NCBI RefSeq assembly: GCF_005049235.1
Contig: NZ_SUMD01000004.1
Coordinates: 1 to 64,000 of the forward strand
Length of the DNA: 64,000 bases
Direction of reading: 5' to 3'
DNA from: Rhodococcus oryzae
GTDB taxonomy: Bacteria > Actinomycetota > Actinomycetes > Mycobacteriales > Mycobacteriaceae
Shown: one piece after another, positions 1 through 64,000 of the stretch
Position numbering within the stretch: position 1 is the first letter of the stretch
Layout of the letters: every line of letters begins with the position of its first letter
Notes under the pieces: model-generated
Database searches by the model: none
Told to the model about the DNA's origin: nothing
What the model saw: the letters and a program-made list of their open reading frames with translations, nothing else
Position numbers and translations under genes: made by a program

Positions 1-342
1 CTGTACGTGGCGGCGAAGGAGCTGCAGGCGCCGTACGACCTGGTGGTCGAGGTGGCCAAGGAGGGCAAGCTGCCCGTCACGATGTTCACCGCTGGCGGCA
101 TCGCCACTCCGGCCGATGCGGCGATGATGATGCAGCTGGGCGCGGAGGGTGTGTTCGTCGGTTCGGGCATCTTCAAGTCCGGCAACCCGGCCGAGCGTGC
201 GGCCGCGATCGTCAAGGCCACCACCTTCTTCGACGACCCGGATGTGCTGGCGAAGGTCTCCCGCGGTCTGGGTGAGGCGATGGTCGGCATCAACGTCGAC
301 GATCTGCCGGTCGCGCACCGCCTCGCCGAGCGCGGCTGGTGA
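1..342 (+). CDS. pdxS: PdxS, pyridoxal 5'-phosphate synthase lyase subunit (C-terminal part)
   Basis: The 5' end is cut off by the window; 113 residues remain. PdxS condenses ribose 5-phosphate (or ribulose 5-phosphate), glyceraldehyde 3-phosphate and ammonia into PLP; PdxT supplies the ammonia. The visible part is the last third of the (beta/alpha)8 barrel, with the phosphate-binding loops [12 protein letters not shown] and FVGSGIFKS and a conserved tail ending AHRLAERGW. The catalytic lysines lie in the missing part. In M. tuberculosis pdxS, tesB and pdxT are neighbours. Here pdxT is about 9.9 kb away because an accessory block is inserted, so the two subunits are unlikely to share a transcript. 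A strong hairpin follows the stop codon. Confidence 0.95.
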
Positions 343-370
343 TCGGCGGCGCTTGATCGCCTGAATTCTC

Positions 371-405
371 GACGCGGCCCCGCATCCCTGATGCGGGGCC
401 GCGTC
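371..405 (+). terminator. Hairpin terminator after pdxS
   Basis: A perfect 16-bp inverted repeat (371-386 with 390-405) with a 3-nt loop lies 28 bp after the pdxS stop and is followed by GTTGC. There is no long T run, as is usual in high-GC actinobacteria. It separates pdxS from tesB. Confidence 0.8.
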
Positions 406-441
406 GTTGCTAGCGTGAGCACCGGTCGAAAGGGGTACGCC

Positions 442-1260
442 ATGTCGTCCATCGAAGAGATCCTGGAACTCGAACGGCTGGAGAAGGACATCTTCCGCGG
501 CATCGTCGCGGATACGATGCTGACCCGGACGTTCGGCGGTCAGGTGGCGGGCCAGGCCCTGGTCTCCGCGGTCCGCACGGTCGACGAGCGGTACCGCGTG
601 CACTCGCTGCACGGTTACTTCCTGCGGCCGGGAAACCCGACGATCCCCACCGTCTTCCTCGTCGACCGGATCCGGGACGGCCGATCGTTCTGCACCCGCC
701 GGGTCACCGGGGTCCAGGACGGTCAGGCGATCTTCACCATGTCCGCCTCATTCCACGTGGGCGACATCGGAATCGAGCACGAGGACGAGATGCCCCCGGT
801 CCCGAACCCGGAGGACCTGCCCGACACCTCGGAGATGATGAGCGAGGAGCTGTCGTGGGAGTTCCGGGAGTGGGCCGACTGGGATCTGCGATTCGTGCCC
901 GAGGACAAGGTGACTCGGCGCAGGGGCGTCCCCGCGCAGCAACAGGTTTGGTTCCGGTACCGCCGCACGCTCCCCGAGGACCCCGTGTTCCACGTCTGCA
1001 CCCTCGCGTACATGAGCGACATGACGTTGCTCGGTTCGGCGAAGGTGCCGCACCCCGACGAGGACATCCAGCAGGCCTCGCTCGACCATGCGCTGTGGTT
1101 CATGCGGCCCTTCCGCGCCGATGAGTGGCTGCTCTACGACCAGTCCTCACCGTCCGCGGGGTTCGGCCGGGCGCTGACCCAGGGCCGGATCTTCGATCGC
1201 AGCGGGAACCTGGTCGCGGCGGTGGTCCAGGAGGGGCTGACCCGGTTGCTGCGGGACTGA
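442..1260 (+). CDS. tesB: Acyl-CoA thioesterase II (TesB)
   Basis: Predicted 272-aa cytoplasmic thioesterase hydrolysing acyl-CoA to free fatty acid and CoA. The length and sequence fit the TesB double-hotdog family. The N-terminal hotdog contains FGGQVAGQAL and the HGYFLRPG motif; the C-terminal hotdog contains SLDHALWFMRPF, followed by SPSAGFGRALTQGRIF and VVQEGLTR. These regions carry the Asp/Ser-Thr/Gln catalytic network of the family. The ATG at 442 was chosen because GAAAGGGG lies about 10 bp upstream and the protein then starts like its homologues; a GTG-type start at 391 would fall inside the terminator hairpin. The last 114 bp overlap the 3' end of the convergent permease gene. Confidence 0.93.
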   Translation: MSSIEEILELERLEKDIFRGIVADTMLTRTFGGQVAGQALVSAVRTVDERYRVHSLHGYFLRPGNPTIPTVFLVDRIRDGRSFCTRRVTGVQDGQAIFTMSASFHVGDIGIEHEDEMPPVPNPEDLPDTSEMMSEELSWEFREWADWDLRFVPEDKVTRRRGVPAQQQVWFRYRRTLPEDPVFHVCTLAYMSDMTLLGSAKVPHPDEDIQQASLDHALWFMRPFRADEWLLYDQSSPSAGFGRALTQGRIFDRSGNLVAAVVQEGLTRLLRD

Positions 1261-3063
1261 TCGGCCCACCCGGAGCCGCAACCGGCAGACCACGGCGTCG
1301 GTCTCGCGGCGCAGTGACCGGTCCAGCTCGTCGCCGCGGTGGTTCGGCAGGATCCGCTGCCACCCGGAGCCCGGCTCCACCTCGCCGATCACCACGACGA
1401 CCCGTCGGTCGGCGAGTTTGTTGTTGATGTACCGGACCATGGTCGGGGCCAGACCCTCCTCAGCGCCGTCGAGCAGCACGAGGCGGACCCCCGGGTGCCA
1501 GGCCTCCCACGCCTTGGTGAAGGCGCGCGGCGATTCCCCGGTCGGGCACACCCGGACGGCGACGACGTCGCTGCCGATGGACAGTCCGGCGGAGATCGCC
1601 TCACGGCTCAGTTCGGAGACCTCGGCCACCGGAACGAGGACGACGGTGCCCTGTGCGGCGGGCGCGGCGGGCACCTCGCCGAGGTGCAATCGGTCGCCGA
1701 TGGCGGCGTAGGCCGCCCGCACCCGCTCCATCAGGAACACGATCAGGGGCAGGGCAACCACGATGAGCCACGCGCCCTCGGTGAGCTTCATCGCGGTCGT
1801 CACGAGCGCGGCGACGGCCGTCAGGGTCGCGCCGAGTCCGTTGAGGCAGGCGCGCCACCGCCAGCCGGCGGCCCGGGTCAGCAGCCAGTGCCGGACCAAA
1901 CCGGCCTGGGCGATGGTGAAGCCGACGAAAACCCCGATCGCGAACAGCGGAACCAGGGCGTTCATGCTGCCCCGTGAACCGATCAACAGCACGGCGGCGA
2001 ACAGACCGAGGGCGAGCACGCCGTATCGGTAGACCTCGCGGGCGGTCCGCAGCGCGAAACGGTGCGGCAGGCAGTTGTCGTCGGCGAGCAGGCGCATCAG
2101 CGTCGGCAGGCCGCCGTAGGAGGTGTTCGCGGCGAGGGCGAGCAGAAGGACGGTCGCGAATTGCACCACGTAGTAACCGAACCCGTGTCCGAGAGAGGCC
2201 TCGGTGAGCTGGGAGAGCACCGTGGTGCCCTCGGCCGGGTGCAGCGCGAACTTTCCGATGAGGACGGCGAGTCCGATCAGCATGGTGCCGAGCAGGATTC
2301 CGAGCGCGACCTCGGCGCGTTGCGCGCTCTTCACCCGCGGCTCGCGGAAGCTTGGCACCGCGTTCGCGATGGCCTCCACGCCGGTGAGGGCGGCGCAGCC
2401 GCTGGAGAATGCCTTGAGCAGCAACAGGACCCCGACGGTCTGGACATTGGCCGCGACGGCGGTGCCCTCGGTGGTGCTGAGCGGTTCCGAACGCAGCAGC
2501 CCGGCGATGATCACGGTGAAGATGCTGAGCACGAAGACCGCGGTCGGGACCATGAACGCCCTGGCGCTGTCCGCGATCCCGCGAAGGTTCAGCGCTGTGA
2601 TCCCGACGAGGACGGCCAGGCAGATCCAGACGGTGTGGGGGAGCAGGGCGGGAAACGCGGAGGTGAGTGCGGCGACGCCCGCGGCGATGGAGACCGCGAC
2701 GTTGAGGATGTAGTCGATCACCAGGGCGGCGGCGGCGACGAGCCCGGTGCGGTGGCCCAGCCGGGCACGGGCGACGGCATACGCGCCGCCACCGTTCGGG
2801 AAGGCCGCGATGAGTTGACGGTAGGACGCGACGAGCACCGCGAGCAGCGCCGCGATGGCGAGGGTGACGGGCAGTGTGTAGCCCAGCCCGGCGCCACCCG
2901 CGACCGCGAGGACGAGAACGATCGCCTCCGGTCCGTAGGACACCGACGCCATGGCGTCCAGGGAGAGTCCGGCGAGGCCGGTGGAGACCGAGAGCTTGTG
3001 TCGATCGGCCTTGCGCTTGGGGCGTCCGGTGCGGGGTGCCCGTATGAGCAGTGCGGTGGTCAC
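1147..3063 (-). CDS. APC-family amino acid permease with cytosolic C-terminal domain
   Basis: The 638-aa frame starts at GTG 3063. After a basic N-terminus it has the APC signature (LSLDAMASVSYGPEAIVL), the segment FPNGGGAYAVARARLG, and about twelve hydrophobic helices up to about residue 450. A soluble domain follows (residues 480-600) with VVLVPVAEVSEL, resembling the cytosolic tails of KUP/APC-type transporters. The substrate cannot be read from sequence. The last ~38 residues (after VVCRLRLRVG) are arginine/glutamine-rich and lie opposite tesB; they look like read-through past the ancestral end. The CaCA exchanger lies 99 bp upstream on the same strand, so the two may be co-transcribed. 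Confidence 0.85.
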   Translation of the reverse strand: MTTALLIRAPRTGRPKRKADRHKLSVSTGLAGLSLDAMASVSYGPEAIVLVLAVAGGAGLGYTLPVTLAIAALLAVLVASYRQLIAAFPNGGGAYAVARARLGHRTGLVAAAALVIDYILNVAVSIAAGVAALTSAFPALLPHTVWICLAVLVGITALNLRGIADSARAFMVPTAVFVLSIFTVIIAGLLRSEPLSTTEGTAVAANVQTVGVLLLLKAFSSGCAALTGVEAIANAVPSFREPRVKSAQRAEVALGILLGTMLIGLAVLIGKFALHPAEGTTVLSQLTEASLGHGFGYYVVQFATVLLLALAANTSYGGLPTLMRLLADDNCLPHRFALRTAREVYRYGVLALGLFAAVLLIGSRGSMNALVPLFAIGVFVGFTIAQAGLVRHWLLTRAAGWRWRACLNGLGATLTAVAALVTTAMKLTEGAWLIVVALPLIVFLMERVRAAYAAIGDRLHLGEVPAAPAAQGTVVLVPVAEVSELSREAISAGLSIGSDVVAVRVCPTGESPRAFTKAWEAWHPGVRLVLLDGAEEGLAPTMVRYINNKLADRRVVVVIGEVEPGSGWQRILPNHRGDELDRSLRRETDAVVCRLRLRVGRSVPQQPGQPLLDHRRDQVPAAIEDPALGQRPAEPRGR

Positions 3064-3162
3064 CGAGCGAGTGTCGTCCCGGATCGCGTGTGTACCAGCG
3101 GTCTTGACGTTTCCCTGATGAGATCGGTCGCGCTCTTGATGCGGCGTGGACGCCGCTGGGAG

Positions 3163-4479
3163 TCAATCGTGCACAGGGCCCGTGCGGGTGAACGGCGCGG
3201 CGAGGGTGGGGCCGAGATGCCTACGGTTGATCGCCAACGCGACCAGCGCCACGACTGCGTAGGCCCCGCACAGGATCATCCGCCCCTGGGTCGAGGTGAT
3301 CGAGAACTGGACGAGGAAAAGGGCCAGCAGAGCCCAGGCGAACCAGCGGTTGAACCACAGGGCGAGGATCAGGGCGACCCCCATCATCGTCTGGGTGGCG
3401 GTCAGCAGCATCTCCTCGACCTGGCGTGCGTCGAGCATGAGGGCGGGGCCGCCGCCACCGGCGAGATGGGCCAGCGGCAGTGATCCCACCAGCAGGGTCC
3501 ATTGATTGACCTTCGACGAGATCAGCATCGTGATCGCGGCCGTGCCCTTGCCGCGCGCGGCGAAGATGATCGCGATGATGAACTCGGGTGCCTCGGAGGC
3601 GAGTGGGGCGAGCCACTGCACGAGCAGGAACTGATCCACGCCGAGTTCGGTGCCCGCGTTGACGAGGCTGTTCGCGAAGGGTGCCGCGCAGGCGACGATG
3701 ACCGCGGCCGCGACGACGAACATCGCGATCACCGTAGTCCGGCGCGCCCTGTCCGGCAATGCGCCGATCGCGGCGGCGGCACCGATCAGATCGGGTTCCT
3801 CGACCTCGCCGCCGGACAGTCGGTAGAGGTAGAAGCCGAACCAGGCGAGCAGGGCGATACCGAACACGAGGTGGATCTGACCCGTCGCCGGGATGACGAA
3901 CGCCGCGACGCCTGCGACGAGGAGGAACCCGAGCTCCACGCGATTGCCGGACTCGAGGGCCAACGCCGAGACCGGTTTGCCGGTGAGCTTCTTCGCGACC
4001 GCGATCGAGACCAGCACCACCAGGGGCCACCCGATGCCCATCAGCAGCCTGTTCGAGCCGGTCATGTTGGCCGCCGCGTACTGCGCGTAGGTGGGGTCGT
4101 GTCCGGCGGTGAAGGCGTAGTAGAGATCGACCGCGTACTCGGGGAGTACCGCGATCAGGGCGAGGACGGCGATCGCCAGGCCGCCGGAGACATCGATCTG
4201 TGCGGCCTCGGCTGCCCAGGCGAGCAGGAAGCTCGCCGCCACCACCGCGGCCCCGTAGATCAGCAGCGCCGCTGTCGAATTCGGGTGCATGCCCGAGAGC
4301 CGGAGTGCGAGGGCGGGAAGAATGAACGCCGAAGTAATTCCCAGTGATCGCGGCAATGTGCCGCGGTATGTCGGAATATCGGGTGTATCTATTTTTCTCG
4401 AATTCGGTGAAATGGGTCTCAGGCCTTCGGTCAACGGCCGCAGACTCGTCTGATCCGGACGGGGAGAGTCTTCGGCCAA
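3163..4479 (-). CDS. Sodium/calcium exchanger (CaCA family) membrane protein
   Basis: Predicted integral membrane cation antiporter of up to 438 aa. It has two homologous halves, each with a CaCA alpha-repeat-like motif: VLALIAVLPEYAVDLYY near residue 105 and PLASEAPEFIIAIIFAARGK near residue 290. The acidic residues in PEY and PEF are the expected ion ligands. Roughly eleven hydrophobic segments are visible. The transported ion is an inference. The start is uncertain: TTG 4479 gives a 45-residue polar leader, whereas a TTG just before PRSLGITSAF would start directly at the first helix. The first ~100 codons and the upstream DNA are less GC-rich than the neighbours. Confidence 0.8.
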   Translation of the reverse strand: MAEDSPRPDQTSLRPLTEGLRPISPNSRKIDTPDIPTYRGTLPRSLGITSAFILPALALRLSGMHPNSTAALLIYGAAVVAASFLLAWAAEAAQIDVSGGLAIAVLALIAVLPEYAVDLYYAFTAGHDPTYAQYAAANMTGSNRLLMGIGWPLVVLVSIAVAKKLTGKPVSALALESGNRVELGFLLVAGVAAFVIPATGQIHLVFGIALLAWFGFYLYRLSGGEVEEPDLIGAAAAIGALPDRARRTTVIAMFVVAAAVIVACAAPFANSLVNAGTELGVDQFLLVQWLAPLASEAPEFIIAIIFAARGKGTAAITMLISSKVNQWTLLVGSLPLAHLAGGGGPALMLDARQVEEMLLTATQTMMGVALILALWFNRWFAWALLALFLVQFSITSTQGRMILCGAYAVVALVALAINRRHLGPTLAAPFTRTGPVHD

Positions 4480-4825
4480 CGGTGGTGTTGGTCCGAAGGT
4501 CTCGCTCGCCGAACAGCTTTCGTGCGCACCGTCCGGTGGATGACCGGGCGCATTCTGGCGCCAGCATGTCGACCATCCGCCTCTGCCCGACCGCGTCAGG
4601 ATATCCAGAGTGAACTACTCCCCTTCGTTTTCGAATGCTAGCGGGGTTCCTTTGGGAAGCAAATTCGTGGTATTGGCTGAATTCGGAATTCGGTCGCGCA
4701 CTCCGATTAGTTCGGTTGCCCGCAATGGCGTGGGTGCGCCCACCGGGTTCACATGTCGTTTCGGCCGGACGGTTCGTCGACCGACGCGGTGACGACGAAA
4801 TCCGGGAAAGAAACCCGGACGGGGA

Positions 4826-4852
4826 TGTCGAGAACCCGTGACTTGCTTCGTC
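4826..4852 (+). promoter_or_regulatory. Candidate ECF42-type promoter for the YCII gene
   Basis: TGTCGA at 4826-4831, then 17 nt, then CGTC at 4849-4852. From memory of the ECF42 literature, sigma factors encoded beside DGPF/YCII proteins recognise a TGTCGA -35 and a CGA/TC-like -10 upstream of the DGPF gene. The YCII ATG is 53 bp downstream and the sigma gene overlaps YCII, so the site would give positive autoregulation. Assignment is by motif only. Confidence 0.55.
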
Positions 4853-4862
4853 CCTGTGGTGA

Positions 4863-4884
4863 GTGCGACCACAATGGGTCGCAC
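4863..4884 (+). repeat. Inverted repeat in the YCII leader
   Basis: GTGCGACC (4863-4870) and GGTCGCAC (4877-4884) form a perfect 8-bp inverted repeat with a 6-nt spacer. It lies between the candidate promoter and the ribosome binding site of the YCII gene. It could be a leader hairpin or a regulator site; nothing more can be said. Confidence 0.5.
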
Positions 4885-4904
4885 CAGCACCGAGGAGAAA
4901 CACG

Positions 4905-5312
4905 ATGGCCAAGTACCTGCTGCTCAAGCACTACCGCGGCGCCCCGGCTGCGGTCAACGACGTACCCATGGACAAGTGGACGCCGGAGGAGATCTCGGCC
5001 CACGTGCAGTACATGCAGGACTTCGCGGACCGGCTCGAGGGGACCGGAGAGTTCGTCGACGGTCAGGCGCTCGCTCCTGAGGGGACCTTCGTCCGATACG
5101 ACGGCGAGGGGCGCCCGCCGGTCACCGACGGCCCGTTCGCCGAGACCAAGGACCTCATCGCCGGTTGGATGGTGATCGACGTCGACAATTACGAGCGCGC
5201 CGTCGAACTGGCCGGGGAACTGTCGGCCGCGCCTGGGGCTGGTGGGAAGCCGATCCACGAGTGGCTCGAGGTGCGCCCGTTCCTGACCGCGCCGCCCACC
5301 ATCACGGAGTGA
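4905..5312 (+). CDS. YCII/DGPF-domain protein
   Basis: Small 135-aa cytoplasmic protein of the YCII-related (DGPF) family. It has the N-terminal strand MAKYLLLKHY, the family hallmark VTDGPFAETKDLIAGW near residues 75-90, and a C-terminal VRPF. The biochemical role of the family is unknown, but DGPF proteins are commonly encoded beside, and controlled by, ECF42-type sigma factors. The ATG at 4905 follows a GGAG ribosome binding site with 7-nt spacing; the upstream in-frame GTG at 4863 lies in the inverted repeat and is unlikely. The stop overlaps the GTG of the sigma-factor gene, so the two are translationally coupled. Confidence 0.9.
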   Translation: MAKYLLLKHYRGAPAAVNDVPMDKWTPEEISAHVQYMQDFADRLEGTGEFVDGQALAPEGTFVRYDGEGRPPVTDGPFAETKDLIAGWMVIDVDNYERAVELAGELSAAPGAGGKPIHEWLEVRPFLTAPPTITE

Positions 5313-6463
5313 CCCCTCCGGTGGACGAGGTCCTGATCCGGGGTCTCACACCACACGTCCTCGGAATCCTCGTCCGCCGCGGAGCAGATTTCGCGGCGGC
5401 CGAGGATGCCGTGCAGGACGCGCTGGTCGAGGCGGTTCGCGTCTGGCCTGCCGACGCGCCACGGGACCCGAAGGGCTGGCTGGTCGCGGTGGCCTGGCGC
5501 AAGTTCCTCGACGCCACGAAGGCGAACGTGGCCCGCCGCAGGCGTGAGGATGTCGTCGATGACCAGCCGGCGCCCGGTCCCGCGCCCGCGGTGGACGACA
5601 CGCTGCAGCTCTACTTCCTGTGCGCGCACCCCTCGCTGACGCCGTCGTCTGCGGTCGCGCTCACGCTGCGTGCCGTCGGCGGGCTGACCACCCGCCAGAT
5701 CGCCCAGGCCTACCTGGTGCCCGAGGCGACCATGGCGCAGCGCATCAGCCGAGCCAAGCGCACCGTTTCGGGCGTGCGGCTCGACCAGCCCGGCGACGTC
5801 GCCACGGTGCTGCGCGTTCTCTATCTGGTCTTCAACGAGGGCTACTCCGGCGACGTGGACCTCGCCGCCGAGGCCATCCGGCTCACCCGGCAGCTCGCGG
5901 CCGCCATCGACCATCCCGAGGTGGCGGGGCTGCTCGCCCTGATGCTGCTCCACCATGCCCGGCGCGCGGCCCGGACCGCGGCCGACGGCAGCCTGGTACC
6001 GCTCGCCGAGCAGGACCGCGGCCGGTGGGACACCGAGTCGATCGCCGAGGGCGTCGAGATCCTGCAGGCGGCCCTCGCCCGCGACCGGCTCGGTGAGTTC
6101 CAGGCCCAGGCCGCCATCGCGGCACTCCACGCCGACGCGCCGACCGCCGAGGAGACCGATTGGGTGCAGATCGTCGAGTGGTACGACGAGCTCGAGCGCC
6201 TGACAGACAGCCCGGTCGTCCGGCTCAACCGCGCGGTGGCCGTCGGCGAGGCCGACGGACCGCGCGCCGGCCTGGCGGCGCTTGCGGCGCTGGACGACTC
6301 GCTGCCCCGCCACGCGGCGGTGGCGGCGTACCTCCACGAGCGTGACGGCGACCTGGCTACGGCGGCACGGCTGTACGCCGAGGCGGCACTGAAGGCGCCC
6401 AACCTCGCAGAGCGCGATCACCTGACACGCCAGGCCGCCCGGCTCAATGCGCTCCGTGGGTAA
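5309..6463 (+). CDS. RNA polymerase sigma factor, ECF42-like, with C-terminal TPR-like extension
   Basis: Predicted 384-aa ECF sigma factor. Region 2 covers about residues 10-75 (RRGADFAAAEDAVQDALVEA, then DPKGWLVAVAWRKFLD). Region 4 covers about residues 100-160 (LTTRQIAQAYLVPEATMAQR). It is followed by a long helical extension of about 220 residues (VLRVLYLVFNEGYSG, RLNRAVAVGEADGP, AAYLHERDGDLATAARLY), typical of sigma factors paired with DGPF proteins. No anti-sigma gene is adjacent; in ECF42 the C-terminal extension is thought to take the regulatory part. GTG 5309 overlaps the YCII stop (GTGA); GTG 5321 is an alternative. Confidence 0.9.
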   Translation: MTPPVDEVLIRGLTPHVLGILVRRGADFAAAEDAVQDALVEAVRVWPADAPRDPKGWLVAVAWRKFLDATKANVARRRREDVVDDQPAPGPAPAVDDTLQLYFLCAHPSLTPSSAVALTLRAVGGLTTRQIAQAYLVPEATMAQRISRAKRTVSGVRLDQPGDVATVLRVLYLVFNEGYSGDVDLAAEAIRLTRQLAAAIDHPEVAGLLALMLLHHARRAARTAADGSLVPLAEQDRGRWDTESIAEGVEILQAALARDRLGEFQAQAAIAALHADAPTAEETDWVQIVEWYDELERLTDSPVVRLNRAVAVGEADGPRAGLAALAALDDSLPRHAAVAAYLHERDGDLATAARLYAEAALKAPNLAERDHLTRQAARLNALRG

Positions 6464-6513
6464 CGTCGGCGGGGATTGCGACGAAAGGGACATCGCGAGA
6501 CGTGCTCGCGGTC

Positions 6514-6524
6514 GGGGGGGGGGG
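6514..6524 (+). promoter_or_regulatory. G11 tract acting as ribosome binding region
   Basis: Eleven consecutive G residues end 4 nt before GTG 6529. The tract is the only Shine-Dalgarno-like sequence for the downstream gene, so its length sets the SD-start spacing. Homopolymers of this length are prone to slippage and to sequencing error. Confidence 0.55.
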
Positions 6525-6528
6525 ATCT

Positions 6529-7818
6529 GTGGGCAGACGTGGCGGGGGAGTCGGCGTCGATGTCGTGGTGATCGGGGCGGTGGTTGCCGTGGGGGTGGTG
6601 GTGGCCGGGCTGGTGAATGACATTGGCGGTGGGGAGTATTCGGCGCAGATTCCTGGGTGTGATGTCGTGGAACCAGCGGTCGAGCCGCAGCGTGTGAACT
6701 TTGGGTGGGTCGGTCACCGGAGCTACGACAACCCGCAATACCCGTGGTTCTCCGGGCCCAAGGCGACCGCAATGACAGCGGCCCTCGCTGAGGCACTACC
6801 CGAGGACAGCGAGCTCGTGTTCGCACCTCCATCTCAATCGCTGTCTTTCGAGCCGATCCTCGGCGTGTACGAGGAGTCGAACCTTCCCGAGGGTGTGGCC
6901 GCCGAGGACGTCGGTGGATCGACATCTGCGCAGGGAACACTCACGCGCGGCGAGTCCTCTGGTTTGCTAACGGTCGACGTGCGTCGCGCGCTGTCGACGG
7001 AGCTCCCGCCCTGCGTGGCAGGTGAACTCGACCGTCGCTCGACACTCCCGGATGGGGCTGTCCTCGACATCGAGGAAACGGCTCACGGGCGCGCCCGCTC
7101 CGTCATGGCGTACCTGCCGGATGGAACGGGCATGTGGGTTCGTGCGGAGGGCGAGGAGTCGGGACCGGCGTCACTGACGATCGAAGAGCTCACCGCCATC
7201 GTGACCGCGCCCGGCCTTCGGGTGACCGCTCCGGTGCCGGCCGGGACTCTGTCGCCCCCGGAGCCCTGCTCCGCGAAAGAGGACGAGCCCGCCACCTATG
7301 AGTTCGACAGGGCGACGGTGGATCGGCTCAACGGGGCGCTGGATGACCACTGGCGCTTGCCGTCGGCGGGTCCGGCGACCCTCGACCGTCCGCTCGGCTC
7401 TCTGCGGCTTTCCGATCTGGACGCCGGCCGCAGTGGTGTCTGCGAGGAGTTGACGGTGACGACACCGGAGGCGAAAAGCCGCTTGCGCGTGTCGATTGTC
7501 GCCGAAGCGCCCCCTCGGGTGGAGGAGCCTGAGCGTCCACATGGACCGCGACGGTCCATCTCGACGCTTCCGGATGGGACGGTGGTCGAACGGGTCGAGG
7601 CCGCGCCATCGGTTGCTGAGGGCCCTGACAGCGCGAAGGCGACGGAGACGATCCGATCGGTCACGGCCACCAAGCCGTCGGGTATCCAGATCCGGGTGAG
7701 TTCGTCGGCGCAGGCTCCGGCCGATCCGCTGGGCATCGACGAACTCGAAGCCATCGCGGCCGCCCCTGGGCTGGAGTTGCAGTTCTCCCGTACGTGTCGG
7801 CGGCCGGGCGTAGACTAG
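6529..7818 (+). CDS. Membrane-anchored protein with two copies of a novel domain
   Basis: The product (429 aa) is not recognised. A glycine/arginine-rich start leads into one transmembrane helix (VVVIGAVVAVGVVVAGLV, about residues 13-30), with the rest predicted outside. The extracytoplasmic part contains two related segments of about 150 residues. The first has STLPDGAVLDIEE and later IEELTAIVTAPGL; the second has STLPDGTVVERVE and IDELEAIAAAPGL. Each also has a central cysteine. GTG 6529 follows the G11 tract; the in-frame GTG 6502 upstream would translate through the tract and is less likely. It sits between the sigma factor (65 bp upstream) and the damage-inducible HNH gene. The function is unknown. 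Confidence 0.7.
   Translation: MGRRGGGVGVDVVVIGAVVAVGVVVAGLVNDIGGGEYSAQIPGCDVVEPAVEPQRVNFGWVGHRSYDNPQYPWFSGPKATAMTAALAEALPEDSELVFAPPSQSLSFEPILGVYEESNLPEGVAAEDVGGSTSAQGTLTRGESSGLLTVDVRRALSTELPPCVAGELDRRSTLPDGAVLDIEETAHGRARSVMAYLPDGTGMWVRAEGEESGPASLTIEELTAIVTAPGLRVTAPVPAGTLSPPEPCSAKEDEPATYEFDRATVDRLNGALDDHWRLPSAGPATLDRPLGSLRLSDLDAGRSGVCEELTVTTPEAKSRLRVSIVAEAPPRVEEPERPHGPRRSISTLPDGTVVERVEAAPSVAEGPDSAKATETIRSVTATKPSGIQIRVSSSAQAPADPLGIDELEAIAAAPGLELQFSRTCRRPGVD
7794..7816 (+). promoter_or_regulatory. RecA-NDp/PafBC-type promoter of the DUF222-HNH gene
   Basis: GTGTCGGCG (7794-7802), 8 nt, TAGACT (7811-7816). The published mycobacterial damage promoter is TTGTCRGTG-N8-TANNNT, bound with PafBC; this site matches 7 of 9 upstream positions and the whole -10. 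The upstream element is identical to that before ruvC in this window. It overlaps the 3' end of the preceding gene. Confidence 0.6.
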
Positions 7819-7831
7819 TACACATGTTCGA
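7816..7831 (+). promoter_or_regulatory. LexA (SOS) box overlapping a start codon
   Basis: TAGTACACATGTTCGA matches the actinobacterial SOS box TCGAAC-N4-GTTCGA at 10 of 12 positions; the right half is perfect. The ATG at 7824 lies inside the box, so LexA would block both promoter and start region. Several M. tuberculosis 13E12-family genes are known LexA targets. Confidence 0.65.
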
Positions 7832-7888
7832 TACCGGGGGTTTCGAGGTTGCGCCGCAGGTGAGAGTGCCTGCGGTGACGAGCCCGGC
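7824..7888 (+). other. Frame-shifted N-terminus of the DUF222-HNH gene
   Basis: ATG 7824 opens a frame reading MFDTGGFEVAPQVRVPAV, the type of start usual for this family, and then runs out of frame. Adding one G after 7877 (GTG-AC to GTG-GAC) joins it to the main frame as PAV-DEPGVDFEDGAAAL. The main frame has no ATG or GTG before 7889. Either a real 1-bp deletion or a sequencing error is likely. Confidence 0.65.
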
Positions 7889-9721
7889 GTGGATTTCGAG
7901 GATGGTGCGGCCGCGTTGGCGGCGTTGCGGGAGTACGGGCGGGCGGAGAACGTCGCGGCCGCGCACAAGGTGTTGACGGCGGCGTCGTTTGCGCGGCGGC
8001 AGTTCGCGTATGAGGTGGATTTGTTCGGGGAGGAGTTCGCCTATCGGGCGGGGCGGTCGGCGGAGATGGAGACCTCTCTGGTGTTGGGGGTGAGTGCGTT
8101 CACCGCGGAACGGTATGTGGCGGTGGGCAATGCGTTGGATCTGCGGTTGCCGTTGATTCGTGCGGTGTTCGTGTCGGGGCGGGTGGACTTTCCGCGGGTG
8201 TTCGCGATCGTCGACGCCACTGCGGAGATCGCCGACGCGACCCTCGGACGGATGGAGGGGCATCTAGCGGACGCGGCCCTCTACCTGACGCCGAAGAAAC
8301 TCGTCGCGGAGGTGATGCGCGAACTGATCCGCATCAACCCCGCCGAGGCCGAGGAACTCCGCAAGCGGCGGGAACGGTATTCACGGCGGGTGTCGGTGAC
8401 CGCGGACCTGCACGGCATGGCCCAGGTGTATGCCACCCTCACGGCCGCCGAAGGCCGGACCCTCGACTCGCTTATTCAGGAGATGGCAGGCACCGTCTGC
8501 TGCGAAGATCCCCGCACGGTCGACAACCTCCGCACGGATGCGTTCATGGCGTTGGTGCACGGCGAGACCTATCTGCACTGCCGGTGCGGGCGCGACGACT
8601 GCCCGACCGTGCATTTGCCGCGACCGGAGCGGCCGAAACCCGAGGTGCACATCCATATCGATCTGGAGAGTCTGCTGCGGTTGGCGGATCATCCCGGGCA
8701 TCTGGAGGGTCACGGGCCGATTGATCCGGAGTTGGCGAGGTTGCTCGCCGGGGATGCGACGTGGCAGGCGGTGATCTCCGATGCCCGGCGCATCCAGGCG
8801 GAGCACAACGCTGCCGCCAACGATGAGGGCGAGAACGGCAGCGATGGCGACACTGACAACGATGATTCGCCACGAGAACCAAAGGGCAGCATTGGTTTAG
8901 GGGACAGCTCTGTCTCCACCTCAATGCCCGGCGTCCCGACCCGGTACCGCCTCCGGCGCAGGACCGCAGGGCAACTCCCGACACGACAGGACTCGTCGAC
9001 ACCGCCGACGCCACCAGCCGGCGACAGCCCACGAGAGCCTCGGATCACCGACATTCTCGACGCGATCGCGGCGAACCCGGCCCTGCTCGACGGCCAGTAC
9101 CCAGACGGGCACGGCGGATACGACCACCCACCCCGCGGAGCCCTGACCTACCGGCCCAGCAACGCCCTCCGCGCCGCCGTCTTCGACAAATACGACACCT
9201 GCACGTTCCCCGGCTGCACCGTCAGGGCCCGGGACTGCCAGTTCGACCACATCGTCGAGTTCGACCCCGACAACCCGCACGCGGGCGGCTGGACGGTCGA
9301 GAGCAACGGCGAACCCGCCTGCATCTGGCACCACCAAGCCAAGACCGACCGACTCTTCCGCGTCGTCCGCCTCGACGGCGACGTCATCGCCTGGATCGGC
9401 CAACACGGCGCAATCGGCGTCACCGCGCCGCTGCCCGTCGAACAACGCCCAAGCGCCCGCACGAAGAAACCCGCAACTCGGCCGACCTCGAGGCCGCCAC
9501 TTGCACCCCCGCCGCCGCCCCAACCGCCCGACCTCGGAATCTACGAACCAACCTGGTGGGAAACCCACATGCACCCCACCGACCTACCCCCGACGCTCCC
9601 AGAGCTCACCACCATCGCCGACCCCGGCCACCTCGCCCGCTGCGCACAACTCCGCGCCCACCACGCTGAACACCTCGCGATCCTGGGCGAACGCCACCGC
9701 CACCAGCCCCCGCAGTTCTGA
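7889..9721 (+). CDS. DUF222 / HNH endonuclease domain protein (13E12 repeat family)
   Basis: 610 aa from GTG 7889, probably 632 aa if the 1-bp lesion is repaired. DUF222 spans about residues 1-300 (AENVAAAHKVLTAASFARR, YSRRVSVTADLHGMAQVYA). A variable acidic then Pro/Thr-rich linker follows, with a C-terminal HNH nuclease domain near residues 430-485: CTFPGC zinc half-site, QFDHIVEF with the catalytic His, a central Asn, and WHHQAKT. The second zinc half-site of the family (usually LCxxHH) reads ACIWHH. The C-terminus is proline-rich. The role in the cell is not established for the family; mycobacterial members are SOS-induced, and this copy has LexA and PafBC-type sites. Confidence 0.88.
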   Translation: MDFEDGAAALAALREYGRAENVAAAHKVLTAASFARRQFAYEVDLFGEEFAYRAGRSAEMETSLVLGVSAFTAERYVAVGNALDLRLPLIRAVFVSGRVDFPRVFAIVDATAEIADATLGRMEGHLADAALYLTPKKLVAEVMRELIRINPAEAEELRKRRERYSRRVSVTADLHGMAQVYATLTAAEGRTLDSLIQEMAGTVCCEDPRTVDNLRTDAFMALVHGETYLHCRCGRDDCPTVHLPRPERPKPEVHIHIDLESLLRLADHPGHLEGHGPIDPELARLLAGDATWQAVISDARRIQAEHNAAANDEGENGSDGDTDNDDSPREPKGSIGLGDSSVSTSMPGVPTRYRLRRRTAGQLPTRQDSSTPPTPPAGDSPREPRITDILDAIAANPALLDGQYPDGHGGYDHPPRGALTYRPSNALRAAVFDKYDTCTFPGCTVRARDCQFDHIVEFDPDNPHAGGWTVESNGEPACIWHHQAKTDRLFRVVRLDGDVIAWIGQHGAIGVTAPLPVEQRPSARTKKPATRPTSRPPLAPPPPPQPPDLGIYEPTWWETHMHPTDLPPTLPELTTIADPGHLARCAQLRAHHAEHLAILGERHRHQPPQF

Positions 9722-9740
9722 CCATCCGTATCCTCGACCT

Positions 9741-10193
9741 GTGCAGACGAGACGAATTCTGGAACTGACCCTCGGTGCGGCGGCACTGATCGCGGTCGTC
9801 GCGGCCGTGGTGGTGTCGATCGGGTCGACACCCGAGACCGCGCAGGCCGACAGCGTGGACGACACGCTCACCGTCACCGGGAACGTCTCGTACCGTGAGC
9901 GGATCGCCTTCCCCGAGAACGCCGTCGTGACCGTGCGCCTCGAGGACATCTCGCTGGCAGACGCGCCGGCGACCCTGCTCGCCGAGCAGCGCATCGAGGA
10001 CGCCACCGGCGTGCCGGTGCCGTTCGAGCTCGCCGCCTACCGCGATGCCATTGATCCAAGGGCGCGACTGGCCATCCGCGCGCAGATCGAGGTCGACGGC
10101 GCGCTGCGCTGGACCACCGACACCGTCCACCCGATCCCGGTCGAGGGTGACGTCCAGGCACAGGAGCTCATCCTCGTGGCGGTCCCGCAGTGA
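9741..10193 (+). CDS. YbaY/YscW-like exported protein
   Basis: About 150 aa from GTG 9741. One N-terminal hydrophobic helix ([18 protein letters not shown]) is followed by a beta-rich domain with [32 protein letters not shown]-type strands (positions 9856-9954), like the YbaY/YscW lipoprotein fold. There is no lipobox cysteine, so it is probably membrane-anchored or cleaved by signal peptidase I. The function of bacterial YbaY proteins is not well defined. The stop overlaps the first in-frame GTG of pdxT (10190), suggesting co-transcription. No clear SD precedes the chosen start. Confidence 0.7.
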
Positions 10194-10225
10194 GCGTCGA
10201 CATGATCGAACGGACATCGGCCACC

Positions 10226-10840
10226 ATGACACCCACCATCGGCGTGCTGGCGCTGCAGGGAGATGTGCGCGAACACCTTGCGGCGCTGGAGGCGTCGGGT
10301 GCCCGCGGCATCGGCGTGCGCCGGGTCTCGGAGCTCGAATCGGTGGACGGCCTCGTCATCCCGGGCGGGGAGTCCACCACCATGAGCCGTCTGCTCACGG
10401 TGTTCGAACTGCTCGAACCGCTGCGCGCCCGGTTGCGCGACGGCATGCCGGCGTACGGCTCCTGCGCGGGCATGATCCTGTTGGCGGGCGAGGTGCTCGA
10501 CACCCGCCCGGATGCGCAGTGCCTGGGCGGAATCGACATCACCGTGCGGCGCAACGCCTTCGGTCGTCAGGTCGACTCCTTCGAGGAGGACCTCGACTTC
10601 GCCGGGATCGAGGGCGCCCCGATGCGGGCGGTCTTCATCCGCGCGCCCTGGGTGGAGCGGGTCGGCCCGGGAGTCGAGGTGCTGGCCACGGTGCCCGAGG
10701 GGCCGGCCGAGGGACGGGTCGTCGCGGTCCGTGAGGGCAACGTTCTCGCGACCTCATTTCACCCCGAGGTGACCGGCGACAGGCGCGTCCATCAGCTGTT
10801 TGTCGACATGGTGCGGGAAGTCGCGGTGGCCCGCGCGTAA
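10226..10840 (+). CDS. pdxT: PdxT, PLP synthase glutaminase subunit
   Basis: Class I-like glutamine amidotransferase that releases ammonia from glutamine for PdxS. At 204 aa it has the usual size. Motifs: [14 protein letters not shown] at the N-terminus, [10 protein letters not shown], the nucleophile loop [11 protein letters not shown], the [13 protein letters not shown] segment, and the C-terminal His/Glu pair in [13 protein letters not shown] 10226 gives the start seen in homologues; GTG 10190 (overlapping the previous stop) and ATG 10202 are in frame and would add 12 or 8 residues. The yebC gene follows after 80 bp. Confidence 0.95.
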
Positions 10841-10920
10841 ACTGGCGCTACTGTGTGCTCCCCGCTGCAGCGTGCTCCGCTGTCGCGTGCGCATCTACGA
10901 ACGGGAAGAGGGAACTACGC

Positions 10921-11673
10921 ATGAGCGGCCACTCCAAATGGGCCACCACCAAGCACAAGAAGGCTGCGATCGACGCCAAGCGCGGCAAGTCCTTCGCGAA
11001 GCTGATCAAGAACATCGAGGTGGCGGCGCGGACCGGTGGTGGTGACCCAGCGGGTAACCCGACCCTGTACGACGCCATCCAGAAGGCGAAGAAGACGTCC
11101 GTCCCCAACGACAACATCGAGCGCGCCCGCAAGCGCGGCGCGGGCGAAGAGGCGGGCGGCGCCGACTGGCAGACCATCATGTACGAGGGCTACGGCCCCA
11201 ACGGTGTGGCGCTGCTCGTCGAGTGTCTGACCGACAACCGGAACCGCGCGGCCGGCGAGGTTCGGACCGCGATGACGCGCAACGGTGGCAACCTCGCCGA
11301 TCCGGGTTCGGTGGCGTACCTGTTCACCCGCAAGGGCGTCGTGGTGCTGGAGAAGAACGGCCGCTCCGAGGACGAGATCCTCGAGGTGGTGCTCGAGGCA
11401 GGAGCCGAGGAGATCAACGACCTCGGCGACACCTTCGAGATCGTGTCCGAGGCGGGCGACCTGATCGGTGTGCGGACGGCACTGGTGGACGCCGGCATCG
11501 ACTACGAGTCGGCCGACCCCGACTTCCGCGCCTCCGTCGAGGTGCCGGTCGACGTGGACGGCGCTCGCAAGGTGTTCAAGCTCGTCGACGCGCTCGAGGA
11601 GTCCGACGACGTGCAGAACGTGTACACGAACGTCGACCTGTCCGACGAGGTGCTCGCTCAGCTCGAGGACTGA
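10921..11673 (+). CDS. yebC: YebC/PmpR-family protein (translation or transcription factor)
   Basis: 250-aa cytoplasmic protein with the family's N-terminal signature [20 protein letters not shown], the [11 protein letters not shown] segment and the three-domain length of YebC. Members act as DNA-binding regulators or, as shown recently for some, relieve ribosome stalling at proline stretches; which applies here cannot be read from sequence. The ATG follows AGAGGG with good spacing. In Actinobacteria yebC commonly sits between pdxT and ruvC, as here. A very strong terminator follows, so ruvC has its own promoter. Confidence 0.95.
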
Positions 11674-11683
11674 CCTCCGCTCG

Positions 11684-11720
11684 AACATCGGGCCGGACCA
11701 CTGCGGTCCGGCCCGATGTT
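11684..11720 (+). terminator. Strong hairpin terminator after yebC
   Basis: Perfect 16-bp inverted repeat (11684-11699 with 11705-11720), 5-nt loop, followed by TGCTTTC. It lies 10 bp after the yebC stop and directly upstream of the ruvC damage promoter. Confidence 0.9.
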
Positions 11721-11749
11721 TGCTTTCGACCGCGTGTTGGTCGGCCATC

Positions 11750-11772
11750 GTGTCGGCGGATCCACCTATACT
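11750..11772 (+). promoter_or_regulatory. RecA-NDp/PafBC-type promoter of ruvCAB
   Basis: GTGTCGGCG (11750-11758), 8 nt, TATACT (11767-11772). This fits the LexA-independent damage promoter TTGTCRGTG-N8-TANNNT (7 of 9 plus full -10) and has the same upstream element as the DUF222-HNH promoter at 7794. Confidence 0.6.
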
Positions 11773-11773
11773 C

Positions 11774-11789
11774 TCGAACAGCTGTTCGT
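11774..11789 (+). promoter_or_regulatory. LexA (SOS) box upstream of ruvC
   Basis: TCGAACAGCTGTTCGT matches TCGAAC-N4-GTTCGA at 11 of 12 positions. It begins 1 bp after the -10 TATACT and ends 19 bp before the ruvC GTG, so bound LexA would block initiation. ruvC is a known LexA target in mycobacteria. Confidence 0.85.
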
Positions 11790-11808
11790 AGTGGTGAGAG
11801 GTGATCGC

Positions 11809-12393
11809 GTGCGGGTGTTCGGGGTGGATCCAGGCCTGACCCGATGCGGATTCGGGGTGGTCGACTCGGGTCGCGGCCGTACGGTGGCCCCGGTGGCCGT
11901 CGACGTCATCCGTACGCCGCCGGAAATGGACCTGTCGCAGCGGTTGCTGCGGATCTCGAACGCGGCCGAGGAATGGCTGGACCTCTACCAGCCGACCGTC
12001 GTCGCCGTCGAGCGGGTCTTCTCGCAGAACAACGTGCGCACCGCGATGGGCACGGCCCAGGCGGGCGGCGTCGTCGCGCTCGCCGCGGCCCGGCGCGGGA
12101 TCGACGTCTGCTTCCACACCCCGAGTCAGGTGAAATCGGCGGTCGCGGGCAACGGTGCCGCGGACAAGAAGCAGGTCACCGCGATGGTGACGAAGATCCT
12201 CGGGCTGGCGGTCGCACCGAAGCCCGCCGACGCCGCCGACGCGCTCGCGCTGGCGATCTGTCATTGCTGGCGGGCCCCGATGCTGTCGCGGATGGCGCAG
12301 GCCGAGCAGGCGGCCGCCGAGCAGAAGCGGCGCTACGAGGCCAGACTCGCGGAACTGAACAAGACCCGGCTCAAGAAGGCAGGTACCCCATGA
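11809..12393 (+). CDS. ruvC: RuvC Holliday-junction resolvase
   Basis: 194-aa endonuclease that cuts Holliday junctions symmetrically, with RuvAB, in recombinational repair. RNase H-like fold with the four acidic ligands visible: Asp in [12 protein letters not shown], Glu in [12 protein letters not shown], and the two Asp in [17 protein letters not shown] 11809 gives the canonical N-terminus [12 protein letters not shown] 11794 would add five residues. First gene of ruvCAB: its stop overlaps the ruvA ATG (ATGA). Expression should be damage-inducible through the two sites just upstream. Confidence 0.96.
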
Positions 12394-12989
12394 TCGCGTC
12401 CATTCGCGGCGAGGTGCTCGAGATCGCGCTCGATCACGTGGTGCTCGAGGCGGCGGGGGTCGGCTACCGGCTCAACGCCACCCCGGTCACGCTCGGCACC
12501 CTCCAGCGCGGAACCGAGGTCCGGCTCGTCACCGCGATGATCGTTCGCGAGGACTCGATGACCCTGTACGGGTTCCATGACATCGAATCGCGGGATCTGT
12601 TCGGCCTGCTGCAGACGGTGTCCGGGGTCGGCCCGCGGCTGGCGATGGCGACGCTGGCCGTCCTCGAGCCGGAGGCGCTGCGCAAGGCGCTCGCCGAGGG
12701 CAACGTCACCGCGCTGACCCGGGTGCCCGGCATCGGCAAGCGTGGCGCCGAGCGGATGGTCGTCGAGCTCCGGGACAAGGTGGAGGCCGTCGCCGTCACG
12801 TCCGACCCCGGCGCCCCCTCGGTGGTGCCGGGTCTGGTCCGCGAACAGATCGTCGAGGCCCTGGTCGGCCTCGGCTTCCCGGCGAAGTCAGCCGAACAGG
12901 CAACCGACACCGTACTGGCCGCGGACCCGGACGCGAGCACGTCCACCGCCCTGCGCTCGGCGCTGTCCCTGCTGGGTAAGACCAGGTGA
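12390..12989 (+). CDS. ruvA: RuvA Holliday-junction-binding subunit
   Basis: 199 aa. RuvA tetramers bind the four-way junction and load the RuvB motor. The N-terminal OB fold starts [20 protein letters not shown]. The two helix-hairpin-helix motifs are [17 protein letters not shown] and [19 protein letters not shown] (about residues 70-130). The flexible C-terminal domain that touches RuvB ends in [10 protein letters not shown]. The gene overlaps ruvC by 4 bp (ATGA) and ruvB by 4 bp (GTGA), so the three are translationally coupled. Confidence 0.97.
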
Positions 12990-14071
12990 CCGAGGACATG
13001 GGGGACCCGGACGGGATGGAATCGTCGGTCACCGCGAACTTCGTCGCCGCCGACAGCGAGATCGAGGCCAGTCTCCGGCCGACCAACCTGACCGACTTCA
13101 TCGGCCAGCCTCGGGTGCGTGAGCAGCTCCAGCTCGTGCTGACCGGTGCCAAGCTGCGCGGCGGCACCCCCGACCACATCCTGATGTCGGGGCCTCCCGG
13201 TCTCGGCAAGACCAGCATGGCGATGATCATCGCCTCGGAACTGGGCACCTCGCTTCGGCTCACCTCCGGTCCGGCGCTCGAGCGGGCGGGCGACCTCGCC
13301 GCCATGCTGAGCAACCTCGTCGAGGGCGATGTGCTGTTCATCGACGAGATCCACCGGATCGCGCGGCCGGCGGAGGAGATGCTCTACCTGGCGATGGAGG
13401 ACTTCCGGGTGGACGTCGTCGTCGGCAAGGGACCGGGTGCGACCTCGATCCCGTTGGAGGTCGCGCCGTTCACCCTGGTCGGCGCCACCACCCGCTCCGG
13501 CGCATTGACCGGGCCGCTGCGCGACCGGTTCGGCTTCACCGCCCACATGGACTTCTACGATCCGCCGGAGTTGCAGCGGATCCTGCTGCGGTCCGCGGGC
13601 ATCCTCGGCGTCGAGCTGGGGGAGGAGGCCAGCGCCGAGATCGCGGGTCGCTCCCGTGGCACGCCGCGCATCGCGAACCGGCTGCTGCGCCGGGTGCGCG
13701 ACTATGCCGACGTGCGGGCCGACGGCGTGATCACCCGCGACATCGCGAGGGCGGCGCTGGCGGTGTACGACGTCGACCAGCTCGGCCTCGACCGTCTGGA
13801 CCGGTCGGTGCTCAGTGCGCTGGTGCGTAGCTTCGGCGGTGGACCCGTCGGCGTGTCGACCCTCGCGGTCGCGGTCGGGGAGGAGCCAGGCACCGTTGAG
13901 GAGGTCTGCGAGCCGTTTCTCGTGCGTGCGGGGATGATCGCCCGGACACCGCGGGGCCGGGTGGCGACCGCCGCGGCGTGGGAACAGCTCGGTCTGACGC
14001 CGCCGCCGGAGGCCGCGGCGGGCGGCATCGACGTGCGTGTCAACGAACCGCCGCAAGGTCTGTTTGACTAG
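12986..14071 (+). CDS. ruvB: RuvB Holliday-junction branch-migration ATPase
   Basis: 361-aa AAA+ motor that drives branch migration with RuvA. Walker [12 protein letters not shown] near residue 71, Walker [10 protein letters not shown] near residue 115, sensor-1 region LVGATTRSG, and the winged-helix C-terminal domain ([20 protein letters not shown] onward). GTG 12986 overlaps the ruvA stop. The first ~20 residues ([14 protein letters not shown]) are poorly conserved. Last gene of the operon; 73 bp separate it from yajC with no clear terminator. Confidence 0.97.
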
Positions 14072-14144
14072 TGGCACACTGGAGTACTGCGCCGGTCTGT
14101 TCCGGATTGTGCGCGTCGACGACCCTCGAGGACTGAACTCAACG

Positions 14145-14531
14145 ATGGAACTGCTGTTTCCGCTCCTGATTCTCGCCCTGCTCGTGCCCATGTTCCTGGG
14201 CATCCGCCGCCAGAAGAAGGAGATGGCGAAGACTGCGGAGCTGCAGGACTCGCTCAACGTCGGTGACCGCGTGCTCACCACCTCCGGGCTGCATGCGACC
14301 GTGGTCGAGCTCGGTGAGGGCACCGTCGACCTCGAGGTCGCGCCCGGAATCGTCACCACCTGGTCGCGGATGGTGATCCGTGAACTCCTCGTCGAGGACG
14401 ACGAGGAGTTCGAGGAGGAGGACATCGACGAGATCGTCGATGAGGCCGCCGCCGACGAGACCCCCGCCGTCGAGAAGGCCCCCGTCGAGGAGACTCCCGA
14501 GGAGACCAAGCGTCGCCTGGACACCGAATGA
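14145..14531 (+). CDS. yajC: YajC, Sec translocon accessory subunit
   Basis: 128 aa. One N-terminal transmembrane helix (LLFPLLILALLVPMFLGI), then the conserved cytoplasmic part RRQKKEMAKTAELQDSLNVGDRVLTT-like region (14202-14280) with TSGLHATVVELG. It associates with SecDF and YidC. The tail from about residue 85 is very acidic (runs of Glu/Asp), longer than in E. coli but usual in Actinobacteria. The ATG at 14145 places the helix at the very N-terminus. A 12-bp hairpin separates it from secD. Confidence 0.93.
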   Translation: MELLFPLLILALLVPMFLGIRRQKKEMAKTAELQDSLNVGDRVLTTSGLHATVVELGEGTVDLEVAPGIVTTWSRMVIRELLVEDDEEFEEEDIDEIVDEAAADETPAVEKAPVEETPEETKRRLDTE

Positions 14532-14543
14532 GTTGAGTTCCGG

Positions 14544-14575
14544 ACCGCTGCCGAGTGATCCTGCTCGGCAGCGGT
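14544..14575 (+). terminator. Hairpin between yajC and secD (terminator or attenuator)
   Basis: Perfect 12-bp inverted repeat (14544-14555 with 14564-14575) with an 8-nt loop, 12 bp after the yajC stop. No T run follows. It may reduce read-through into secD or stabilise the yajC mRNA end. Confidence 0.65.
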
Positions 14576-14635
14576 CGCGTGTAGGGCCTCGAACCCGACC
14601 ATCGCACGACACACGTACTAGGAGAACTACGGATC

Positions 14636-16300
14636 GTGGCACCTTCGACTGGAGCCGTACGACCAGCACGCTCGCTCGTGATCTTCGGGCTGATCGTCGC
14701 TGCGCTGTACGCGCTCGTCTTCTTCACCGGGGACAAGTCCCCGACGCCGAAGCTCGGCATCGACCTGCAGGGCGGCACCCGTGTCACCCTGACCGCGCGC
14801 ACCCCGGACGGCAGTAAGCCCAGCCAGGACAGCCTTCGTCGCGCACAGGAGATCATCGAGACCCGAGTCAACGGGCTCGGTGTCTCCGGCTCCGAGGTGG
14901 TCATCGACGGTGACAACCTGGTGATCACGGTTCCCGGCGACGACAGCTCGCAGGCCCGCACGCTCGGCCAGACGGCGCGGCTGTACATCCGCCCGGTGCA
15001 GAGTTCGGCGGTGTCCTCGAACGCGCAGGCGCAGGCACCGAAGGCCGAGACCCCGGCCCCGGCACCCGCGCCGCAGAACCGGCCCTTCCCGGCGCAGGAA
15101 CCGGGAACCCCGGCTCCGCCGACCGAGACTCCCGCGCCCCCCGCGGATCAGGGCGCCGCGACGTCCGACGATCAGGCGGCCGCGGAGATCGCCGAGGCGA
15201 AGAAGACCAGGCAGAGCACGGATCCGGCGGTGCAGCAGCAGGCGATGGCGACGCTCGACTGCAACGCCAGCGACCCGCTCCAGGGCAACGACGATCCGGC
15301 ACTGCCGCTGGTGGCCTGCTCGACCGACGGCACCACGGTTTATCTCCTCGGACCGAGCATCATCGACGGCCAGGAGATCGCGGACGCGAGCTCCGCCTTC
15401 AACTCGCAGCAGTCCCGCAACGAGGTATCGCTGACCTTCAAGTCGAGCGGCAGCACCACCTGGGCGCAGTTCACCGCCGCCAACATCGGCAAGCAGGCCG
15501 CGTTCACGCTCGACTCCAAGGTCGTCAGCGCGCCGGTCGTCCAGGGCGCCACCCCTGCGGGCAGCGCCACCTCCATCACCGGTGACTTCACGTCGGCGTC
15601 GGCGAAGGAACTCGCGAACACCCTGAAGTACGGCTCGCTGCCGCTCTCCTTCCAGGCCTCCGAGGCCGAGACCGTCTCCGCAACCCTGGGTCTCGCCTCC
15701 CTGCAGGCAGGCCTCATCGCGGGCGCCATCGGCCTCGCGCTGGTGCTGCTCTACTGCCTCATCTACTACCGGATGCTGGGCGTGCTGACCGCACTCTCGC
15801 TGGTGCTGTCCGGAGTGATGGTCTACGCGATCATGGTGCTGCTCGGCCGGTACATCGGCTTCACCCTCGACCTCGCAGGCATCGCCGGTCTGATCATCGG
15901 CATCGGCATGACGGCCGACTCGTTCGTCGTGTACTTCGAACGCATCAAGGACGAGATCAGGGAGGGCCGCAGCTTCCGCTCGGCGGTGCCGCGCGGTTGG
16001 GCACGGGCTCGCCGGACCATCCTGTCCGGAAACGCGGTGAGCTTCATCGCGGCCGCCGTGCTGTACGTCCTCGCGGTCGGCCAGGTGCGCGGCTTCGCGT
16101 TCACCCTCGGCCTGACCACCATCCTCGACGTCGTCGTCGTGTTCCTGGTGACCCATCCGCTGGTCCACCTGGCATCGAAGTCGGACTTCTGGTCGAAGCC
16201 GAGCATCAACGGTCTCGGAGCGGTGCAGCAGGTCGCCCGTGAACGCAAGACCGCCGCGTCCGCGCGCACCAGCGTCGGCGCGCAGGCGAAGGAGGCCTGA
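14636..16300 (+). CDS. secD: SecD, protein translocase subunit
   Basis: 554 aa. SecD, with SecF, uses the proton gradient to complete export through SecYEG. TM1 is at residues 13-32; the D1 motif is [14 protein letters not shown]. The large external domain follows, then five TM helices with the family signature [20 protein letters not shown] near residue 420. Between about residues 125 and 180 the external domain carries a Pro/Ala-rich insertion (15035-15170), absent from E. coli SecD but common in this order. GTG 14636 has AGGAG about 12 bp upstream. secF starts 2 bp after the stop. Confidence 0.96.
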
Positions 16301-16302
16301 CT

Positions 16303-17478
16303 GTGACCACATCTGAAGATCTGTCGTTGTCCGATTCCTCGGCCGACCAGGCGAAACTGCCCAGGCACAGCCTGCTCTCGCGGCTCTACACCGGCACCGG
16401 CGCCTTCGAGGTCGTCGGCAGGCGCAAGTTCTACTACGGCCTGGTCGGCGTCATCCTGCTGATCTCGATCGCCAGCATCCTGATTCGCGGGTTCACCCTC
16501 GGCATCGACTTCGAGGGCGGCACCCGGATCCAGTTCCCGGCAGGCGACAACGTCACGACCGAACAGGTCGAGCAGGTCTACACCGAGAGCATGGGCGAGG
16601 CTCCGGTCTCCGTTCAGACCGTCGGTTCCGGCGCCAGCGCCACCATCCAGATCCGTTCGGAGGCGCTCGACGCTCGTGAGGTGGTCGTCCTGCAGGACGC
16701 GTTGTACGACGCCTTCCAGCCGGAGGGCAAGGACGGCAACCCCAGCAAGAACGCGATCAGCGTCGCCGACGTGAGCGAGACCTGGGGCAGCCAGATCACC
16801 CAGAAGGCGCTCATCGCGCTCGTGGTGTTCCTGGTCATCGTCAGCATCTACATCGGCATCCGATTCGAACGCGACATGGCGATCGCCGCCATCGTGGCGC
16901 TCTTCTTCGACATGATCGTCACGGCGGGCGTCTACGCGCTCGTCGGTCTCGAGGTCACGCCTGCCACGGTGATCGGTTTGCTCACCATTCTGGGCTTCTC
17001 GCTCTACGACACCGTTGTGGTGTTCGACAAGGTGGAGGAGAACACGCGCGGGGTGTTGCACCTGACCAGGCGGACCTATGGCGAACAGGCCAACCTGGCC
17101 GTCAACCAGACGCTGATGCGCTCGATCAACACCACCGTGATCAGCATTTTGCCGGTGGTCGGGCTGCTCGTCGTGGCGGTCGGACTGCTGGGCGTCGGCA
17201 CGCTCAAGGACCTCGCCGTTGTCCAGTTGGTGGGCATCATCGTCGGCGCGTTCTCCTCGATCTTCTTCGCGACGCCGCTGCTGGTCTCGATCAAGGAGCG
17301 TTGGGGACCCGTGGCGGCCCACACCAAGAAGGTGCTCGCCCGCCGCGAGACCCGGTCCGAGACCGCGGCCGCACCTGCCGCGGCCGCGGAGGCCTCCGCC
17401 GTCGCGTCCCGTGTCACCGCGGCGAGCCCGCGGCCCGGTGCCCGACCGACGGGGAAGCGCGACAAGAAGAGGCGTTGA
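16303..17478 (+). CDS. secF: SecF, protein translocase subunit
   Basis: 391 aa, partner of SecD. A cytoplasmic N-terminus of about 45 residues is followed by TM1, the external motif GIDFEGGTRIQFPAG, and five further helices with GFSLYDTVVVFDKVEENTRG near residue 230. The Ala/Arg-rich C-terminal tail ends KRDKKRR and is probably cytoplasmic. The start is GTG 16303, 2 bp after the secD stop. The lipoprotein gene begins 1 bp after the secF stop, so secDF and that gene form one unit. Confidence 0.96.
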   Translation: MTTSEDLSLSDSSADQAKLPRHSLLSRLYTGTGAFEVVGRRKFYYGLVGVILLISIASILIRGFTLGIDFEGGTRIQFPAGDNVTTEQVEQVYTESMGEAPVSVQTVGSGASATIQIRSEALDAREVVVLQDALYDAFQPEGKDGNPSKNAISVADVSETWGSQITQKALIALVVFLVIVSIYIGIRFERDMAIAAIVALFFDMIVTAGVYALVGLEVTPATVIGLLTILGFSLYDTVVVFDKVEENTRGVLHLTRRTYGEQANLAVNQTLMRSINTTVISILPVVGLLVVAVGLLGVGTLKDLAVVQLVGIIVGAFSSIFFATPLLVSIKERWGPVAAHTKKVLARRETRSETAAAPAAAAEASAVASRVTAASPRPGARPTGKRDKKRR

Positions 17479-17479
17479 C

Positions 17480-19198
17480 ATGGGTACCGGCGCACGACGG
17501 GCCGGCGCGGCCCGCGGTTTGAGGGTCGGCGCCGCCGGCGTGATCGCAATGATCACGACGGCGGCGGCCGTCGGCTGCTCGGCCGCCGAGGACCAGGTCC
17601 AGTCAATCGGGTACGCGGTCGACAACGTGTTGACCACGTACAACGCGAACACGGTCGACGGCGCGGCATCGGGTGCGCGGCAAGCGTTCTCGCGGGTGCT
17701 CACCGGCCTGAGCTATATCGGGCCGGAGGGCAGCGCGCTGTCCGACGGCGACGTCGGCACCGCGGCAACCGTTCCGGGCGATGCACTCACCGTCGCGGTC
17801 AAGCTGAACCCGCAGGCTGTGTACTCGGACGGCGTGCCGACGGCCTGCGACGATCTGGTGCTGGCCTGGGCGGCCGGCAGCGGTCGCTTCCCGATGTTCC
17901 GGGCGGCGGACACCGCCGGCTACGCGGACATCGACCGGGTCGACTGCCAGTCCGGGTCCAAGGACGCGACCGTCGTGTTCCGGCCTGGCCGGGCGTTCGC
18001 CGACTGGCGGGCGCTGTTCGGCGCCACCGCGTTGATGCCTGCGCACGTGGCGGCCAGGGCCGCGGGGGTCCCGGACCTCGTGGGCGCCGTCGCCTCGAAC
18101 GACGTGCCCGCGCTCGAGCGGGTCGCCGAGTTCTGGAACAACGGTTGGAAGCTGGTACCGGACCAGCTCGATCTCACCCTGTTCCCGTCGTCGGGGCCGT
18201 ACCGGGTCGAGTCCTTCACGACGGACGGCGGACTGGTGCTGGTCGCCAACGAGCGGTGGTGGGGCAACAAGCCGGCCACCCCGCAGATCGTGGTGTGGCC
18301 GAAGGGCACCGATCTCGAGTCCAAGACCGCGTCCGGTGAGGTCGACGTGATCGACGCGGGTGCGGGGTCGATGCCGGGGCTGTCCCCGGGCAACGGGTTC
18401 TCCTCGGTGACCGCGCCCTCCCGCAGCAGCGAGCAGCTGGTGCTTGCGACGTCGGGGGTGTTCGAGTCCGCCGATGCGCGCCGGGCGCTCGCCCTGTGCG
18501 TGCCGCGCCAGCAGCTCTTCGATCGGCTCGGGCATCCGGACTTCGACAAGCAGTCGGGCCTCGGATCCGGCGTGCTGAGTTCGCGGATCGTGCAGCCGGA
18601 CATGTTGATCTACCCCTCGGTCGCCGCGACCGAGGGCGGCCGGTATCTGCACCCCGACGTGCCCGCCGCGGTCGCCGCGAGGACCGCCTCGGGGCAGGGC
18701 CCGATCACGGTCAGGATCGGCTATCTGGCCCCGGACACCCGGCGCGCCGACACCGTCAAGGCGATCGCCGAGGCGTGCGCCCCCGCCGACATCACCGTCG
18801 AGGACGCCGGCTCGCCGGAGTTCACCCCGACGGCGCTCGGTGCGGGCGGACTGGACGCCATCCTCGGTGGCACCGCATCCGCGCAGGGCGCCGCGGGCAC
18901 CGACTCCGAGGTACCGCCGGTGTATTCGCTGGTCGGGGGCAACGGCACCAACTTCGGTGGCTACCGCAACGGCCGCATCACCGCGATCGCGGAGCAACTC
19001 GCCGTGGACACGGCGGAGGGCAGCAGGCTCAACCTGTCGACGGAGGCCGAGAACATACTGTGGAACGACCTGCCGTCGATCCCGCTGTTCAACGAGCCGA
19101 GGACCACGGTGTTCGCGGACGGCCTGCACGCCGCGGTGCCGAACCCGACGGTCTCCGGTGTGGGATGGAACATGGACAGGTGGATACTTCTCCGGTGA
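17480..19198 (+). CDS. ABC-type peptide-binding lipoprotein (DppA/OppA family, Rv2585c-like)
   Basis: 572 aa. N-terminal signal peptide with lipobox TTAAAVGCSA, so a lipid-anchored extracytoplasmic protein. The body fits solute-binding family 5: LTVAVKLNPQAVYSDGVPTACDDLV, SSGPYRVESF and VANERWWGNKPATP (around residues 235-275). No permease or ATPase genes are near. The same orphan gene sits between secF and apt in M. tuberculosis (Rv2585c), so it probably works with a distant transporter or in envelope maintenance; the ligand is unknown. The stop overlaps the start of apt. Confidence 0.88.
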   Translation: MGTGARRAGAARGLRVGAAGVIAMITTAAAVGCSAAEDQVQSIGYAVDNVLTTYNANTVDGAASGARQAFSRVLTGLSYIGPEGSALSDGDVGTAATVPGDALTVAVKLNPQAVYSDGVPTACDDLVLAWAAGSGRFPMFRAADTAGYADIDRVDCQSGSKDATVVFRPGRAFADWRALFGATALMPAHVAARAAGVPDLVGAVASNDVPALERVAEFWNNGWKLVPDQLDLTLFPSSGPYRVESFTTDGGLVLVANERWWGNKPATPQIVVWPKGTDLESKTASGEVDVIDAGAGSMPGLSPGNGFSSVTAPSRSSEQLVLATSGVFESADARRALALCVPRQQLFDRLGHPDFDKQSGLGSGVLSSRIVQPDMLIYPSVAATEGGRYLHPDVPAAVAARTASGQGPITVRIGYLAPDTRRADTVKAIAEACAPADITVEDAGSPEFTPTALGAGGLDAILGGTASAQGAAGTDSEVPPVYSLVGGNGTNFGGYRNGRITAIAEQLAVDTAEGSRLNLSTEAENILWNDLPSIPLFNEPRTTVFADGLHAAVPNPTVSGVGWNMDRWILLR

Positions 19199-19728
19199 CT
19201 GCATTGACGACGGCGTCCGAGGACGTGGCCCGACTGACCCGCTGGGCCGATGACTTCCCGGAGCCGGGCGTGACCTTCGCCGACCTGACCCCGGTGTTCG
19301 CCGACGCCAAGGCCTTTCGTGATGTCATCGACGCGCTGGTCCAGGTCGGCGACGGCGCCGACCTGGTCGCGGGCATCGATGCCAGGGGATTCCTCCTCGG
19401 TGCCGGTGTGGCCCTCGCGCTCGATGCTGGCGTGCTCGCGGTCCGCAAGGCGGGGAAGCTGCCGCCGCCGGTGCTCACCCGCGAGTACCAGCTCGAGTAC
19501 GGCACCGCGTCCCTGGAGATCCCGGCCGACGGGATCGAGCTCGCCGGCCGCCGGGTGCTGGTGATCGACGACGTGCTGGCCACCGGTGGCACCCTGGCAG
19601 CGTCGGCGGAGTTGCTGACCGCGGCGGGCGCCGAGGTGATCGGGATCGCGGTGGTGCTCGAGATCGAGGCGCTCGGCGGGCGCTCGCGGCTCGCGGGCCA
19701 CCCGGTCACGTCGCTGCTTCGGGTCTGA
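19195..19728 (+). CDS. apt: Adenine phosphoribosyltransferase
   Basis: 177 aa. Converts adenine and PRPP to AMP in purine salvage. The PRPP-binding motif is [17 protein letters not shown] near residues 120-136; upstream are the family segments [15 protein letters not shown] and [17 protein letters not shown], and [19 protein letters not shown] 19195 overlaps the previous stop (GTGA); GTG 19180 is in frame and would add five residues. It lies directly before relA, as in M. tuberculosis, linking purine salvage with (p)ppGpp metabolism. Confidence 0.95.
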
Positions 19729-19775
19729 GGACTAAAGTTTCCGTTGAGGCGACCGACAGCACGGGAGGTGACGCA

Positions 19776-22106
19776 ATGACCCAGAACCTCGACCGGTCGC
19801 AGTCCGAGACCGGGACCCCGGCTGCCCCGCAGGAGGGGGCGGCGCCGGCGGTGCCCACCTCGGCGTCGCGGCGGGTACGGGCCCGGCTGGCGCGCCGGAT
19901 GACCGGGCAGCGTAACGCCACGATCAAGCCGGTGCTCGAGCCGCTGGTCAGCGTGCACAAGGAGCTGTACCCCAAGGCGAACCTGGCGCCGCTGCAGCGC
20001 GCCTATGACGTCGCGGAGGAACGCCACTCCAGCCAGAAGCGCAAGTCCGGCGATCCCTACATCACGCATCCGCTGGCGGTGGCGAACATCCTCGCCGAGC
20101 TCGGCATGGACACCACTACCCTGGTCGCGGCCCTGCTGCACGACACGGTGGAGGACACCGGCTACTCGCTCGAGCAGCTCACCGAGGAGTTCGGTGAGGA
20201 GGTCGCGCATCTCGTCGACGGCGTCACCAAGCTCGACAAGGTCGTGCTCGGCAGCGCCGCGGAGGGCGAGACCATCCGCAAGATGATCATCGCGATGGCC
20301 CGCGACCCGCGGGTGCTGGTGATCAAGGTCGCCGACCGGCTGCACAACATGCGCACCATGCGCTTCCTGCCTCCCGAGAAGCAGGCGCGCAAGGCCAAGG
20401 AGACCCTGGAAGTCATTGCGCCGCTTGCGCATCGGCTGGGTATGGCCACGGTCAAGTGGGAACTCGAGGACCTCTCGTTCGCGATCCTGCACCCGAAGAA
20501 GTACGAGGAGATCGTGCGCCTCGTCGCGGACCGGGCGCCGTCGCGCGACACCTACCTGGCGAAGGTGCGGGCGGAGATCAACGCCACCCTCGCCGCGTCC
20601 CGGATCAACGCCGTCGTCGAGGGCAGGCCCAAGCACTACTGGTCGATCTACCAGAAGATGATCGTCAAGGGTCGCGACTTCGACGACATCCACGACCTGG
20701 TCGGCGTGCGGATCCTGTGCGACGAGATCCGGGACTGCTATGCCGCGGTCGGTGTCGTGCACTCGCTGTGGCAGCCGATGGCGGGCCGGTTCAAGGACTA
20801 CATCGCGCAGCCCCGCTACGGGGTGTACCAGTCGTTGCACACGACGGTGGTGGGCCCGGAGGGCAAGCCGCTGGAGGTGCAGATCCGCACCAGGGACATG
20901 CACCGCACCGCGGAGTTCGGCATCGCCGCGCACTGGCGCTACAAGGAGACCAAGGGCAGGCACTCCGGTGACGCCGCCGAGGTCGACGACATGGCGTGGA
21001 TGCGGCAGCTGCTCGACTGGCAGCGCGAGGCCGCGGATCCGGGGGAGTTCCTCGAATCGCTGCGCTACGACCTGGCGGTCAAGGAGATCTTCGTCTTCAC
21101 CCCGAAGGGTGACGTCGTGACGCTGCCCGCCGGTTCGACACCGGTGGACTTCGCGTACGCGGTGCACACCGAGGTCGGACACCGGTGCATCGGTGCCCGG
21201 GTGAACGGCAGGCTCGTCGCGCTCGAGCGCACGCTCGAGAACGGTGAGGTCGTGGAGGTGTTCACCTCCAAGGCCGCGAACGCCGGTCCGAGCCGGGACT
21301 GGCAGGGCTTCGTCGTCTCGCCCCGGGCGAAGACGAAGATCCGCCAGTGGTTCGCCAAGGAGCGCCGCGAGGAGGCCCTCGAGGCGGGTAAGGACGCGAT
21401 CGCCAAGGAGGTCCGCCGCGGCGGGCTGCCCCTGCAGCGCTTGCTCAGCTCCGAGTCGATGTCGGCCATCGCGCACGAGCTGCGCTACGTCGACGTGTCC
21501 GCGCTGTACACGGCCGTCGGCGAGCACAATGTGTCGGCTCAGCACGTGGTCCAGCGGTTGGTCGCGAATCTCGGCGGCGTCGAATCCGCCGAGGAGGAGC
21601 TGGCCGAGCGGTCGACGCCGTCGACCATCCCGATGCGCCAGCGCCGTACCACCGACGCCGGTGTGCTGGTGCCGGGCGCCACCGGCACGGTGGCCAAGCT
21701 CGCGAAGTGCTGCACCCCGGTGCCGGGCGACGAGATCATGGGCTTCGTGACCCGCGGCGGCGCGGTGAGCGTGCACCGCACCGACTGCACCAACGCCGGG
21801 TCGCTGCGCGAGCAGTCCGAGCGGATCATCGAGGTGCAGTGGGCGCCGTCGTCGTCCTCGGTGTTCCTGGTCGCGATCCAGATCGAGGCGCTGGACCGGC
21901 ATCGGCTGCTCTCCGATGTGACCAAGGCGCTGGCTGACGAGAAGGTGAACATCCTGTCCGCGTCCGTGACCACCTCGGGTGACCGCGTCGCGATCAGCCG
22001 CTTCACCTTCGAGATGGGCGACCCGAAGCACCTCGGGCACGTGCTCAACGTGGTCCGCAACGTCGAGGGCGTCTACGACGTCTACCGGGTGACCTCGGCG
22101 GCATAG
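19776..22106 (+). CDS. relA: Bifunctional (p)ppGpp synthetase/hydrolase Rel
   Basis: 776 aa, full length for actinobacterial Rel, which makes (p)ppGpp from ATP and GDP/GTP and also hydrolyses it. Domains: HD hydrolase (about 70-220) with the intact HDTVEDT motif; synthetase (about 245-370) with [24 protein letters not shown] and [16 protein letters not shown] (about 430-490, [19 protein letters not shown]); a zinc-finger-type region with [12 protein letters not shown] near 645; and a C-terminal ACT domain. The intact HD site means hydrolase activity is retained. ATG 19776 has GGGAGG upstream. A strong hairpin ends the transcript. Confidence 0.96.
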
Positions 22107-22121
22107 GCGGCTGCGCCGCCC

Positions 22122-22161
22122 GTGCGCGGTTGACGAGTCTCAGGACTCGTCAACCACGCAC
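22122..22161 (+). terminator. Bidirectional hairpin between relA and the cyclophilin operon
   Basis: A perfect 12-bp stem (22128-22139 with 22144-22155) with a TCAG loop extends by a further 5 bp (22122-22126 with 22157-22161) across a single mismatch. It lies between convergent genes and can serve both strands. Confidence 0.85.
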
Positions 22162-22174
22162 AGGTGCGAAGCGC

Positions 22175-22975
22175 CTAGCTGACCTTGACGGTCTCGATCT
22201 GCACCGGGGTGTTCGGCTTGCCGCCGCCCGCGGACATGGAGCCGTCGTCGCCATCCGCGGCGATCTTCTCGATGGTGGCCAGGCCCTCGTCGGTGATGGT
22301 GCCGAAGACGGTGTACTGCGGAGGCAGCACCGAGTCCTCGTAGACCAGGAAGAACTGGCTGCCGTTGGTGCCGCCGGGACCCGAGTTGGCCATCGCGATC
22401 GTGCCGCGCGGGTAGAGCATGCCCTCCTGGGCGGCCGGATCGCCCTCGGCGAAGGCCGTGGTCGGGTACTCGTTGGCGAAGCGGTAGCCGGGGCCGCCGT
22501 TTCCGGCGCCCGAGGGATCGCCGCACTGCAGCACCTGCAGGCCCGGGCTGGTCACCAGCCGATGGCAGGGCGTGTCGTCGAAGTAGCCCTGCTCGGTCAG
22601 GCTGACGAAGCTGTTGACCGTGCACGGCGCCTCGGCGCGGTCCAGGGTGAGGCCGATCGGGCCCTGCGTGGTCGCCATCGCGACGCCGACGGTGCCCGCG
22701 GTGGAGACGCCATCGGTGCTCGGCGGTTGGACCTGCTTGGACGCCTGGCCTGCGGGCGCGTAGGTGCAGGACACGGTGGCCGACGCCGGCGCGGCCGGGG
22801 CGGGCAGCGCCGGGTACGCGGACAGGTCCGGCGCCTCGCTCTGCTGGCTGGCCAGCGTGCGCGTCGTCGGTGGGGTCGAGGAGCTGTCGTCGCTCGAGCA
22901 GGCGCTCGACGCCAGCAGCAGGCCGATGCCTGCCACGGCCAGCACGCCCCGCCGGACGTTCACCGGGGCCCTCAT
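22175..22975 (-). CDS. Cyclophilin-type peptidyl-prolyl isomerase, lipoprotein
   Basis: 266 aa. Signal peptide with lipobox LLASSACSS, so anchored outside the membrane. A Ser/Thr-rich spacer leads to a cyclophilin domain from about residue 95: FVSLTEQGYFDDTPCHRL (with the catalytic Arg), LQCGDPSGAGNGGPGY, MANSGPGGTNGSQFFLVYED and YTVFGTI. A conserved Cys pair surrounds the domain start. The ATG at 22975 overlaps the stop of the upstream cyclophilin gene (ATGA), so the longer frame upstream is spurious. Likely role: folding of exported proteins. Closely related to its neighbour, so a tandem duplication. Confidence 0.92.
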   Translation of the reverse strand: MRAPVNVRRGVLAVAGIGLLLASSACSSDDSSSTPPTTRTLASQQSEAPDLSAYPALPAPAAPASATVSCTYAPAGQASKQVQPPSTDGVSTAGTVGVAMATTQGPIGLTLDRAEAPCTVNSFVSLTEQGYFDDTPCHRLVTSPGLQVLQCGDPSGAGNGGPGYRFANEYPTTAFAEGDPAAQEGMLYPRGTIAMANSGPGGTNGSQFFLVYEDSVLPPQYTVFGTITDEGLATIEKIAADGDDGSMSAGGGKPNTPVQIETVKVS

Positions 22976-23844
22976 GCCGCCACGCTCGCGGTCGTGATCT
23001 TGATCGGGAGGTTCGGCTTGCCGCCACCCGCGGACATCGAACCGTCGTCGCCCGCCGCCGCGACCTTCTCGATCGTCGCCAGGCCCTCGTCGGAGATGGT
23101 GCCGAACACCGTGTACATCGGGGGCAGCGGTGAGTCGTCGTAGACCAGGAAGAACTGGCTGCCGTTGCTGCCGGGCTGGCCGGTGTTCGCCATCGCGATG
23201 GTGCCCCGCGGGTAGGTGACGGGCTCGCCGAGGTTCGGGTCGTCGGGGTTGTACTGATCGGTCGGGAACTCGTTCTCGTATCCGTAGCCCGGGCCGCCGG
23301 TACCCATTCCGGTCGGGTCGCCGCACTGCAGGATCTTCAGCCCGGTGGTGCTCAGGCGGTGGCACGGGGTGTCGTTGAGGTAGCCCTGCTGCACGAGGCT
23401 GACCATGCTGTTGACGGTGCAGGGCGACTTCGCGCGGTCGAGCGTGAGCCCGATCGGGCCCTGGTCGCTGTCGAGGTTCACCGCGACGGTGCCCTCCGCG
23501 GACACCCCGGTTGCTGCGGGGAGGTTCGCGGGCTTGGCCGGCGGCGTGCCGTCCGGCGTGTAGCCGCAGTCGACCGTCGCGGGCAGCGCCTGGGAGCGGC
23601 CGGCAGGCATGACACCCGGAGTCGGCGAGTCCGCCGCGGACGTCGAGGTGTCCGAGGCCTCGGAGGCATCCTCGTCACTGGTCAGGGAGTAGATGAAGGC
23701 GCCTGCGGCGACCACGAGTACGACCCCGAGGGCGGAGGCCCCGATGGTCATCTGCTTGCGCTTGCGGGCCCGCTCGGCTCGGTGCTCGAGTTGCCGTTCC
23801 AGCTTTCGCTTGGCGGCCTGGCGTCGCTGCTCATTGGTCGGCAC
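22972..23844 (-). CDS. ppiB: Cyclophilin-type peptidyl-prolyl isomerase, membrane-anchored (PpiB-like)
   Basis: 290 aa from GTG 23844 (VPTNEQRRQAAKRKLERQ), the start that matches the Rv2582 type and has AAGAGG at fitting distance. A basic, probably coiled N-terminus precedes one TM helix (GASALGVVLVVAAGAFIYSL), so the enzyme faces outside. The cyclophilin domain covers about residues 115-288 (DTPCHRL, ILQCGDPTGMGTGGPGY, NGSQFFLVYDD, YTVFGTI). It is the upstream gene of a two-gene operon with the lipoprotein cyclophilin (4-bp overlap). Divergent from the MBL gene, as in M. tuberculosis. Confidence 0.92.
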   Translation of the reverse strand: MPTNEQRRQAAKRKLERQLEHRAERARKRKQMTIGASALGVVLVVAAGAFIYSLTSDEDASEASDTSTSAADSPTPGVMPAGRSQALPATVDCGYTPDGTPPAKPANLPAATGVSAEGTVAVNLDSDQGPIGLTLDRAKSPCTVNSMVSLVQQGYLNDTPCHRLSTTGLKILQCGDPTGMGTGGPGYGYENEFPTDQYNPDDPNLGEPVTYPRGTIAMANTGQPGSNGSQFFLVYDDSPLPPMYTVFGTISDEGLATIEKVAAAGDDGSMSAGGGKPNLPIKITTASVAA

Positions 23845-24026
23845 TGCTGCATACCTCTTCTCCTCGGGCGAAGCCTCGGGCATTGTCTCGGGCGAAGTCT
23901 GGGGCTCGCGATACTGGCTTCGTCTGGTCGCTGAGTGAGTCTGCCATCTGATCCTGAGAAGAGGCCGCATAGGCTGTATCCGGTCCTCACCCCGGACCGA
24001 CACCCACGTCATTAGGAGCGATCGCC

Positions 24027-24734
24027 GTGCTCGTCACCGGATTCCCGGCCGGAGCGTTTCAGACGAACTGCTACATCCTCGCGCAGGACGGCGCGAGCGA
24101 GTGCATCGTCGTCGATCCAGGTCAGAACGCGGCCGAGCCGCTCTTCGAGTTCCTCGCGCAGTCGTCGCTGACGCCGACGGCGGTGCTGCTCACCCACGGG
24201 CACCTCGACCACACCTGGTCGGTCGAACCGGTCTGCGAGAAGTTCGGCATCCCGGCCTATATCCACCCCGAGGACCGCTACATGCTCAGCGACCCGCTGC
24301 GGGGGACCGGGCCCGCGCTGGCCTCGATGCTGGGGGACGCGGAGTTCCACGAGCCGCGGGAGGTGATCGAACTGGCCGACGGCGACGTCCTCGAGCTGGC
24401 CGGGATGTCGCTGACCGTGGATCACACCCCGGGCCACACGCAGGGGTCGGTGGTGCTCCGGACGGTGGCGACGACACATGACCCGAGGCTCCGCCCGAGA
24501 GGCGACGACGGACCGGTGCAGATCGCGCTGACCGGCGACACCCTGTTCGCCGGGTCCGTCGGCCGTAGCGACCTGCCGGGTGGCGATCACGAGCAGTTGC
24601 TCCGGTCGATCGCAGCGAAGCTGTTGGTGCTCGCCGACGAGACGGCGGTGCTGCCGGGTCACGGCGGGTCGACCTCGATCGGGCAGGAACGGGCGTCCAA
24701 CCCGTTCCTGGTCGGACTGGCCGGATCCAGGTAG
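24027..24734 (+). CDS. Metallo-beta-lactamase-fold hydrolase (glyoxalase II-like, Rv2581c type)
   Basis: 235 aa, cytoplasmic. The metal-binding motif [12 protein letters not shown] (HxHxDH) is near residues 54-65. Later ligands are His in [14 protein letters not shown], Asp in [18 protein letters not shown], and His in [14 protein letters not shown]. The fold is that of hydroxyacylglutathione hydrolases. Actinobacteria lack glutathione, so the natural substrate is probably another thioester or ester. GTG 24027 follows TAGGAGCG. It lies 34 bp upstream of hisS, probably in one transcript. Confidence 0.92.
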
Positions 24735-24768
24735 GGGCTCGTGTTTTCGGATAGGAGAGACTAGACCC

Positions 24769-26049
24769 GTGAGCAAGCCCAGTAACACCGCATTCTCCGC
24801 CCCCAAGGGCGTTCCCGACTACGTGCCGCCCGCGTCCGCGGAGTTCGTCGCCGTCCGCGACGGACTGACCCGCGCCGCGCGGCTCGCGGGCTACGGCCAC
24901 ATCGAGCTGCCGATCTTCGAGGACACCGGGCTGTTCGCTCGCGGCGTCGGCGAGTCGACCGATGTGGTCAGCAAGGAGATGTACACCTTCGCCGACCGTG
25001 GCGACCGGTCGGTGACGCTGCGACCGGAGGGCACCGCGGGGGTGATGCGCGCGGTCATCGAGCACGCTCTCGACCGCGGCCAGCTCCCGGTCAAGCTCAG
25101 CTACTCCGGTCCGTTCTTCCGCTACGAGCGACCGCAGGCGGGCCGGTACCGGCAGCTGCAGCAGGTGGGCGTCGAGGCCATCGGTGTCGACGACCCGGCG
25201 CTGGACGCCGAGGTGATCGCCATTGCCGACGCCGGCTTCCGCAGCCTCGGCCTCGAGGGCTTCCGGCTGGAGATCACCTCCCTCGGTGACGACAGCTGCC
25301 GCCCCCAGTATCGGGAGCTGTTGCAGGAGTTCCTGTTCGGCCTCGATCTGGACGAGGACACCCGGCGGCGCGCGGAGATCAACCCGCTCCGGGTGCTCGA
25401 CGACAAGCGTCCGCACATCAAGGAGATGACCGCGGGCGCCCCACTGATGCTCGACCACCTCTCGGAGGAGGCCAAGGCGCACTTCGACGAGGTGCTCGCG
25501 CACCTGGACGCGCTCGGGGTGCCGTACGTGGTGAACCCGCGGATGGTGCGCGGCCTGGACTACTACACGAAGACCACCTTCGAGTTCGTGCACGACGGCC
25601 TCGGCGCCCAGTCCGGTATCGGCGGTGGCGGCCGCTACGACGGCCTGATGGAGCAGCTCGGCGGGCAGCCGCTGTCGGGCATCGGTTTCGGGCTCGGCGT
25701 CGACCGCACCGTGCTTGCGCTGGCGGCCGAGGGTAAGACCGTCGGCAGCCCGGCGCGCTGCGAGGTGTTCGGGGTTCCCCTCGGCGACGAGGCGAAGGCC
25801 CAGATGGTCGTGATCGCGGCGCGGCTGCGTGCGGCCGGTATCCGGGTCGACATGGCCTACGGCGGCCGCGGCGTCAAGGGCGCGATGAAGGCCGCGGATC
25901 GCTCGGGGGCCAAGCTCGCTCTCGTCCTCGGCGAGCGGGACATCGCGGACGGCGTGATCGGGGTCAAGGACCTCGCGACGGGCGACCAGCGCCAGGTCCA
26001 GCTCGGCGAGGCGGTCACCGAGGTCGGGGCGATCCTTGCCGACGGGTGA
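24769..26049 (+). CDS. hisS: Histidyl-tRNA synthetase
   Basis: 426 aa, class II synthetase charging tRNA-His. Motif 2 region [19 protein letters not shown] near residue 110; histidine-binding motif [13 protein letters not shown] near 260; motif 3 [16 protein letters not shown] near 285, then [15 protein letters not shown]. The anticodon-binding domain covers about 330-426 ([17 protein letters not shown]). GTG 24769 gives the homologous start; longer frames are out of context. The 3' end overlaps the next gene's candidate TTG start by 14 bp. Confidence 0.97.
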
Positions 26050-26671
26050 CCCCGCCGGGTCGGTTTCCCTCGACCTCATTCCGTCGTCGCTGATCGCGCC
26101 CCGGCTGCGCAAGGTTGCGTTGTTCGCGATCGTGCTCGGCGTGGTCGTCGCGGTGGGCGTCGGCTTCTTCGCCTCGGTCGGGCTGGCGGTGCTCGTCGGC
26201 GCGATCATCGCGGTGCCGACCGCGCTGTCGGCGCTGCTGACCATGCGTCGGCGGATCTGGTTGACGGGCACCACGATCCACGCCCGCAACGGCCTGCGAA
26301 CCAGGTCGGTGGACGCGAGCCGGGCGGTGAGCGCGGAGGTGGTGGTGCGCGTCGCACGGGTCAGTCAGGTCGGCGTCCGGATCGGCGACGGCAACGCGCT
26401 GGTCTCGATCCCGCTGGCGCTGTACACCGACGACGGCGGTCGCGAACTCGACCTGCTCGGGCTGCGCTCGCTTGCCGATGCGCTGACCGCGGGCGAGCTG
26501 GCTCCGGCGGTGGCCGTCGCCTCTGTCCTGATCGGTCAGCTGCGCGCCGAGGCGCGCGGCGCCGGGCTGGAGGAGCGGCCGCTCTACCGGGCGGTGCGGA
26601 CCGCGCGCGAGGCGGGCCGCGTTCCGCAGACCGTTCTCACCGACCACGAGGTCGCCGGGCTGGCAGACTGA
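26036..26671 (+). CDS. Two-helix membrane protein with PH-like domain, unknown function
   Basis: 211 aa if TTG 26036 is the start (no ATG or GTG is available before the first helix, so the start is uncertain). Two hydrophobic segments (about residues 26-45 and 47-66) are followed by a soluble part beginning [20 protein letters not shown], a beta-rich segment like bacterial PH domains, and a helical tail. It is not a named family member I recognise. It overlaps the end of hisS and lies 4 bp before the CHAP gene, so all three are probably co-transcribed. Confidence 0.75.
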
Positions 26672-26678
26672 TCGGGTG

Positions 26679-27278
26679 ATGTCCGCTCCCGAGTCGACCC
26701 GCCGCAGGCGCCGCCCGATGGTCTGGATCGTTGCCGCCCTGGCCGCGCTCGCCGTCGTCGTGGTCGGGGTGCTCTGGGCGGCACCGACCCGCTATCTGCC
26801 ATGGGACACCACCGATTTCCCGGCGGTCGACCTGGCGGCGCTGTCGCCGGAGCAGGCGCGGGTCGTCACGCTCCTCGAGGAGGAGCACCGGAGCCAGCGG
26901 CCGGGGACCTTCTACGCCGAGGGGGTCGAGGAACCCTGGTGCGCGGATTTCGTGAGCTGGATCATGCGGGAGGCCCAGCAGCCGCTGTCGAACCCGAACT
27001 CCGGTCACTGGCGGATTCCCGGGGTCTACACACTGCAGGCGTACTACGAATCGCAGGGGCGGTTCGAGCCGGTCGGCGGCGGCTACCGTCCGACGGTCGG
27101 TGACGTGGTGCTCTACAACAACCGCAGCTGGGTCGGCCAGCACACCAACATCGTGGTCGCGGTCGACGGCGACACCGCAACGACGGTGGGTGGCAACGAG
27201 TTCGGCCGGATCCGGGTGCACACGCTCGATTGGTCGAGCGACTCCGCGGTGGTCGGCTTCGGCCGGCTCGCTTCCTGA
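26679..27278 (+). CDS. Membrane-anchored CHAP-domain protein (putative peptidoglycan hydrolase)
   Basis: 199 aa. Basic N-terminus, one TM helix (VWIVAALAALAVVVVGVLWA), then a CHAP-like cysteine peptidase/amidase domain: catalytic Cys in EEPWCADFVSWIMREA near residue 88 and His in SWVGQHTNIVVAVDGD near residue 150, with TVGGNEFG following. Such proteins cut peptidoglycan cross-links or stem peptides; the exact bond is unknown. ATG 26679 or the adjoining GTG 26676 are equally good starts. A hairpin terminator follows 28 bp after the stop. Confidence 0.82.
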   Translation: MSAPESTRRRRRPMVWIVAALAALAVVVVGVLWAAPTRYLPWDTTDFPAVDLAALSPEQARVVTLLEEEHRSQRPGTFYAEGVEEPWCADFVSWIMREAQQPLSNPNSGHWRIPGVYTLQAYYESQGRFEPVGGGYRPTVGDVVLYNNRSWVGQHTNIVVAVDGDTATTVGGNEFGRIRVHTLDWSSDSAVVGFGRLAS

Positions 27279-27306
27279 CCGGTCACGTCACCGCGGGATG
27301 CCTTGA

Positions 27307-27347
27307 GTGTGGCGCCGCCGGGGTCGGGGGTCACGGCGGCGCCACAC
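27307..27347 (+). terminator. Hairpin terminator between convergent CHAP and HIT genes
   Basis: Perfect 14-bp inverted repeat (27307-27320 with 27334-27347) with a G-rich 13-nt loop. Located between convergent genes, so it can act in both directions. Confidence 0.8.
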
Positions 27348-27425
27348 GTCATTCGTACAGCAGCGCCGCGCCAATCGGAAGTGTTGATCCTCGAAATGGG
27401 GGAACAACTAGGGGGTTGGTCGCGA

Positions 27426-27848
27426 TTAGGGGAATCGCAACGCGGCGCGGATGCGGGCGGCATGGTCGGCGGCCTCTGTGTCGTCGGTGTAGCGGGTGCG
27501 GGGCCAGAAGAAGCCGCGCAGCCCGTCGCCCTTGGTGCGCGGCACGATGTGCACGTGCAGGTGCGGAACGCTCTGCGAGACCACGTTGTTCATCGCGACG
27601 AACGAGCCCTGCGCGCCGAGCCCGGTGACCATGGCCTCCGAAAGGCGTTGCGCGACCGTGAACAGCGGGGAGACCAGCTCGGTCGGGAGCTCGGGCAGGG
27701 TGGCGACGTGGAGCCGCGGCACCAGCAGCACGTGGCCCTTGAACACCGGGCGGTGGTCGAGGAACGCGACGGTGTCGGCGTCCTCGAACACGACATGGGA
27801 CCCGGACGGGTCGGCGACCACGTCGCAGAAGCCGCAGTCGGTACTCAT
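27426..27848 (-). CDS. HIT-family nucleotide hydrolase
   Basis: 140 aa. Zinc-binding CGFCDVV at the N-terminus, the strand GHVLLVPRLHVATLPEL, and the histidine triad SVPHLHVHIVPR near residue 95, which supplies the nucleophilic His. HIT proteins hydrolyse or transfer nucleoside monophosphates; the substrate here is unknown. ATG 27848 overlaps the stop of the TetR gene by 4 bp (ATGA), so the two are co-translated. The longer frame upstream only shadows the tetR gene. Confidence 0.92.
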   Translation of the reverse strand: MSTDCGFCDVVADPSGSHVVFEDADTVAFLDHRPVFKGHVLLVPRLHVATLPELPTELVSPLFTVAQRLSEAMVTGLGAQGSFVAMNNVVSQSVPHLHVHIVPRTKGDGLRGFFWPRTRYTDDTEAADHAARIRAALRFP

Positions 27849-28519
27849 GCGGACCGGGTCGAGGCCAGCAGTCGCTCGGCCTGCGCCCGAAGGGATTCGG
27901 CGTCGTGCCAGCCCAGCACCCGCAGGCCGGCCTCGGCCAGCAGTGCCGGCGACTGCTCGCCGGTGCCGGTGCCGCCGCCCTCGGCGTCGCTGCGCTCGTT
28001 GATCACCGTTTCCACGATCCGGAAGGGCAGGCCCGCGCGGGACTCGTCGTCGGTTCCGAGCTCCTCGAGGACCCCGGCCGCGAACTCGCGGTACCGTCGG
28101 CGCAGCTGCTGGCGTTCCTCCCGGAACCGGGAGAACCGCTCGGTGCGCAGCTCGGGCAGCAGGTATAGGGCGCCGAGGTTCCACCGGCCCGCCATCAACT
28201 GGCCGCTGTCGAACAGGAGCAATGCGTACAACCGCACCGCCGCGGGCTCCGACGTCGCCGCGAGCCGGTTGGCCAGGTCCAGCGGGGCAGTGACGGTCTG
28301 CTCGAGCAGGGCCGCCAGGATGTCGTCCTTGGTCGCGAAGTGGTGGTACAGCGACGCCTGCCGCACACCGACCATCTCGGCGATCTGCCGGGTGGAGGTG
28401 GACGCGAAGCCCTTGGTGGTGAACAGTTCCGCCGCGGCGTCGAGGATCTCGGCCTGTGCGGTGGGGCCGGGCCTGCGCTGCTTCGTGAGGCGGGGTCGTC
28501 CGGGGCCGGCGTTGGTCAC
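27845..28519 (-). CDS. TetR/AcrR-family transcriptional regulator
   Basis: 224 aa. The DNA-binding domain is at about residues 22-70: ILDAAAELFTTKGFASTSTRQIAEMVGV then RQASLYHHFATKDDIL (28310-28450 on the plus strand). The rest is a divergent ligand-binding domain. The start is followed by a basic stretch (GRPRLTKQRRPG). It is the first gene of a two-gene unit with the HIT hydrolase. An 8-bp inverted repeat about 90-115 bp upstream (28608-28635) is a candidate operator. The ligand is unknown. Confidence 0.92.
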   Translation of the reverse strand: MTNAGPGRPRLTKQRRPGPTAQAEILDAAAELFTTKGFASTSTRQIAEMVGVRQASLYHHFATKDDILAALLEQTVTAPLDLANRLAATSEPAAVRLYALLLFDSGQLMAGRWNLGALYLLPELRTERFSRFREERQQLRRRYREFAAGVLEELGTDDESRAGLPFRIVETVINERSDAEGGGTGTGEQSPALLAEAGLRVLGWHDAESLRAQAERLLASTRSA

Positions 28520-28607
28520 GCTTCCATCCTGTCAGTACGCGGGGCGATAGCGCGATGGAAGATCGCGCCACGTGTCGTTTCGAGCGTGCCGCCGATCGTC
28601 TTCATTA

Positions 28608-28635
28608 GAGGAACGATCTACACCTGACGTTCCTC
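28608..28635. promoter_or_regulatory. Inverted repeat, candidate TetR operator
   Basis: GAGGAACG (28608-28615) and CGTTCCTC (28628-28635), a perfect 8-bp inverted repeat with a 12-nt spacer, in the region upstream of the tetR gene. The total length fits a TetR-dimer site. No binding evidence; inference from position and symmetry. Confidence 0.4.
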
Positions 28636-28652
28636 GACGTCTACGTTGGAAC

Positions 28653-28800
28653 GTGGACGGTTATCACCTCTACCACGCCACCCGCGCCGACCTGCAGCGC
28701 GAACTGGGCCACCAGCCCAGGCCCGGGCCAGCGACCGCCGCGCCCTCGAGCTGACAGCCAATCCCGCCGAACAAGCCGCACTCCACCAGAGGATGCACGG
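28653..28800 (+). pseudogene. C-terminal remnant of an ECF42-type sigma factor, frameshifted
   Basis: One frame reads VDGYHLYHATRADLQRELGH from 28653. About 20 codons on, a different frame reads ARASDRRALELTANPAEQAA and ends near 28800. Joined by a frameshift, the two give the characteristic last ~50 residues of TPR-extended ECF sigma factors (YHLYHATRADLL, then RALELTxNPAE). The rest of the gene is missing upstream. The frame with the second half continues into the AhpD-like gene, whose own ATG (28814) has a good SD. Confidence 0.7.
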
Positions 28801-28813
28801 AGAGGAGACCACC

Positions 28814-29116
28814 ATGTCTGACATCACTCAGCTGCATCACGCGCTCGTTGCCCGTGTCATGGACGGCGACGGGACGGCGCCGCCGGAGCTGCGCCGAGCC
28901 GCCTTCGACAATGCCGGCCTCGGTGAACCGATGCGCGCCTTGATCGAGAAGGTGGCCGATCACGCCTACAAGGTGACTGACGAGGACGTCGCCGCCGCCC
29001 GGGGTGCGGGCCTGAGCGAGGACCAGATCTTCGAGATCGTGGTGTGCGCCGCTATCGGCCAGGAGAGCCGGCAGTACGACAGCGCGCTCGCGGCGCTGGC
29101 CGGCGCCACGGGATAA
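28814..29116 (+). CDS. Carboxymuconolactone decarboxylase-like (AhpD-fold) protein without CxxC
   Basis: 100 aa from ATG 28814, preceded by GGAGAGGAG. The helical pattern, ending LSEDQIFEIVVCAAIGQESR then YDSALAAL, fits the AhpD/CMD fold, but the CxxC redox motif is replaced by CAAIGQES, so peroxidase-partner activity is not expected. It is 11 bp upstream of a second AhpD-like gene that does have CxxC, and the two probably form a pair. It lies directly behind the sigma-factor remnant; such sigma factors are often linked to CMD or DGPF genes. Confidence 0.75.
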   Translation: MSDITQLHHALVARVMDGDGTAPPELRRAAFDNAGLGEPMRALIEKVADHAYKVTDEDVAAARGAGLSEDQIFEIVVCAAIGQESRQYDSALAALAGATG

Positions 29117-29127
29117 GGGGGCGAGCG

Positions 29128-29703
29128 ATGCGGCTCGACATCCTCGATCGGGGCCACCGTCCGCGCGCCAAGGCCTTGATGGCGCTCATTCGGCTGGTGT
29201 CTCGCCAGCCGGTGGTCGACGCGGTCAAGCTGGCGCTCTACCGCCCTGACTTCTATGGCGGGGGTCCTCTCACTCACGAGGCGATGCGCGGACCATCGGA
29301 GTGGTCGATCGGCGATCGCGAGCTGATGGCGGCGTTCGTCTCACAGGTCAACGAGTGCCCGTTCTGCGTCGCCGCGCACTCGGCCACCTCGACCCAGTGG
29401 TACGGCGACCACGCGAGGGTTGCCGCCACGCTCGCCGATGTGGAGACGGCACCGATCGAGGAGCCGCTCCGGGCAACGCTTCGCCTGCTCGGCGCGCTCA
29501 CGCGGGAGCAGAGCATCGATGAGGACGATGTACGCGCCGCGTTGGCCGCGTCCGTTTCCCCTCGGCAGATCGAGGACGCCCTGGCCGTGTGCCTGGCCTT
29601 CAACATCACCGACCGCCTCGCCAACGCCTTCGACTTCAGCGTCGCGAGCCCAGAAGCCATGAATGCCGGTGCCCGGCATCTCTTGTCGCGCGGTTACCGC
29701 TAG
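29128..29703 (+). CDS. Carboxymuconolactone decarboxylase / AhpD-like protein
   Basis: 191 aa. The redox motif NECPFCVAAHSATS (CxxC plus the downstream His) lies near residue 75, as in AhpD-like alkylhydroperoxidases. Segments LTREQSIDEDDVRAAL and ALAVCLAFNITDRLANAF follow. The likely role is thiol-based peroxide or electrophile detoxification; the electron donor is unknown. The gene begins 11 bp after the first AhpD-like gene and shares its promoter. The 39-bp gap to the GNAT gene leaves co-transcription possible. Confidence 0.85.
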   Translation: MRLDILDRGHRPRAKALMALIRLVSRQPVVDAVKLALYRPDFYGGGPLTHEAMRGPSEWSIGDRELMAAFVSQVNECPFCVAAHSATSTQWYGDHARVAATLADVETAPIEEPLRATLRLLGALTREQSIDEDDVRAALAASVSPRQIEDALAVCLAFNITDRLANAFDFSVASPEAMNAGARHLLSRGYR

Positions 29704-29742
29704 GCGCTCCCGGTAGGTTCCAGCGCAGAGTGAGGGGGCGGA

Positions 29743-30282
29743 ATGAACGTGGGGCGTCAGACGATCCTGAGTACCGAGCGAGTGAGGCTGACCACCTGGC
29801 TCCCATCAGACCTTCAGGATCTGGCCGAGCTGCACGCAGACCCGGTCACGATGCGGTTCATCGGCCACGGGCGTCCCGAAACTGTGGACGAGGCTTGCTC
29901 GAGGATCGTCGAGTACCGCAACGAGCAAGGCCACAGAGGTTGGACCAAATGGCGCGTGGAAGACAACGACGGAGACATGATCGGCCGGGCCGGCTTCGGC
30001 GAGAGCGATGCCGGCCGCGAGTTGGCATATGCCTTGCGTCCAGACCATTGGAACCGTGGCCTCGCCACTGAAATCGCCGAGGCCTTGGTTCGCTGGCACC
30101 TCGAACATCCGCCCGTCGGTCCAGCTTCAAGCAGCCTCTGTGCGTACGTCGAGGTCGGAAACCAAGCGAGCGTGCGTGTGCTCGAGAAGGTCGGCTTCAC
30201 CTTCGTGGACAGACGCTTCTACAAGGGTGTTACCTGCGACTTCTTTCAGTTTCCCGCTGCGAGCCGATCGCGAACCGTTTGA
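29743..30282 (+). CDS. GNAT-family N-acetyltransferase
   Basis: 179 aa, RimJ/RimL-like acetyltransferase. N-terminal TERVRLTTWLPSDLQDLAEL; acetyl-CoA binding region ALRPDHWNRGLATEIAEAL (pyrophosphate loop WNRGLATE) near residue 100; then YVEVGNQASVRVLEKVGF, the usual N-x-x-S-x-x-x-x-x-K-x-G-F. The substrate cannot be inferred. ATG 29743 follows GAGGGGG. Confidence 0.9.
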   Translation: MNVGRQTILSTERVRLTTWLPSDLQDLAELHADPVTMRFIGHGRPETVDEACSRIVEYRNEQGHRGWTKWRVEDNDGDMIGRAGFGESDAGRELAYALRPDHWNRGLATEIAEALVRWHLEHPPVGPASSSLCAYVEVGNQASVRVLEKVGFTFVDRRFYKGVTCDFFQFPAASRSRTV

Positions 30283-30387
30283 CATTCGGATTCAGGGCAC
30301 GGGTCGGAAGTGCTTCGTCCCACGGTGGACTTCCGCGACGGTCGCGACGGCTCTAGCGGGCCCGTTCCCCCACATGGTCGTCGACGA

Positions 30388-30981
30388 CTACTGATCGCTC
30401 TGCCTCGGTCCGCGGTTGGGTGACCGTAACCGCAGACGCACCAGGGCAGCCACGACCAGGACAGCGACGCCGGCGAGAGCAAACCCCCACCACGCCTGCG
30501 CGCCAATGTCATCGACACCGACTGGGTTCGTTTGTGGATCTGGCGCTTGCGGTGACCCGTAGACGGTCACTGCGGCTTCTCGGGTCCGGTCATTGTTCGA
30601 ATTGGTTGTGGCTGAGCAACTGTTGACCGACCAGGGTGCGCCATTGGTCTCGTATGTGGACGTGAAGACGAGGTATTCGGTGCCGATCTCGAAGCCGCGC
30701 CCGCATGCCGCGCTCTGCACGCTCGACGACACCACCGTCGAAGCGCCGACGTCGCCCTCGAACACCTCACGGACCTTGAACTCGTAGAACTCTGTTTGGT
30801 CTTCGGCACGCTTTGACGTCGCAGTCCCGGTGAAGACTGACGCGGCATGCGAGACCTGCTCGACGATCTGAGGACCGTCGGGCGCGTAGGCGCACGAGCA
30901 GGCAGAAGCCACTCCAGGAGTGGACAACGGCAGCGCTCCCGTCAGGCCAACCACCGCGAGTATCGACAGCAACCACCGCAC
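30388..30981 (-). CDS. Secreted NTR/TIMP-like protein with C-terminal membrane anchor
   Basis: 197 aa. A signal peptide ending VASA is followed at once by CSC (ACSCAYAPDGP), as in NTR/TIMP-type domains where the mature protein starts with Cys. Further features: VFTGTATSKR, FKVREVFEGDVG, two more cysteines (SAACGRGF, VNSCSATT) and the strand YLVFTSTYE. A linker leads to one TM helix (WWGFALAGVAVLVVAALV) and a basic tail, so the domain should be displayed outside the membrane. GTG 30981 follows a G8 tract, the only SD-like sequence. The function is unknown. Confidence 0.75.
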   Translation of the reverse strand: MRWLLSILAVVGLTGALPLSTPGVASACSCAYAPDGPQIVEQVSHAASVFTGTATSKRAEDQTEFYEFKVREVFEGDVGASTVVSSSVQSAACGRGFEIGTEYLVFTSTYETNGAPWSVNSCSATTNSNNDRTREAAVTVYGSPQAPDPQTNPVGVDDIGAQAWWGFALAGVAVLVVAALVRLRLRSPNRGPRQSDQ

Positions 30982-30985
30982 AACG

Positions 30986-30993
30986 CCCCCCCC
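30986..30993 (-). promoter_or_regulatory. G8 tract acting as ribosome binding region
   Basis: Eight consecutive G (C on the plus strand) end 4 nt before the GTG start of the NTR-like gene. Same arrangement as the G11 tract before the gene at 6529. Confidence 0.5.
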
Positions 30994-31056
30994 GTTTAGA
31001 TCCGCACGCCGCGCCGACCCGACCGATGCTAGACCTGCGGTATCAGAAAGCGTCAG

Positions 31057-31692
31057 CTATTGCGATGTTGCTACTTCCAGGTCCACCAGGATGCCGGCCT
31101 CTCGGATCCACGGGCCGTCCGGCGGTGGCACCATCGGGCTTCCCCATTCCCGCGCGTCTGGCGGCATGGGGACCATCGGCACCAAGCCGTCCAGGAAGCC
31201 GGTTTGGCCGTCGCGCAAGGGCCCGAGCGAGTCGGTCCATCCTTCGGTGTGTCTGCCTTCCGCATCCGGTGAGCTGGTGCGAGTGATCAGCTGGCAGCGG
31301 GTTACCGTTCCGGCGACCCGGGCATCGGACGGAATCACCCCGGGCCAGTCGGCTTCGAACGACCCGACGAGGTGCACTGTGCCCTCGTAGAGATGGCGCG
31401 ACAGGAAGTAGGCAGTCCAATCATCTCCATGCAGTAGCAACGAGTACGTCCCGGGGTGGACCCGACCGTATGGGTCGGTCCATTCCACCGACAATCTGCC
31501 TTCGTTGAGCGGTTCGACCAGCGCCACAACGTCATTAGAGGTCTCTGGGTGGATCCATGGTTCGGCTCGGTAGAACTGGAGCGCGTAGTCGACGTGGTCG
31601 CCTACCTGCGGGATATCGATTGTCCCGTCCATGATCAGATCCTCGGGCACGATGATCCTCAACGTCGTCACCACATCATTCTGCCTGGTCAT
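31057..31692 (-). CDS. Unknown protein, Fic operon
   Basis: 211 aa from ATG 31692 (MTRQNDVVTTLRIIVPEDL); an earlier in-frame start at 31740 would lie deeper inside fic. Not recognised. No signal peptide or TM helix. The middle part is beta-rich and aromatic (GDHVDYALQFYRAEPWIHPE, GTYSLLLHGDDWTAYFLSRH, LVGSFEADWPGVIPSDARV); the C-terminal third is Pro/Asp/Met-rich. The start overlaps the 3' end of the Fic gene by 17 bp, so it is translationally coupled to it and may be a partner, target or inhibitor of Fic. That is inference from position only. Confidence 0.65.
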   Translation of the reverse strand: MTRQNDVVTTLRIIVPEDLIMDGTIDIPQVGDHVDYALQFYRAEPWIHPETSNDVVALVEPLNEGRLSVEWTDPYGRVHPGTYSLLLHGDDWTAYFLSRHLYEGTVHLVGSFEADWPGVIPSDARVAGTVTRCQLITRTSSPDAEGRHTEGWTDSLGPLRDGQTGFLDGLVPMVPMPPDAREWGSPMVPPPDGPWIREAGILVDLEVATSQ

Positions 31693-32578
31693 GGGGATGG
31701 TGGATCGGGACATCTGCGTCCGCCGGGGCGCTCGGTGCAAGGGGATCCGAGACCAGCGCGCGGTGGAAGATCGGGATCAGCGGACGGGGGGAGGGCTCGC
31801 CGGAGCGACGGAACGGCGCCGAGTCCCGCGAGCCATCTGTCCAATCGCGGACGCTCACCGAGGACAGATCGAGCCGAAACGGGGTCCGCGCCGCCAACTG
31901 GTGCAGGAACAGCGTCGCGGTCCGGCCGTTGCCCTCGCGGAAGGGGTGCGCGTGATTGAGGGTGGCGTAGATCCGCGCGAGCGCGAAGGCGAGCGCGCCC
32001 CGGTCGGGTGTCGACCAGTCGGCGTCGGCGACGTACCCCTCGACGAGGCCGAGGTAGTCGTCGATGGCGGGGACCGGGGCGAACTCGTTGCCGCCCTTCG
32101 TGATGTCGACGATCCGGGTCTGCCCGGCCCAGGCGAACACGTCGCCGAACACGTGCTGGTGCAGCTCGCGCAGGTGGGTGCCGTCGAAGCCGGAGCCGAC
32201 ATCGGGACGTCGGTCGTGCACCTGGAGGATCCGAACGGCGGTCGCGGTGAACTCGATCGAACGCAGCGCGGCGCCGTCCCGGTAGTCGAAGTTGTTCCGC
32301 AGCACCCGGGTTCCGGGCACCAGGTAAGGGTGACGCCGCAGGAACAGCCGTCGACGCGGCGGCACGGCGACGCGGAAGGTGTCGGCCTCGGCGCGGCAGT
32401 TCACCAGGTAGCTGCCGATGGTGAGCTCGCGGCGCAACACGGCGACGAGATCCGCGATCTGATCGGCGCGCGGCTCCCAGCCCTCGAGGCACTCGGCGGC
32501 GACCGTCTGGTCCACCGCGCGCGTCTGCCGTTCGTCGAGCCGGGCGAACAGCGTCGGCCAGCGCTCCGAGGCGTTCAC
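31676..32578 (-). CDS. Fic-domain protein (putative AMP transferase)
   Basis: 300 aa from GTG 32578, overlapping the stop of the DUF294 gene (GTGA). The Fic core has the complete active-site motif HPFREGNGRT (residues 211-220) and the upstream flap GQTRIVDITKGGNEFAPV, so it should transfer AMP or a related nucleotide to hydroxyl side chains. The N-terminal helix region (AVDQTVAAECLEGWEP, residues 21-36) resembles the VbhA-type inhibitory helix. Matches to (S/T)xxxE(G/N) are only partial: T25..E29-C30 or A28..E32-G33. Auto-inhibition may therefore be altered. Target proteins are unknown. Confidence 0.88.
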   Translation of the reverse strand: MNASERWPTLFARLDERQTRAVDQTVAAECLEGWEPRADQIADLVAVLRRELTIGSYLVNCRAEADTFRVAVPPRRRLFLRRHPYLVPGTRVLRNNFDYRDGAALRSIEFTATAVRILQVHDRRPDVGSGFDGTHLRELHQHVFGDVFAWAGQTRIVDITKGGNEFAPVPAIDDYLGLVEGYVADADWSTPDRGALAFALARIYATLNHAHPFREGNGRTATLFLHQLAARTPFRLDLSSVSVRDWTDGSRDSAPFRRSGEPSPRPLIPIFHRALVSDPLAPSAPADADVPIHHPHDQAE

Positions 32579-34032
32579 GCGCCCGGGCCCGCGTAGGCGA
32601 GTTTGCGTTGCACACCGGCGATCTCGCGGACGGCGTTCGCGAGCAGACTGCGGTAGAGCGGGGTGAGCGAGGCGATGGTGAGCTCGTCGGTGACCGGTAG
32701 CCCCTGTTCGAGCTGCTCGCACTGGTGGCGCAGCCGGATCTGCTGCAGGACGTCGAAGGATTCCGCCAGGATCCGGGCGTCGTCGTCCGGTAGGAGCCCG
32801 GTGTCCGCCGCGGCCTGCAGGCGCGCAGGGGTCGATCCGGCGCCCAGACCGGCGGCCAGGCCCGCCCAGCGTGCGATGTTGACGATCGGCATCACACCCT
32901 GCGACTTCAGGTTCACCGAATCGGTCCGTCGGGTGAGGACCTGGCGCAGCGAGTGGATGCGGACCTTGTCCTCGACCGCCTCGCGGAGCAGGAGCTTCAT
33001 CGCCGAGGGGGTGGCCCTGGTCCTGGCCGAGACCTGTGCGGACAGGCCCAGCGCGTCGTCACCCCACGTGACCCGGCTGTCGGCGAGCAGGGAGATCATC
33101 AGGACGCCCTTGTCCTCGTACGGGTCCGCGATCCACTGGTCCGCGGCGCGCATCCAGGCCCCGGCGGGCCGCGCGAAACGCGGTCGCGCGGCGGTGGCCC
33201 CCTTCTCGTCGGACGGGAAGCCGCACCGGTCGAGCAGGCGGTGCACCCGCGCGGCGGTGGCCATCAGTTCCGTCTCGGTGTCCGGCCGCTGGTCGTCGTC
33301 TGCCCACACCAGGGCACTGTCGACATCGGAGCCGGGCATCGCCTCGCGGCGGGCGACGCTGCCGAGCGAGAGCCAGGTGAGCGGTGTCCGGCCGGACCGC
33401 GCGGACCCGGTCTCCAGGTGCAGGGCCCGAGCGGCGGCTGCGTCCACGATCACCGAGAGGATCGCGGAGACGTCCAGCGGAGCGACCCTCGCCCGCCAGA
33501 GACCGAGCACCAGCTCGGGTACCTGGGCGGTCGCCGCGATCAGCGCATCCGGGGTGGCGGCCCTGGCCACGGCGGCGCGGAGCAGGAACCCGCTGCGGGT
33601 CGCGGTGGCCAGCAGGTCGCCGTCCTCGAGGACGCCGAGCAGTGCGCCCGTCTCGGACAGCACCGGCATGTGCCGCACCCCCCGCTCGAGCATGTCCATC
33701 AGGACATCCGCGCCGAGACGGTCCGCGGGAACGGTGCGTGCGGGTGCGGTCATCACGGCCGAGACCGGGGTGTGGGTGCCGAGCCCGGCGGCCACCACCC
33801 GCCGACGCAGGTCGCCGTCGGTGAAGATTCCGTGAGAACCCCCGGCCAGCGGGATGAGGACGTAGCGCCTGCCCTCCCGGGTCATCAGCTCGGCCGCCTC
33901 GCGCGCGGTGCTCTCGGGCGCACAGGTCAGCGCGGGGCCGCGCAGCAGCTCGCCGGCCCGGCGCATCGCCGGGTCACGAACGACCAGCGGGGCGGGTCCG
34001 CCGCCACCGTCCTTGTTCTGCACGGCTCTCAT
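32575..34032 (-). CDS. CBS-pair / DUF294 nucleotidyltransferase-like protein
   Basis: 485 aa from ATG 34032, with GGAAGGA 7 bp upstream; the longer frame upstream lacks such a signal. Two CBS motifs at about residues 35-150 (TREAAELMTREGRRYVLIPL, DGDLRRRVVAAG, VRHMPVLSETGALLGVLEDG) suggest adenine-nucleotide sensing. A GlnD-like nucleotidyltransferase domain follows, with LSLGSVARREAMPGSDVDSA near residue 250 (the GS...D-x-D motif), and then the DUF294 C-terminal domain. It is the first gene of a coupled trio with fic and the unknown gene, divergent from the permease operon. Confidence 0.88.
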   Translation of the reverse strand: MRAVQNKDGGGGPAPLVVRDPAMRRAGELLRGPALTCAPESTAREAAELMTREGRRYVLIPLAGGSHGIFTDGDLRRRVVAAGLGTHTPVSAVMTAPARTVPADRLGADVLMDMLERGVRHMPVLSETGALLGVLEDGDLLATATRSGFLLRAAVARAATPDALIAATAQVPELVLGLWRARVAPLDVSAILSVIVDAAAARALHLETGSARSGRTPLTWLSLGSVARREAMPGSDVDSALVWADDDQRPDTETELMATAARVHRLLDRCGFPSDEKGATAARPRFARPAGAWMRAADQWIADPYEDKGVLMISLLADSRVTWGDDALGLSAQVSARTRATPSAMKLLLREAVEDKVRIHSLRQVLTRRTDSVNLKSQGVMPIVNIARWAGLAAGLGAGSTPARLQAAADTGLLPDDDARILAESFDVLQQIRLRHQCEQLEQGLPVTDELTIASLTPLYRSLLANAVREIAGVQRKLAYAGPGA

Positions 34033-34230
34033 GGGCACATCCTTCCAGGACTCGGTGTTCCGACGCCGCAGGCGGCGGCGGTGAGCAGTTCGCAATGTCT
34101 GCGTAACGAATGACATTGAGACGCAACGGAAAGCCCGAACCTCGAAACGTGCGGGACACCCATGCGAGCTGGTCGAACGGAAAACTATCAACTGACAGAT
34201 ACTCCGCCGCCCCGCCTCGCAGGAGAGCCC
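34033..34230. other. Divergent promoter region between DUF294 and permease operons
   Basis: 198 bp without a gene. It must hold promoters for both directions. A guanidine-I riboswitch was looked for on the plus strand because the downstream genes are guanidine-type, but the conserved ACACGG and GACUGGUCC-like elements are not present. No strong palindrome is seen. Confidence 0.5.
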
Positions 34231-35748
34231 ATGACGACCGTCGCATCTCAGTCCCAGGACCACGACGACCTGGCGGAATTCGGGTACGAACAACAGCTGC
34301 ACCGGTCGCTGGGCAAATTCGCCTCCTTCGCGGCCGGCTTTTCCTTCGTCTCGATCCTGACCACGATCTTTCAGCTGTTCGGTCTCGGCTTCAGCTTCGC
34401 CGGACCCGCCTTCTTCTGGACCTGGCCGTGCGTGTTCATCGGCCAGTTCATGGTGGCCCTCTGCTTCGCCGAACTCGCCGCCCGCTACCCGATCTCCGGC
34501 GCGATCTACCAGTGGTCGCGGCGAATGGGCGGCGAGCTCGTCGGGTGGTTCGCCGGCTGGTTCATGATCCTGGCCCAGATCGTCACGGCGTCCGCCGCGG
34601 CCATCGCGCTCCAGGTCGTGTTGCCGACGGTCTGGAGCGGCTTCCAGATCGTCGGTGAGGACAGCGCCCTGACCTCGCCGAGCGGCGCCGCGAACGCGGT
34701 CCTACTGGGTTCGGTGCTGCTGGTGCTGACCACCACGATCAACTGCATCGGCGTCAACTGGATGTCGCGGATCAACAACATCGGCGTCACCTGCGAGATC
34801 ATCGGCGTGATCGCCGTGGTCGGGATGTTCTTCACCCACGCCCAGCGCGGGCCCGACGTCGTGTTCGACACGGGCGAGGCGGGCACCCAGCCGGGGTACA
34901 TCTGGGCCTGGATCGTCTCCGGGCTGATGGCCGCCTACGTGATGGTCGGGTTCGGCTCCGCGGGCGAACTCGCGGAAGAGACCCGCAACCCTCGCCGGGT
35001 CGCGCCCCGCACCATCCGGCTCGCGCTCTCGGTCTCCGCCATCGGCGGCGGACTGATGATCGTCGGCGCACTGATGGCGGCGCCGAGCCTCACCGACGGC
35101 CGCCTCGCCACCGAGGGCCTGCCGTACGTGCTGACCTCGATCCTCTCCTCGCCCTGGGGGACGCTGCTGCTGATCGACGTCGCCATCGCGGTGTTCGTGT
35201 GCACCCTCGCCATCCAGACCGCGGCCTCGCGGCTGATGTTCTCGATGGCCCGCGACGGCCGACTGCCCGCCTCGTCGGTGCTGGCCCGGGTCAACCCCCG
35301 CACCGGGACCCCGATCGCGCCCTCCGTCCTGATCGGCCTGCTGTGCGTGGCGGTGCTGGCCGTCAACGTCGGCAACTCCGCGATCTTCACCACCCTCTCG
35401 AGCGTGTGCATCGTGCTGATCTACCTGGCCTACCTCATGGTGACCGTGCCGTTGCTGGTGCGCAGGCTCAGCGGCTGGCCGACCGGCGGGCCGCAGGTGG
35501 ACGCGGAGGGCCGCCCGCTGTTCTCGCTCGGGAAGTTCGGGATCCCCGTCAACATCGCGGCCGTCCTCTACGGCGCGCTGATGGTGGTCAACCTCTCTTG
35601 GCCGCGCGCCGAGATCTTCAACCCGACAGGCGAATTCCCCCTCCTGCAGTGGGCCGCGCCGCTCACCGTCGCGGCGGTGGTGCTCATCGGAGCCTTCTGC
35701 TACCCGCGCGGCAAGACCGTACCGAACCCCGTCACGATCGGAGCCTGA
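34231..35748 (+). CDS. APC-family permease of the urea-carboxylase-associated type
   Basis: 505 aa, twelve predicted TM helices. N-terminal signature FGYEQQLHRSLGKFASFAAG and the APC motif FAELAARYPISGAIYQWSRR, as in amino-acid permeases linked to urea/guanidine carboxylase operons. The likely cargo is guanidine, a guanidino compound or urea, inferred from the operon only. ATG 34231 follows CAGGAGAG. The stop lies 2 bp before the first DUF1989 gene; the following genes overlap, so this is the first gene of a five-gene operon up to 40919. Confidence 0.88.
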   Translation: MTTVASQSQDHDDLAEFGYEQQLHRSLGKFASFAAGFSFVSILTTIFQLFGLGFSFAGPAFFWTWPCVFIGQFMVALCFAELAARYPISGAIYQWSRRMGGELVGWFAGWFMILAQIVTASAAAIALQVVLPTVWSGFQIVGEDSALTSPSGAANAVLLGSVLLVLTTTINCIGVNWMSRINNIGVTCEIIGVIAVVGMFFTHAQRGPDVVFDTGEAGTQPGYIWAWIVSGLMAAYVMVGFGSAGELAEETRNPRRVAPRTIRLALSVSAIGGGLMIVGALMAAPSLTDGRLATEGLPYVLTSILSSPWGTLLLIDVAIAVFVCTLAIQTAASRLMFSMARDGRLPASSVLARVNPRTGTPIAPSVLIGLLCVAVLAVNVGNSAIFTTLSSVCIVLIYLAYLMVTVPLLVRRLSGWPTGGPQVDAEGRPLFSLGKFGIPVNIAAVLYGALMVVNLSWPRAEIFNPTGEFPLLQWAAPLTVAAVVLIGAFCYPRGKTVPNPVTIGA

Positions 35749-35750
35749 CA

Positions 35751-36590
35751 GTGACCGCAACCAACACCACGACCGCTGCCCGTGCGCACGCCCGCGCACA
35801 GGCGGGCGAGATCACCGATTCGATGCCGGTGCTGCCGCCATCCCGGTGGCCCAGCCCGCCGGATGGTGTCGCCGCCGAACGCCTGACCTGGGCGGAGACC
35901 GTGCCGGGTGGCCGCTACACCTCGAAGGTGCTGGCCCGCGGCACCAGGCTGCGGCTGCGCGACCTCGCCGGCGCGGCCTGCGCAAACGTGCTGCTGTACC
36001 GCGCCGACGCGCCATGGGAACGGCTCAACGCGGCCGACACGGTGAAGGTGCCCTGGCAGGCCTACCTCGGTACCGGGCATCCGCTGCTCTCCGATCAGGG
36101 GCGGGTCCTGGCCACGATCGTCGCCGACACCGCGGGGCGGCACGACGCCTTCTGCGGCACCAGCAGCCTGGCCGACAACCTCGCACGGTACGGAGAGGGC
36201 GCCGCGCACTCGGGCGCACCGGCGGGCCGGGAGCTGCTGACCCTCGCCGCCGCCAAGCACGGCCTTACCCCTCGCGACCTGCCGCCCGCGCTGAGCTTCT
36301 TCCACGGCGTCCGGGTCGAGGCGGACGGTGCCTTGACCAGCACCGGGAACGCGGGGGCCGGAGCGGAACTCGAGCTGCTGATCCACCTGCCGGCGATCGT
36401 GCTCATCGCGAACACCGCGCACCCGCTCGACCCGGCGCCGACGTACCAGACCACCTCCCTCGAGGTGCTCGCGTGGGAGGCGGTGGCCGATCTCGGCGCC
36501 CTGACCAACGAGGACCCCGAGTACCGGCGGGCTGTCCTCAACAGCGAGGACGCCTGGGCAGCCGCACAGTTCGGAAAGGACGCAAAATGA
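35751..36590 (+). CDS. DUF1989 protein, urea-carboxylase-associated protein 1 (CgdA-like)
   Basis: 279 aa. DUF1989 domain with TVPGGRYTSKVLARGTRLRL, NVLLYRADAPWERLNAADT and the metal-site segment DAFCGTSSLADNLARYGEG. Paired DUF1989 proteins next to guanidine carboxylase have been shown in other bacteria to form carboxyguanidine deiminase, which turns carboxyguanidine into allophanate plus ammonia. The start is GTG 35751, two bases after the permease stop. The last codons overlap the ATG of the second DUF1989 gene (ATGA). Subunit assignment (A or B) is by gene order and length. Confidence 0.85.
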   Translation: MTATNTTTAARAHARAQAGEITDSMPVLPPSRWPSPPDGVAAERLTWAETVPGGRYTSKVLARGTRLRLRDLAGAACANVLLYRADAPWERLNAADTVKVPWQAYLGTGHPLLSDQGRVLATIVADTAGRHDAFCGTSSLADNLARYGEGAAHSGAPAGRELLTLAAAKHGLTPRDLPPALSFFHGVRVEADGALTSTGNAGAGAELELLIHLPAIVLIANTAHPLDPAPTYQTTSLEVLAWEAVADLGALTNEDPEYRRAVLNSEDAWAAAQFGKDAK

Positions 36591-37243
36591 CCTCCACCCT
36601 CGACAACCTCGCCCTCGTCCCTGGCGCCGTCGTCCTCGACGAGACCGTCGGCGCCCGCGGACCGTGGTCGGCGGTCGTTCGCGCGGGCGAGGTGCTGACC
36701 ATCGTCGACCTGCACGGAAACCAGGCCGTGGACAGCCTCTTCTACGCCGCCGACGACCACGCCGTGCGGTACTCGGCCGCGGCGACCGTTGCCGCGCAAC
36801 GCAACCTCTTCCTCACCACGGGTAGCGTGCTGCGCGCCGACGATTCGAGCGCGCTGATGACGATTGTCGCGGACGAGGTCGGCAACCACGACACCGTCGG
36901 CGGCGCCTGCTCGCAGGAATCGAACACGCTGCGCTACGGCCACCACACCAAGCACCAGCACGCCTGCGTGGAGAACTTCCTGGCCGAGGGCGCGAAATGG
37001 GGCCTGGGAAAACGCGATCTGGTCTCCAACATCAACTTCTTCATGAACGTGCCGGTCGACGCCGACGGCACCCTCGGGATCGTCGACGGGTTGTCTGCGC
37101 CCGGCAAGCGGCTGGCGCTGCGGGCCGAGGTGGACACCCTGGTGCTGGTCTCGAACTGCCCGCAGATCAACAACCCGTGCAACGGCTTCGACCCGACCGA
37201 GGTCCGGATGATCGTCACCCGGCCGACCGGGGACAACCGGTGA
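36587..37243 (+). CDS. DUF1989 protein, urea-carboxylase-associated protein 2 (CgdB-like)
   Basis: 218 aa, second DUF1989 subunit. It contains DETVGARGPWSAVVRAGEVL, DLHGNQAVDSLFYAADDHAV, the conserved GGACSQESNTLRYGHHTKHQ with the metal-ligand Cys and His, and NINFFMNVPVDADG. Expected to pair with the preceding protein in carboxyguanidine deimination. The stop overlaps the GTG of the carboxyltransferase gene (GTGA at 37240-37243), so there is no room for a biotin carboxylase gene in between. Confidence 0.87.
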   Translation: MTSTLDNLALVPGAVVLDETVGARGPWSAVVRAGEVLTIVDLHGNQAVDSLFYAADDHAVRYSAAATVAAQRNLFLTTGSVLRADDSSALMTIVADEVGNHDTVGGACSQESNTLRYGHHTKHQHACVENFLAEGAKWGLGKRDLVSNINFFMNVPVDADGTLGIVDGLSAPGKRLALRAEVDTLVLVSNCPQINNPCNGFDPTEVRMIVTRPTGDNR

Positions 37244-39246
37244 ACGCCGTCACCGTCCAGCGGCCGGGAATGCTGACGGCGGTGCAGGACTGGCCCGGTC
37301 GGGTGGGGTACTGGCAGATCGGGGTGCCGCCGTCGGGGCCGATGGACGACCTGTCCTTCCGGCTCGGGAACGTCGCGCTCGGCAACGACGAGGGCGCACC
37401 CGGCCTCGAATGCACCATGGCAGGCCCCGCCCTGCGGTTCACGGAGGCGACGACGGTCTGCGTGACAGGCGCGCCGACGGTCGTCACGGTCGACGGGCGG
37501 CCCGTCGCGTCCTGGCAGTCGGTCGCCGTGCCCGCTGGCGGCGTCCTCGACGTGGGCGCGGTCAGCGGTCCCGGCCTGCGGATCTACGTCCTGGTACGGG
37601 GTGGACTGACCGTGCCGGACTACCTCGGCAGCGCCGCGACCTTCACCCTGGGGCGGTTCGGCGGCCACGAGGGCCGGACCCTACGCGAGGGGGACGTGCT
37701 CGTCGCTGGTGGCGGTGCGTCGAACCCGGCTGTCGCCCAACCCGTTCCGATGGAGCACCGGCCGGTCATCGGGGGCCACTGGGAGATCGCGGTCACCGAG
37801 GGGCCGCACGGGGCGCCGGAGTTCTTCACCAGGGAGGACATCGACACCCTGCTGGCCACCGACTACGAGGTGCATTTCAACTCCGATCGCACCGGCGTCC
37901 GGCTGATCGGCCCGAAGCCGGACTGGGCGCGCACCGACGGCGGCGAGGCGGGACTGCATCCGTCCAACATCCACGACAACGCCTACTCGGTCGGGGCGCT
38001 CGATTTCACCGGCGACACACCGATCCTTCTCGGGCCCGACGGCCCCAGCCTCGGCGGTTTCGTCTGCCCGGTCACCGTCGTGGCCGCGGAACGGTGGAAG
38101 CTCGGCCAGCTCAGCCCGGGGGACACCATCCGGTTCGTCCCCATCCGCGCGGCCCACGCCGCGTCGAGAAGCGAACTGGGACTGGGCCGCAGGGCCAGCC
38201 TGTCGACGGTCTTCGGGCGGGGCGGCGACGGGGACGACGGGGTGATCGCCAGGCGGGACGGGGCCACCCAGGTCACCTACCGGCGCTCCGGCAACGACAA
38301 CGTGCTCGTCGAGTACGGCGACATGAGCCTGGATCTGGCCCTGCGCGCGCGGGCACACGCCCTGCACCAGAGGCTCGAGGCGGAGAAGCCGGCGGGCCTG
38401 CTCGACCTGACCCCCGGCATCCGGTCGCTCCAGGTCCGCGTCGACCCCGACGTGCTGCCGGTCCCGAAACTGATGGGCCTGCTCGCCGAGGCCGAGGACC
38501 AGCTCCCCGACGCCTCGGAACTGGTGGTGCCCAGCCGCGAGGTCCGGATGCCCCTGTCCTGGGACGACCCCTCCACCCGCGAGGCGATCAAGCGGTACAT
38601 GCACGGCGTCCGGGCCGACGCGCCCTGGTGCCCATGGAACATCGAGTTCATCCGGCGGATGAACGGTCTGGAGTCGGTGAACGACGTCTTCGAGACCGTC
38701 TTCGGTGCGCAGTACCTGGTCCTCGGGCTGGGCGATGTCTACCTCGGCGCGCCGGTGGCCACCCCGCTCGACCCGAGGCACCGGCTGGTCACCACCAAGT
38801 ACAACCCGGCCAGGACCTGGACGCCGGAGAACGCTGTCGGGATCGGCGGCGCGTACCTGTGCATCTACGGGATGGAGGGCCCGGGCGGCTACCAGTTCGT
38901 CGGTCGCACCACCCAGGTATGGAATCACCGGCACCCCCAGCGGTCGGGGCCGTTCGAGGAAGGCACCCCCTGGCTGCTGCGTTTCTTCGACCGGATCAGT
39001 TGGTACCCAGTCGAACCCGACGAGCTGCTGGAGCTGCGCGCCGAGACGGCCGCAGGCGGAGCGGGCGGGGTCCAGATCGTCGACGGCAGTTTCTCGCTCG
39101 CCGAGCACGACCGGTTCCTCGCGGACAACTCCGAGTCGATCGACTCGTTCCGGGCCACCCAGGCCCGGGCGTTCGGGGCCGAACGCGAGGCCTGGTCCGC
39201 GGCGGGGGAGTTCGCCAAGACCGAGACAAAGGAGGTGGCAGCATGA
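37240..39246 (+). CDS. Carboxyltransferase-only part of urea/guanidine carboxylase (KipA-KipI fusion)
   Basis: 668 aa. Residues 1 to about 300 are the AHS2/KipA-like domain (VQRPGMLTAVQDWPGRVGYW, VLVRGGLTVPDYLGSAATF). Residues from about 344 to 560 are the AHS1/KipI-like domain (YRRSGNDNVLVEYGDMSLDL, YKYN-type segment TTKYNPARTWTPENAVGIGG). The linker that precedes the biotin carrier in complete enzymes follows (FFDRISWYPVEPDELLELRA), and the protein then ends. The ATP-grasp biotin carboxylase domain (about 450 residues) and the biotinyl-lysine domain are absent. Start and stop overlap the neighbouring genes by 4 bp, so this is not a broken frame. Either the missing parts act in trans, or the reaction differs. 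Confidence 0.88.
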   Translation: MNAVTVQRPGMLTAVQDWPGRVGYWQIGVPPSGPMDDLSFRLGNVALGNDEGAPGLECTMAGPALRFTEATTVCVTGAPTVVTVDGRPVASWQSVAVPAGGVLDVGAVSGPGLRIYVLVRGGLTVPDYLGSAATFTLGRFGGHEGRTLREGDVLVAGGGASNPAVAQPVPMEHRPVIGGHWEIAVTEGPHGAPEFFTREDIDTLLATDYEVHFNSDRTGVRLIGPKPDWARTDGGEAGLHPSNIHDNAYSVGALDFTGDTPILLGPDGPSLGGFVCPVTVVAAERWKLGQLSPGDTIRFVPIRAAHAASRSELGLGRRASLSTVFGRGGDGDDGVIARRDGATQVTYRRSGNDNVLVEYGDMSLDLALRARAHALHQRLEAEKPAGLLDLTPGIRSLQVRVDPDVLPVPKLMGLLAEAEDQLPDASELVVPSREVRMPLSWDDPSTREAIKRYMHGVRADAPWCPWNIEFIRRMNGLESVNDVFETVFGAQYLVLGLGDVYLGAPVATPLDPRHRLVTTKYNPARTWTPENAVGIGGAYLCIYGMEGPGGYQFVGRTTQVWNHRHPQRSGPFEEGTPWLLRFFDRISWYPVEPDELLELRAETAAGGAGGVQIVDGSFSLAEHDRFLADNSESIDSFRATQARAFGAEREAWSAAGEFAKTETKEVAA

Positions 39247-40919
39247 CGGCGGTGGAGCGGGTCCGGGCGGCGTATCGCGCGATCGAGGCGGCCGACCGGC
39301 CGGAGATCTGGATTCACCTGCGCCCCGAGTCGGAGGTGTTGGCGGAGGCGGAGGCGGTGGACCGGCGCGCCGACGCACCGCCGTTGCGCGGCACGGTGCT
39401 GGCGGTCAAGGACAACGTCGACGTGGCGGGGATGCCGACCACGGCCGCCTGCCCGGAGTTCGCCTTCCTGCCGGAGTCGGACGCCGAGTCGGTTGCCGCC
39501 CTGCGGGAGGCGGGCGCGGTGGTGATCGGGAAGACGAACCTCGACCAGTTCGCGACCGGTCTCGTCGGTACCAGGAGCCCGTACGGAGCGGTGCGCGATT
39601 CCCTTCGCCCCGAGTACATCTCGGGCGGCTCCAGCTCGGGCTCCGCGGTGGCGGTCGCGCTCGGCCTGGTGGACCTCGCGGTCGGCACCGACACCGCCGG
39701 ATCGGGGCGGGTGCCCGCCGCCCTGCAGGGGATCGTCGGGATCAAACCGACCTACGGGGTCGTCTCCGCCGAGGGCGTCGTGCCCGCGTGCGCGTCCTAC
39801 GACTGCGTGACGATCTTCGCGCCCGACCTGCACGGTGCGTCGCGGGCGATGGCCGTGCTCGCCGCGGGCGCGCCTGGCCGCGCCTGGCCCGCGCACGTTC
39901 GGCTGGCCGCGCCGCCGCGGCCGCGGGTGGCCGTGCCGCGCGAGCTGCCGGGCCTCGACGCCGACTGGGCGGCGGCGTTCGGCGCGGCGGTCCGCGCGCT
40001 GGCCGAATCCGGCGCCGAGATCGTGGAGATCGATCTCGACCCGTTCCTGGCCGCTGCCAGGTTCCTCTACGACGGGGCGCTGGTGGCGGAGAGGTACGCG
40101 GCAGTCGGGGAGTTCGTGGATTCGCGGCCCGGCGCCGTCGATCCCACCGTCCGGGCGATCGTCTCGCCTGCGGGCGGGATCGAGGCGCATCGGCTGATCG
40201 CCGACCGGAGCCGCCTGCAGCAGCTGCGCGCGACTGCGATGGCGCGGTTGGAGGGCATCGACGCCCTGATGATCCCCACCGCGCCCGAGCATCCGACCAT
40301 CGCCGAGGTCGCGGCCGACCCGATCGGGGTGAACTCGCGGATGGGGACCTACACCAACTTCTGCAACCTCTTCGATCTGTGCGCGGTGGCGGTGCCCGCC
40401 GGGACGGCGGGACCCGCACACTTCGGGGTGACCGTGCTCGCGCGTGCCTTCGAGGACGCGGTCGCGGCGGACATCGCGGGGATGGTGAGCGGATCGGTGG
40501 TCGAGGGGTGGACCGCAGCGGCGGCTCCGTCGGTCGAACTGGCGGTGTTCGGCGCCCACCTGCTCGGCCAACCGCTCGAGCACCAGCTCACCGGGCTGGG
40601 CGCGCGCTGGCTCGGGCCCGTGTGGACCGCGCCGAACTACCGCCTCACGGCCCTGGACACCGTGCCCCGCAAGCCCGGACTGATCCGGGTGGCCGACGGC
40701 GGGGTGTCGATCGCGGGGGAGAAGTGGTTGCTCTCCCCGGCCGCGCTCGGGCGTTTCCTCGCCGAGCTGCCGACACCGATGCAGCTCGGCGCCGTCGAGT
40801 TCGACGACGGGACCTGGGGGACCGGCTTCGGCTGCGATCACGCCGCGGCGGCGCGCGGCCGCGACATCAGTGGGTACGGCGGCTGGAAGGCGGCGCTGGC
40901 AGCGGGCGCGCTCGGCTGA
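39243..40919 (+). CDS. atzF: Allophanate hydrolase (AtzF type)
   Basis: 558 aa. Amidase-signature domain (residues 1 to about 420) with the Ser-cisSer-Lys triad: Lys in LAVKDNVDVAGMPTT, Ser residues in YISGGSSSGSAVAVALG and TDTAGSGRVPAALQG. The C-terminal domain (about 430-558, VFGAHLLGQPLEHQLTGLGA, then DISGYGGWKAALA) is the one that handles N-carboxycarbamate in AtzF. Together they hydrolyse allophanate to ammonia and CO2. ATG 39243 overlaps the previous stop. It completes the guanidine/urea route: permease, (carboxylase), deiminase, allophanate hydrolase. Confidence 0.92.
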   Translation: MTAVERVRAAYRAIEAADRPEIWIHLRPESEVLAEAEAVDRRADAPPLRGTVLAVKDNVDVAGMPTTAACPEFAFLPESDAESVAALREAGAVVIGKTNLDQFATGLVGTRSPYGAVRDSLRPEYISGGSSSGSAVAVALGLVDLAVGTDTAGSGRVPAALQGIVGIKPTYGVVSAEGVVPACASYDCVTIFAPDLHGASRAMAVLAAGAPGRAWPAHVRLAAPPRPRVAVPRELPGLDADWAAAFGAAVRALAESGAEIVEIDLDPFLAAARFLYDGALVAERYAAVGEFVDSRPGAVDPTVRAIVSPAGGIEAHRLIADRSRLQQLRATAMARLEGIDALMIPTAPEHPTIAEVAADPIGVNSRMGTYTNFCNLFDLCAVAVPAGTAGPAHFGVTVLARAFEDAVAADIAGMVSGSVVEGWTAAAAPSVELAVFGAHLLGQPLEHQLTGLGARWLGPVWTAPNYRLTALDTVPRKPGLIRVADGGVSIAGEKWLLSPAALGRFLAELPTPMQLGAVEFDDGTWGTGFGCDHAAAARGRDISGYGGWKAALAAGALG

Positions 40920-40996
40920 GGGGCCGATGTTCTCGGGCTCTCGACGGGTGGCCGCGCGCCTGCAATGGTTGAGGTGTGACTCGAGGAGGTGTGAGC

Positions 40997-41266
40997 ATGA
41001 TGGACGTGAAGCAGTGGTCGGTGGGCGTCGTCATCGACGAGCACGACGGCCGAACGCGGGCCAAGGCACGGCTGAGCGCGAGCGAGAAGCCTGAGATGGT
41101 CGGTGTCGGGTTGGCGAGGCTCAACCCGGAGGACGCCGATGTCCCCGCGATCGGCGACGAACTGGCGACAGCGCGTGCACTGGCGGACCTGTCCCACCAA
41201 TTGATCGAGGCCACCGCGGCCGATATCGAGGAGGTCACCAAGCAGCCGTCGAATCTCTACAGCTAG
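40997..41266 (+). CDS. DUF1876 domain protein (dsRBD-like)
   Basis: 89 aa with AGGAGG 7 bp upstream; ATG 41000 is an equally possible start. The sequence VKQWSVGVVIDEHDGRTRAK then ALADLSHQLIEATAADIEE fits DUF1876, a small actinobacterial family with a double-stranded-RNA-binding-like fold and no established role. It lies 2 bp before the DUF202 gene, so the two are co-transcribed. Confidence 0.85.
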   Translation: MMDVKQWSVGVVIDEHDGRTRAKARLSASEKPEMVGVGLARLNPEDADVPAIGDELATARALADLSHQLIEATAADIEEVTKQPSNLYS

Positions 41267-41268
41267 GC

Positions 41269-41616
41269 ATGAGCCGCAACCTGTTCGGCCCCACCCAGCC
41301 GAACACCGGCAGCACCGCACGCGACCATCTCGCGAACGAGCGGACCTATCTCGCGTGGCATCGCACCGGTATCAGCGTCGCCGCGCTCGGTGTCGCGGTC
41401 GCGAAGTTCGCCCCGAACCGCGGCGGCCACGCCGTCGCCGCCGGGTTCATCCTGATCGGCGCCGGACTGCTGGTGTCCGCCTACGGCACCCTTCGCTACC
41501 GGGCCATCAGCCGGCAGATCGAGTCGGGGGAGTTCGCGCCGGCGACCTTTGCCGCAATCGCGACATCGACTGTCGTGACGGTGCTCGCGGTGCTCGCCGT
41601 GGCGGTCCTGCTATGA
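41269..41616 (+). CDS. DUF202 (YidH-type) membrane protein
   Basis: 115 aa. DUF202 signature RDHLANERTYLAWHRTGISV at residues 18-37, then three hydrophobic segments (VAALGVAVAKF; AVAAGFILIGAGLLVSAYG; FAAIATSTVVTVLAVLAVAV). The function of the family is unknown. It ends in a 6-bp tail-to-tail overlap with the convergent formylglycine-generating enzyme gene. Confidence 0.88.
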   Translation: MSRNLFGPTQPNTGSTARDHLANERTYLAWHRTGISVAALGVAVAKFAPNRGGHAVAAGFILIGAGLLVSAYGTLRYRAISRQIESGEFAPATFAAIATSTVVTVLAVLAVAVLL

Positions 41617-42540
41617 GTCGGCCGCGACGCAGCGGAACCCGATGTGACTCATCCCGGTGTCGATCATCTGCGGCCTCCTGGCCGCGGGCCGATACCGTCG
41701 GCAGTAGCTGTCCGCGCACAGGAACGAGCCGCCCTTGATCACCTTGCGGGGAACCCCGAACTGGGGCTGGCGGGGGTCGAAGCTCTCCGACCGGCCGGGC
41801 CCTCGCGGGTTGCGGGGGGCGCAGCACGACTCCGTCGTGTCGGGGTGCCGGTCCGAATACCAGTCCGCGGTCCATTCCCAGACATTGCCCGCCATGTCAC
41901 AGAGGCCGTACTCGTTGGGCGGGTAGCTGCCGACGGCGGTGGTGGCGCCGTATCCCGCCTCGGCGCGCCACGGGAAGTCGCCGTGCCAGTAGTTCGCCAG
42001 CGGACGGGATTCGGCTTCGGGCTCGTCGCCCCAGGTGAAGTCGGTGCCGTCGAGGCCGCCCCGCGCCGCGGCCTCCCATTGCGCCTCGGTGGGCAGCGAC
42101 CGGCCCGCCCACCGTGCGTACGCTTCCGCGTCCTCGTGCGCGACATGGATGACGGGATGCTGTTCCAGGCCGGCCGTGGACGACCCGGGGCCCATCGGGT
42201 GCTGCCACGACGCACCGACCGTCCAGGTCCACCACTGGCTCAGGTGGCGGAGGTCGACGGGACCCGGCGTCGGCGTGAACACCATCGAGCCCGGTTGCAG
42301 GTTCTCGGCGGGAGCCCCGGGGAACTCCGCGGGATCGAGCGGGCGTTCGGCGACCGTGACGTAGCCGGTGTCCCGCGTGAAGCGCGCGAACTGCGCGTTG
42401 GTGACCTGGTGGGTCTCGATGGCGAAGGCGTCGACCGCGACGCGATGCGCCGGGCCTTCCTCCTGGTAGTGCCGATCCGAGCCCATGGTGAAGGTCTGGG
42501 CGGGGATGCGCCGGACCTCGGAGACGATCTGGGTTTCCAA
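41611..42540 (-). CDS. Formylglycine-generating enzyme (SUMF1/FGE family)
   Basis: 309 aa. Converts a cysteine in the sulfatase active-site motif to C-alpha-formylglycine using oxygen and copper. N-terminal IPAQTFTMGSDRHYQEEGPA; middle LPTEAQWEAAARGG and AGNVWEWTADWY; C-terminal GGSFLCADSYCRRYRPAARR with the catalytic pair C275 and C280, and the ending GMSHIGFRCV. It lies 27 bp after the HAD gene and shares strand with the sulfatase gene two positions upstream, its obvious substrate. Start ATG 42540. Confidence 0.93.
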   Translation of the reverse strand: METQIVSEVRRIPAQTFTMGSDRHYQEEGPAHRVAVDAFAIETHQVTNAQFARFTRDTGYVTVAERPLDPAEFPGAPAENLQPGSMVFTPTPGPVDLRHLSQWWTWTVGASWQHPMGPGSSTAGLEQHPVIHVAHEDAEAYARWAGRSLPTEAQWEAAARGGLDGTDFTWGDEPEAESRPLANYWHGDFPWRAEAGYGATTAVGSYPPNEYGLCDMAGNVWEWTADWYSDRHPDTTESCCAPRNPRGPGRSESFDPRQPQFGVPRKVIKGGSFLCADSYCRRYRPAARRPQMIDTGMSHIGFRCVAADS

Positions 42541-42567
42541 CGAAGCCTTGCCTTTCCTACTGCCTGA

Positions 42568-43509
42568 TCAGGTGACGGCCGACGAGAAGACGTTCGTCCA
42601 GTCGTTCTTCATGCTCACTACGGTCCAGTTCTTCTCTCGTGCGTGATCGAGGGCCTGCTCGGCTCCGGCGACATAGTCGAATTCGCGGTCGGCGTCGTCG
42701 TGCAGGATCAATGCCCGCAGAGACGGGCGGTCCGGCTGACCGGAGAAGGCGAGCATCGGCAGGTCGCCGTTGGAGTTGCCGACCGACAGGATCGGCCGTC
42801 GTCCGATCCGGCTCCAGATCCGGATCGGCTTCTCCGGTCCGTCGTCGAAGAAGTCCATCGCGGCCTTGTAGAGCAGGTCCGTCGCCTCCGCCCCCTCCCG
42901 GTACGAGAGGCCGAGGGCGCTGCCGATGATGCGTTCCGGCGGCACCCCGTACAGCTCGCCTGCGACCGGGCGCATGAAATCCCGATCACCGCCGGACGCG
43001 ATGTAGTTCGCGAAACCGTTTGCCTCCAGGTAGCGCAGGAGTTCGACCATCGGCGCGTACCCGCAGCCCCGGTAGGGGCGGCCGAGCGTGGGGTGGTCGG
43101 CGCCGGCGAAGAAGGCCCGGACCCGAGCGTCGTAGTTCTCGACCGTGACGGAATCGAATGCCTCGGTGACGGCGCCCATCAGCAGTTTCAGGTCGCCGTC
43201 GTCGCCGTTGTAGTGCTTGACCATCGCCGCACCGAGCCACTGGAGGTCGTGCTCGTGGGCCGCCTTCCAGGGTTGCCTCTCCTGGAGGGCGGGATCGCCT
43301 GCCGCGATCTCGGCGAAGCGCCGGACGGTGAAGTCGAGCTGGATGGGCATCGGCTTCTCGCACCAGAGCGTGCCGTCGTTGTCGAAGACGGCCACCCGGT
43401 CCGCGGGTTCGACGAAGTCGGGTCCGTCCGCGGTGGTGACCCGCTCGACGAAATCGACGATCGCGGACCGGGTCGCCCCGTCCGCCCAGGACGCCAGGTG
43501 TGTACCCAT
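42568..43509 (-). CDS. HAD-superfamily hydrolase
   Basis: 313 aa from ATG 43509. Motif I DNDGTLW with D43 and D45; motif II region ANYIASGGDRDFMRPVAGEL; motif III/IV RRPILSVGNSNGDLPMLAFS, where NxxxD supplies magnesium ligands. Related to phosphoserine-phosphatase-like HAD enzymes; the substrate is unknown. It sits 5 bp after the sulfatase gene and 27 bp before FGE, so it probably acts on a product of the same pathway, possibly removing phosphate while the sulfatase removes sulfate (inference). Confidence 0.87.
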   Translation of the reverse strand: MGTHLASWADGATRSAIVDFVERVTTADGPDFVEPADRVAVFDNDGTLWCEKPMPIQLDFTVRRFAEIAAGDPALQERQPWKAAHEHDLQWLGAAMVKHYNGDDGDLKLLMGAVTEAFDSVTVENYDARVRAFFAGADHPTLGRPYRGCGYAPMVELLRYLEANGFANYIASGGDRDFMRPVAGELYGVPPERIIGSALGLSYREGAEATDLLYKAAMDFFDDGPEKPIRIWSRIGRRPILSVGNSNGDLPMLAFSGQPDRPSLRALILHDDADREFDYVAGAEQALDHAREKNWTVVSMKNDWTNVFSSAVT

Positions 43510-43514
43510 GGACG

Positions 43515-45053
43515 TCAGTCCTTCGCCAGGAAGGCGTGCAGCTTGGCCACCGCGTGATCGATGGTGAAGCTGGCCGGCTCCTGCCGCGGCGGGAACTCCT
43601 TGAAGGTCTCGAGGAATTGACTGGTGATGAACGTGCCGTAGATGGCTATGTAATCGTGGTCGAGGAACCAGTCCCAGTAGGTGTTCGAGGTGATGTCGGC
43701 GCGCTCGAACGGGTCGGTGCGCAGATTGAACACCTTCGGTACCCGCAGGGCTGTGAACGGCTCCGCCCACAGCCCGAGGGTGCCCTGTGCCCGTTGTTCC
43801 ATGAACACGATCTTCCAGTTGTCGAACCGGATGCCCAGTACGTCGCAGTCGTCGGAGAAGTAGATCAGCCCACGGCGCGGGGACGTCTCGACCTCGCCGG
43901 TGAGGTACGGGAGCAGGTTGTAGCCGTCGATGTGCACCTTGAACGTTTTGTCGCCGACGGCATGCCCCACCTTCAGCTGGTCGACGATCTCGGGTGCGCC
44001 CGCGGCGGCGAGGAAGGTCGGCAGCCAGTCGTGGTGCTGCACGATCTCGTTGGACACCACGCCTGCGGGGATCTTGCCCGGCCAGCGGATCACCTCGGGG
44101 ATGCGGAAGGCGCCCTCCCAGTTGGTGTCCTTCTCGCTGCGGAACGGCGTGGTCGCGCCGTCCGGCCAGGTGTTCGCATGGGGACCGTTGTCGGTGCTGT
44201 AGATGACGATGGTGTCCTCGGCGAGGCCCAGTTCGTCGACCGCGTCCAGCAGCCTGCCGACGTGCTTGTCGTGATCGACCATGGTGTCGTGGTAGGGCGA
44301 CTGCCAGTGCCCGGCCTGCCCCAGACTCTCCGGTTTCGTGTGGGTCCGCAGGTGCATGTGTGTGGTGTTCATCCACACGAAGAACGGTGTCTCCGACTCC
44401 TTCTGCCTCGTGATGAAGTCGATTGCCGCGGAGACCGTCTCGTCGTCGATGGTCTCCATCCGCTTCTTGCTCAGCGGCCCGGTGTCCTCGATGCGCTGCT
44501 TCCCGACCGGCCCGTAGCGCTGATCGACCTCGCCCGCGTCCTCTTCGGTGGCCCAGCAGTGCAGGACACCGCGCGGCATCATCACCTCGTGGAGTTTGGG
44601 GTAGTCCTGTGCGCTGGGGTAATCGGCGAGCTCGGGCTCCTCTTCGGCATTGAGGTGGTAGAGATTGCCGAAGAACTCGTCGAACCCGTGCACGGTCGGC
44701 AGGTACTTGTTGAGGTCACCGAGGTGGTTCTTCCCGAACTGCCCGGTTGCGTATCCGAGCGGCTTGAGCAGCTCGGCGATGGTGGGGTCCTCGCCCGACA
44801 ACCCGATGTCGACTCCCGGGATGCCCACCTTGCTCATGCCGGTGCGGTACACGCTCTGACCGGTGATGAACGAGGCGCGGCCGGCCGTGCAACTCTGCTC
44901 GCCGTAGGAGTCGGTGAACTTCATGCCCTCGTCGGCGAGGCGGTCGATGTTCGGTGTCCGGTACCCCATCAGCCCTTCGCTGTAGCAGCTGAGATTGGTG
45001 ATGCCAATGTCGTCGCCCCAGATCACCAGGATGTTGGGTTTGGTGTCCGCCAT
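43515..45053 (-). CDS. Arylsulfatase-type sulfatase with CTAGR active-site motif
   Basis: 512 aa from ATG 45053 (GAGGAG upstream). No signal peptide, so cytoplasmic as annotated. Metal ligands D14-D15 in ILVIWGDDIGITN; active-site motif C55-T-A-G-R within SCTAGRASFITGQSVYRTG; later IIVYSTDNGPHANTWPDG-like metal loop (44160-44220) and the YHDTMVDHDKHVGRLLD segment. The canonical FGE motif is CxPxR; here Pro is Ala. CxAxR sulfatases are well known as clients of anaerobic (radical SAM) maturases, yet an FGE gene is two genes downstream. The substrate is unknown. Confidence 0.9.
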   Translation of the reverse strand: MADTKPNILVIWGDDIGITNLSCYSEGLMGYRTPNIDRLADEGMKFTDSYGEQSCTAGRASFITGQSVYRTGMSKVGIPGVDIGLSGEDPTIAELLKPLGYATGQFGKNHLGDLNKYLPTVHGFDEFFGNLYHLNAEEEPELADYPSAQDYPKLHEVMMPRGVLHCWATEEDAGEVDQRYGPVGKQRIEDTGPLSKKRMETIDDETVSAAIDFITRQKESETPFFVWMNTTHMHLRTHTKPESLGQAGHWQSPYHDTMVDHDKHVGRLLDAVDELGLAEDTIVIYSTDNGPHANTWPDGATTPFRSEKDTNWEGAFRIPEVIRWPGKIPAGVVSNEIVQHHDWLPTFLAAAGAPEIVDQLKVGHAVGDKTFKVHIDGYNLLPYLTGEVETSPRRGLIYFSDDCDVLGIRFDNWKIVFMEQRAQGTLGLWAEPFTALRVPKVFNLRTDPFERADITSNTYWDWFLDHDYIAIYGTFITSQFLETFKEFPPRQEPASFTIDHAVAKLHAFLAKD

Positions 45054-45105
45054 CGTTCGCTCCTCGCGTGTGCGGTCGGGTGCAAAAATCGCAGTTCCGA
45101 CGCTG

Positions 45106-45789
45106 CTAGGGTCGCCTGCGGTGCACATCACCCGCATCGGGTGAGAGTCGCCGTCGAGTTCGGTCCGTGGTGAGGATGTACGCACTGATCAGTACGACCC
45201 AGGCCGGGAACATCAGCGTCACCCACAGGCTGAAACTGACGACGACCAGCAGGCTGAGCGCCAGTACGTAGGTGACGATCGCCAGCGCTCGCGGCATCAG
45301 ACCGGTGCGCAGCCAGATGGTTCCCAGCGAGATCATGAACACCGCGGCAAGCCGGACCTCGTAGACGTTGTTGATGTGCAGCATCACCTCGCGACCGAAG
45401 AACATCAGCTCGGCTTCCGGAGCCTTCGATTGCCGGGAGACGGCGAGCAGGCCACCGGCCAGCGCCATCGATACGCACATCATCGCGAGGAGCAGCAGCC
45501 CGCTGCCCAGGAAGACCGTCGCGAAGAAGCGGTCCTCGAGCACGCCGAACCGGTCGCGGATGACGCCGATGAACCACAGGAAGGCGATGCCCGCGAAGGG
45601 GGCCAGCACCAGGGCGATGGTGATCTGGGTTTGGCCGCGTAGCCAGGGCGACCCGGCGGCGGCAGGCAGCGAGGTGCGCAAGAGCACGATGCTGGTCGCG
45701 AACAGGACGCCGAATACGATCCCGGCGACCGCCGCGGCGCGCGGCGTGCGCAGCTTCCGGAACTCGGCCTCTCCCAGCGTGCCGGCCAT
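45106..45789 (-). CDS. Multi-pass membrane protein, unknown function
   Basis: 227 aa with six likely TM helices (for example AAAVAGIVFGVLFATSIVLL, ITIALVLAPFAGIAFLWFIG, FLGSGLLLLAMMCVSMALAG, ALAIVTYVLALSLLVVVSFS). Not a family I can name. The N-terminus is soluble (MAGTLGEAEFRKLRTPR) and the C-terminus basic. It lies between the FAD monooxygenase (53 bp) and the sulfatase (52 bp), all on the minus strand. Confidence 0.8.
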   Translation of the reverse strand: MAGTLGEAEFRKLRTPRAAAVAGIVFGVLFATSIVLLRTSLPAAAGSPWLRGQTQITIALVLAPFAGIAFLWFIGVIRDRFGVLEDRFFATVFLGSGLLLLAMMCVSMALAGGLLAVSRQSKAPEAELMFFGREVMLHINNVYEVRLAAVFMISLGTIWLRTGLMPRALAIVTYVLALSLLVVVSFSLWVTLMFPAWVVLISAYILTTDRTRRRLSPDAGDVHRRRP

Positions 45790-45842
45790 GGGATCAATCT
45801 TCGCCGAAGTCCGGCCGCAGGACCAGCAGTCCGCGCGAACGA

Positions 45843-47483
45843 TCAGCGCAGGGTGCGCGCCAGGTTGTCGGCGAGACCGGCGAAGGTGATCTCGTCCGAG
45901 CGGTAACAGACGTAGCCGTCCGGGCGGACGAGGAACCCGGTTCGGTCACCTGCGCTGTATCCGGCGGCGAACCTGCCGTCGGCGTCGCGCAGGACGATCC
46001 CCGAGACGGTGGGCAGGTCGACATCCCGGGCGACGATGACATGGCTGCGCACCGCGAGGCCGAAGCCGTCGGTCACCTCGGCGGCGAGCGCGTGCTGCAT
46101 CTCGGCGTCCCTGGCATCGGAGGCCCACAGCAGCAAAGTGTGGCCGGTATGACGGAACAATTCGTGCAAGCGGATCGGGAACACGACGCTGTCCTGGCGC
46201 AGGTCCGCGGCATCGGGTGCGCGCTCGCCTGGCCGGGGGACCGCGTCGACCGCTCCGGCCCCGGCGCCGACCAGCGGGCTCGAGGGGTAACCGACGAGCA
46301 GCTGTGCCTCCCGCATGATCGCCTCATCGGGGTCGGCCATGTCCGCGCCGATGCCCTCCCTTGCGCTCTTGACGGTGCGCCCCACCACCTCCTCGCCGAC
46401 CGGGTGTCGCTCCTCGTGATAGCTGTCGAGCAGCAGTGGTGCCGCCGAACCGGTGACGGCCAGCGCCAGCTTCCAGCCGAGGTTGTACGCGTCCTGGACG
46501 CCGGTGTTCATGCCCTGCGCGCCGGTGGGCGGGTGGATGTGCGCGGCGTCGCCCGCCAGGAACACCCGGCCGATGCCGTACCGGCCCGCCAGCCGGTGGC
46601 TGATCCGGAAGACGGAGGACCACCGCAGACTGCTCGCGGTCGTCGGCTGGGGCGAGAGCCGGTCCAGCACGGCCTGCACGTGTCGCAGCTCGGGCCGACG
46701 CCCGCCCTCGAGGCCATGTGCGACCTCGCCGGAACCCGGAGGCGCAGTGGCGAGTTCGTCGGGAACGAGCATCGAGATCCGGTAGCGCTTGTGCCCGGGC
46801 AGGGGGATGCAGACCAGCAGGTCGTCGGTGACGCCGTCGGTCTGATGCGTGGCCCGGACGCCGTACCCGGCTGGCATCGTCCAGTCCACCTCGACGTCCG
46901 CGAGCATGTACTCCTCGGCGAAGGCGCCTCCCTCGAAGGAGATTCCCAACCCCTTGCGGACCAGGCTGTGTGCACCGTCGCAGCCGACCAGGTATTGCGA
47001 CTCGACCGTGAACTCCCCGAACCCGTCGCGGACGGTCGCGTGGACTCCGGCCGGATCCTGTTCGAACCCGGTGAGTTCGGTGCCCCTGGTGACCTGGCCG
47101 CCCAGACCATCCAGCGCCTCGGCGAGGACCCGCTCGGTCTCGCACTGGGGGAGCGCGAGGAACCCGTACGGGATCTCCGCGGGCAGGGTGAGGTCGAGCT
47201 GGGCGACCTTCGCGCCGTTGACGTAGACGAGCTGACCGCGCATCGTGGTCGCCGCGTCGAGCGCGGGCCGGGCCACTCCCATCGCATCCCATACCTCGAC
47301 GGTGCGCGGCTGGATGCCGACGGCCTTCGCATAGGGCGCTCGCTCGGTGAGACGGTCTACGACGATGACGTCGACACCGCGCCTGCGCAGCTCCACCGCC
47401 AGGGTCAACCCGACCGGGCCCGCCCCCACGATCAGCACATCGGTCGTCACCGGTGCCACCTGCGGTTCGACTGCCGAGGTCAT
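45843..47483 (-). CDS. FAD-dependent aromatic-type monooxygenase
   Basis: 546 aa, group A flavoprotein hydroxylase (PHBH/MhpA-like). Dinucleotide motif VGAGPVGLTLAVELRRRG at residues 19-36; the DG motif region YLVGCDGAHSLVRKGLGI; the FAD ribityl motif VFLAGDAAHIHPPTGAQGMN near residue 310. The C-terminal ~130 residues are the thioredoxin-like domain seen in phenol and rifampicin-type monooxygenases. The substrate is not predictable. It is 12 bp after the DUF5995 gene and heads toward the membrane protein and sulfatase genes. Confidence 0.9.
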   Translation of the reverse strand: MTSAVEPQVAPVTTDVLIVGAGPVGLTLAVELRRRGVDVIVVDRLTERAPYAKAVGIQPRTVEVWDAMGVARPALDAATTMRGQLVYVNGAKVAQLDLTLPAEIPYGFLALPQCETERVLAEALDGLGGQVTRGTELTGFEQDPAGVHATVRDGFGEFTVESQYLVGCDGAHSLVRKGLGISFEGGAFAEEYMLADVEVDWTMPAGYGVRATHQTDGVTDDLLVCIPLPGHKRYRISMLVPDELATAPPGSGEVAHGLEGGRRPELRHVQAVLDRLSPQPTTASSLRWSSVFRISHRLAGRYGIGRVFLAGDAAHIHPPTGAQGMNTGVQDAYNLGWKLALAVTGSAAPLLLDSYHEERHPVGEEVVGRTVKSAREGIGADMADPDEAIMREAQLLVGYPSSPLVGAGAGAVDAVPRPGERAPDAADLRQDSVVFPIRLHELFRHTGHTLLLWASDARDAEMQHALAAEVTDGFGLAVRSHVIVARDVDLPTVSGIVLRDADGRFAAGYSAGDRTGFLVRPDGYVCYRSDEITFAGLADNLARTLR

Positions 47484-47495
47484 CCCTGGATTCTG

Positions 47496-48410
47496 TCAGA
47501 GCCCGCCGAGCCGGGTGAGCAATTCGATCGCGCCGTCCGCGGTGGCCAAGAGCGCCTCCATTTCTGCGCTCGCGGCGGGTGCGGTCTGCGGATTCTGCAG
47601 GGCGAAACCGTTGGCGAGGGTGAGGGTGTTGTAGCCGCTGTCGGCGGCGCGCAGCAACAGTTCGGAGGCCACGCCCTCGCCCGCGATCCGGTCGAGACCC
47701 TCGCCGAGGAAGTAGAACCGCCACAGGGGTCCCAGATCGGCGCCGTACACGGACTTCGTCCTGGTGACGATGGCGTCGCCGTCGGTCGCGATGGAGTCGA
47801 CGATCTTGTAGTAGTCGGCCACGTTCCGCTCGGTGGTGCCGGTTGCGGCGACGGCCCGCGCGAGGTCGACCGTCAGGTGCGCGTTGTAACCGATCATGGC
47901 GACCCGAGCGGGGGACAGGATGCAGTCCCTGCTCAGTGCGAAGTAGCGCTGCCACGCGGGTTCGATTGGGGCGCCGGTGAACTCGGCGTGGACGTTGTCC
48001 AGGTAGCGGCGCAGCAGATCGGTGCTGATCGCGTGGGCCCACTCGGGGGTGACGAAGGCGGCCGGGTCGCGCTGCAGCGGCATCACGGCCCGTCGCACGA
48101 CGGCGTCGAGTCCGATGCCGAACAGTCCGCGCCGGTCGCCGTGCGAGACCAGGATGTCGGAGATCCGTTGCTGGCGGACCACCTCCTCCTCGAGCCGCTC
48201 CATCGACGAGGTCGCCGTGATCGTGGTGGTGTCGGACAGCGCGGCGACGGTGCCGGCCTCGGCGGAGGACAGCGGCGAACCGCAGGCCGAGGCGGTCGCG
48301 GGATCGGCGGCCGCGGGCTGGGTGAGGGTGAGCGAGGCGAGGAGCGCGATGGACGAGAGGGTGGCGAGGCGGGAGACGGACGTGCAGGAGGTGGTCCGGC
48401 GCGGGCTCAT
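47496..48410 (-). CDS. Secreted DUF5995-family protein
   Basis: 304 aa from ATG 48410. N-terminal signal peptide (LATLSSIALLASLTLTQPAAA). The mature part is helical, with segments RISDILVSHGDRRGLFGIGL, FVTPEWAHAISTDLLRRYLD and MIGYNAHLTVDLARAVAATG, as in the DUF5995 family of actinobacterial exported proteins. No enzymatic role is established. It is divergent from the radical SAM gene (87-bp gap containing an SOS box) and is the first gene of a minus-strand run. Confidence 0.75.
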   Translation of the reverse strand: MSPRRTTSCTSVSRLATLSSIALLASLTLTQPAAADPATASACGSPLSSAEAGTVAALSDTTTITATSSMERLEEEVVRQQRISDILVSHGDRRGLFGIGLDAVVRRAVMPLQRDPAAFVTPEWAHAISTDLLRRYLDNVHAEFTGAPIEPAWQRYFALSRDCILSPARVAMIGYNAHLTVDLARAVAATGTTERNVADYYKIVDSIATDGDAIVTRTKSVYGADLGPLWRFYFLGEGLDRIAGEGVASELLLRAADSGYNTLTLANGFALQNPQTAPAASAEMEALLATADGAIELLTRLGGL

Positions 48411-48473
48411 CGCCGGAGTGTAACGACCGCGGTGCGGTGATGTCGGTTGCCTGCGAGCGCACTTGACAGCACC

Positions 48474-48489
48474 TAGAACACGTGTTCGA
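48474..48489 (+). promoter_or_regulatory. LexA (SOS) box upstream of the radical SAM gene
   Basis: TAGAACACGTGTTCGA matches TCGAAC-N4-GTTCGA at 11 of 12 positions. A TTGACA hexamer lies just upstream (48463-48468) and the ATG is 8 bp downstream, so LexA would sit over the core promoter. The M. tuberculosis orthologue Rv2578c lies next to a LexA-regulated gene and is reported in that regulon. Whether the divergent DUF5995 gene is also affected is open. Confidence 0.8.
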
Positions 48490-48497
48490 CTCTGTAT

Positions 48498-49526
48498 ATG
48501 CGATGGCAGGGGCAGGCTCTCGACGCCGACGACGGCGCCCTTCCCGGACTCGCCCGTGCCGGGCTCGTCCGCACTGTACAGACGCCCGAGTTCGAGGGCA
48601 TCACCTTCCACGAGGTGCTCTGCAAGTCCGCGCTGAACAAGATGCCCGACGAGTCCACACTGCCATTTCGCTTCACCGTCAATGCGTTTCGCGGCTGCTC
48701 CCACGCGTGCCGATACTGCTTCGCCAGGCCGACCCACGAGTACCTCGACCTGGACGCGGGCCGGGATTTCGACAGCCAGGTCGTGGTGAAGACCAACGTG
48801 GCCGCCGTGCTGAGGCGCGAGTTGGCCCGTCGGTCGTGGAAGCGCGAGCACGTCGCGCTCGGCACCAACACGGATCCCTACCAGCGGGCGGAGGGGCGCT
48901 ATCGGCTGATGCCGGGGATCATCGGGGCGCTCGCGGAGTCGGGCACTCCCTTCTCGATCCTCACCAAGGGCACCCTCCTGCGCCGGGACCTGCCCCTGCT
49001 CACGCTTGCGGCGCGGCAGGTCCCGGTGGGGATCGGGGTCTCGCTCGCGATCGGGGACCCGGACCTGCAGAAGGCCATCGAACCGGGCACGCCGTCGCCG
49101 AAGGCCCGGCTGGAGCTCATCAGGGCGATCACCGACGCCGGATTCGACTGCAACGTGATGGTCGCGCCGGTGATCCCGTACCTGACCGACTCGACGCGGC
49201 ACCTGGACGAGTTGCTGGGGGCGATCGCAGACGCGGGCGCGACCGGGGTCACGGTGTTTCCGATGCACCTGCGGGGGAGTACCAGGGGGTGGTTCCTGAA
49301 CTGGCTGGCCGAGGAGCATCCCGCGCTGATCCGTCGGTACCGGCAGCTCTACGGTCGCGGCGCCTATGTGACCCCGGAATACAAGCTGTGGCTGCGTGGC
49401 CGGGTCGCGCCGCTGGTCGAGAAGTACGGACTCGGTGGTGATTCGGGCCATCGGCAGGAGGCCGCGCCGGCACCCGTGCGCGAGCTGGTCGGGGCGGGCG
49501 CTGCGCCTGCACTGACGCTGTTCTGA
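48498..49526 (+). CDS. Radical SAM protein, Rv2578c family (SPL-like)
   Basis: 342 aa. The radical SAM cluster motif is C67-x3-C71-x2-C74 in FRGCSHACRYCFARPTHEYL, and the family segments NTDPYQRAEGRYRLMPGI and PFSILTKGTLLRRDLPLL follow. These proteins resemble spore-photoproduct-lyase-type enzymes; the reaction is unknown. The SOS box 8 bp before the ATG links it to DNA damage. The ATG at 48498 lacks a strong SD. It is followed by a 10-bp inverted repeat that could end transcription. Confidence 0.9.
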   Translation: MRWQGQALDADDGALPGLARAGLVRTVQTPEFEGITFHEVLCKSALNKMPDESTLPFRFTVNAFRGCSHACRYCFARPTHEYLDLDAGRDFDSQVVVKTNVAAVLRRELARRSWKREHVALGTNTDPYQRAEGRYRLMPGIIGALAESGTPFSILTKGTLLRRDLPLLTLAARQVPVGIGVSLAIGDPDLQKAIEPGTPSPKARLELIRAITDAGFDCNVMVAPVIPYLTDSTRHLDELLGAIADAGATGVTVFPMHLRGSTRGWFLNWLAEEHPALIRRYRQLYGRGAYVTPEYKLWLRGRVAPLVEKYGLGGDSGHRQEAAPAPVRELVGAGAAPALTLF

Positions 49527-49546
49527 GGCAACGCCGAAACCTATAG

Positions 49547-49574
49547 TTGAAGCAGGGAAATACTCCTGCTTCAA
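49547..49574. repeat. Perfect inverted repeat between radical SAM and serine hydrolase genes
   Basis: TTGAAGCAGG (49547-49556) and CCTGCTTCAA (49565-49574), 10-bp arms, 8-nt spacer. It is AT-richer than its surroundings. It may be the terminator of the radical SAM gene or an operator, since it ends 10 bp before the next ATG. Confidence 0.55.
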
Positions 49575-49584
49575 AGGTCGGCAT

Positions 49585-50523
49585 ATGTCCGGGTGCGCTC
49601 GCTCGGGATGGGTTCGCGGGGCGATGGGCGGCGCGCTCGCGGTAGCGATCTGCGCGGGCCTGTCCTCCGGTGAGACAGCAGCGCCCGGGTGGTCGGCCGC
49701 GCCGGCTTTCCAGTCGTCGCGATCCGAGGGCGACGGCCTGTGCGACCCGCTCCCCGATGCGCTCGCGACCGCGGTCGAGGAGGCGGCGGCGGACGGTGAC
49801 GTCGTCGGTATCGCCTACCTGGACCGAGAGACCGACGCCTACCTCGGCGCGGGCGACACGGCCGTGAGATTCCCGGCGGCGTCCCTGGCGAAGCTGTTCA
49901 TCGCCGACGACTACCTCCATCGCAGCGCGGCAACTCCGGCGGCGATCGACGGCGAGATGCTGGCGGGGGTCGTATCCATGCTGGCCACCTCCGATGACGG
50001 CGCGGCCGAGCTGCTGTGGACGCTCGGCGGCGGCTCGGCCGTCGTCGAACGCGTAGCCGATCGGTACGCGCTCTCCGCGACCTCGGCGGACGGTGCCTGG
50101 TGGGACACCAGCGTCACGGCCGCCGATATCGCCCGGTACTACGACGGCCTGCTCTCCGGGCGCGGCGGCCTCACCGAGTCCGCGCGGCAGATCATGATCG
50201 CCGGGCTCCAGGCGGCCGCGCCCGTGGCCGCCGACGGATTCGACCAGGACTTCGGGGTCCGGGCGACGCTGGAGCGGTGGGGTGGACCCGGGATCAAACA
50301 GGGCTGGATGACGACGGGGGACAGGACGATCCGGCATTCGACGGGGTTCGGGGGACGCGACCACCGGTATGTCCTTGTCGAGCTCGCGGCCCTCGACTCC
50401 GGGTCGCCGTCCGTCGCCGACGACATCGTCAACGCCGACGCGAGTGCCAGGGCCACCGCGATCGTCGAGGCCGCGATGGCCGAGGACATCACCGAGGCCA
50501 CCGCCTGCGTCAGCACGCCATGA
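49585..50523 (+). CDS. Exported serine hydrolase, beta-lactamase/PBP-like
   Basis: 312 aa. Signal peptide (about 1-33; C4 is too early for a lipobox). The SxxK motif S100-L-A-K is in RFPAASLAKLFIADDYL. The later GIKQGWMTTGD segment may supply the K-x-G-type element, and WWDTSVTAADIARYYDGLLS is typical of class A-like folds. It resembles actinobacterial penicillin-binding or beta-lactamase-related proteins, though the SDN-type motif is not clear; DD-peptidase, esterase or inactive forms are possible. Confidence 0.78.
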   Translation: MSGCARSGWVRGAMGGALAVAICAGLSSGETAAPGWSAAPAFQSSRSEGDGLCDPLPDALATAVEEAAADGDVVGIAYLDRETDAYLGAGDTAVRFPAASLAKLFIADDYLHRSAATPAAIDGEMLAGVVSMLATSDDGAAELLWTLGGGSAVVERVADRYALSATSADGAWWDTSVTAADIARYYDGLLSGRGGLTESARQIMIAGLQAAAPVAADGFDQDFGVRATLERWGGPGIKQGWMTTGDRTIRHSTGFGGRDHRYVLVELAALDSGSPSVADDIVNADASARATAIVEAAMAEDITEATACVSTP

Positions 50524-50606
50524 CGGCCGGTTTGGTGCCCGCGCCGGAGCGGTCGGCGAGTACATTTCCGCTGTAGCGGCACGACCATCCGACCACGGAG
50601 TGTGCG

Positions 50607-51740
50607 ATGACCGACGACAGCGAACCGAACGCACGGCAGGCGCCCGAACCCGTGGCCGATGCGGGCACAGCCAGCTATCGCCGATGGCTGCGGACCGCGA
50701 TCCTCTACGTCCTCCTCGCCGTCGCGGGCTACCAGGTATTCGGCTGGCTGCTGCACAATCTGCGCGGTTTCCTCGGCATGCTGTTCCTGGCATGGCTCTT
50801 CAGCGTCACCATCGAACCGGTTGTCGACTGGTTCGAACGTCGTGGATGGCGTCGCGGGGCGGGCACGGGACTGGTACTCGTCTCCCTGCTGCTGTTCGCG
50901 ATCGGGTTCCTCGCGGTATTCGGTGCGCTGCTCGCCGAGCAACTGGCCCAGCTGCTCACCGCGCTGCCGGGGGCCCTCTCGCGGCTGACCGAGTGGTCGA
51001 ACCGGACCTTCGACACCAACTTCTCGACCGGCGACGACCTGCTCAAACTCACCCCGGACACCATTCGCGAACTGGCGCAACGCTTCACGCCTGGGGTGCT
51101 CGGAGTCGTGTCGTCCCTGCTCGGGGTCGTGTTCCAGGCCATGACACTGCTGTTGTTCGTCTTCTACATGTCGGCGCAGGGCCCGGCGCTGCGCCGGACG
51201 ATCTCGAGCTGGTTCCCGGCGCGGCAGCAGCAGGTCATCTCCACCGTGTGGGAGATCTCGGTCGACAAGGCCGGCGGCTACGTGGTGTCCCGATTGATCC
51301 TGGCGGCTGTGAGCACCGTCGCCACCGGCATCTTCCTGATGGCGATCGGGGTGCCGTACTGGCTGCCGCTGGCGATATGGACCGGAGTGGTCTCGCAGTT
51401 CATCCCCACCCTCGGCACCTACCTGGCGATCGCGCTGCCCGCGATCATCGCCGCCGCGGCGCAGCCGATGGACGGGGTGTGGGTGGTGGTCTTCGGGACG
51501 GCATACCAGCAGGTCGAGAACTACCTGCTACACCCGCGCATCACGTCCAAGACCGTGTCGATCCACCCGGCCGTTGCCTTCGGCTCGGTGATCGTCGGGG
51601 CATCGCTGTTCGGGGCGATCGGGGCTCTGGTGTCCGTACCGGTCGTCGCGGTGATCCAGTCGCTGGTCGATACCTATGGTCGCCGTTATGAACTGGTCCA
51701 CGATCTACGGACCGAGCCCGAGGTGCCCGTCGCGGAGTAG
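50607..51740 (+). CDS. AI-2E-family transporter (YdiK/TqsA-like permease)
   Basis: 377 aa, about eight TM helices. Family hallmarks: FLGMLFLAWLFSVTIEPVVDW near residue 55, LLLFVFYMSAQGPALRRT, and the C-terminal VYQQVENYLLHPRI-type motif (AYQQVENYLLHPRITSKTVS). Despite the name, members export varied cargo, including autoinducer, sodium or lipids, so the substrate is unknown. ATG 50607; an inverted repeat spans the stop codon. Confidence 0.9.
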   Translation: MTDDSEPNARQAPEPVADAGTASYRRWLRTAILYVLLAVAGYQVFGWLLHNLRGFLGMLFLAWLFSVTIEPVVDWFERRGWRRGAGTGLVLVSLLLFAIGFLAVFGALLAEQLAQLLTALPGALSRLTEWSNRTFDTNFSTGDDLLKLTPDTIRELAQRFTPGVLGVVSSLLGVVFQAMTLLLFVFYMSAQGPALRRTISSWFPARQQQVISTVWEISVDKAGGYVVSRLILAAVSTVATGIFLMAIGVPYWLPLAIWTGVVSQFIPTLGTYLAIALPAIIAAAAQPMDGVWVVVFGTAYQQVENYLLHPRITSKTVSIHPAVAFGSVIVGASLFGAIGALVSVPVVAVIQSLVDTYGRRYELVHDLRTEPEVPVAE

Positions 51741-51756
51741 CGGGGTGGGCACCTCG
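51719..51756 (+). terminator. Inverted repeat spanning the stop of the AI-2E transporter gene
   Basis: CGAGGTGCCC (51719-51728) pairs with GGGCACCTCG (51747-51756), 10-bp arms around an 18-nt loop that holds the stop codon. It lies between convergent genes and may act as a terminator, though the loop is long. Confidence 0.5.
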
Positions 51757-51769
51757 GACCTGTCAGGGG

Positions 51770-52723
51770 TCAGCGCTGGGCGTTCAGCCCGGCGGGGCTG
51801 TCCAGGTCGCGGGCCGCGTAGGTGTTGCAGGCGCTGACCTGGCCGGTCTTGTAGCCGGTGGCGAACCACTTCTGCCGTTGCGACGAGGAGCCGTGCGTCC
51901 AGCCCTCCGGGTTCACCCGGCCGCTGGATGCCTGCTGGATCCGGTCGTCGCCCACCGAGGAGGCGGCGGACAGGGCGTCCCGGATGTCGTTCTCGCTCAG
52001 CGTCTTGAGGAACGGTGCACCGCCACCGGGGGCCGGCTTGGTGTCCGCGTAGTGCGCCCAGACGCCCGCGTAGCAGTCGGCCTGCAGCTCCGTCCGCACG
52101 GCTCCGGACTCGGCGCCCTTCGGGTCCGCCTGCGCCCGGCCGATGTCGCCGAGCTGATTCTGGATGTGGTGACCGATCTCGTGCGCGACCACATACTCCT
52201 GCGCGAGCGGGCCTGCGCTCGAACCGAACTGGTCCACCAGGAGCTGGAAGAAGCTGGTGTCGAAGTATGCCGTGGAGTCGGCCGGGCAGTAGAACGGGCC
52301 CACGTCGCTGGTGGCATTGCCGCAGCCGGTGTTCACCGCGCCGGAGAAGAGCATGACGCCGGGCTGGACGTAGCGGACACCGGTCTGCTTCTGCAGTTCC
52401 TCACCCCACACCGAGTCGAGGCTCGCGGTGGTGAATGCGACCCGGCAGTTCACGTCGCGGTTGGCGTCCGCTCCGGTCTGACAGTTCTCCAGCTCCGTGA
52501 TCGAGCCGGTACCCAGCTGCGCGGAGTCGGAGGCGCCGGTCAGTCCGCCGAGCAGCGAGCCCGGGTTGCCGCCGAGCAACAGGGCCAAGACGAGCACCAC
52601 CAGTCCGCCGAGGCCGCCACCGAGCGCGGCCTTGCCGCCCCGACCGCCTCCGCCGCGGTGGCTGCCGCCGACCGTCACGCGGCCCGAGTCCATCCGCGCA
52701 CCCTCGTTGAAGGTCATCGTCAT
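51770..52723 (-). CDS. Neutral zinc metallopeptidase, YpfJ family
   Basis: 317 aa from ATG 52723 (MTMTFNEGARMDSG). Gly-rich N-terminus, one TM helix (LGGLVVLVLALLLGG), then the YpfJ domain: the zinc motif AHEIGHHIQNQLGD near residue 188 and the downstream ELQADCYAGVWAHYA with the third ligand. Four cysteines of the domain are present. Probably membrane-anchored and facing outside. The physiological substrate is unknown. Divergent from aspS (146-bp gap). Confidence 0.92.
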   Translation of the reverse strand: MTMTFNEGARMDSGRVTVGGSHRGGGGRGGKAALGGGLGGLVVLVLALLLGGNPGSLLGGLTGASDSAQLGTGSITELENCQTGADANRDVNCRVAFTTASLDSVWGEELQKQTGVRYVQPGVMLFSGAVNTGCGNATSDVGPFYCPADSTAYFDTSFFQLLVDQFGSSAGPLAQEYVVAHEIGHHIQNQLGDIGRAQADPKGAESGAVRTELQADCYAGVWAHYADTKPAPGGGAPFLKTLSENDIRDALSAASSVGDDRIQQASSGRVNPEGWTHGSSSQRQKWFATGYKTGQVSACNTYAARDLDSPAGLNAQR

Positions 52724-52869
52724 CGCTTTCGTTCGAAGTCGAGGAACTGCGGATACAGCTTTACACGCGATCGCGTGCAAAGTTCCGACTGCGCGGTTAT
52801 GTCTTCTGAGTGTCTCTCCGTAGGATCGCACCAACTGAGAAGTCGCTGGATAACTGTGGAAGGAACCCC

Positions 52870-54666
52870 GTGCTGCGCACCCACCTCGCCGGCTCGCTGC
52901 GAGCCGAGCACGCCGCTCAAACCGTCACCCTCACCGGATGGGTTGCCAGGCGTCGCGATCACGGCGGAGTGATCTTCATCGATCTGCGCGACGCCTCCGG
53001 GGTCTCCCAGGTGGTCTTCCGTGAGGGCGAGGTCGCCGAGCAGGCCCATCGCCTGCGCGCCGAGTACTGCGTCAAGATCACCGGCAGCGTCGAGGTCCGG
53101 CCGGAGGGCAACCAGAACTTCGAGATCCCGACCGGCGCGATCGAGGTCAACGCATCCGTCCTCGAGGTGCTCAACGAGAGTGCCCCGCTGCCGTTCCAGC
53201 TCGACGACCAGGTCGGCGAGGAGGCGCGTCTCAAGCACCGCTATCTCGACCTGCGTCGCGAGGGTCCGGGCCAGGCGATCCGGCTGCGCTCCAAGGTGAA
53301 CGCGGCGGCCCGCGAGGTGCTGGCGCACCACGAGTTCGTCGAGGTCGAGACCCCCACCCTGACCCGGTCCACCCCCGAGGGTGCCCGCGACTTCCTGGTG
53401 CCCGCGCGCCTGCAGCCCGGCAGCTTCTACGCGCTGCCGCAGAGCCCGCAGCTGTTCAAGCAGCTGCTGATGGTCGGCGGCATCGAGCGCTACTACCAGA
53501 TCGCGCGCTGCTACCGGGACGAGGATTTCCGTGCCGACCGGCAGCCGGAGTTCACCCAGCTCGACATCGAGATGAGCTTCGTCGAGCAGGACGACGTCAT
53601 CCACCTCGCCGAAGAAATCCTCACCAACGTGTGGAAGCTGATCGGCCACCAGATCACCACCCCGATCCAGCGGATGACCTACGCGGAGGCGATGCGCCGA
53701 TTCGGCTCCGACAAGCCGGACCTGCGTTTCGGGCTCGAGCTCGTCGAGTGCATGGAGTTCTTCAAGGACACCACCTTCCGGGTCTTCCAGGCCGAGTACG
53801 TGGGCGCCGTCGTGATGCCGGGAGGCGCCAGTCAGCCGAGGCGTCAGCTCGACGGCTGGCAGGAGTGGGCGAAGCAGCGCGGCGCCAAGGGACTGGCGTA
53901 CGTACTCATCGGTGAGGACGGGGAACTGACCGGTCCGGTCGCCAAGAACCTGACCGACGCCGAGCGCGAGGGCCTCGCCGCGCATGTCGGTGCCAAGCCG
54001 GGTGACTGCATCTTCTTCGCGGCGGGCCCGACGAAGCAGATGCGCGCCCTGCTGGGCGCCGCTCGCGGTGAGATCGCGCGCAAGCAGGACCTCATCGATC
54101 CGAACGCGTGGGCCTTCCTGTGGGTCGTCGACGCGCCGATGTTCGAGCCGACCGCCGACGCCACCGCGAGCGGTGACGTCGCACTCGGCTACAGCGCGTG
54201 GACCGCCGTGCACCACGCCTTCACCTCGCCCAAGCCCGAGTCGATGGACACCTTCGACACCGATCCCGGTAAGGCGCTGGCCTACGCGTACGACATCGTC
54301 TGCAACGGCAACGAGATCGGTGGCGGCAGTATTCGTATCCACCGCAAGGACATTCAGGAACGCGTCTTCAAGGTGATGGGGATCGACCACGAGGAGGCGG
54401 AGGACAAGTTCGGCTTCCTCATCGACGCCTTCTCCTACGGTGCGCCCCCGCACGGCGGCATCGCGTTCGGCTGGGATCGCATCACCGCGCTGCTCGCCGG
54501 GATGGACTCGATCCGCGAGGTCATCGCCTTCCCGAAGTCGGGCGGCGGAGTCGACCCCCTCACCGACGCGCCCGCGCCGATCACCCCGCTGCAGCGCAAG
54601 GAGTCGGGCATCGACGCCAAGCCGGAGCCCAAGGGCGCGTCGGAGACGGAAACGCCGGCCTCCTGA
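52870..54666 (+). CDS. aspS: Aspartyl-tRNA synthetase
   Basis: 598 aa, bacterial-type class IIb synthetase. The N-terminal OB anticodon-binding domain begins [20 protein letters not shown]. The catalytic core has [20 protein letters not shown] and motif 2 [20 protein letters not shown] near residue 220, the bacterial GAD insertion (about 290-410), and motif 3 [20 protein letters not shown] near 535. GTG 52870 matches the homologous start. The C-terminal tail is Lys/Glu-rich. Whether it also charges tRNA-Asn cannot be told from sequence alone. Confidence 0.97.
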
Positions 54667-54682
54667 CCGGACACGGCAAGGA

Positions 54683-54722
54683 CTCCAGCGGTTCGGGGGC
54701 GATCGCCCTCGGACCGCTGGAG
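54683..54722 (+). terminator. Hairpin terminator after aspS
   Basis: 10-bp arms (54683-54692 with 54713-54722) with a partly paired GC-rich interior, 16 bp after the stop. The following 150 bp up to the phosphotransferase gene contain no gene. Confidence 0.8.
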
Positions 54723-54874
54723 CCGTCATGGCGGATGTCGGCTCGCTGCCTCTATCAATTTTTCGTACGGATCGGTCTGTTTCTGCAGGTCCGCATGGCG
54801 GGTCCATCGGGAACCGACCGGACGGGCGACAGAGGGGGCCCGCGTCGGGGCCCGGGCGGGTAGGTTGGACGGCG

Positions 54875-56062
54875 ATGACCGCACTATTGGCCGACCCCGT
54901 TTCAGAGGTAGTCGCAGCAGCCGAGCAGCTGCTGGAGCGACGTACCGGAGCTCCGGTCACCCTTGTTGACCCCATCGATCTGGGCGGCAGCGGCCGCACG
55001 GTCGTGTTGCGCGTCCGCTGCGCCGAGAATCCCTTCTCGCTGCCACGCACATTGGTGATCAAGCAGGTCCGTGAGCTGTCCCCAGAGGCCGAGGCCAGGC
55101 GCATCGCCGCCTACGCCGCGCTGCCCGCCGACGAGCCGCGGGTGATGGACACCGCCTTCCTCCGCGAGGCCGTCTCGTACCAGTTCGCGACCGCGCTGGC
55201 GACCGACAGCAGGCCGGGCCCGGAACTGATCGCCTACGACCTCGACGCTCGACTGCTGGTGCTCACCGATCTCGGTGACGCCACCCCGATCGCCGAACTT
55301 CTCCAGCAGGCCGACGAGGCGGCGGTCACCAACTCGCTGATGGCACTGGCTCAGGCGATCGGCCGGATGCACGCCGCGACCGTAGGGCGCGAGGAGGACT
55401 TCACCGCGCTGCTGCGCCGCGCCGACGTGCCGCACTTCGGCAACAGCATCTCCGAGCAGGTGGTCGCGTCCGCCCCGAAGGTGCCCGCGTTGCTGCGCCG
55501 CGAGCTCGGCATCGAGGTCGGCCAGGACATCGTCGATCGCGTCACGAAGGCCGCGCGTCTCTTCGACGGCGGCCGCTACCGCGCTTTCAGCCCGTCGGAC
55601 CTCTGCCCGGACAACATCATCGTCAACGATGCCGGGGTGCGCTTCCTGGACTACGAGTGGGGCGGGTTCCGCGACGCGACGCTCGACATCGCCTACGCCC
55701 TCGTGTCGTTTCCCGGCTGCCTGTGCGGGGTCGAGCTGTCGCCGGAGCGCTCGGCGGCGATGGCCGAGGCCTGGCGCGCCGAGGTGGTCGGCATGTGGCC
55801 GCAGCTGTCCGACGACGAGGTGCTCTGTGCCAGGATGCTCGAGGCCCAGCTGATCTGGGTCTGGCTCTCGACCTACTGGTTCCTGCCCGATGACCACGAG
55901 CGGATCGCTGCCGCCCGCGAGCATCACCTGTCGTTGCCGCGATCGAAGGCGCTGATCGCGCGGTGGAACACACTCGCGTCCTGCGCCGACCACGCCGGGG
56001 CCCCCGACGTGGCCGCGCATGCCCGCGAGGTCGCGGAGCGGCTCGCGACGTACTGGACGTAG
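54875..56062 (+). CDS. APH-like phosphotransferase (aminoglycoside/homoserine kinase fold)
   Basis: 395 aa. Kinase-like fold with nucleotide-binding strands near the N-terminus (DLGGSGRTVVLRVRC, TLVIKQVRE with the Lys). Catalytic region FSPSDLCPDNIIVNDAGVRF (D242, N247) and LDYEWGGFRDATLDIAYALV with the metal-binding Asp. In the family the catalytic motif is HGDxxxxN; here the first two residues are Pro-Ser. No antibiotic target can be inferred. ATG 54875; it is followed after 24 bp by the FAD oxidoreductase gene. Confidence 0.82.
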   Translation: MTALLADPVSEVVAAAEQLLERRTGAPVTLVDPIDLGGSGRTVVLRVRCAENPFSLPRTLVIKQVRELSPEAEARRIAAYAALPADEPRVMDTAFLREAVSYQFATALATDSRPGPELIAYDLDARLLVLTDLGDATPIAELLQQADEAAVTNSLMALAQAIGRMHAATVGREEDFTALLRRADVPHFGNSISEQVVASAPKVPALLRRELGIEVGQDIVDRVTKAARLFDGGRYRAFSPSDLCPDNIIVNDAGVRFLDYEWGGFRDATLDIAYALVSFPGCLCGVELSPERSAAMAEAWRAEVVGMWPQLSDDEVLCARMLEAQLIWVWLSTYWFLPDDHERIAAAREHHLSLPRSKALIARWNTLASCADHAGAPDVAAHAREVAERLATYWT

Positions 56063-56086
56063 GGACGTCAGTCGCGAGGAGGGCCG

Positions 56087-57520
56087 ATGAGCTCGGCGCT
56101 GGTCGTCGGCAGCGGACCCAACGGGCTCGCCGCCGCCGTGCACCTCGCGCGGAACGGCGTCGAGGTGCGGGTGCTCGAGGCGGCCGACACGATCGGCGGT
56201 GGTACCCGCTCCGGTGAGTTGACAGTTCCCGGTCTGATCCATGATCACTGTTCGGCGTTCCACCCGATGGGCATCGGCTCTCCGTACCTGGCCACGCTCG
56301 GCCTCGAGAAGTACGGCCTGACCTGGCGATGGGCCGAGATCGACTGCGCCCATCCCCTCGACAGTGGCGATGCGGGCGCCCTGCACCGTTCGATCGAGGA
56401 CACCGCAGCGGGGCTCGGTGTCGACGGGCAACGCTGGCGCCGGATGTTCGGTGACCTGGCGGACGGGTTCGACGCCCTCGCCGAGGACCTGATGCGCCCG
56501 GTGCTCGCCTTCCCGCGCCACCCGGTCCGCCTCGCGGCCTTCGGGCCGCGAGCGTTGCTCCCCGCCACCGTCACCGCACGGTGGTGGCGAACGGAGAAGG
56601 CGCGCGCGCTGTTCGGTGGCCTCGCTGCGCACGCGTACTGCCGGCTCGACCGGCCGGCCACCTCCGCGGTGGGACTGATGATCACCGCCGCCGGACACCG
56701 CTATGGCTGGCCGGTGGCCGAGGGTGGATCGCGGTCGATCACCGATGCGCTCGCGGCGATGCTCGTCGAGCACGGCGGCACCATCGAGACCGGCGTGCGC
56801 GTGCGCACCTCGGCCGACATCCCGCCCGCGGACGTGGTGCTGCTCGACGTCGCGCCCGCAGGCGCCGTCCGGATTCTGAGGGACCGGCTCCCTGCGCGGG
56901 TGGCGCGCGCCTACGCGCGGTACCGCCCGGCGCCGGGTGCGTACAAGGTCGACTTCGCGATCGACGGCCACGTGCCGTGGACGAACCCCGACTGCCGCAG
57001 AGCCGGAACTGTCCACCTCGGTGGCGACTTCGCCGAGATCGCGGCCAGTGAGCGTCTGGTCGGTGCGGGAGTGATGCCGCGGCGCCCGTTCGTCCTCATC
57101 GGGCAGCAGTACCTCGCGGACCCGACGCGATCACGGGGCGATGTGCATCCCCTGTACGCGTATGCCCATGTCCCGCACGGATACCCGGGTGATGCGACGG
57201 AGGCGGTGATCGCGCAGATCGAGCGTTTCGCACCCGGATTCCGCGACCGGATCATCGCGACCGATGTCGCCGGGCCCGCCCGGCTGGCCGAGGACAATCC
57301 GAACCAGGCGGGGGGCGACATCATCGGCGGCGCGAACAGCGGACCCCAGGTGGTCTTTCGGCCGCGGACGGCGCGTGACCCGTACGACACCGGCGTCGAG
57401 GGGACCTTCCTCTGTTCCGCCTCAACCCCGCCCGGCGCGGGCGCACACGGGATGTCCGGGTACAACGCGGCCCGGTCCGCCCTGCGTCATCTGCGCAGGG
57501 CGGACCGGGAGAGGCGGTGA
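56087..57520 (+). CDS. FAD-dependent oxidoreductase (phytoene-desaturase-like)
   Basis: 477 aa. N-terminal dinucleotide motif ALVVGSGPNGLAAAVHLARN followed by VLEAADTIGGGTRS, and a C-terminal substrate/FAD motif STPPGAGAHGMSGYNAARSA near residue 450. It belongs to the phytoene dehydrogenase/CrtI-related or pyridine-nucleotide oxidoreductase group. No carotenoid genes are nearby, so the substrate is open. ATG 56087 with GAGGAGGG upstream. It converges on phoD1; a short hairpin (57530-57545) lies at the junction. Confidence 0.87.
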   Translation: MSSALVVGSGPNGLAAAVHLARNGVEVRVLEAADTIGGGTRSGELTVPGLIHDHCSAFHPMGIGSPYLATLGLEKYGLTWRWAEIDCAHPLDSGDAGALHRSIEDTAAGLGVDGQRWRRMFGDLADGFDALAEDLMRPVLAFPRHPVRLAAFGPRALLPATVTARWWRTEKARALFGGLAAHAYCRLDRPATSAVGLMITAAGHRYGWPVAEGGSRSITDALAAMLVEHGGTIETGVRVRTSADIPPADVVLLDVAPAGAVRILRDRLPARVARAYARYRPAPGAYKVDFAIDGHVPWTNPDCRRAGTVHLGGDFAEIAASERLVGAGVMPRRPFVLIGQQYLADPTRSRGDVHPLYAYAHVPHGYPGDATEAVIAQIERFAPGFRDRIIATDVAGPARLAEDNPNQAGGDIIGGANSGPQVVFRPRTARDPYDTGVEGTFLCSASTPPGAGAHGMSGYNAARSALRHLRRADRERR

Positions 57521-57544
57521 CGCGGACTCAGCGCCGCCTGGCGC

Positions 57545-59266
57545 TCACGCGCCGGGTCGGTATGCGGCGGGGTCGAGCGGTGCGCCGACCGGGAACGTGC
57601 GCTGGGCGCCGTCCGCCACCCGGTAGCTCGCGGCGTGGTGGACCGCCGCGTTGGGGTCGGCCGGGTCGCTGATGTAGAACCAGTCCATCTGCGAACCGGC
57701 GGTGGCGATCTCGAACACGCCGTATCCGTGGGAGTCGAGTTCGACGTACCGCACGTGCCGGTTGACCGCCTTGAACCCCTCCTCCGCCGCGACAGAGACG
57801 GACCGCGGTGGCGCCCCCAGCTTCTCGTCGATGTTCGGGGAGGTCACCGACGGCACCACGAACTCGGTGCCGACCGTGGGGCCGGCCGGGTAGTTCGCGG
57901 CGTCGATCGGCAGGTCGCAGGCCCAGGACGTGTGGATGTCGCCCGTCAGGAAGACCGTGTTGTCGACACCCGCCGCGGTGATCGCATCGAACAACCGGCG
58001 GCGGTCGGCGGAGTAGCCGTCCCACTGGTCGGTGTTGTACGGAATCCCGGCATCGGGGACTCCGATCATGTCGGTGAGGGCCGCGGTGGTCTTGGTGTCC
58101 AGGGGCGGGAACACGCAGGGCGCGATCATCACCGGGTTGCCGACGATCTTCCATCGGGCAGGCGAGGACACGATGCCTTTGGTCAGCCAGTCCATCTGGG
58201 CGCCGCCAGCGATGGTCCGGTCGGGCGAGTCCACCTGGCGCCAGCCGGCCCCCGACGCGGCAGGCTCGTCGCGGTAGGTGCGCAGATCGAGCATGGAGAT
58301 CTCAGCGAGGTTGCCGAACTGGAAGCGCCGGTACAGCGTGATCTCGGTGGAGGATCCGGTGACCCGCACAGGCATCCACTCGAAGTAGGCGCGGGTGGAA
58401 CTGGCCTTGCGGGTGGCCCAGTCGCCCTCGGTGGCGGGGTTGTGGTTCTCCGCGCCGCCGTCGAAGGAGTTGTCCGCGGACTCGTGGTCGTCCCAGGTCG
58501 CGATGAACGGCAGTCGCGCGTGCAGGTCCATCAGATCCGGGTCGGTCTTGTACTGGGCGTGCCGGATCCGGTAATCGGCGAGCGAGACGATCTCATGGGC
58601 CGGGTCGTGCGGCCGGACGGCTCCGTTGCGCCCCCCGTACTCACCGCGGCCGTACTCGTAGATGTAATCGCCGAGATGCAGGATCGCGTCAAGATCCTCG
58701 CGCTGCGCGAGGTGGCGGTACACGGAGAAGTAGCCGGCCTCCCAGTTCGAGCAGGACACCACGCCGAAGCGCAGCCGTGCCAGATCCGCGTCGTTTGCCG
58801 GTGCGGTCCTGGTGCGCCCGACGGGGGAGACCTGCCCGGCGACCGCGCCGCCGCGGGCGGTGAAGCGGTAGTGGTAGGAGGTGGCGGGCTTCAGGCCGGT
58901 GACGTCGACCTTGGCGGTGTGGTCGGTGTCGGCGTTCGCCGTCACGGTGCCGCTGCGCACGATGGTGGCGAAGCCGGGGTCGGTCGCGACCTGCCATTCC
59001 AGCGAGATCGATGCTCCCACACCGGATCCGGGCTGCGCGTCGGGGGACGGGGTGACGCGGGTCCAGATTATGACCCGGTCGGGGAGCGGGTCGCCGGAGG
59101 CGATGCCGTGCGCGAAGCCGACTGCGGGCGCGCCCGGCGCGGCGGCGGCGGTGCCCGCGGCCACAACGGTGATGCCCACACCCGCGAGGGCGGCCGAGCT
59201 CTTCAGCAGGGTGCGCCTGCTCACGCTCGGCATGGTGGTGTGGTCGGGAAGGCAGTTGTCAGACAC
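57545..59266 (-). CDS. phoD: Alkaline phosphatase D (PhoD), copy 1
   Basis: 573 aa from GTG 59266 (VSDNCLPD), a codon conserved in both copies; ATG 59332 (MNIGRS) would give 595 aa and a very long n-region. Twin-arginine signal SRRTLLKSSAALAGVG. PhoD N-terminal domain, then the metallophosphatase core: FGVVSCSNWEAGYF with the Fe-ligand Cys, LHLGDYIYEYGRG, FIATWDDHESADNSFDGG, FLTGDIHTSWACDLPID. It releases phosphate from organic esters outside the cell, with Fe and Ca cofactors. It lies 110 bp (start to stop) downstream of the near-identical copy 2 on the same strand. Confidence 0.92.
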   Translation of the reverse strand: MSDNCLPDHTTMPSVSRRTLLKSSAALAGVGITVVAAGTAAAAPGAPAVGFAHGIASGDPLPDRVIIWTRVTPSPDAQPGSGVGASISLEWQVATDPGFATIVRSGTVTANADTDHTAKVDVTGLKPATSYHYRFTARGGAVAGQVSPVGRTRTAPANDADLARLRFGVVSCSNWEAGYFSVYRHLAQREDLDAILHLGDYIYEYGRGEYGGRNGAVRPHDPAHEIVSLADYRIRHAQYKTDPDLMDLHARLPFIATWDDHESADNSFDGGAENHNPATEGDWATRKASSTRAYFEWMPVRVTGSSTEITLYRRFQFGNLAEISMLDLRTYRDEPAASGAGWRQVDSPDRTIAGGAQMDWLTKGIVSSPARWKIVGNPVMIAPCVFPPLDTKTTAALTDMIGVPDAGIPYNTDQWDGYSADRRRLFDAITAAGVDNTVFLTGDIHTSWACDLPIDAANYPAGPTVGTEFVVPSVTSPNIDEKLGAPPRSVSVAAEEGFKAVNRHVRYVELDSHGYGVFEIATAGSQMDWFYISDPADPNAAVHHAASYRVADGAQRTFPVGAPLDPAAYRPGA

Positions 59267-59326
59267 CCGAGCATCACAGCCGAACATGGACGCGTGTTCA
59301 AACTGCAACGGGGTCGATCGCCCAAT

Positions 59327-59348
59327 GTTCATCTGACGTTCGTCCTCG
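59327..59348 (+). promoter_or_regulatory. Candidate PHO box upstream of phoD copy 1
   Basis: Two adjoining 11-nt units on the plus strand: GTTCATCTGAC (59327-59337) and GTTCGTCCTCG (59338-59348). Streptomyces PhoP boxes and mycobacterial RegX3 sites are 11-nt direct repeats beginning GTTCA(C/T). The site is about 60 bp upstream of the chosen phoD1 start, in the reverse orientation relative to the gene. Motif-based inference; it overlaps the alternative MNI start. Confidence 0.4.
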
Positions 59349-59376
59349 TGTCGTTCGGATGCGGGCGGTCTGGAGC

Positions 59377-61095
59377 TCATGCGCCCGGATGGTGGGCCGC
59401 GGGGTCGAGCGGTGTGCCGACCGGGACCGTGCGCTGGGTGCCGTCCGCGACCCGGAAGCTCGCCCCATGGCGCACTGTCGCGTTGGGGTCGATCGGGTCA
59501 CTGATGTAGTACCAGTCCATTTGCGAACCGGCGGGGGCGATCTCGAACACGCCGTAACCGTGCGAGTCGAAGTCGAGATACCGGATGTGCCGGTTGACCG
59601 CCTTGTACGCCTCCTCCACCGCGAGGCTGGCAGTGCGGGGCGGCACGCCGAGCGAGTCGTCCATGTTCGGGGAGGTCACCGACGGCACCACGAGTTCGGT
59701 GCCGATCGTGGGGCCCGCCGGGTAGTTCGCGGCGTCGAGGGGAAGGTCGCAGGCCCAGGAGGTGTGGACGTCGCCGGTCAGGAAGACCGTGTTGTCGACA
59801 CCCGCGTCGGCGATCGCGTTGTACAGGCGGCGGCGGTCGGCGGCGTAGCCGTCCCACGAGTCGGTGCCGTAGGGAATGCCCGCCTGGGGCACTCCGATGA
59901 GATCGGTGAGTGCCTTGGTGGTCTTGGGGTCCAGCGGCGGGATCAGGGTGGGCGCGATCATCACCGGGTTGCCGACCACCTTCCACTGGGTCGGCGAGGA
60001 CACGATGCCCGTGGTGAGCCAGTCCATCTGGGCGCGGCCGGTGATGGTCCGGTCGGGGGAGTCCACCTCGTGCCCGGCGGTGGCGGCAGGCTGCACGTCG
60101 CGGTAGGTGCGCAGGTCGAGCATGGAGATCTCGGCGAGGTTGCCGAACCGGAAGCGCCGGTAGGTCGTCACCTCGGCGCCGGCCCCGGTGGGCCGCACGG
60201 GCATCCACTCGAAGTAGGCGCGCACGGAACTGGCCTTGCGGGAGGCCCAGTCTCCCTCGGTGGCGGGGTTGTGGTTCTCGGCGCCGCCGTCGTAGGCGTT
60301 GTCGGCGGACTCGTGGTCGTCCCAGGTCGCGATGAACGGCACCCGGGCGTGCAGCGCCATCAGGTCCGGGTCGGTCTTGTGCTGGGCGTGCCGAATCCGG
60401 TAGTCGGCGAGGGAGACGATCTCGTGCGGCGGGTCGGTGGGCCGGACCGCACCGTTGCGTCCTCCGTACTCGCCGCGGCCGTACTCGTAGATGTAGTCGC
60501 CGAGATGCAGGACCGCGTCGAGGTCCTCGCGCTGCGCGAGGTGGCGGTAGGCGGAGAAGAATCCGGCCTCCCAGTTGGAGCAGGACACCACGCCGAAGCG
60601 CAGCCGCGCCAGGTCGGCATCGTTGGCGGGCGCGGTGAGGGTGCGACCAACGGGGGAGACCTGGCCGCCGACCGCACCGCCGCGGGCGGTGAAGCGGTAG
60701 TGGTAGACGGTCGCTGGCTTCAGGCCGGTGACGTCGACCTTCGCGGTGTGGTCGGAGGCGGCGTCCGCGGTCACGGTCCCGCTGCGCACGACCGAGTCGA
60801 AGACGGGGTCGGTCGCGACCTGCCAGTCCAGTGCGACCGCCGCTCCCGCGCCGGATCCGGGCAGCGCGTCGGCGGACGGGGTGACGCGGGTCCAGATGAT
60901 GACCCGATCGGGGAGCGGATCGCCGGACGCGACGCCGTGCGCGAAGCCGACGACGCCCGCGCCGGGCGCCGCGCCTGCGGTACCCGCGGCCGCAACGCCC
61001 AGCCCCACGCCCGCGAGCGCGGCCGAGCTCTTCAGAAGGGTCCGCCTGCTCAGGCTCGGCAGGGTGGTGCGGTCGGGAAGCCAGTTGTCAGACAC
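59377..61095 (-). CDS. phoD: Alkaline phosphatase D (PhoD), copy 2
   Basis: 572 aa from the conserved GTG 61095 (VSDNWLPD); the alternative ATG 61161 (MNIRPQ) gives 594 aa. Tat signal SRRTLLKSSAALAGVG identical to copy 1. The core motifs FGVVSCSNWEAGFFSAYRHL, LHLGDYIYEYGRG, FIATWDDHESADNAYDGG and FLTGDVHTSWACDLPLD are all intact, so both copies should be active. Very high similarity along the whole length indicates recent tandem duplication. As the upstream copy, it may lead a two-gene phosphate-starvation unit. Confidence 0.92.
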   Translation of the reverse strand: MSDNWLPDRTTLPSLSRRTLLKSSAALAGVGLGVAAAGTAGAAPGAGVVGFAHGVASGDPLPDRVIIWTRVTPSADALPGSGAGAAVALDWQVATDPVFDSVVRSGTVTADAASDHTAKVDVTGLKPATVYHYRFTARGGAVGGQVSPVGRTLTAPANDADLARLRFGVVSCSNWEAGFFSAYRHLAQREDLDAVLHLGDYIYEYGRGEYGGRNGAVRPTDPPHEIVSLADYRIRHAQHKTDPDLMALHARVPFIATWDDHESADNAYDGGAENHNPATEGDWASRKASSVRAYFEWMPVRPTGAGAEVTTYRRFRFGNLAEISMLDLRTYRDVQPAATAGHEVDSPDRTITGRAQMDWLTTGIVSSPTQWKVVGNPVMIAPTLIPPLDPKTTKALTDLIGVPQAGIPYGTDSWDGYAADRRRLYNAIADAGVDNTVFLTGDVHTSWACDLPLDAANYPAGPTIGTELVVPSVTSPNMDDSLGVPPRTASLAVEEAYKAVNRHIRYLDFDSHGYGVFEIAPAGSQMDWYYISDPIDPNATVRHGASFRVADGTQRTVPVGTPLDPAAHHPGA

Positions 61096-61155
61096 CCGAA
61101 GATCAGAACCGAACTTGGACGTGTGTTCAACACGTGGCGGGCCCTGGGGCCGGAT

Positions 61156-61177
61156 ATTCATCTGGCGTTTACTACCT
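61156..61177 (+). promoter_or_regulatory. Candidate PHO box upstream of phoD copy 2
   Basis: ATTCATCTGGC (61156-61166) and GTTTACTACCT (61167-61177), 11-nt units in the same place and orientation as at copy 1 but less close to the GTTCA(C/T) consensus. About 60 bp upstream of GTG 61095. Inference. Confidence 0.3.
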
Positions 61178-61233
61178 TGTCGTCCGGCGCGGTCGGGGGC
61201 ACCCGCGTCGGTGCCCTTTAGTAGCGTCGACAC

Positions 61234-62634
61234 GTGAGCGATTGGCTGGGATCAACCGACGGTGGCGCGGACGCGGGGCTGTTCGCCGCCCCGGGGGAAC
61301 CCGCGGATCATGCGGGGCCGGTGACCGCGGGCCTGCCGCCGGTGCGCCCGGACGCGCCGCTCGCGGTCCGAATGCGGCCGGTGAGCCTCGACGAGGTGGT
61401 GGGGCAGGGGCATCTGCTGGGACCCGGCGCCCCGCTGCGCAGGCTCGTGGACGGCTCGGGCGCGGCGTCGGTGATGCTCTACGGTCCGCCCGGCACCGGC
61501 AAAACCACCCTCGCCTCCCTGATCTCGCGGGCGACAGGCCGCCGGTTCGAGGCCTTGTCCGCGCTGTCCGCGGGCGTCAAGGACGTCCGCGCGGTGATCG
61601 ACCTGGCCCGCAGACGGCTCACCGCGGGGGAGCAGACCGTGCTCTTCATCGACGAGGTGCACCGTTTCTCGAAGACCCAGCAGGACGCGCTGCTGGCCGC
61701 GGTGGAGAACCGGATCGTGCTGTTGGTCGCGGCCACCACCGAGAACCCCTCGTTCTCGGTCGTGTCGCCGCTGCTGTCCCGGTCGCTGGTCCTGCAGTTG
61801 CACTCGCTCACCGAGGCCGACATCGGCGCTTTGCTCGACCGGGCCGTCGCGGATCCGCGGGGGCTGGGCGGTTCGGTCAGCATGACGGCCGAGGCGCGCG
61901 ACCATCTCGTGCGGCTGGCGTCGGGCGATGCCCGGCGTGCCCTGACCGCGCTGGAGGCGGCCGCGGGTGCGGCGCTCGATTCGCCTGCCGAGGACGGATC
62001 CGGCGTGGTCGACCTCGAGACCGTCGAGGCGAGTGTCGACAAGGCGGCCGTGCGCTACGACCGGGACGGCGACCAGCACTACGACGTGATCAGCGCGTTC
62101 ATCAAGTCGATCCGCGGCTCGGACGTGGACGCCGCGCTGCACTACCTGGCCCGGATGATCACCGCGGGCGAGGATCCACGCTTCATCGCACGCCGGCTGG
62201 TGGTGCACGCGAGCGAGGACATCGGCATGGCCGATCCGACCGCCCTCCAGACCGCGACCGCGGCCGCGCAGGCCGTCCAGCTCATCGGCATGCCGGAGGC
62301 CCGGCTCGCATTGGCGCAGGCCACGATCCACCTGGCGACCGCGCCGAAGTCGGGAGCGGTGATCGCCGCGCTCGGCGCGGCCATGGCAGATGTGTCCGCG
62401 GGGAAGTCGGGACTGGTGCCGCCGCACCTGCGGGACGGGCACTACGCCGGCGCCGAGAAGCTGGGCAACGCGGTCGGGTACCGCTACCCACACAACGCTC
62501 CCGACGGCGTGTTGCCGCAGCAGTACCCGCCGGACGAGTTGGTCGGTGTCGACTACTACGAGCCGACCGGGCACGGCGCCGAGCGTGAGATCGCCGCACG
62601 GGTGGGCAAGTTGCGGCGGATCGTGCGGGGTTGA
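61234..62634 (+). CDS. rarA: Replication-associated recombination protein A (RarA/MgsA AAA+ ATPase)
   Basis: 466 aa, orthologous in place and sequence to Rv2559c. Family start [20 protein letters not shown]; Walker [17 protein letters not shown] near residue 85; Walker [17 protein letters not shown] near 135; sensor 1 AATTENPSF. The C-terminal tetramerisation domain has [20 protein letters not shown] and [20 protein letters not shown]. It acts at stalled replication forks. GTG 61234 starts the protein; the divergent phoD2 promoter lies upstream. alaS follows 100 bp later. Confidence 0.94.
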
Positions 62635-62734
62635 CGCGGCCCCGAGCGCTGCGCACCCCGTCATCCTCGGCACGTTAAGCTGGATATTCATCTGAGATGC
62701 CCATGACGTATGCCCATGAAGTAAGGACCGGTTA

Positions 62735-64000
62735 GTGCAGACCCACGAGATCCGCAGGCGATTCCTCGACCACTTCGTCAAGGCGGGTCACACCGAGGTG
62801 GCCAGTGCGTCGTTGATCTTCGACGACCCGAACCTGTTGTTCGTCAACGCCGGCATGGTGCAGTTCAAGCCGTTCTTCCTCGGCCAGCAAGCCCCGCCGT
62901 ACCAGCGCGCGACGAGCGTGCAGAAGTGTGTGCGCACCGGCGACATCGAGGAGGTCGGTGTCACCACCCGGCACAACACCTTCTTCCAGATGGCGGGCAA
63001 CTTCTCGTTCGGCGACTACTTCAAGGAGGGTGCCATCACCCTCGCCTGGGAGCTGATCACCAAGCCGCTGGACCAGGGCGGATACGGAATCGACCCCGAG
63101 CGCATCTGGGTGACCGCCTACGAGAAGGATCCCGAGGCCGCGGAGATCTGGCGTCGCGTCGCCGGAATCCCCGAGGAGCGCATCCAGTTCCGCGACGGCA
63201 AGGACAACTACTGGGACATGGGCGTGCCCGGCCCTGGCGGACCGTGCTCGGAGATCTATTACGACCGCGGCCCCGAGTTCGGCAAGGAGGGCGGCCCGAT
63301 CGTGGACGAGGACCGCTACCTCGAGATCTGGAACCTCGTGTTCATGCAGGACGTTCGCGGTGAGCTGAGCCCGAAGCTCGGTCACCAGCCGGTGGGCGTG
63401 CTGCCGAAGAAGAACATCGACACCGGTATGGGCGTCGAGCGGGTTGCGCTGGTCCTGCAGGGCGTCGACAACGTCTACGAGACCGACCTCGTGCGACCGG
63501 TCATCGCCAAGGCTGAGGAACTCACCGGGCGCCCCTATGGAGCGGGCAGCCACGAGGACGACGTCCGCTTCCGGGTCATCGCCGACCATGCGCGCACCGC
63601 CGCCATGCTGATCGGCGACGGCGTCAACCCCGGCAACGACGGCCGCGGCTACGTGCTGCGCCGCCTGCTGCGCCGTATCGTCCGCTCCGCCAAGCTGCTC
63701 GGCGCCGAGGAGCCGAGCATGCGCGAGTTCATCACCGTCGTGCGCGACACCATGGCGCCGTCGTACCCGGTACTCGACACCGACTTCGAACGGATCCTCA
63801 ATGTCGCGGTCGGCGAGGAGGCGGCGTTCCGTCGCACCCTGGTCTCTGGCGAGAAGCTGTTCGAGACGGCAGCCGACGAGGTCAAGTCGGCGGGCAACAA
63901 GGTGATCGCGGGCAGCGAGGCCTTCGCCCTGCACGACACCTACGGGTTCCCGATCGACCTGACCCTGGAGATGGCGTCCGAGGCCGGCCTGACCGTCGAC
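62735..64000 (+). CDS. alaS: Alanyl-tRNA synthetase (N-terminal part, cut by window end)
   Basis: 422 codons are visible; the gene runs past the window. GTG 62735 has GTAAGGA upstream and gives the canonical start [20 protein letters not shown]. The class II aminoacylation core is complete here: motif 1 region [14 protein letters not shown], motif 2 region [20 protein letters not shown], motif 3 region [20 protein letters not shown]. The tRNA-recognition helices ([20 protein letters not shown]) follow. Editing and C-Ala domains are outside. rarA followed by alaS is the usual mycobacterial order. Confidence 0.97.

Follow-up and report, generated by a model that had tools for sequence, protein, structure and literature searches.

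A urea/guanidine-carboxylase-family carboxyltransferase lacking biotin carboxylase and carrier domains in an operon of Rhodococcus oryzae and related actinobacteria

A five-gene operon of Rhodococcus oryzae encodes a carboxyltransferase (CT) of the urea/guanidine carboxylase family that has neither the biotin carboxylase (BC) nor the biotinyl carrier (BCCP) part, and CT-only enzymes of this type form a single clade in which the catalytic residues are conserved. The enzyme has kept the final, transferring domain and lost those that activate and carry CO2; probably it either obtains these from another enzyme or acts by an undescribed mechanism. The operon is located within the window, the whole stretch of 64,000 nucleotides that was analysed (contig NZ_SUMD01000004.1, positions 1 to 64,000), and its features are detailed in Table 1.

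Table 1. Features of the operon, with positions in the window
Feature	Position	Strand	Basis
CTATCAACTGACAG, imperfect palindrome at the place of the AmtR operator (putative)	34185..34198	.	Likeness to upstream elements of relatives
APC-type permease, 'urea carboxylase system'	34231..35748	+	TIGR03428, PF13520; start with AGGAGA
UAAP1, DUF1989 subunit, carboxyguanidine deiminase family	35751..36590	+	TIGR03425; GTG start
UAAP2, second DUF1989 subunit, carboxyguanidine deiminase family	36587..37243	+	TIGR03424; ATGA overlap
CT-only guanidine-carboxylase-like protein, 668 aa	37240..39246	+	PF02626, PF02682, part of TIGR02712; GTGA and ATGA overlaps
Codon of Asp216, fixed in the CT-only clade	37885..37887	+	D in 66/66 CT-only rows
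Codon of Asp255 (K. lactis 1330, TIGR02712 position 701)	38002..38004	+	D in 66/66 rows
Codon of Asp499 (K. lactis Asp1584, TIGR02712 position 956)	38734..38736	+	D in 66/66 rows
Codon of Lys520 (K. lactis Lys1605)	38797..38799	+	K in 66/66 rows
Allophanate hydrolase, AtzF type, amidase and C-terminal domain	39243..40919	+	TIGR02713, PF01425, PF21986

The gene order was permease, UAAP1, UAAP2, CT and allophanate hydrolase (AH), with all five genes at the coordinates of the initial annotation. The last four are joined by 4-bp overlaps (ATGA 36587-36590, GTGA 37240-37243 and ATGA 39243-39246), including the two flanking the CT that had been pointed out before. The permease scored 917.8 bits against TIGR03428 (cut-off 740.45), matched PF13520 and is probably a guanidine importer. 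UAAP1 reached 288.8 bits against TIGR03425 (cut-off 205.95) and UAAP2 332.2 bits against TIGR03424 (cut-off 284.7), and these two adjacent DUF1989 subunits thus correspond to CgdAB. The AH scored 653 bits against TIGR02713 (cut-off 511.05) and also matched PF01425 and PF21986. The annotated permease start, AGGAGA followed by ATG at 34231, was preferred over the longer frame from 34162, since the latter would place an operator-like palindrome inside the gene. This palindrome, CTATCAACTGACAG, resembles CTATN6ATAG, which we take to be the AmtR box form and used as search pattern, without matching it exactly; similar elements are present 5' of the permease in the relatives compared, in the exact form in four Nocardia loci, and CTATCAACTGACAG is a putative AmtR operator of the R. 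oryzae genome. In Mycobacterium smegmatis, according to passages of PMC4222082, AmtR binds 5' of the permease gene msmeg_2184. No Rfam match to a guanidine riboswitch was obtained at E ≤ 1 within 33500-41500.

The CT contains the Pfam domains PF02626 (residues 27-301) and PF02682 (residues 346-565), with subdomains A-B and C-D. Against the urea carboxylase model TIGR02712 it scored 971 bits, below the NCBIfam equivalog cut-off of 1303.85, and matched only positions 447-1119 of 1201, so that the BC, located before this region, and the BCCP, located after it, are absent from the chain, as had been concluded from the open reading frames. The R. oryzae genome has five BC C-terminal domains, nine biotin/lipoyl domains and two CT_A_B domains. 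The last two belong to the operon CT and to a PxpC-like gene; the genome is therefore without the full-length urea/guanidine carboxylase for which a search had been proposed.

A total of 121 loci were compared, several of them representing one genome fetched twice: 66 CT-only loci, with 61 distinct CT sequences, from Rhodococcus, Nocardia, Mycobacterium, Gordonia, Williamsia and Skermania, and 55 one-chain loci. Candidates were limited to the top 80 out of at least 595, and the spread described here is that within the listed genera. The CT-only enzymes constituted one clade spanning six named genera (SH-aLRT 98, the sole support measure, in a tree built at a quick setting), and relatives outside it kept BC-CT-BCCP in one chain. 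A BCCP match was present in 0/66 CT-only loci versus 55/55 one-chain loci; among the latter, L162, cut by a contig end, was reassigned by hand from the CT-only group because a BCCP follows its CT. The urea-carboxylase BC used as tblastn query gave, on both strands, no match in 65 of the 66 CT-only loci (nine of the 66 having less than 7.9 kb of flank on one side, owing to contig or stretch ends), versus more than 100 bits in 54 one-chain loci. The single match, in L087 (82 residues, 50.8 bits), sits in a frame of 1148 aa with weak ATP-grasp-like matches, probably a carbamoyl-phosphate synthase judging by its size. No stop was found inside the aligned CT in any of the 66 rows, and dN/dS was 0.055-0.16 against three relatives, which agrees with the stable, functional enzyme initially proposed. 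Assembly loss or a frameshift at the R. oryzae locus was rejected, as the nearest relatives show the same arrangement and BC and BCCP occur in frame only in relatives outside the clade.

Residues diagnostic of guanidine carboxylases were conserved throughout the clade. The position of K. lactis 1330 is occupied by Asp in guanidine carboxylases and by Asn in urea carboxylases, and Asp at K. lactis 1584 is a further criterion for the former, according to passages of PMC11410670; Asp255 and Asp499 occupy these positions in all CT-only rows, and the two urea-type rows have Asn at the first (2/2). Lys520 corresponds to K. lactis Lys1605, proposed as general base of carboxyl transfer in the part of PMC5770610 concerned. 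The signature is thus of the guanidine rather than the urea type and, together with the UAAP neighbours, suggests guanidine as substrate. Residue 216, preceding the invariant Arg217, was Asp in 66/66 CT-only rows and Ala, Ser or Asn in 63 other rows: Ala in 52 and Ser in one of 53 one-chain Actinomycetota rows, Asn in two urea-type rows, and Ala (3), Ser (2) or Asn (3) in eight further CTs of a plasmid collection, three of which (L200, L202, L203) come from unannotated stretches and are putative one-chain enzymes. A mixed outgroup of biotin-dependent CTs from two phyla has 172 invariant columns, of which the clade keeps 163; with a second outgroup it keeps 161/170. Two one-chain control groups, also less diverse than the CT-only clade, keep 170/172 and 165/170. 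The permease (100/124 invariant columns kept) and the AH (96/113) differ more than the CT. In the AH a single column (residue 186) was fixed differently, in the permease several. UAAP1 and UAAP2 were present in 66/66 CT-only loci, and comparison with their counterparts next to one-chain enzymes showed no fixed difference in any column; the following step therefore appears unaltered and would depend on carboxyguanidine.

Judging from size, neighbours and the usual layouts of the families, the five BCs of the R. oryzae genome look like ordinary carboxylases: presumably pyruvate carboxylase, AccA3, the alpha chain of a leucine operon, an AccA2-like alpha chain and a multidomain carboxylase of 1909 aa. 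None exceeds 48.8% in comparison with a urea-carboxylase BC. A survey of BC and biotin/lipoyl domains in this genome revealed no dedicated BC or BCCP for the CT; of the initial interpretation, the stable functional split was retained and the dedicated BC-BCCP encoded elsewhere found no support. Fifteen CT-only genomes, picked mostly for few BCs or absence of AccA2, were typed by assigning each BC to the R. oryzae BC that it matched best in tblastn, with type names resting on size, neighbours and usual family layouts. An AccA3-like or AccA2-like BC chain was present in 15/15 and an AccA3-like one in 14/15, which is no frequency given how the genomes were picked; no BC type was common to all 15. 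Beyond pyruvate carboxylase and an AccA2-like chain, G007 has no BC; an AccA2 ortholog was absent in G068, G084, G116 and G128, pyruvate carboxylase was absent in G016, G018, G044, G062 and G107, and two BC frames of about 1070 aa (G068, G084) fitted no type well. The number of BC genes per CT-only genome ranged from two (G007) to ten (G150). Nine genomes (G018, G037, G044, G062, G084, G107, G111, G116, G128) were called CT-only by open frames of 665-941 aa, not from 20-kb loci, and their BC domains all lie at least about 46 kb from the CT where on the same contig. As universal partner, the AccA2-like chain was discarded because of the four genomes without it and AccA3 because of G007; so was an orphan small BCCP (L020), no small BCCP frame being among the G007 matches.

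We tentatively favour, at not quite an even chance, a CT specific for guanidine whose carboxybiotin is supplied by an alpha chain that it shares with acyl-CoA carboxylases, AccA3 being the most likely donor. The ancestor would have had the usual BC-CT-BCCP chain beside UAAP1/UAAP2, and one lineage of mycolic-acid actinobacteria would have lost both outer parts and kept the CT. Guanidine would enter through the permease; the BC-BCCP chain of an acyl-CoA carboxylase (AccA3 first, another where it is missing) would make carboxybiotin with ATP and hand it in trans to the free CT, in which Lys520 and Asp255 would activate guanidine and hold it in place for the transfer of the carboxyl group. UAAP1/UAAP2 would then deiminate carboxyguanidine to allophanate, and AH would split this into ammonia and CO2. 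Borrowed carboxybiotin is consistent with the conserved Asp255, Asp499 and Lys520, the 163 deep-invariant columns kept, the constant presence of UAAP1/UAAP2, the single origin, the low dN/dS, and the AccA3-like or AccA2-like chain of every typed genome. Against it count the lack of a BC type shared by all 15 genomes, the lower number of deep-invariant columns kept than in the one-chain controls, and the greater differences of permease and AH. AccA3 is, to our knowledge, generally present across these bacteria, and finding it is therefore poorly informative; nor do we know of an acyl-CoA-family BCCP that serves a CT of the KipA/KipI fold. In Streptomyces coelicolor, alpha subunits are common to several acyl-CoA carboxylase complexes, according to a passage of PMC13118682, a sharing that also speaks for borrowing.

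An unlikely alternative is that the free CT, perhaps complexed with UAAP1/UAAP2, joins guanidine and CO2 or bicarbonate independently of biotin, pulled by the hydrolytic deiminase step, with Asp216 beside Arg217 as part of a new chemistry. Stated in full, as carboxylation of guanidine by a CT of the urea carboxylase family without biotin or BC, coupled to UAAP1/UAAP2 and with Asp216 as new catalytic residue, the proposal is slightly more doubtful. It would account for the loss of both BC and BCCP with no dedicated replacement found, for the absence of a universal BC type among the 15 typed genomes, and for the one CT column fixed differently between the clade and the one-chain enzymes, from Ala, Ser or Asn to Asp at 216. 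The active-site residues typical of biotin-dependent CTs are nevertheless conserved, and attaching a carboxyl group to the strongly basic guanidinium would be hard to account for energetically if no activated donor took part. Biotin-free proteins of the CT fold do exist: in a passage of PMC13274462, PxpB/PxpC are assumed to carry out an ATP-dependent phosphorylation of 5-oxoproline.

More doubtful again is a trio of UAAP1, UAAP2 and CT turned to another substrate, such as a guanidino or amide compound, or to a binding or regulatory task, with AH optional. An AH was found within the fetched stretch in only 31/66 CT-only loci; the genome G029, with a UAAP1-UAAP2-CT locus (L081), has no AH match at E ≤ 1e-80, G111 (CT frame of 825 aa) is absent from the 108 genomes with an AH match, and Asp216 could alter substrate binding. 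On the other hand, the guanidine signature at Asp255 is unchanged, the UAAP subunits lack fixed differences, and the R. oryzae operon includes AH, joined by its 4-bp overlap. A decaying remnant of a guanidine carboxylase is barely credible: two domains are lost, the CT copy of one relative (G096:C13) is split over two frames and one stop was flagged in each of six listed CT matches (G005, G068, G075, G082, G104, G134), but in the four checked (G068, G075, G082, G134) it is the gene's own stop, 1-2 residues past the aligned CT, and against decay stand also the uninterrupted CT in 66/66 rows, the low dN/dS, the single clade over six named genera, the overlaps kept in R. oryzae and the induction of the M. 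smegmatis operon by nitrogen starvation, as given in passages of PMC4222082.

Urea/guanidine carboxylases are described as one-chain BC-CT-BCCP enzymes, and here a clade of common soil and opportunist genera has dropped both cofactor-bearing parts with the active site kept. No description of a CT-only guanidine carboxylase was found in the open-licence literature searched, which does not show its absence from print. Should AccA3 supply the carboxybiotin, one carboxylase subunit would serve both nitrogen scavenging and lipid synthesis; otherwise a biotin-free carboxylation is still to be discovered, and a CO2-fixing, nitrogen-scavenging enzyme without biotin cofactor would then occur across Rhodococcus, Nocardia, Mycobacterium, Gordonia and relatives. 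Either way, a natural isolated CT lets the two half reactions be tested apart.

Among known systems, the operon is comparable to that of guanidine carboxylase, CgdAB and AtzF, with the same partners, the CT fold, Asp at K. lactis 1330 and 1584 and the catalytic Lys; known guanidine carboxylases, however, have BC and BCCP within the same chain of about 1200 aa, whereas the R. oryzae enzyme has neither, and no substitute is encoded nearby. The CT is homologous over nearly its whole length to that of the K. lactis urea carboxylase KlUC (PDB 3va7, 479-1148). One-chain urea-type paralogs of Rhodococcus (G081, G021) show 59-60% identity to it; unlike the CT-only enzymes, the urea type has Asn at 1330 (2/2) and BC and BCCP attached, and no UAAP1/UAAP2 match was found in the 19.9-kb stretches around these two genes. 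The 5-oxoprolinase subunits PxpB/PxpC (KipI/KipA) have the same two CT halves, likewise without BC or BCCP, but are separate chains accompanied by PxpA, whereas the R. oryzae CT is one chain and scores 115.1 bits for PxpC (cut-off 500) and 28.9 for PxpB (cut-off 145.55). Its identity to the PxpC-like and PxpB-like proteins of its own genome, encoded on contig C30, is 34.6% and 27.5%, respectively, the latter having a gap at Asp499 in the pairwise alignment. Finally, the AmtR/GlnR operon msmeg_2184-2189 of M. smegmatis comprises a permease, two unknown frames, a 'urea carboxylase' and an amidase in the same order; the likeness is one of published gene order, and the passages of PMC4222082 on it mention no missing BC or BCCP. 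The likely counterpart of the CT is named 'urea carboxylase' or 'urea amidolyase' in passages of two nitrogen-starvation papers. Four Mycobacterium/Mycolicibacterium loci with this order (L102, L109, L119, L161) are CT-only. The AmtR/GlnR operon gains a likely substrate, guanidine.

The operon of the window (table below) joins a permease, two DUF1989 subunits of the carboxyguanidine deiminase family (UAAP1 and UAAP2), a carboxyltransferase (CT) and an AtzF-type allophanate hydrolase (AH), with four-base overlaps at the UAAP1/UAAP2, UAAP2/CT and CT/AH junctions. Both halves of the KipA-KipI fold are present in the CT. The match of the CT to the urea carboxylase model TIGR02712 was confined to positions 447-1119 of 1201, so that the biotin carboxylase (BC) and biotin carrier (BCCP) are absent from the chain, and the observation of the initial annotation that the operon has a CT without BC and BCCP stands. 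The genome is close to Rhodococcus maanshanensis, with 97% identity between the CTs. A CBS/DUF294 nucleotidyltransferase gene adjoins the operon, and a gene resembling it by eye lies downstream of the CT in a Rhodococcus erythropolis locus (L093, 10869-12299). An apparent HAD-type gene and an apparent sulfatase gene, both recognized by eye, stand beside the gene with the sulfatase-modifying factor domain.

Features of the window, with coordinates, strand and basis of assignment
Feature	Location	Strand	Basis
CBS/DUF294 nucleotidyltransferase gene	32575-34302	-	PF03445, PF10335
Palindrome, putative AmtR operator	34185-34198		resemblance
Permease, 'urea carboxylase system' family	operon 34231-40919, first gene	+	family match
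UAAP1	operon 34231-40919; GTG start at 35751	+	family match
UAAP2	operon 34231-40919, after UAAP1	+	family match
CT, 668 residues	operon 34231-40919, after UAAP2	+	PF02626, PF02682
AH	operon 34231-40919, last gene	+	family match
Sulfatase-modifying factor domain gene	41611-45185	-	PF03781

The co-occurrence check in relatives that the initial annotation had proposed was run on 121 loci, namely that of the window, 40 taken from genomes within its family and 80 named contigs (the best 80 of at least 595). The CT gene lacked BC and BCCP (CT-only) in 66 loci and had BC and/or BCCP around it in 55, including L162, at a contig end, classed by hand since BCCP comes after its CT. UAAP1 and UAAP2 were present in all 66 CT-only loci, with UAAP2 at most 266 bases from the CT; in nine of the 66, one flank was shorter than 7.9 kb. 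None of these loci gave a BCCP match, and the only BC match among them (L087, 82 residues, 50.8 bits) lies in a frame that is probably a carbamoyl-phosphate synthase. CT-only genes end at most 31 residues from a late conserved Trp or AERDAW motif, and no stop codons were found inside their aligned CT. Among the named contigs (best 80 of at least 595), CT-only hosts were Rhodococcus (and Rhodococcoides), Nocardia, Mycobacterium/Mycolicibacterium, Gordonia, Williamsia and Skermania. Hosts of enzymes with BC, CT and BCCP in one chain include Streptomyces, Arthrobacter/Pseudarthrobacter, Actinoplanes, Amycolatopsis, Lolliginicoccus, Smaragdicoccus and one Mycobacterium contig (L122).

One branch set off all CT-only rows in the tree of the 121 CTs (SH-aLRT 98), the CT-only state changed once versus a shuffled mean of 40.2, and comparison of the CT with three relatives gave dN/dS values of 0.055, 0.140 and 0.160. 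The domain loss thus reads as one old event maintained by selection; together with the lack of internal stops, these data bear out the stable split put forward in the initial annotation and show it to be old.

Eight Mycobacterium rows (L081, L115, L117, L118, L124, L128, L129 and L131) formed a subclade (SH-aLRT 100) with UAAP1-UAAP2-CT only in the stretch compared, without permease and AH; the gene after this trio looks alike in L115 and L117. A CT relative in another genome (G096:C13:173295-175238) is spread over two reading frames, open for 705 and 170 aa, and is possibly a frameshifted copy. L165, a Rhodococcus sp. IEGM 1409 contig, carries a Cyanobacteriota label in the tree that looks wrong, because its CT hardly differs from those of the R. 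erythropolis group.

Guanidine carboxylases are distinguished from urea carboxylases by Asp at position 1584 and Asp, not Asn, at 1330 of the K. lactis urea carboxylase (PMC11410670), and the general base of carboxyl transfer is most likely Lys1605 (PMC5770610). The equivalent residues of the window CT, D499, D255 and K520, were found in 66/66 CT-only and 53/53 one-chain rows; the two urea-type rows, one-chain enzymes of Rhodococcus that have no UAAP genes in the stretch compared, carry Asn at 1330. With a mixed outgroup (27 one-chain Actinomycetota, two urea-type CTs and eight plasmid-collection CTs, seven of them from Pseudomonadota), 163 of 172 invariant columns were kept in the CT-only clade versus 170 in 24 mostly Streptomycetaceae rows; with a second outgroup, 161 of 170 versus 165 in 17 other one-chain rows. 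This small shortfall is hard to weigh, as sequences vary less within the control groups (mean identities of 0.858 and 0.758 versus 0.721 in the CT-only clade). Judged from its residues, the catalytic set of the clade is intact.

A single column, that of residue 216, is fixed differently in the CT-only clade; an invariant Arg follows it immediately. All 66 CT-only rows carry Asp here and all 53 one-chain Actinomycetota Ala or Ser; the two urea-type rows have Asn, and the eight plasmid-collection CTs comprise three with Ala, two with Ser and three with Asn. Since Asn216 co-occurs with the guanidine signature in two loci (L198 and L200), this residue does not follow substrate alone. In the usual sense of the term, the window CT does not qualify as a guanidine carboxylase, because two defining domains are missing, but it may still act like one.

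Five BC C-terminal domains were detected by a genome search of R. oryzae. To judge from their size, their neighbours and the layouts usual in each family, they resemble a pyruvate carboxylase (1137 aa), an AccA3-like alpha chain (649 aa), the alpha chain of a leucine-type operon, a multidomain carboxylase (1909 aa) and an AccA2-like alpha chain. A PF01039 carboxyltransferase gene lies directly upstream of both the leucine-type and the AccA2-like chains. The only CT_A_B match in this genome besides the window CT was a PxpC-like gene on contig C30. A small orphan BCCP (L020, G000:C1:472173-472367; 122-aa frame, ESMKME motif) adjoins a histidine-kinase-like gene and resembles the mycobacterial TB7.3 protein; small BCCP frames were present in 7/8 genomes checked, G007 being the one without.

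BC genes were typed in 15 CT-only genomes, picked as informative rather than at random, nine of them called CT-only by frame length alone. AccA3-like chains were found in 14, leucine-type in 13, AccA2-like in 11 and pyruvate carboxylase in 10; AccA2 was absent from G068, G084, G116 and G128. AccA3 counts as essential in mycobacteria. G007, a single-contig genome of the family with CT, UAAP1/UAAP2 and AH, has as BCs a pyruvate carboxylase and an AccA2-like chain only, and no AccA3 ortholog turned up in it when searched for directly; its congener G037 has one. The CT of G007 (L175, L187) has the longest CT-only end branch among those named in the tree. BC-containing frames of about 1070 aa at G068:C1:117592 (L230) and G084:C1:134426 (L232) fit no reference type well, the best-scoring being AccA3 (37-38% identity).

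As no BC type was universal, the CT either takes whatever alpha chain is present or needs none. Most likely, a shared acyl-CoA carboxylase alpha chain would make the carboxybiotin used by the CT, given the intact active site of biotin-dependent transfer and the alpha chains common to several complexes described for S. coelicolor (PMC13118682). A biotin-free reaction by the CT is a less likely alternative, kept in play by the lack of a universal BC among the 15 genomes typed and by the Asp216 fixed in the CT-only clade. The same typing speaks against a single universal BC partner, and the dedicated BC-BCCP partner encoded elsewhere, suggested in the initial annotation, found no support. The five R. 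oryzae BCs are 40-49% identical to a urea-carboxylase BC, so that none resembles a detached guanidine-carboxylase BC.

AH was found within the stretch compared in 31/66 CT-only loci, and elsewhere in the genome in G083, G097 and G121 of the R. erythropolis group. No AH was detected at E <= 1e-80 in G029 (locus L081, UAAP1-UAAP2-CT), and the 108 genomes with an AH match do not include G111, so that the UAAP1-UAAP2-CT trio can persist without AH. An Rfam search of 33500-41500 (E <= 1) detected no guanidine riboswitch, and the palindrome resembling an AmtR operator recurs in the relatives compared for it. The AmtR/GlnR operon msmeg_2184-2189 of M. smegmatis comprises a permease, two unknown frames, a 'urea carboxylase' and an amidase (PMC4222082). 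AmtR and GlnR bind upstream of it, it is upregulated under nitrogen starvation (permease 48-fold, 'urea amidolyase' 3-fold), and urea alone did not support growth of the strain (PMC4222082; PMC3662644). The gene order of the window operon is that of msmeg_2184-2189.
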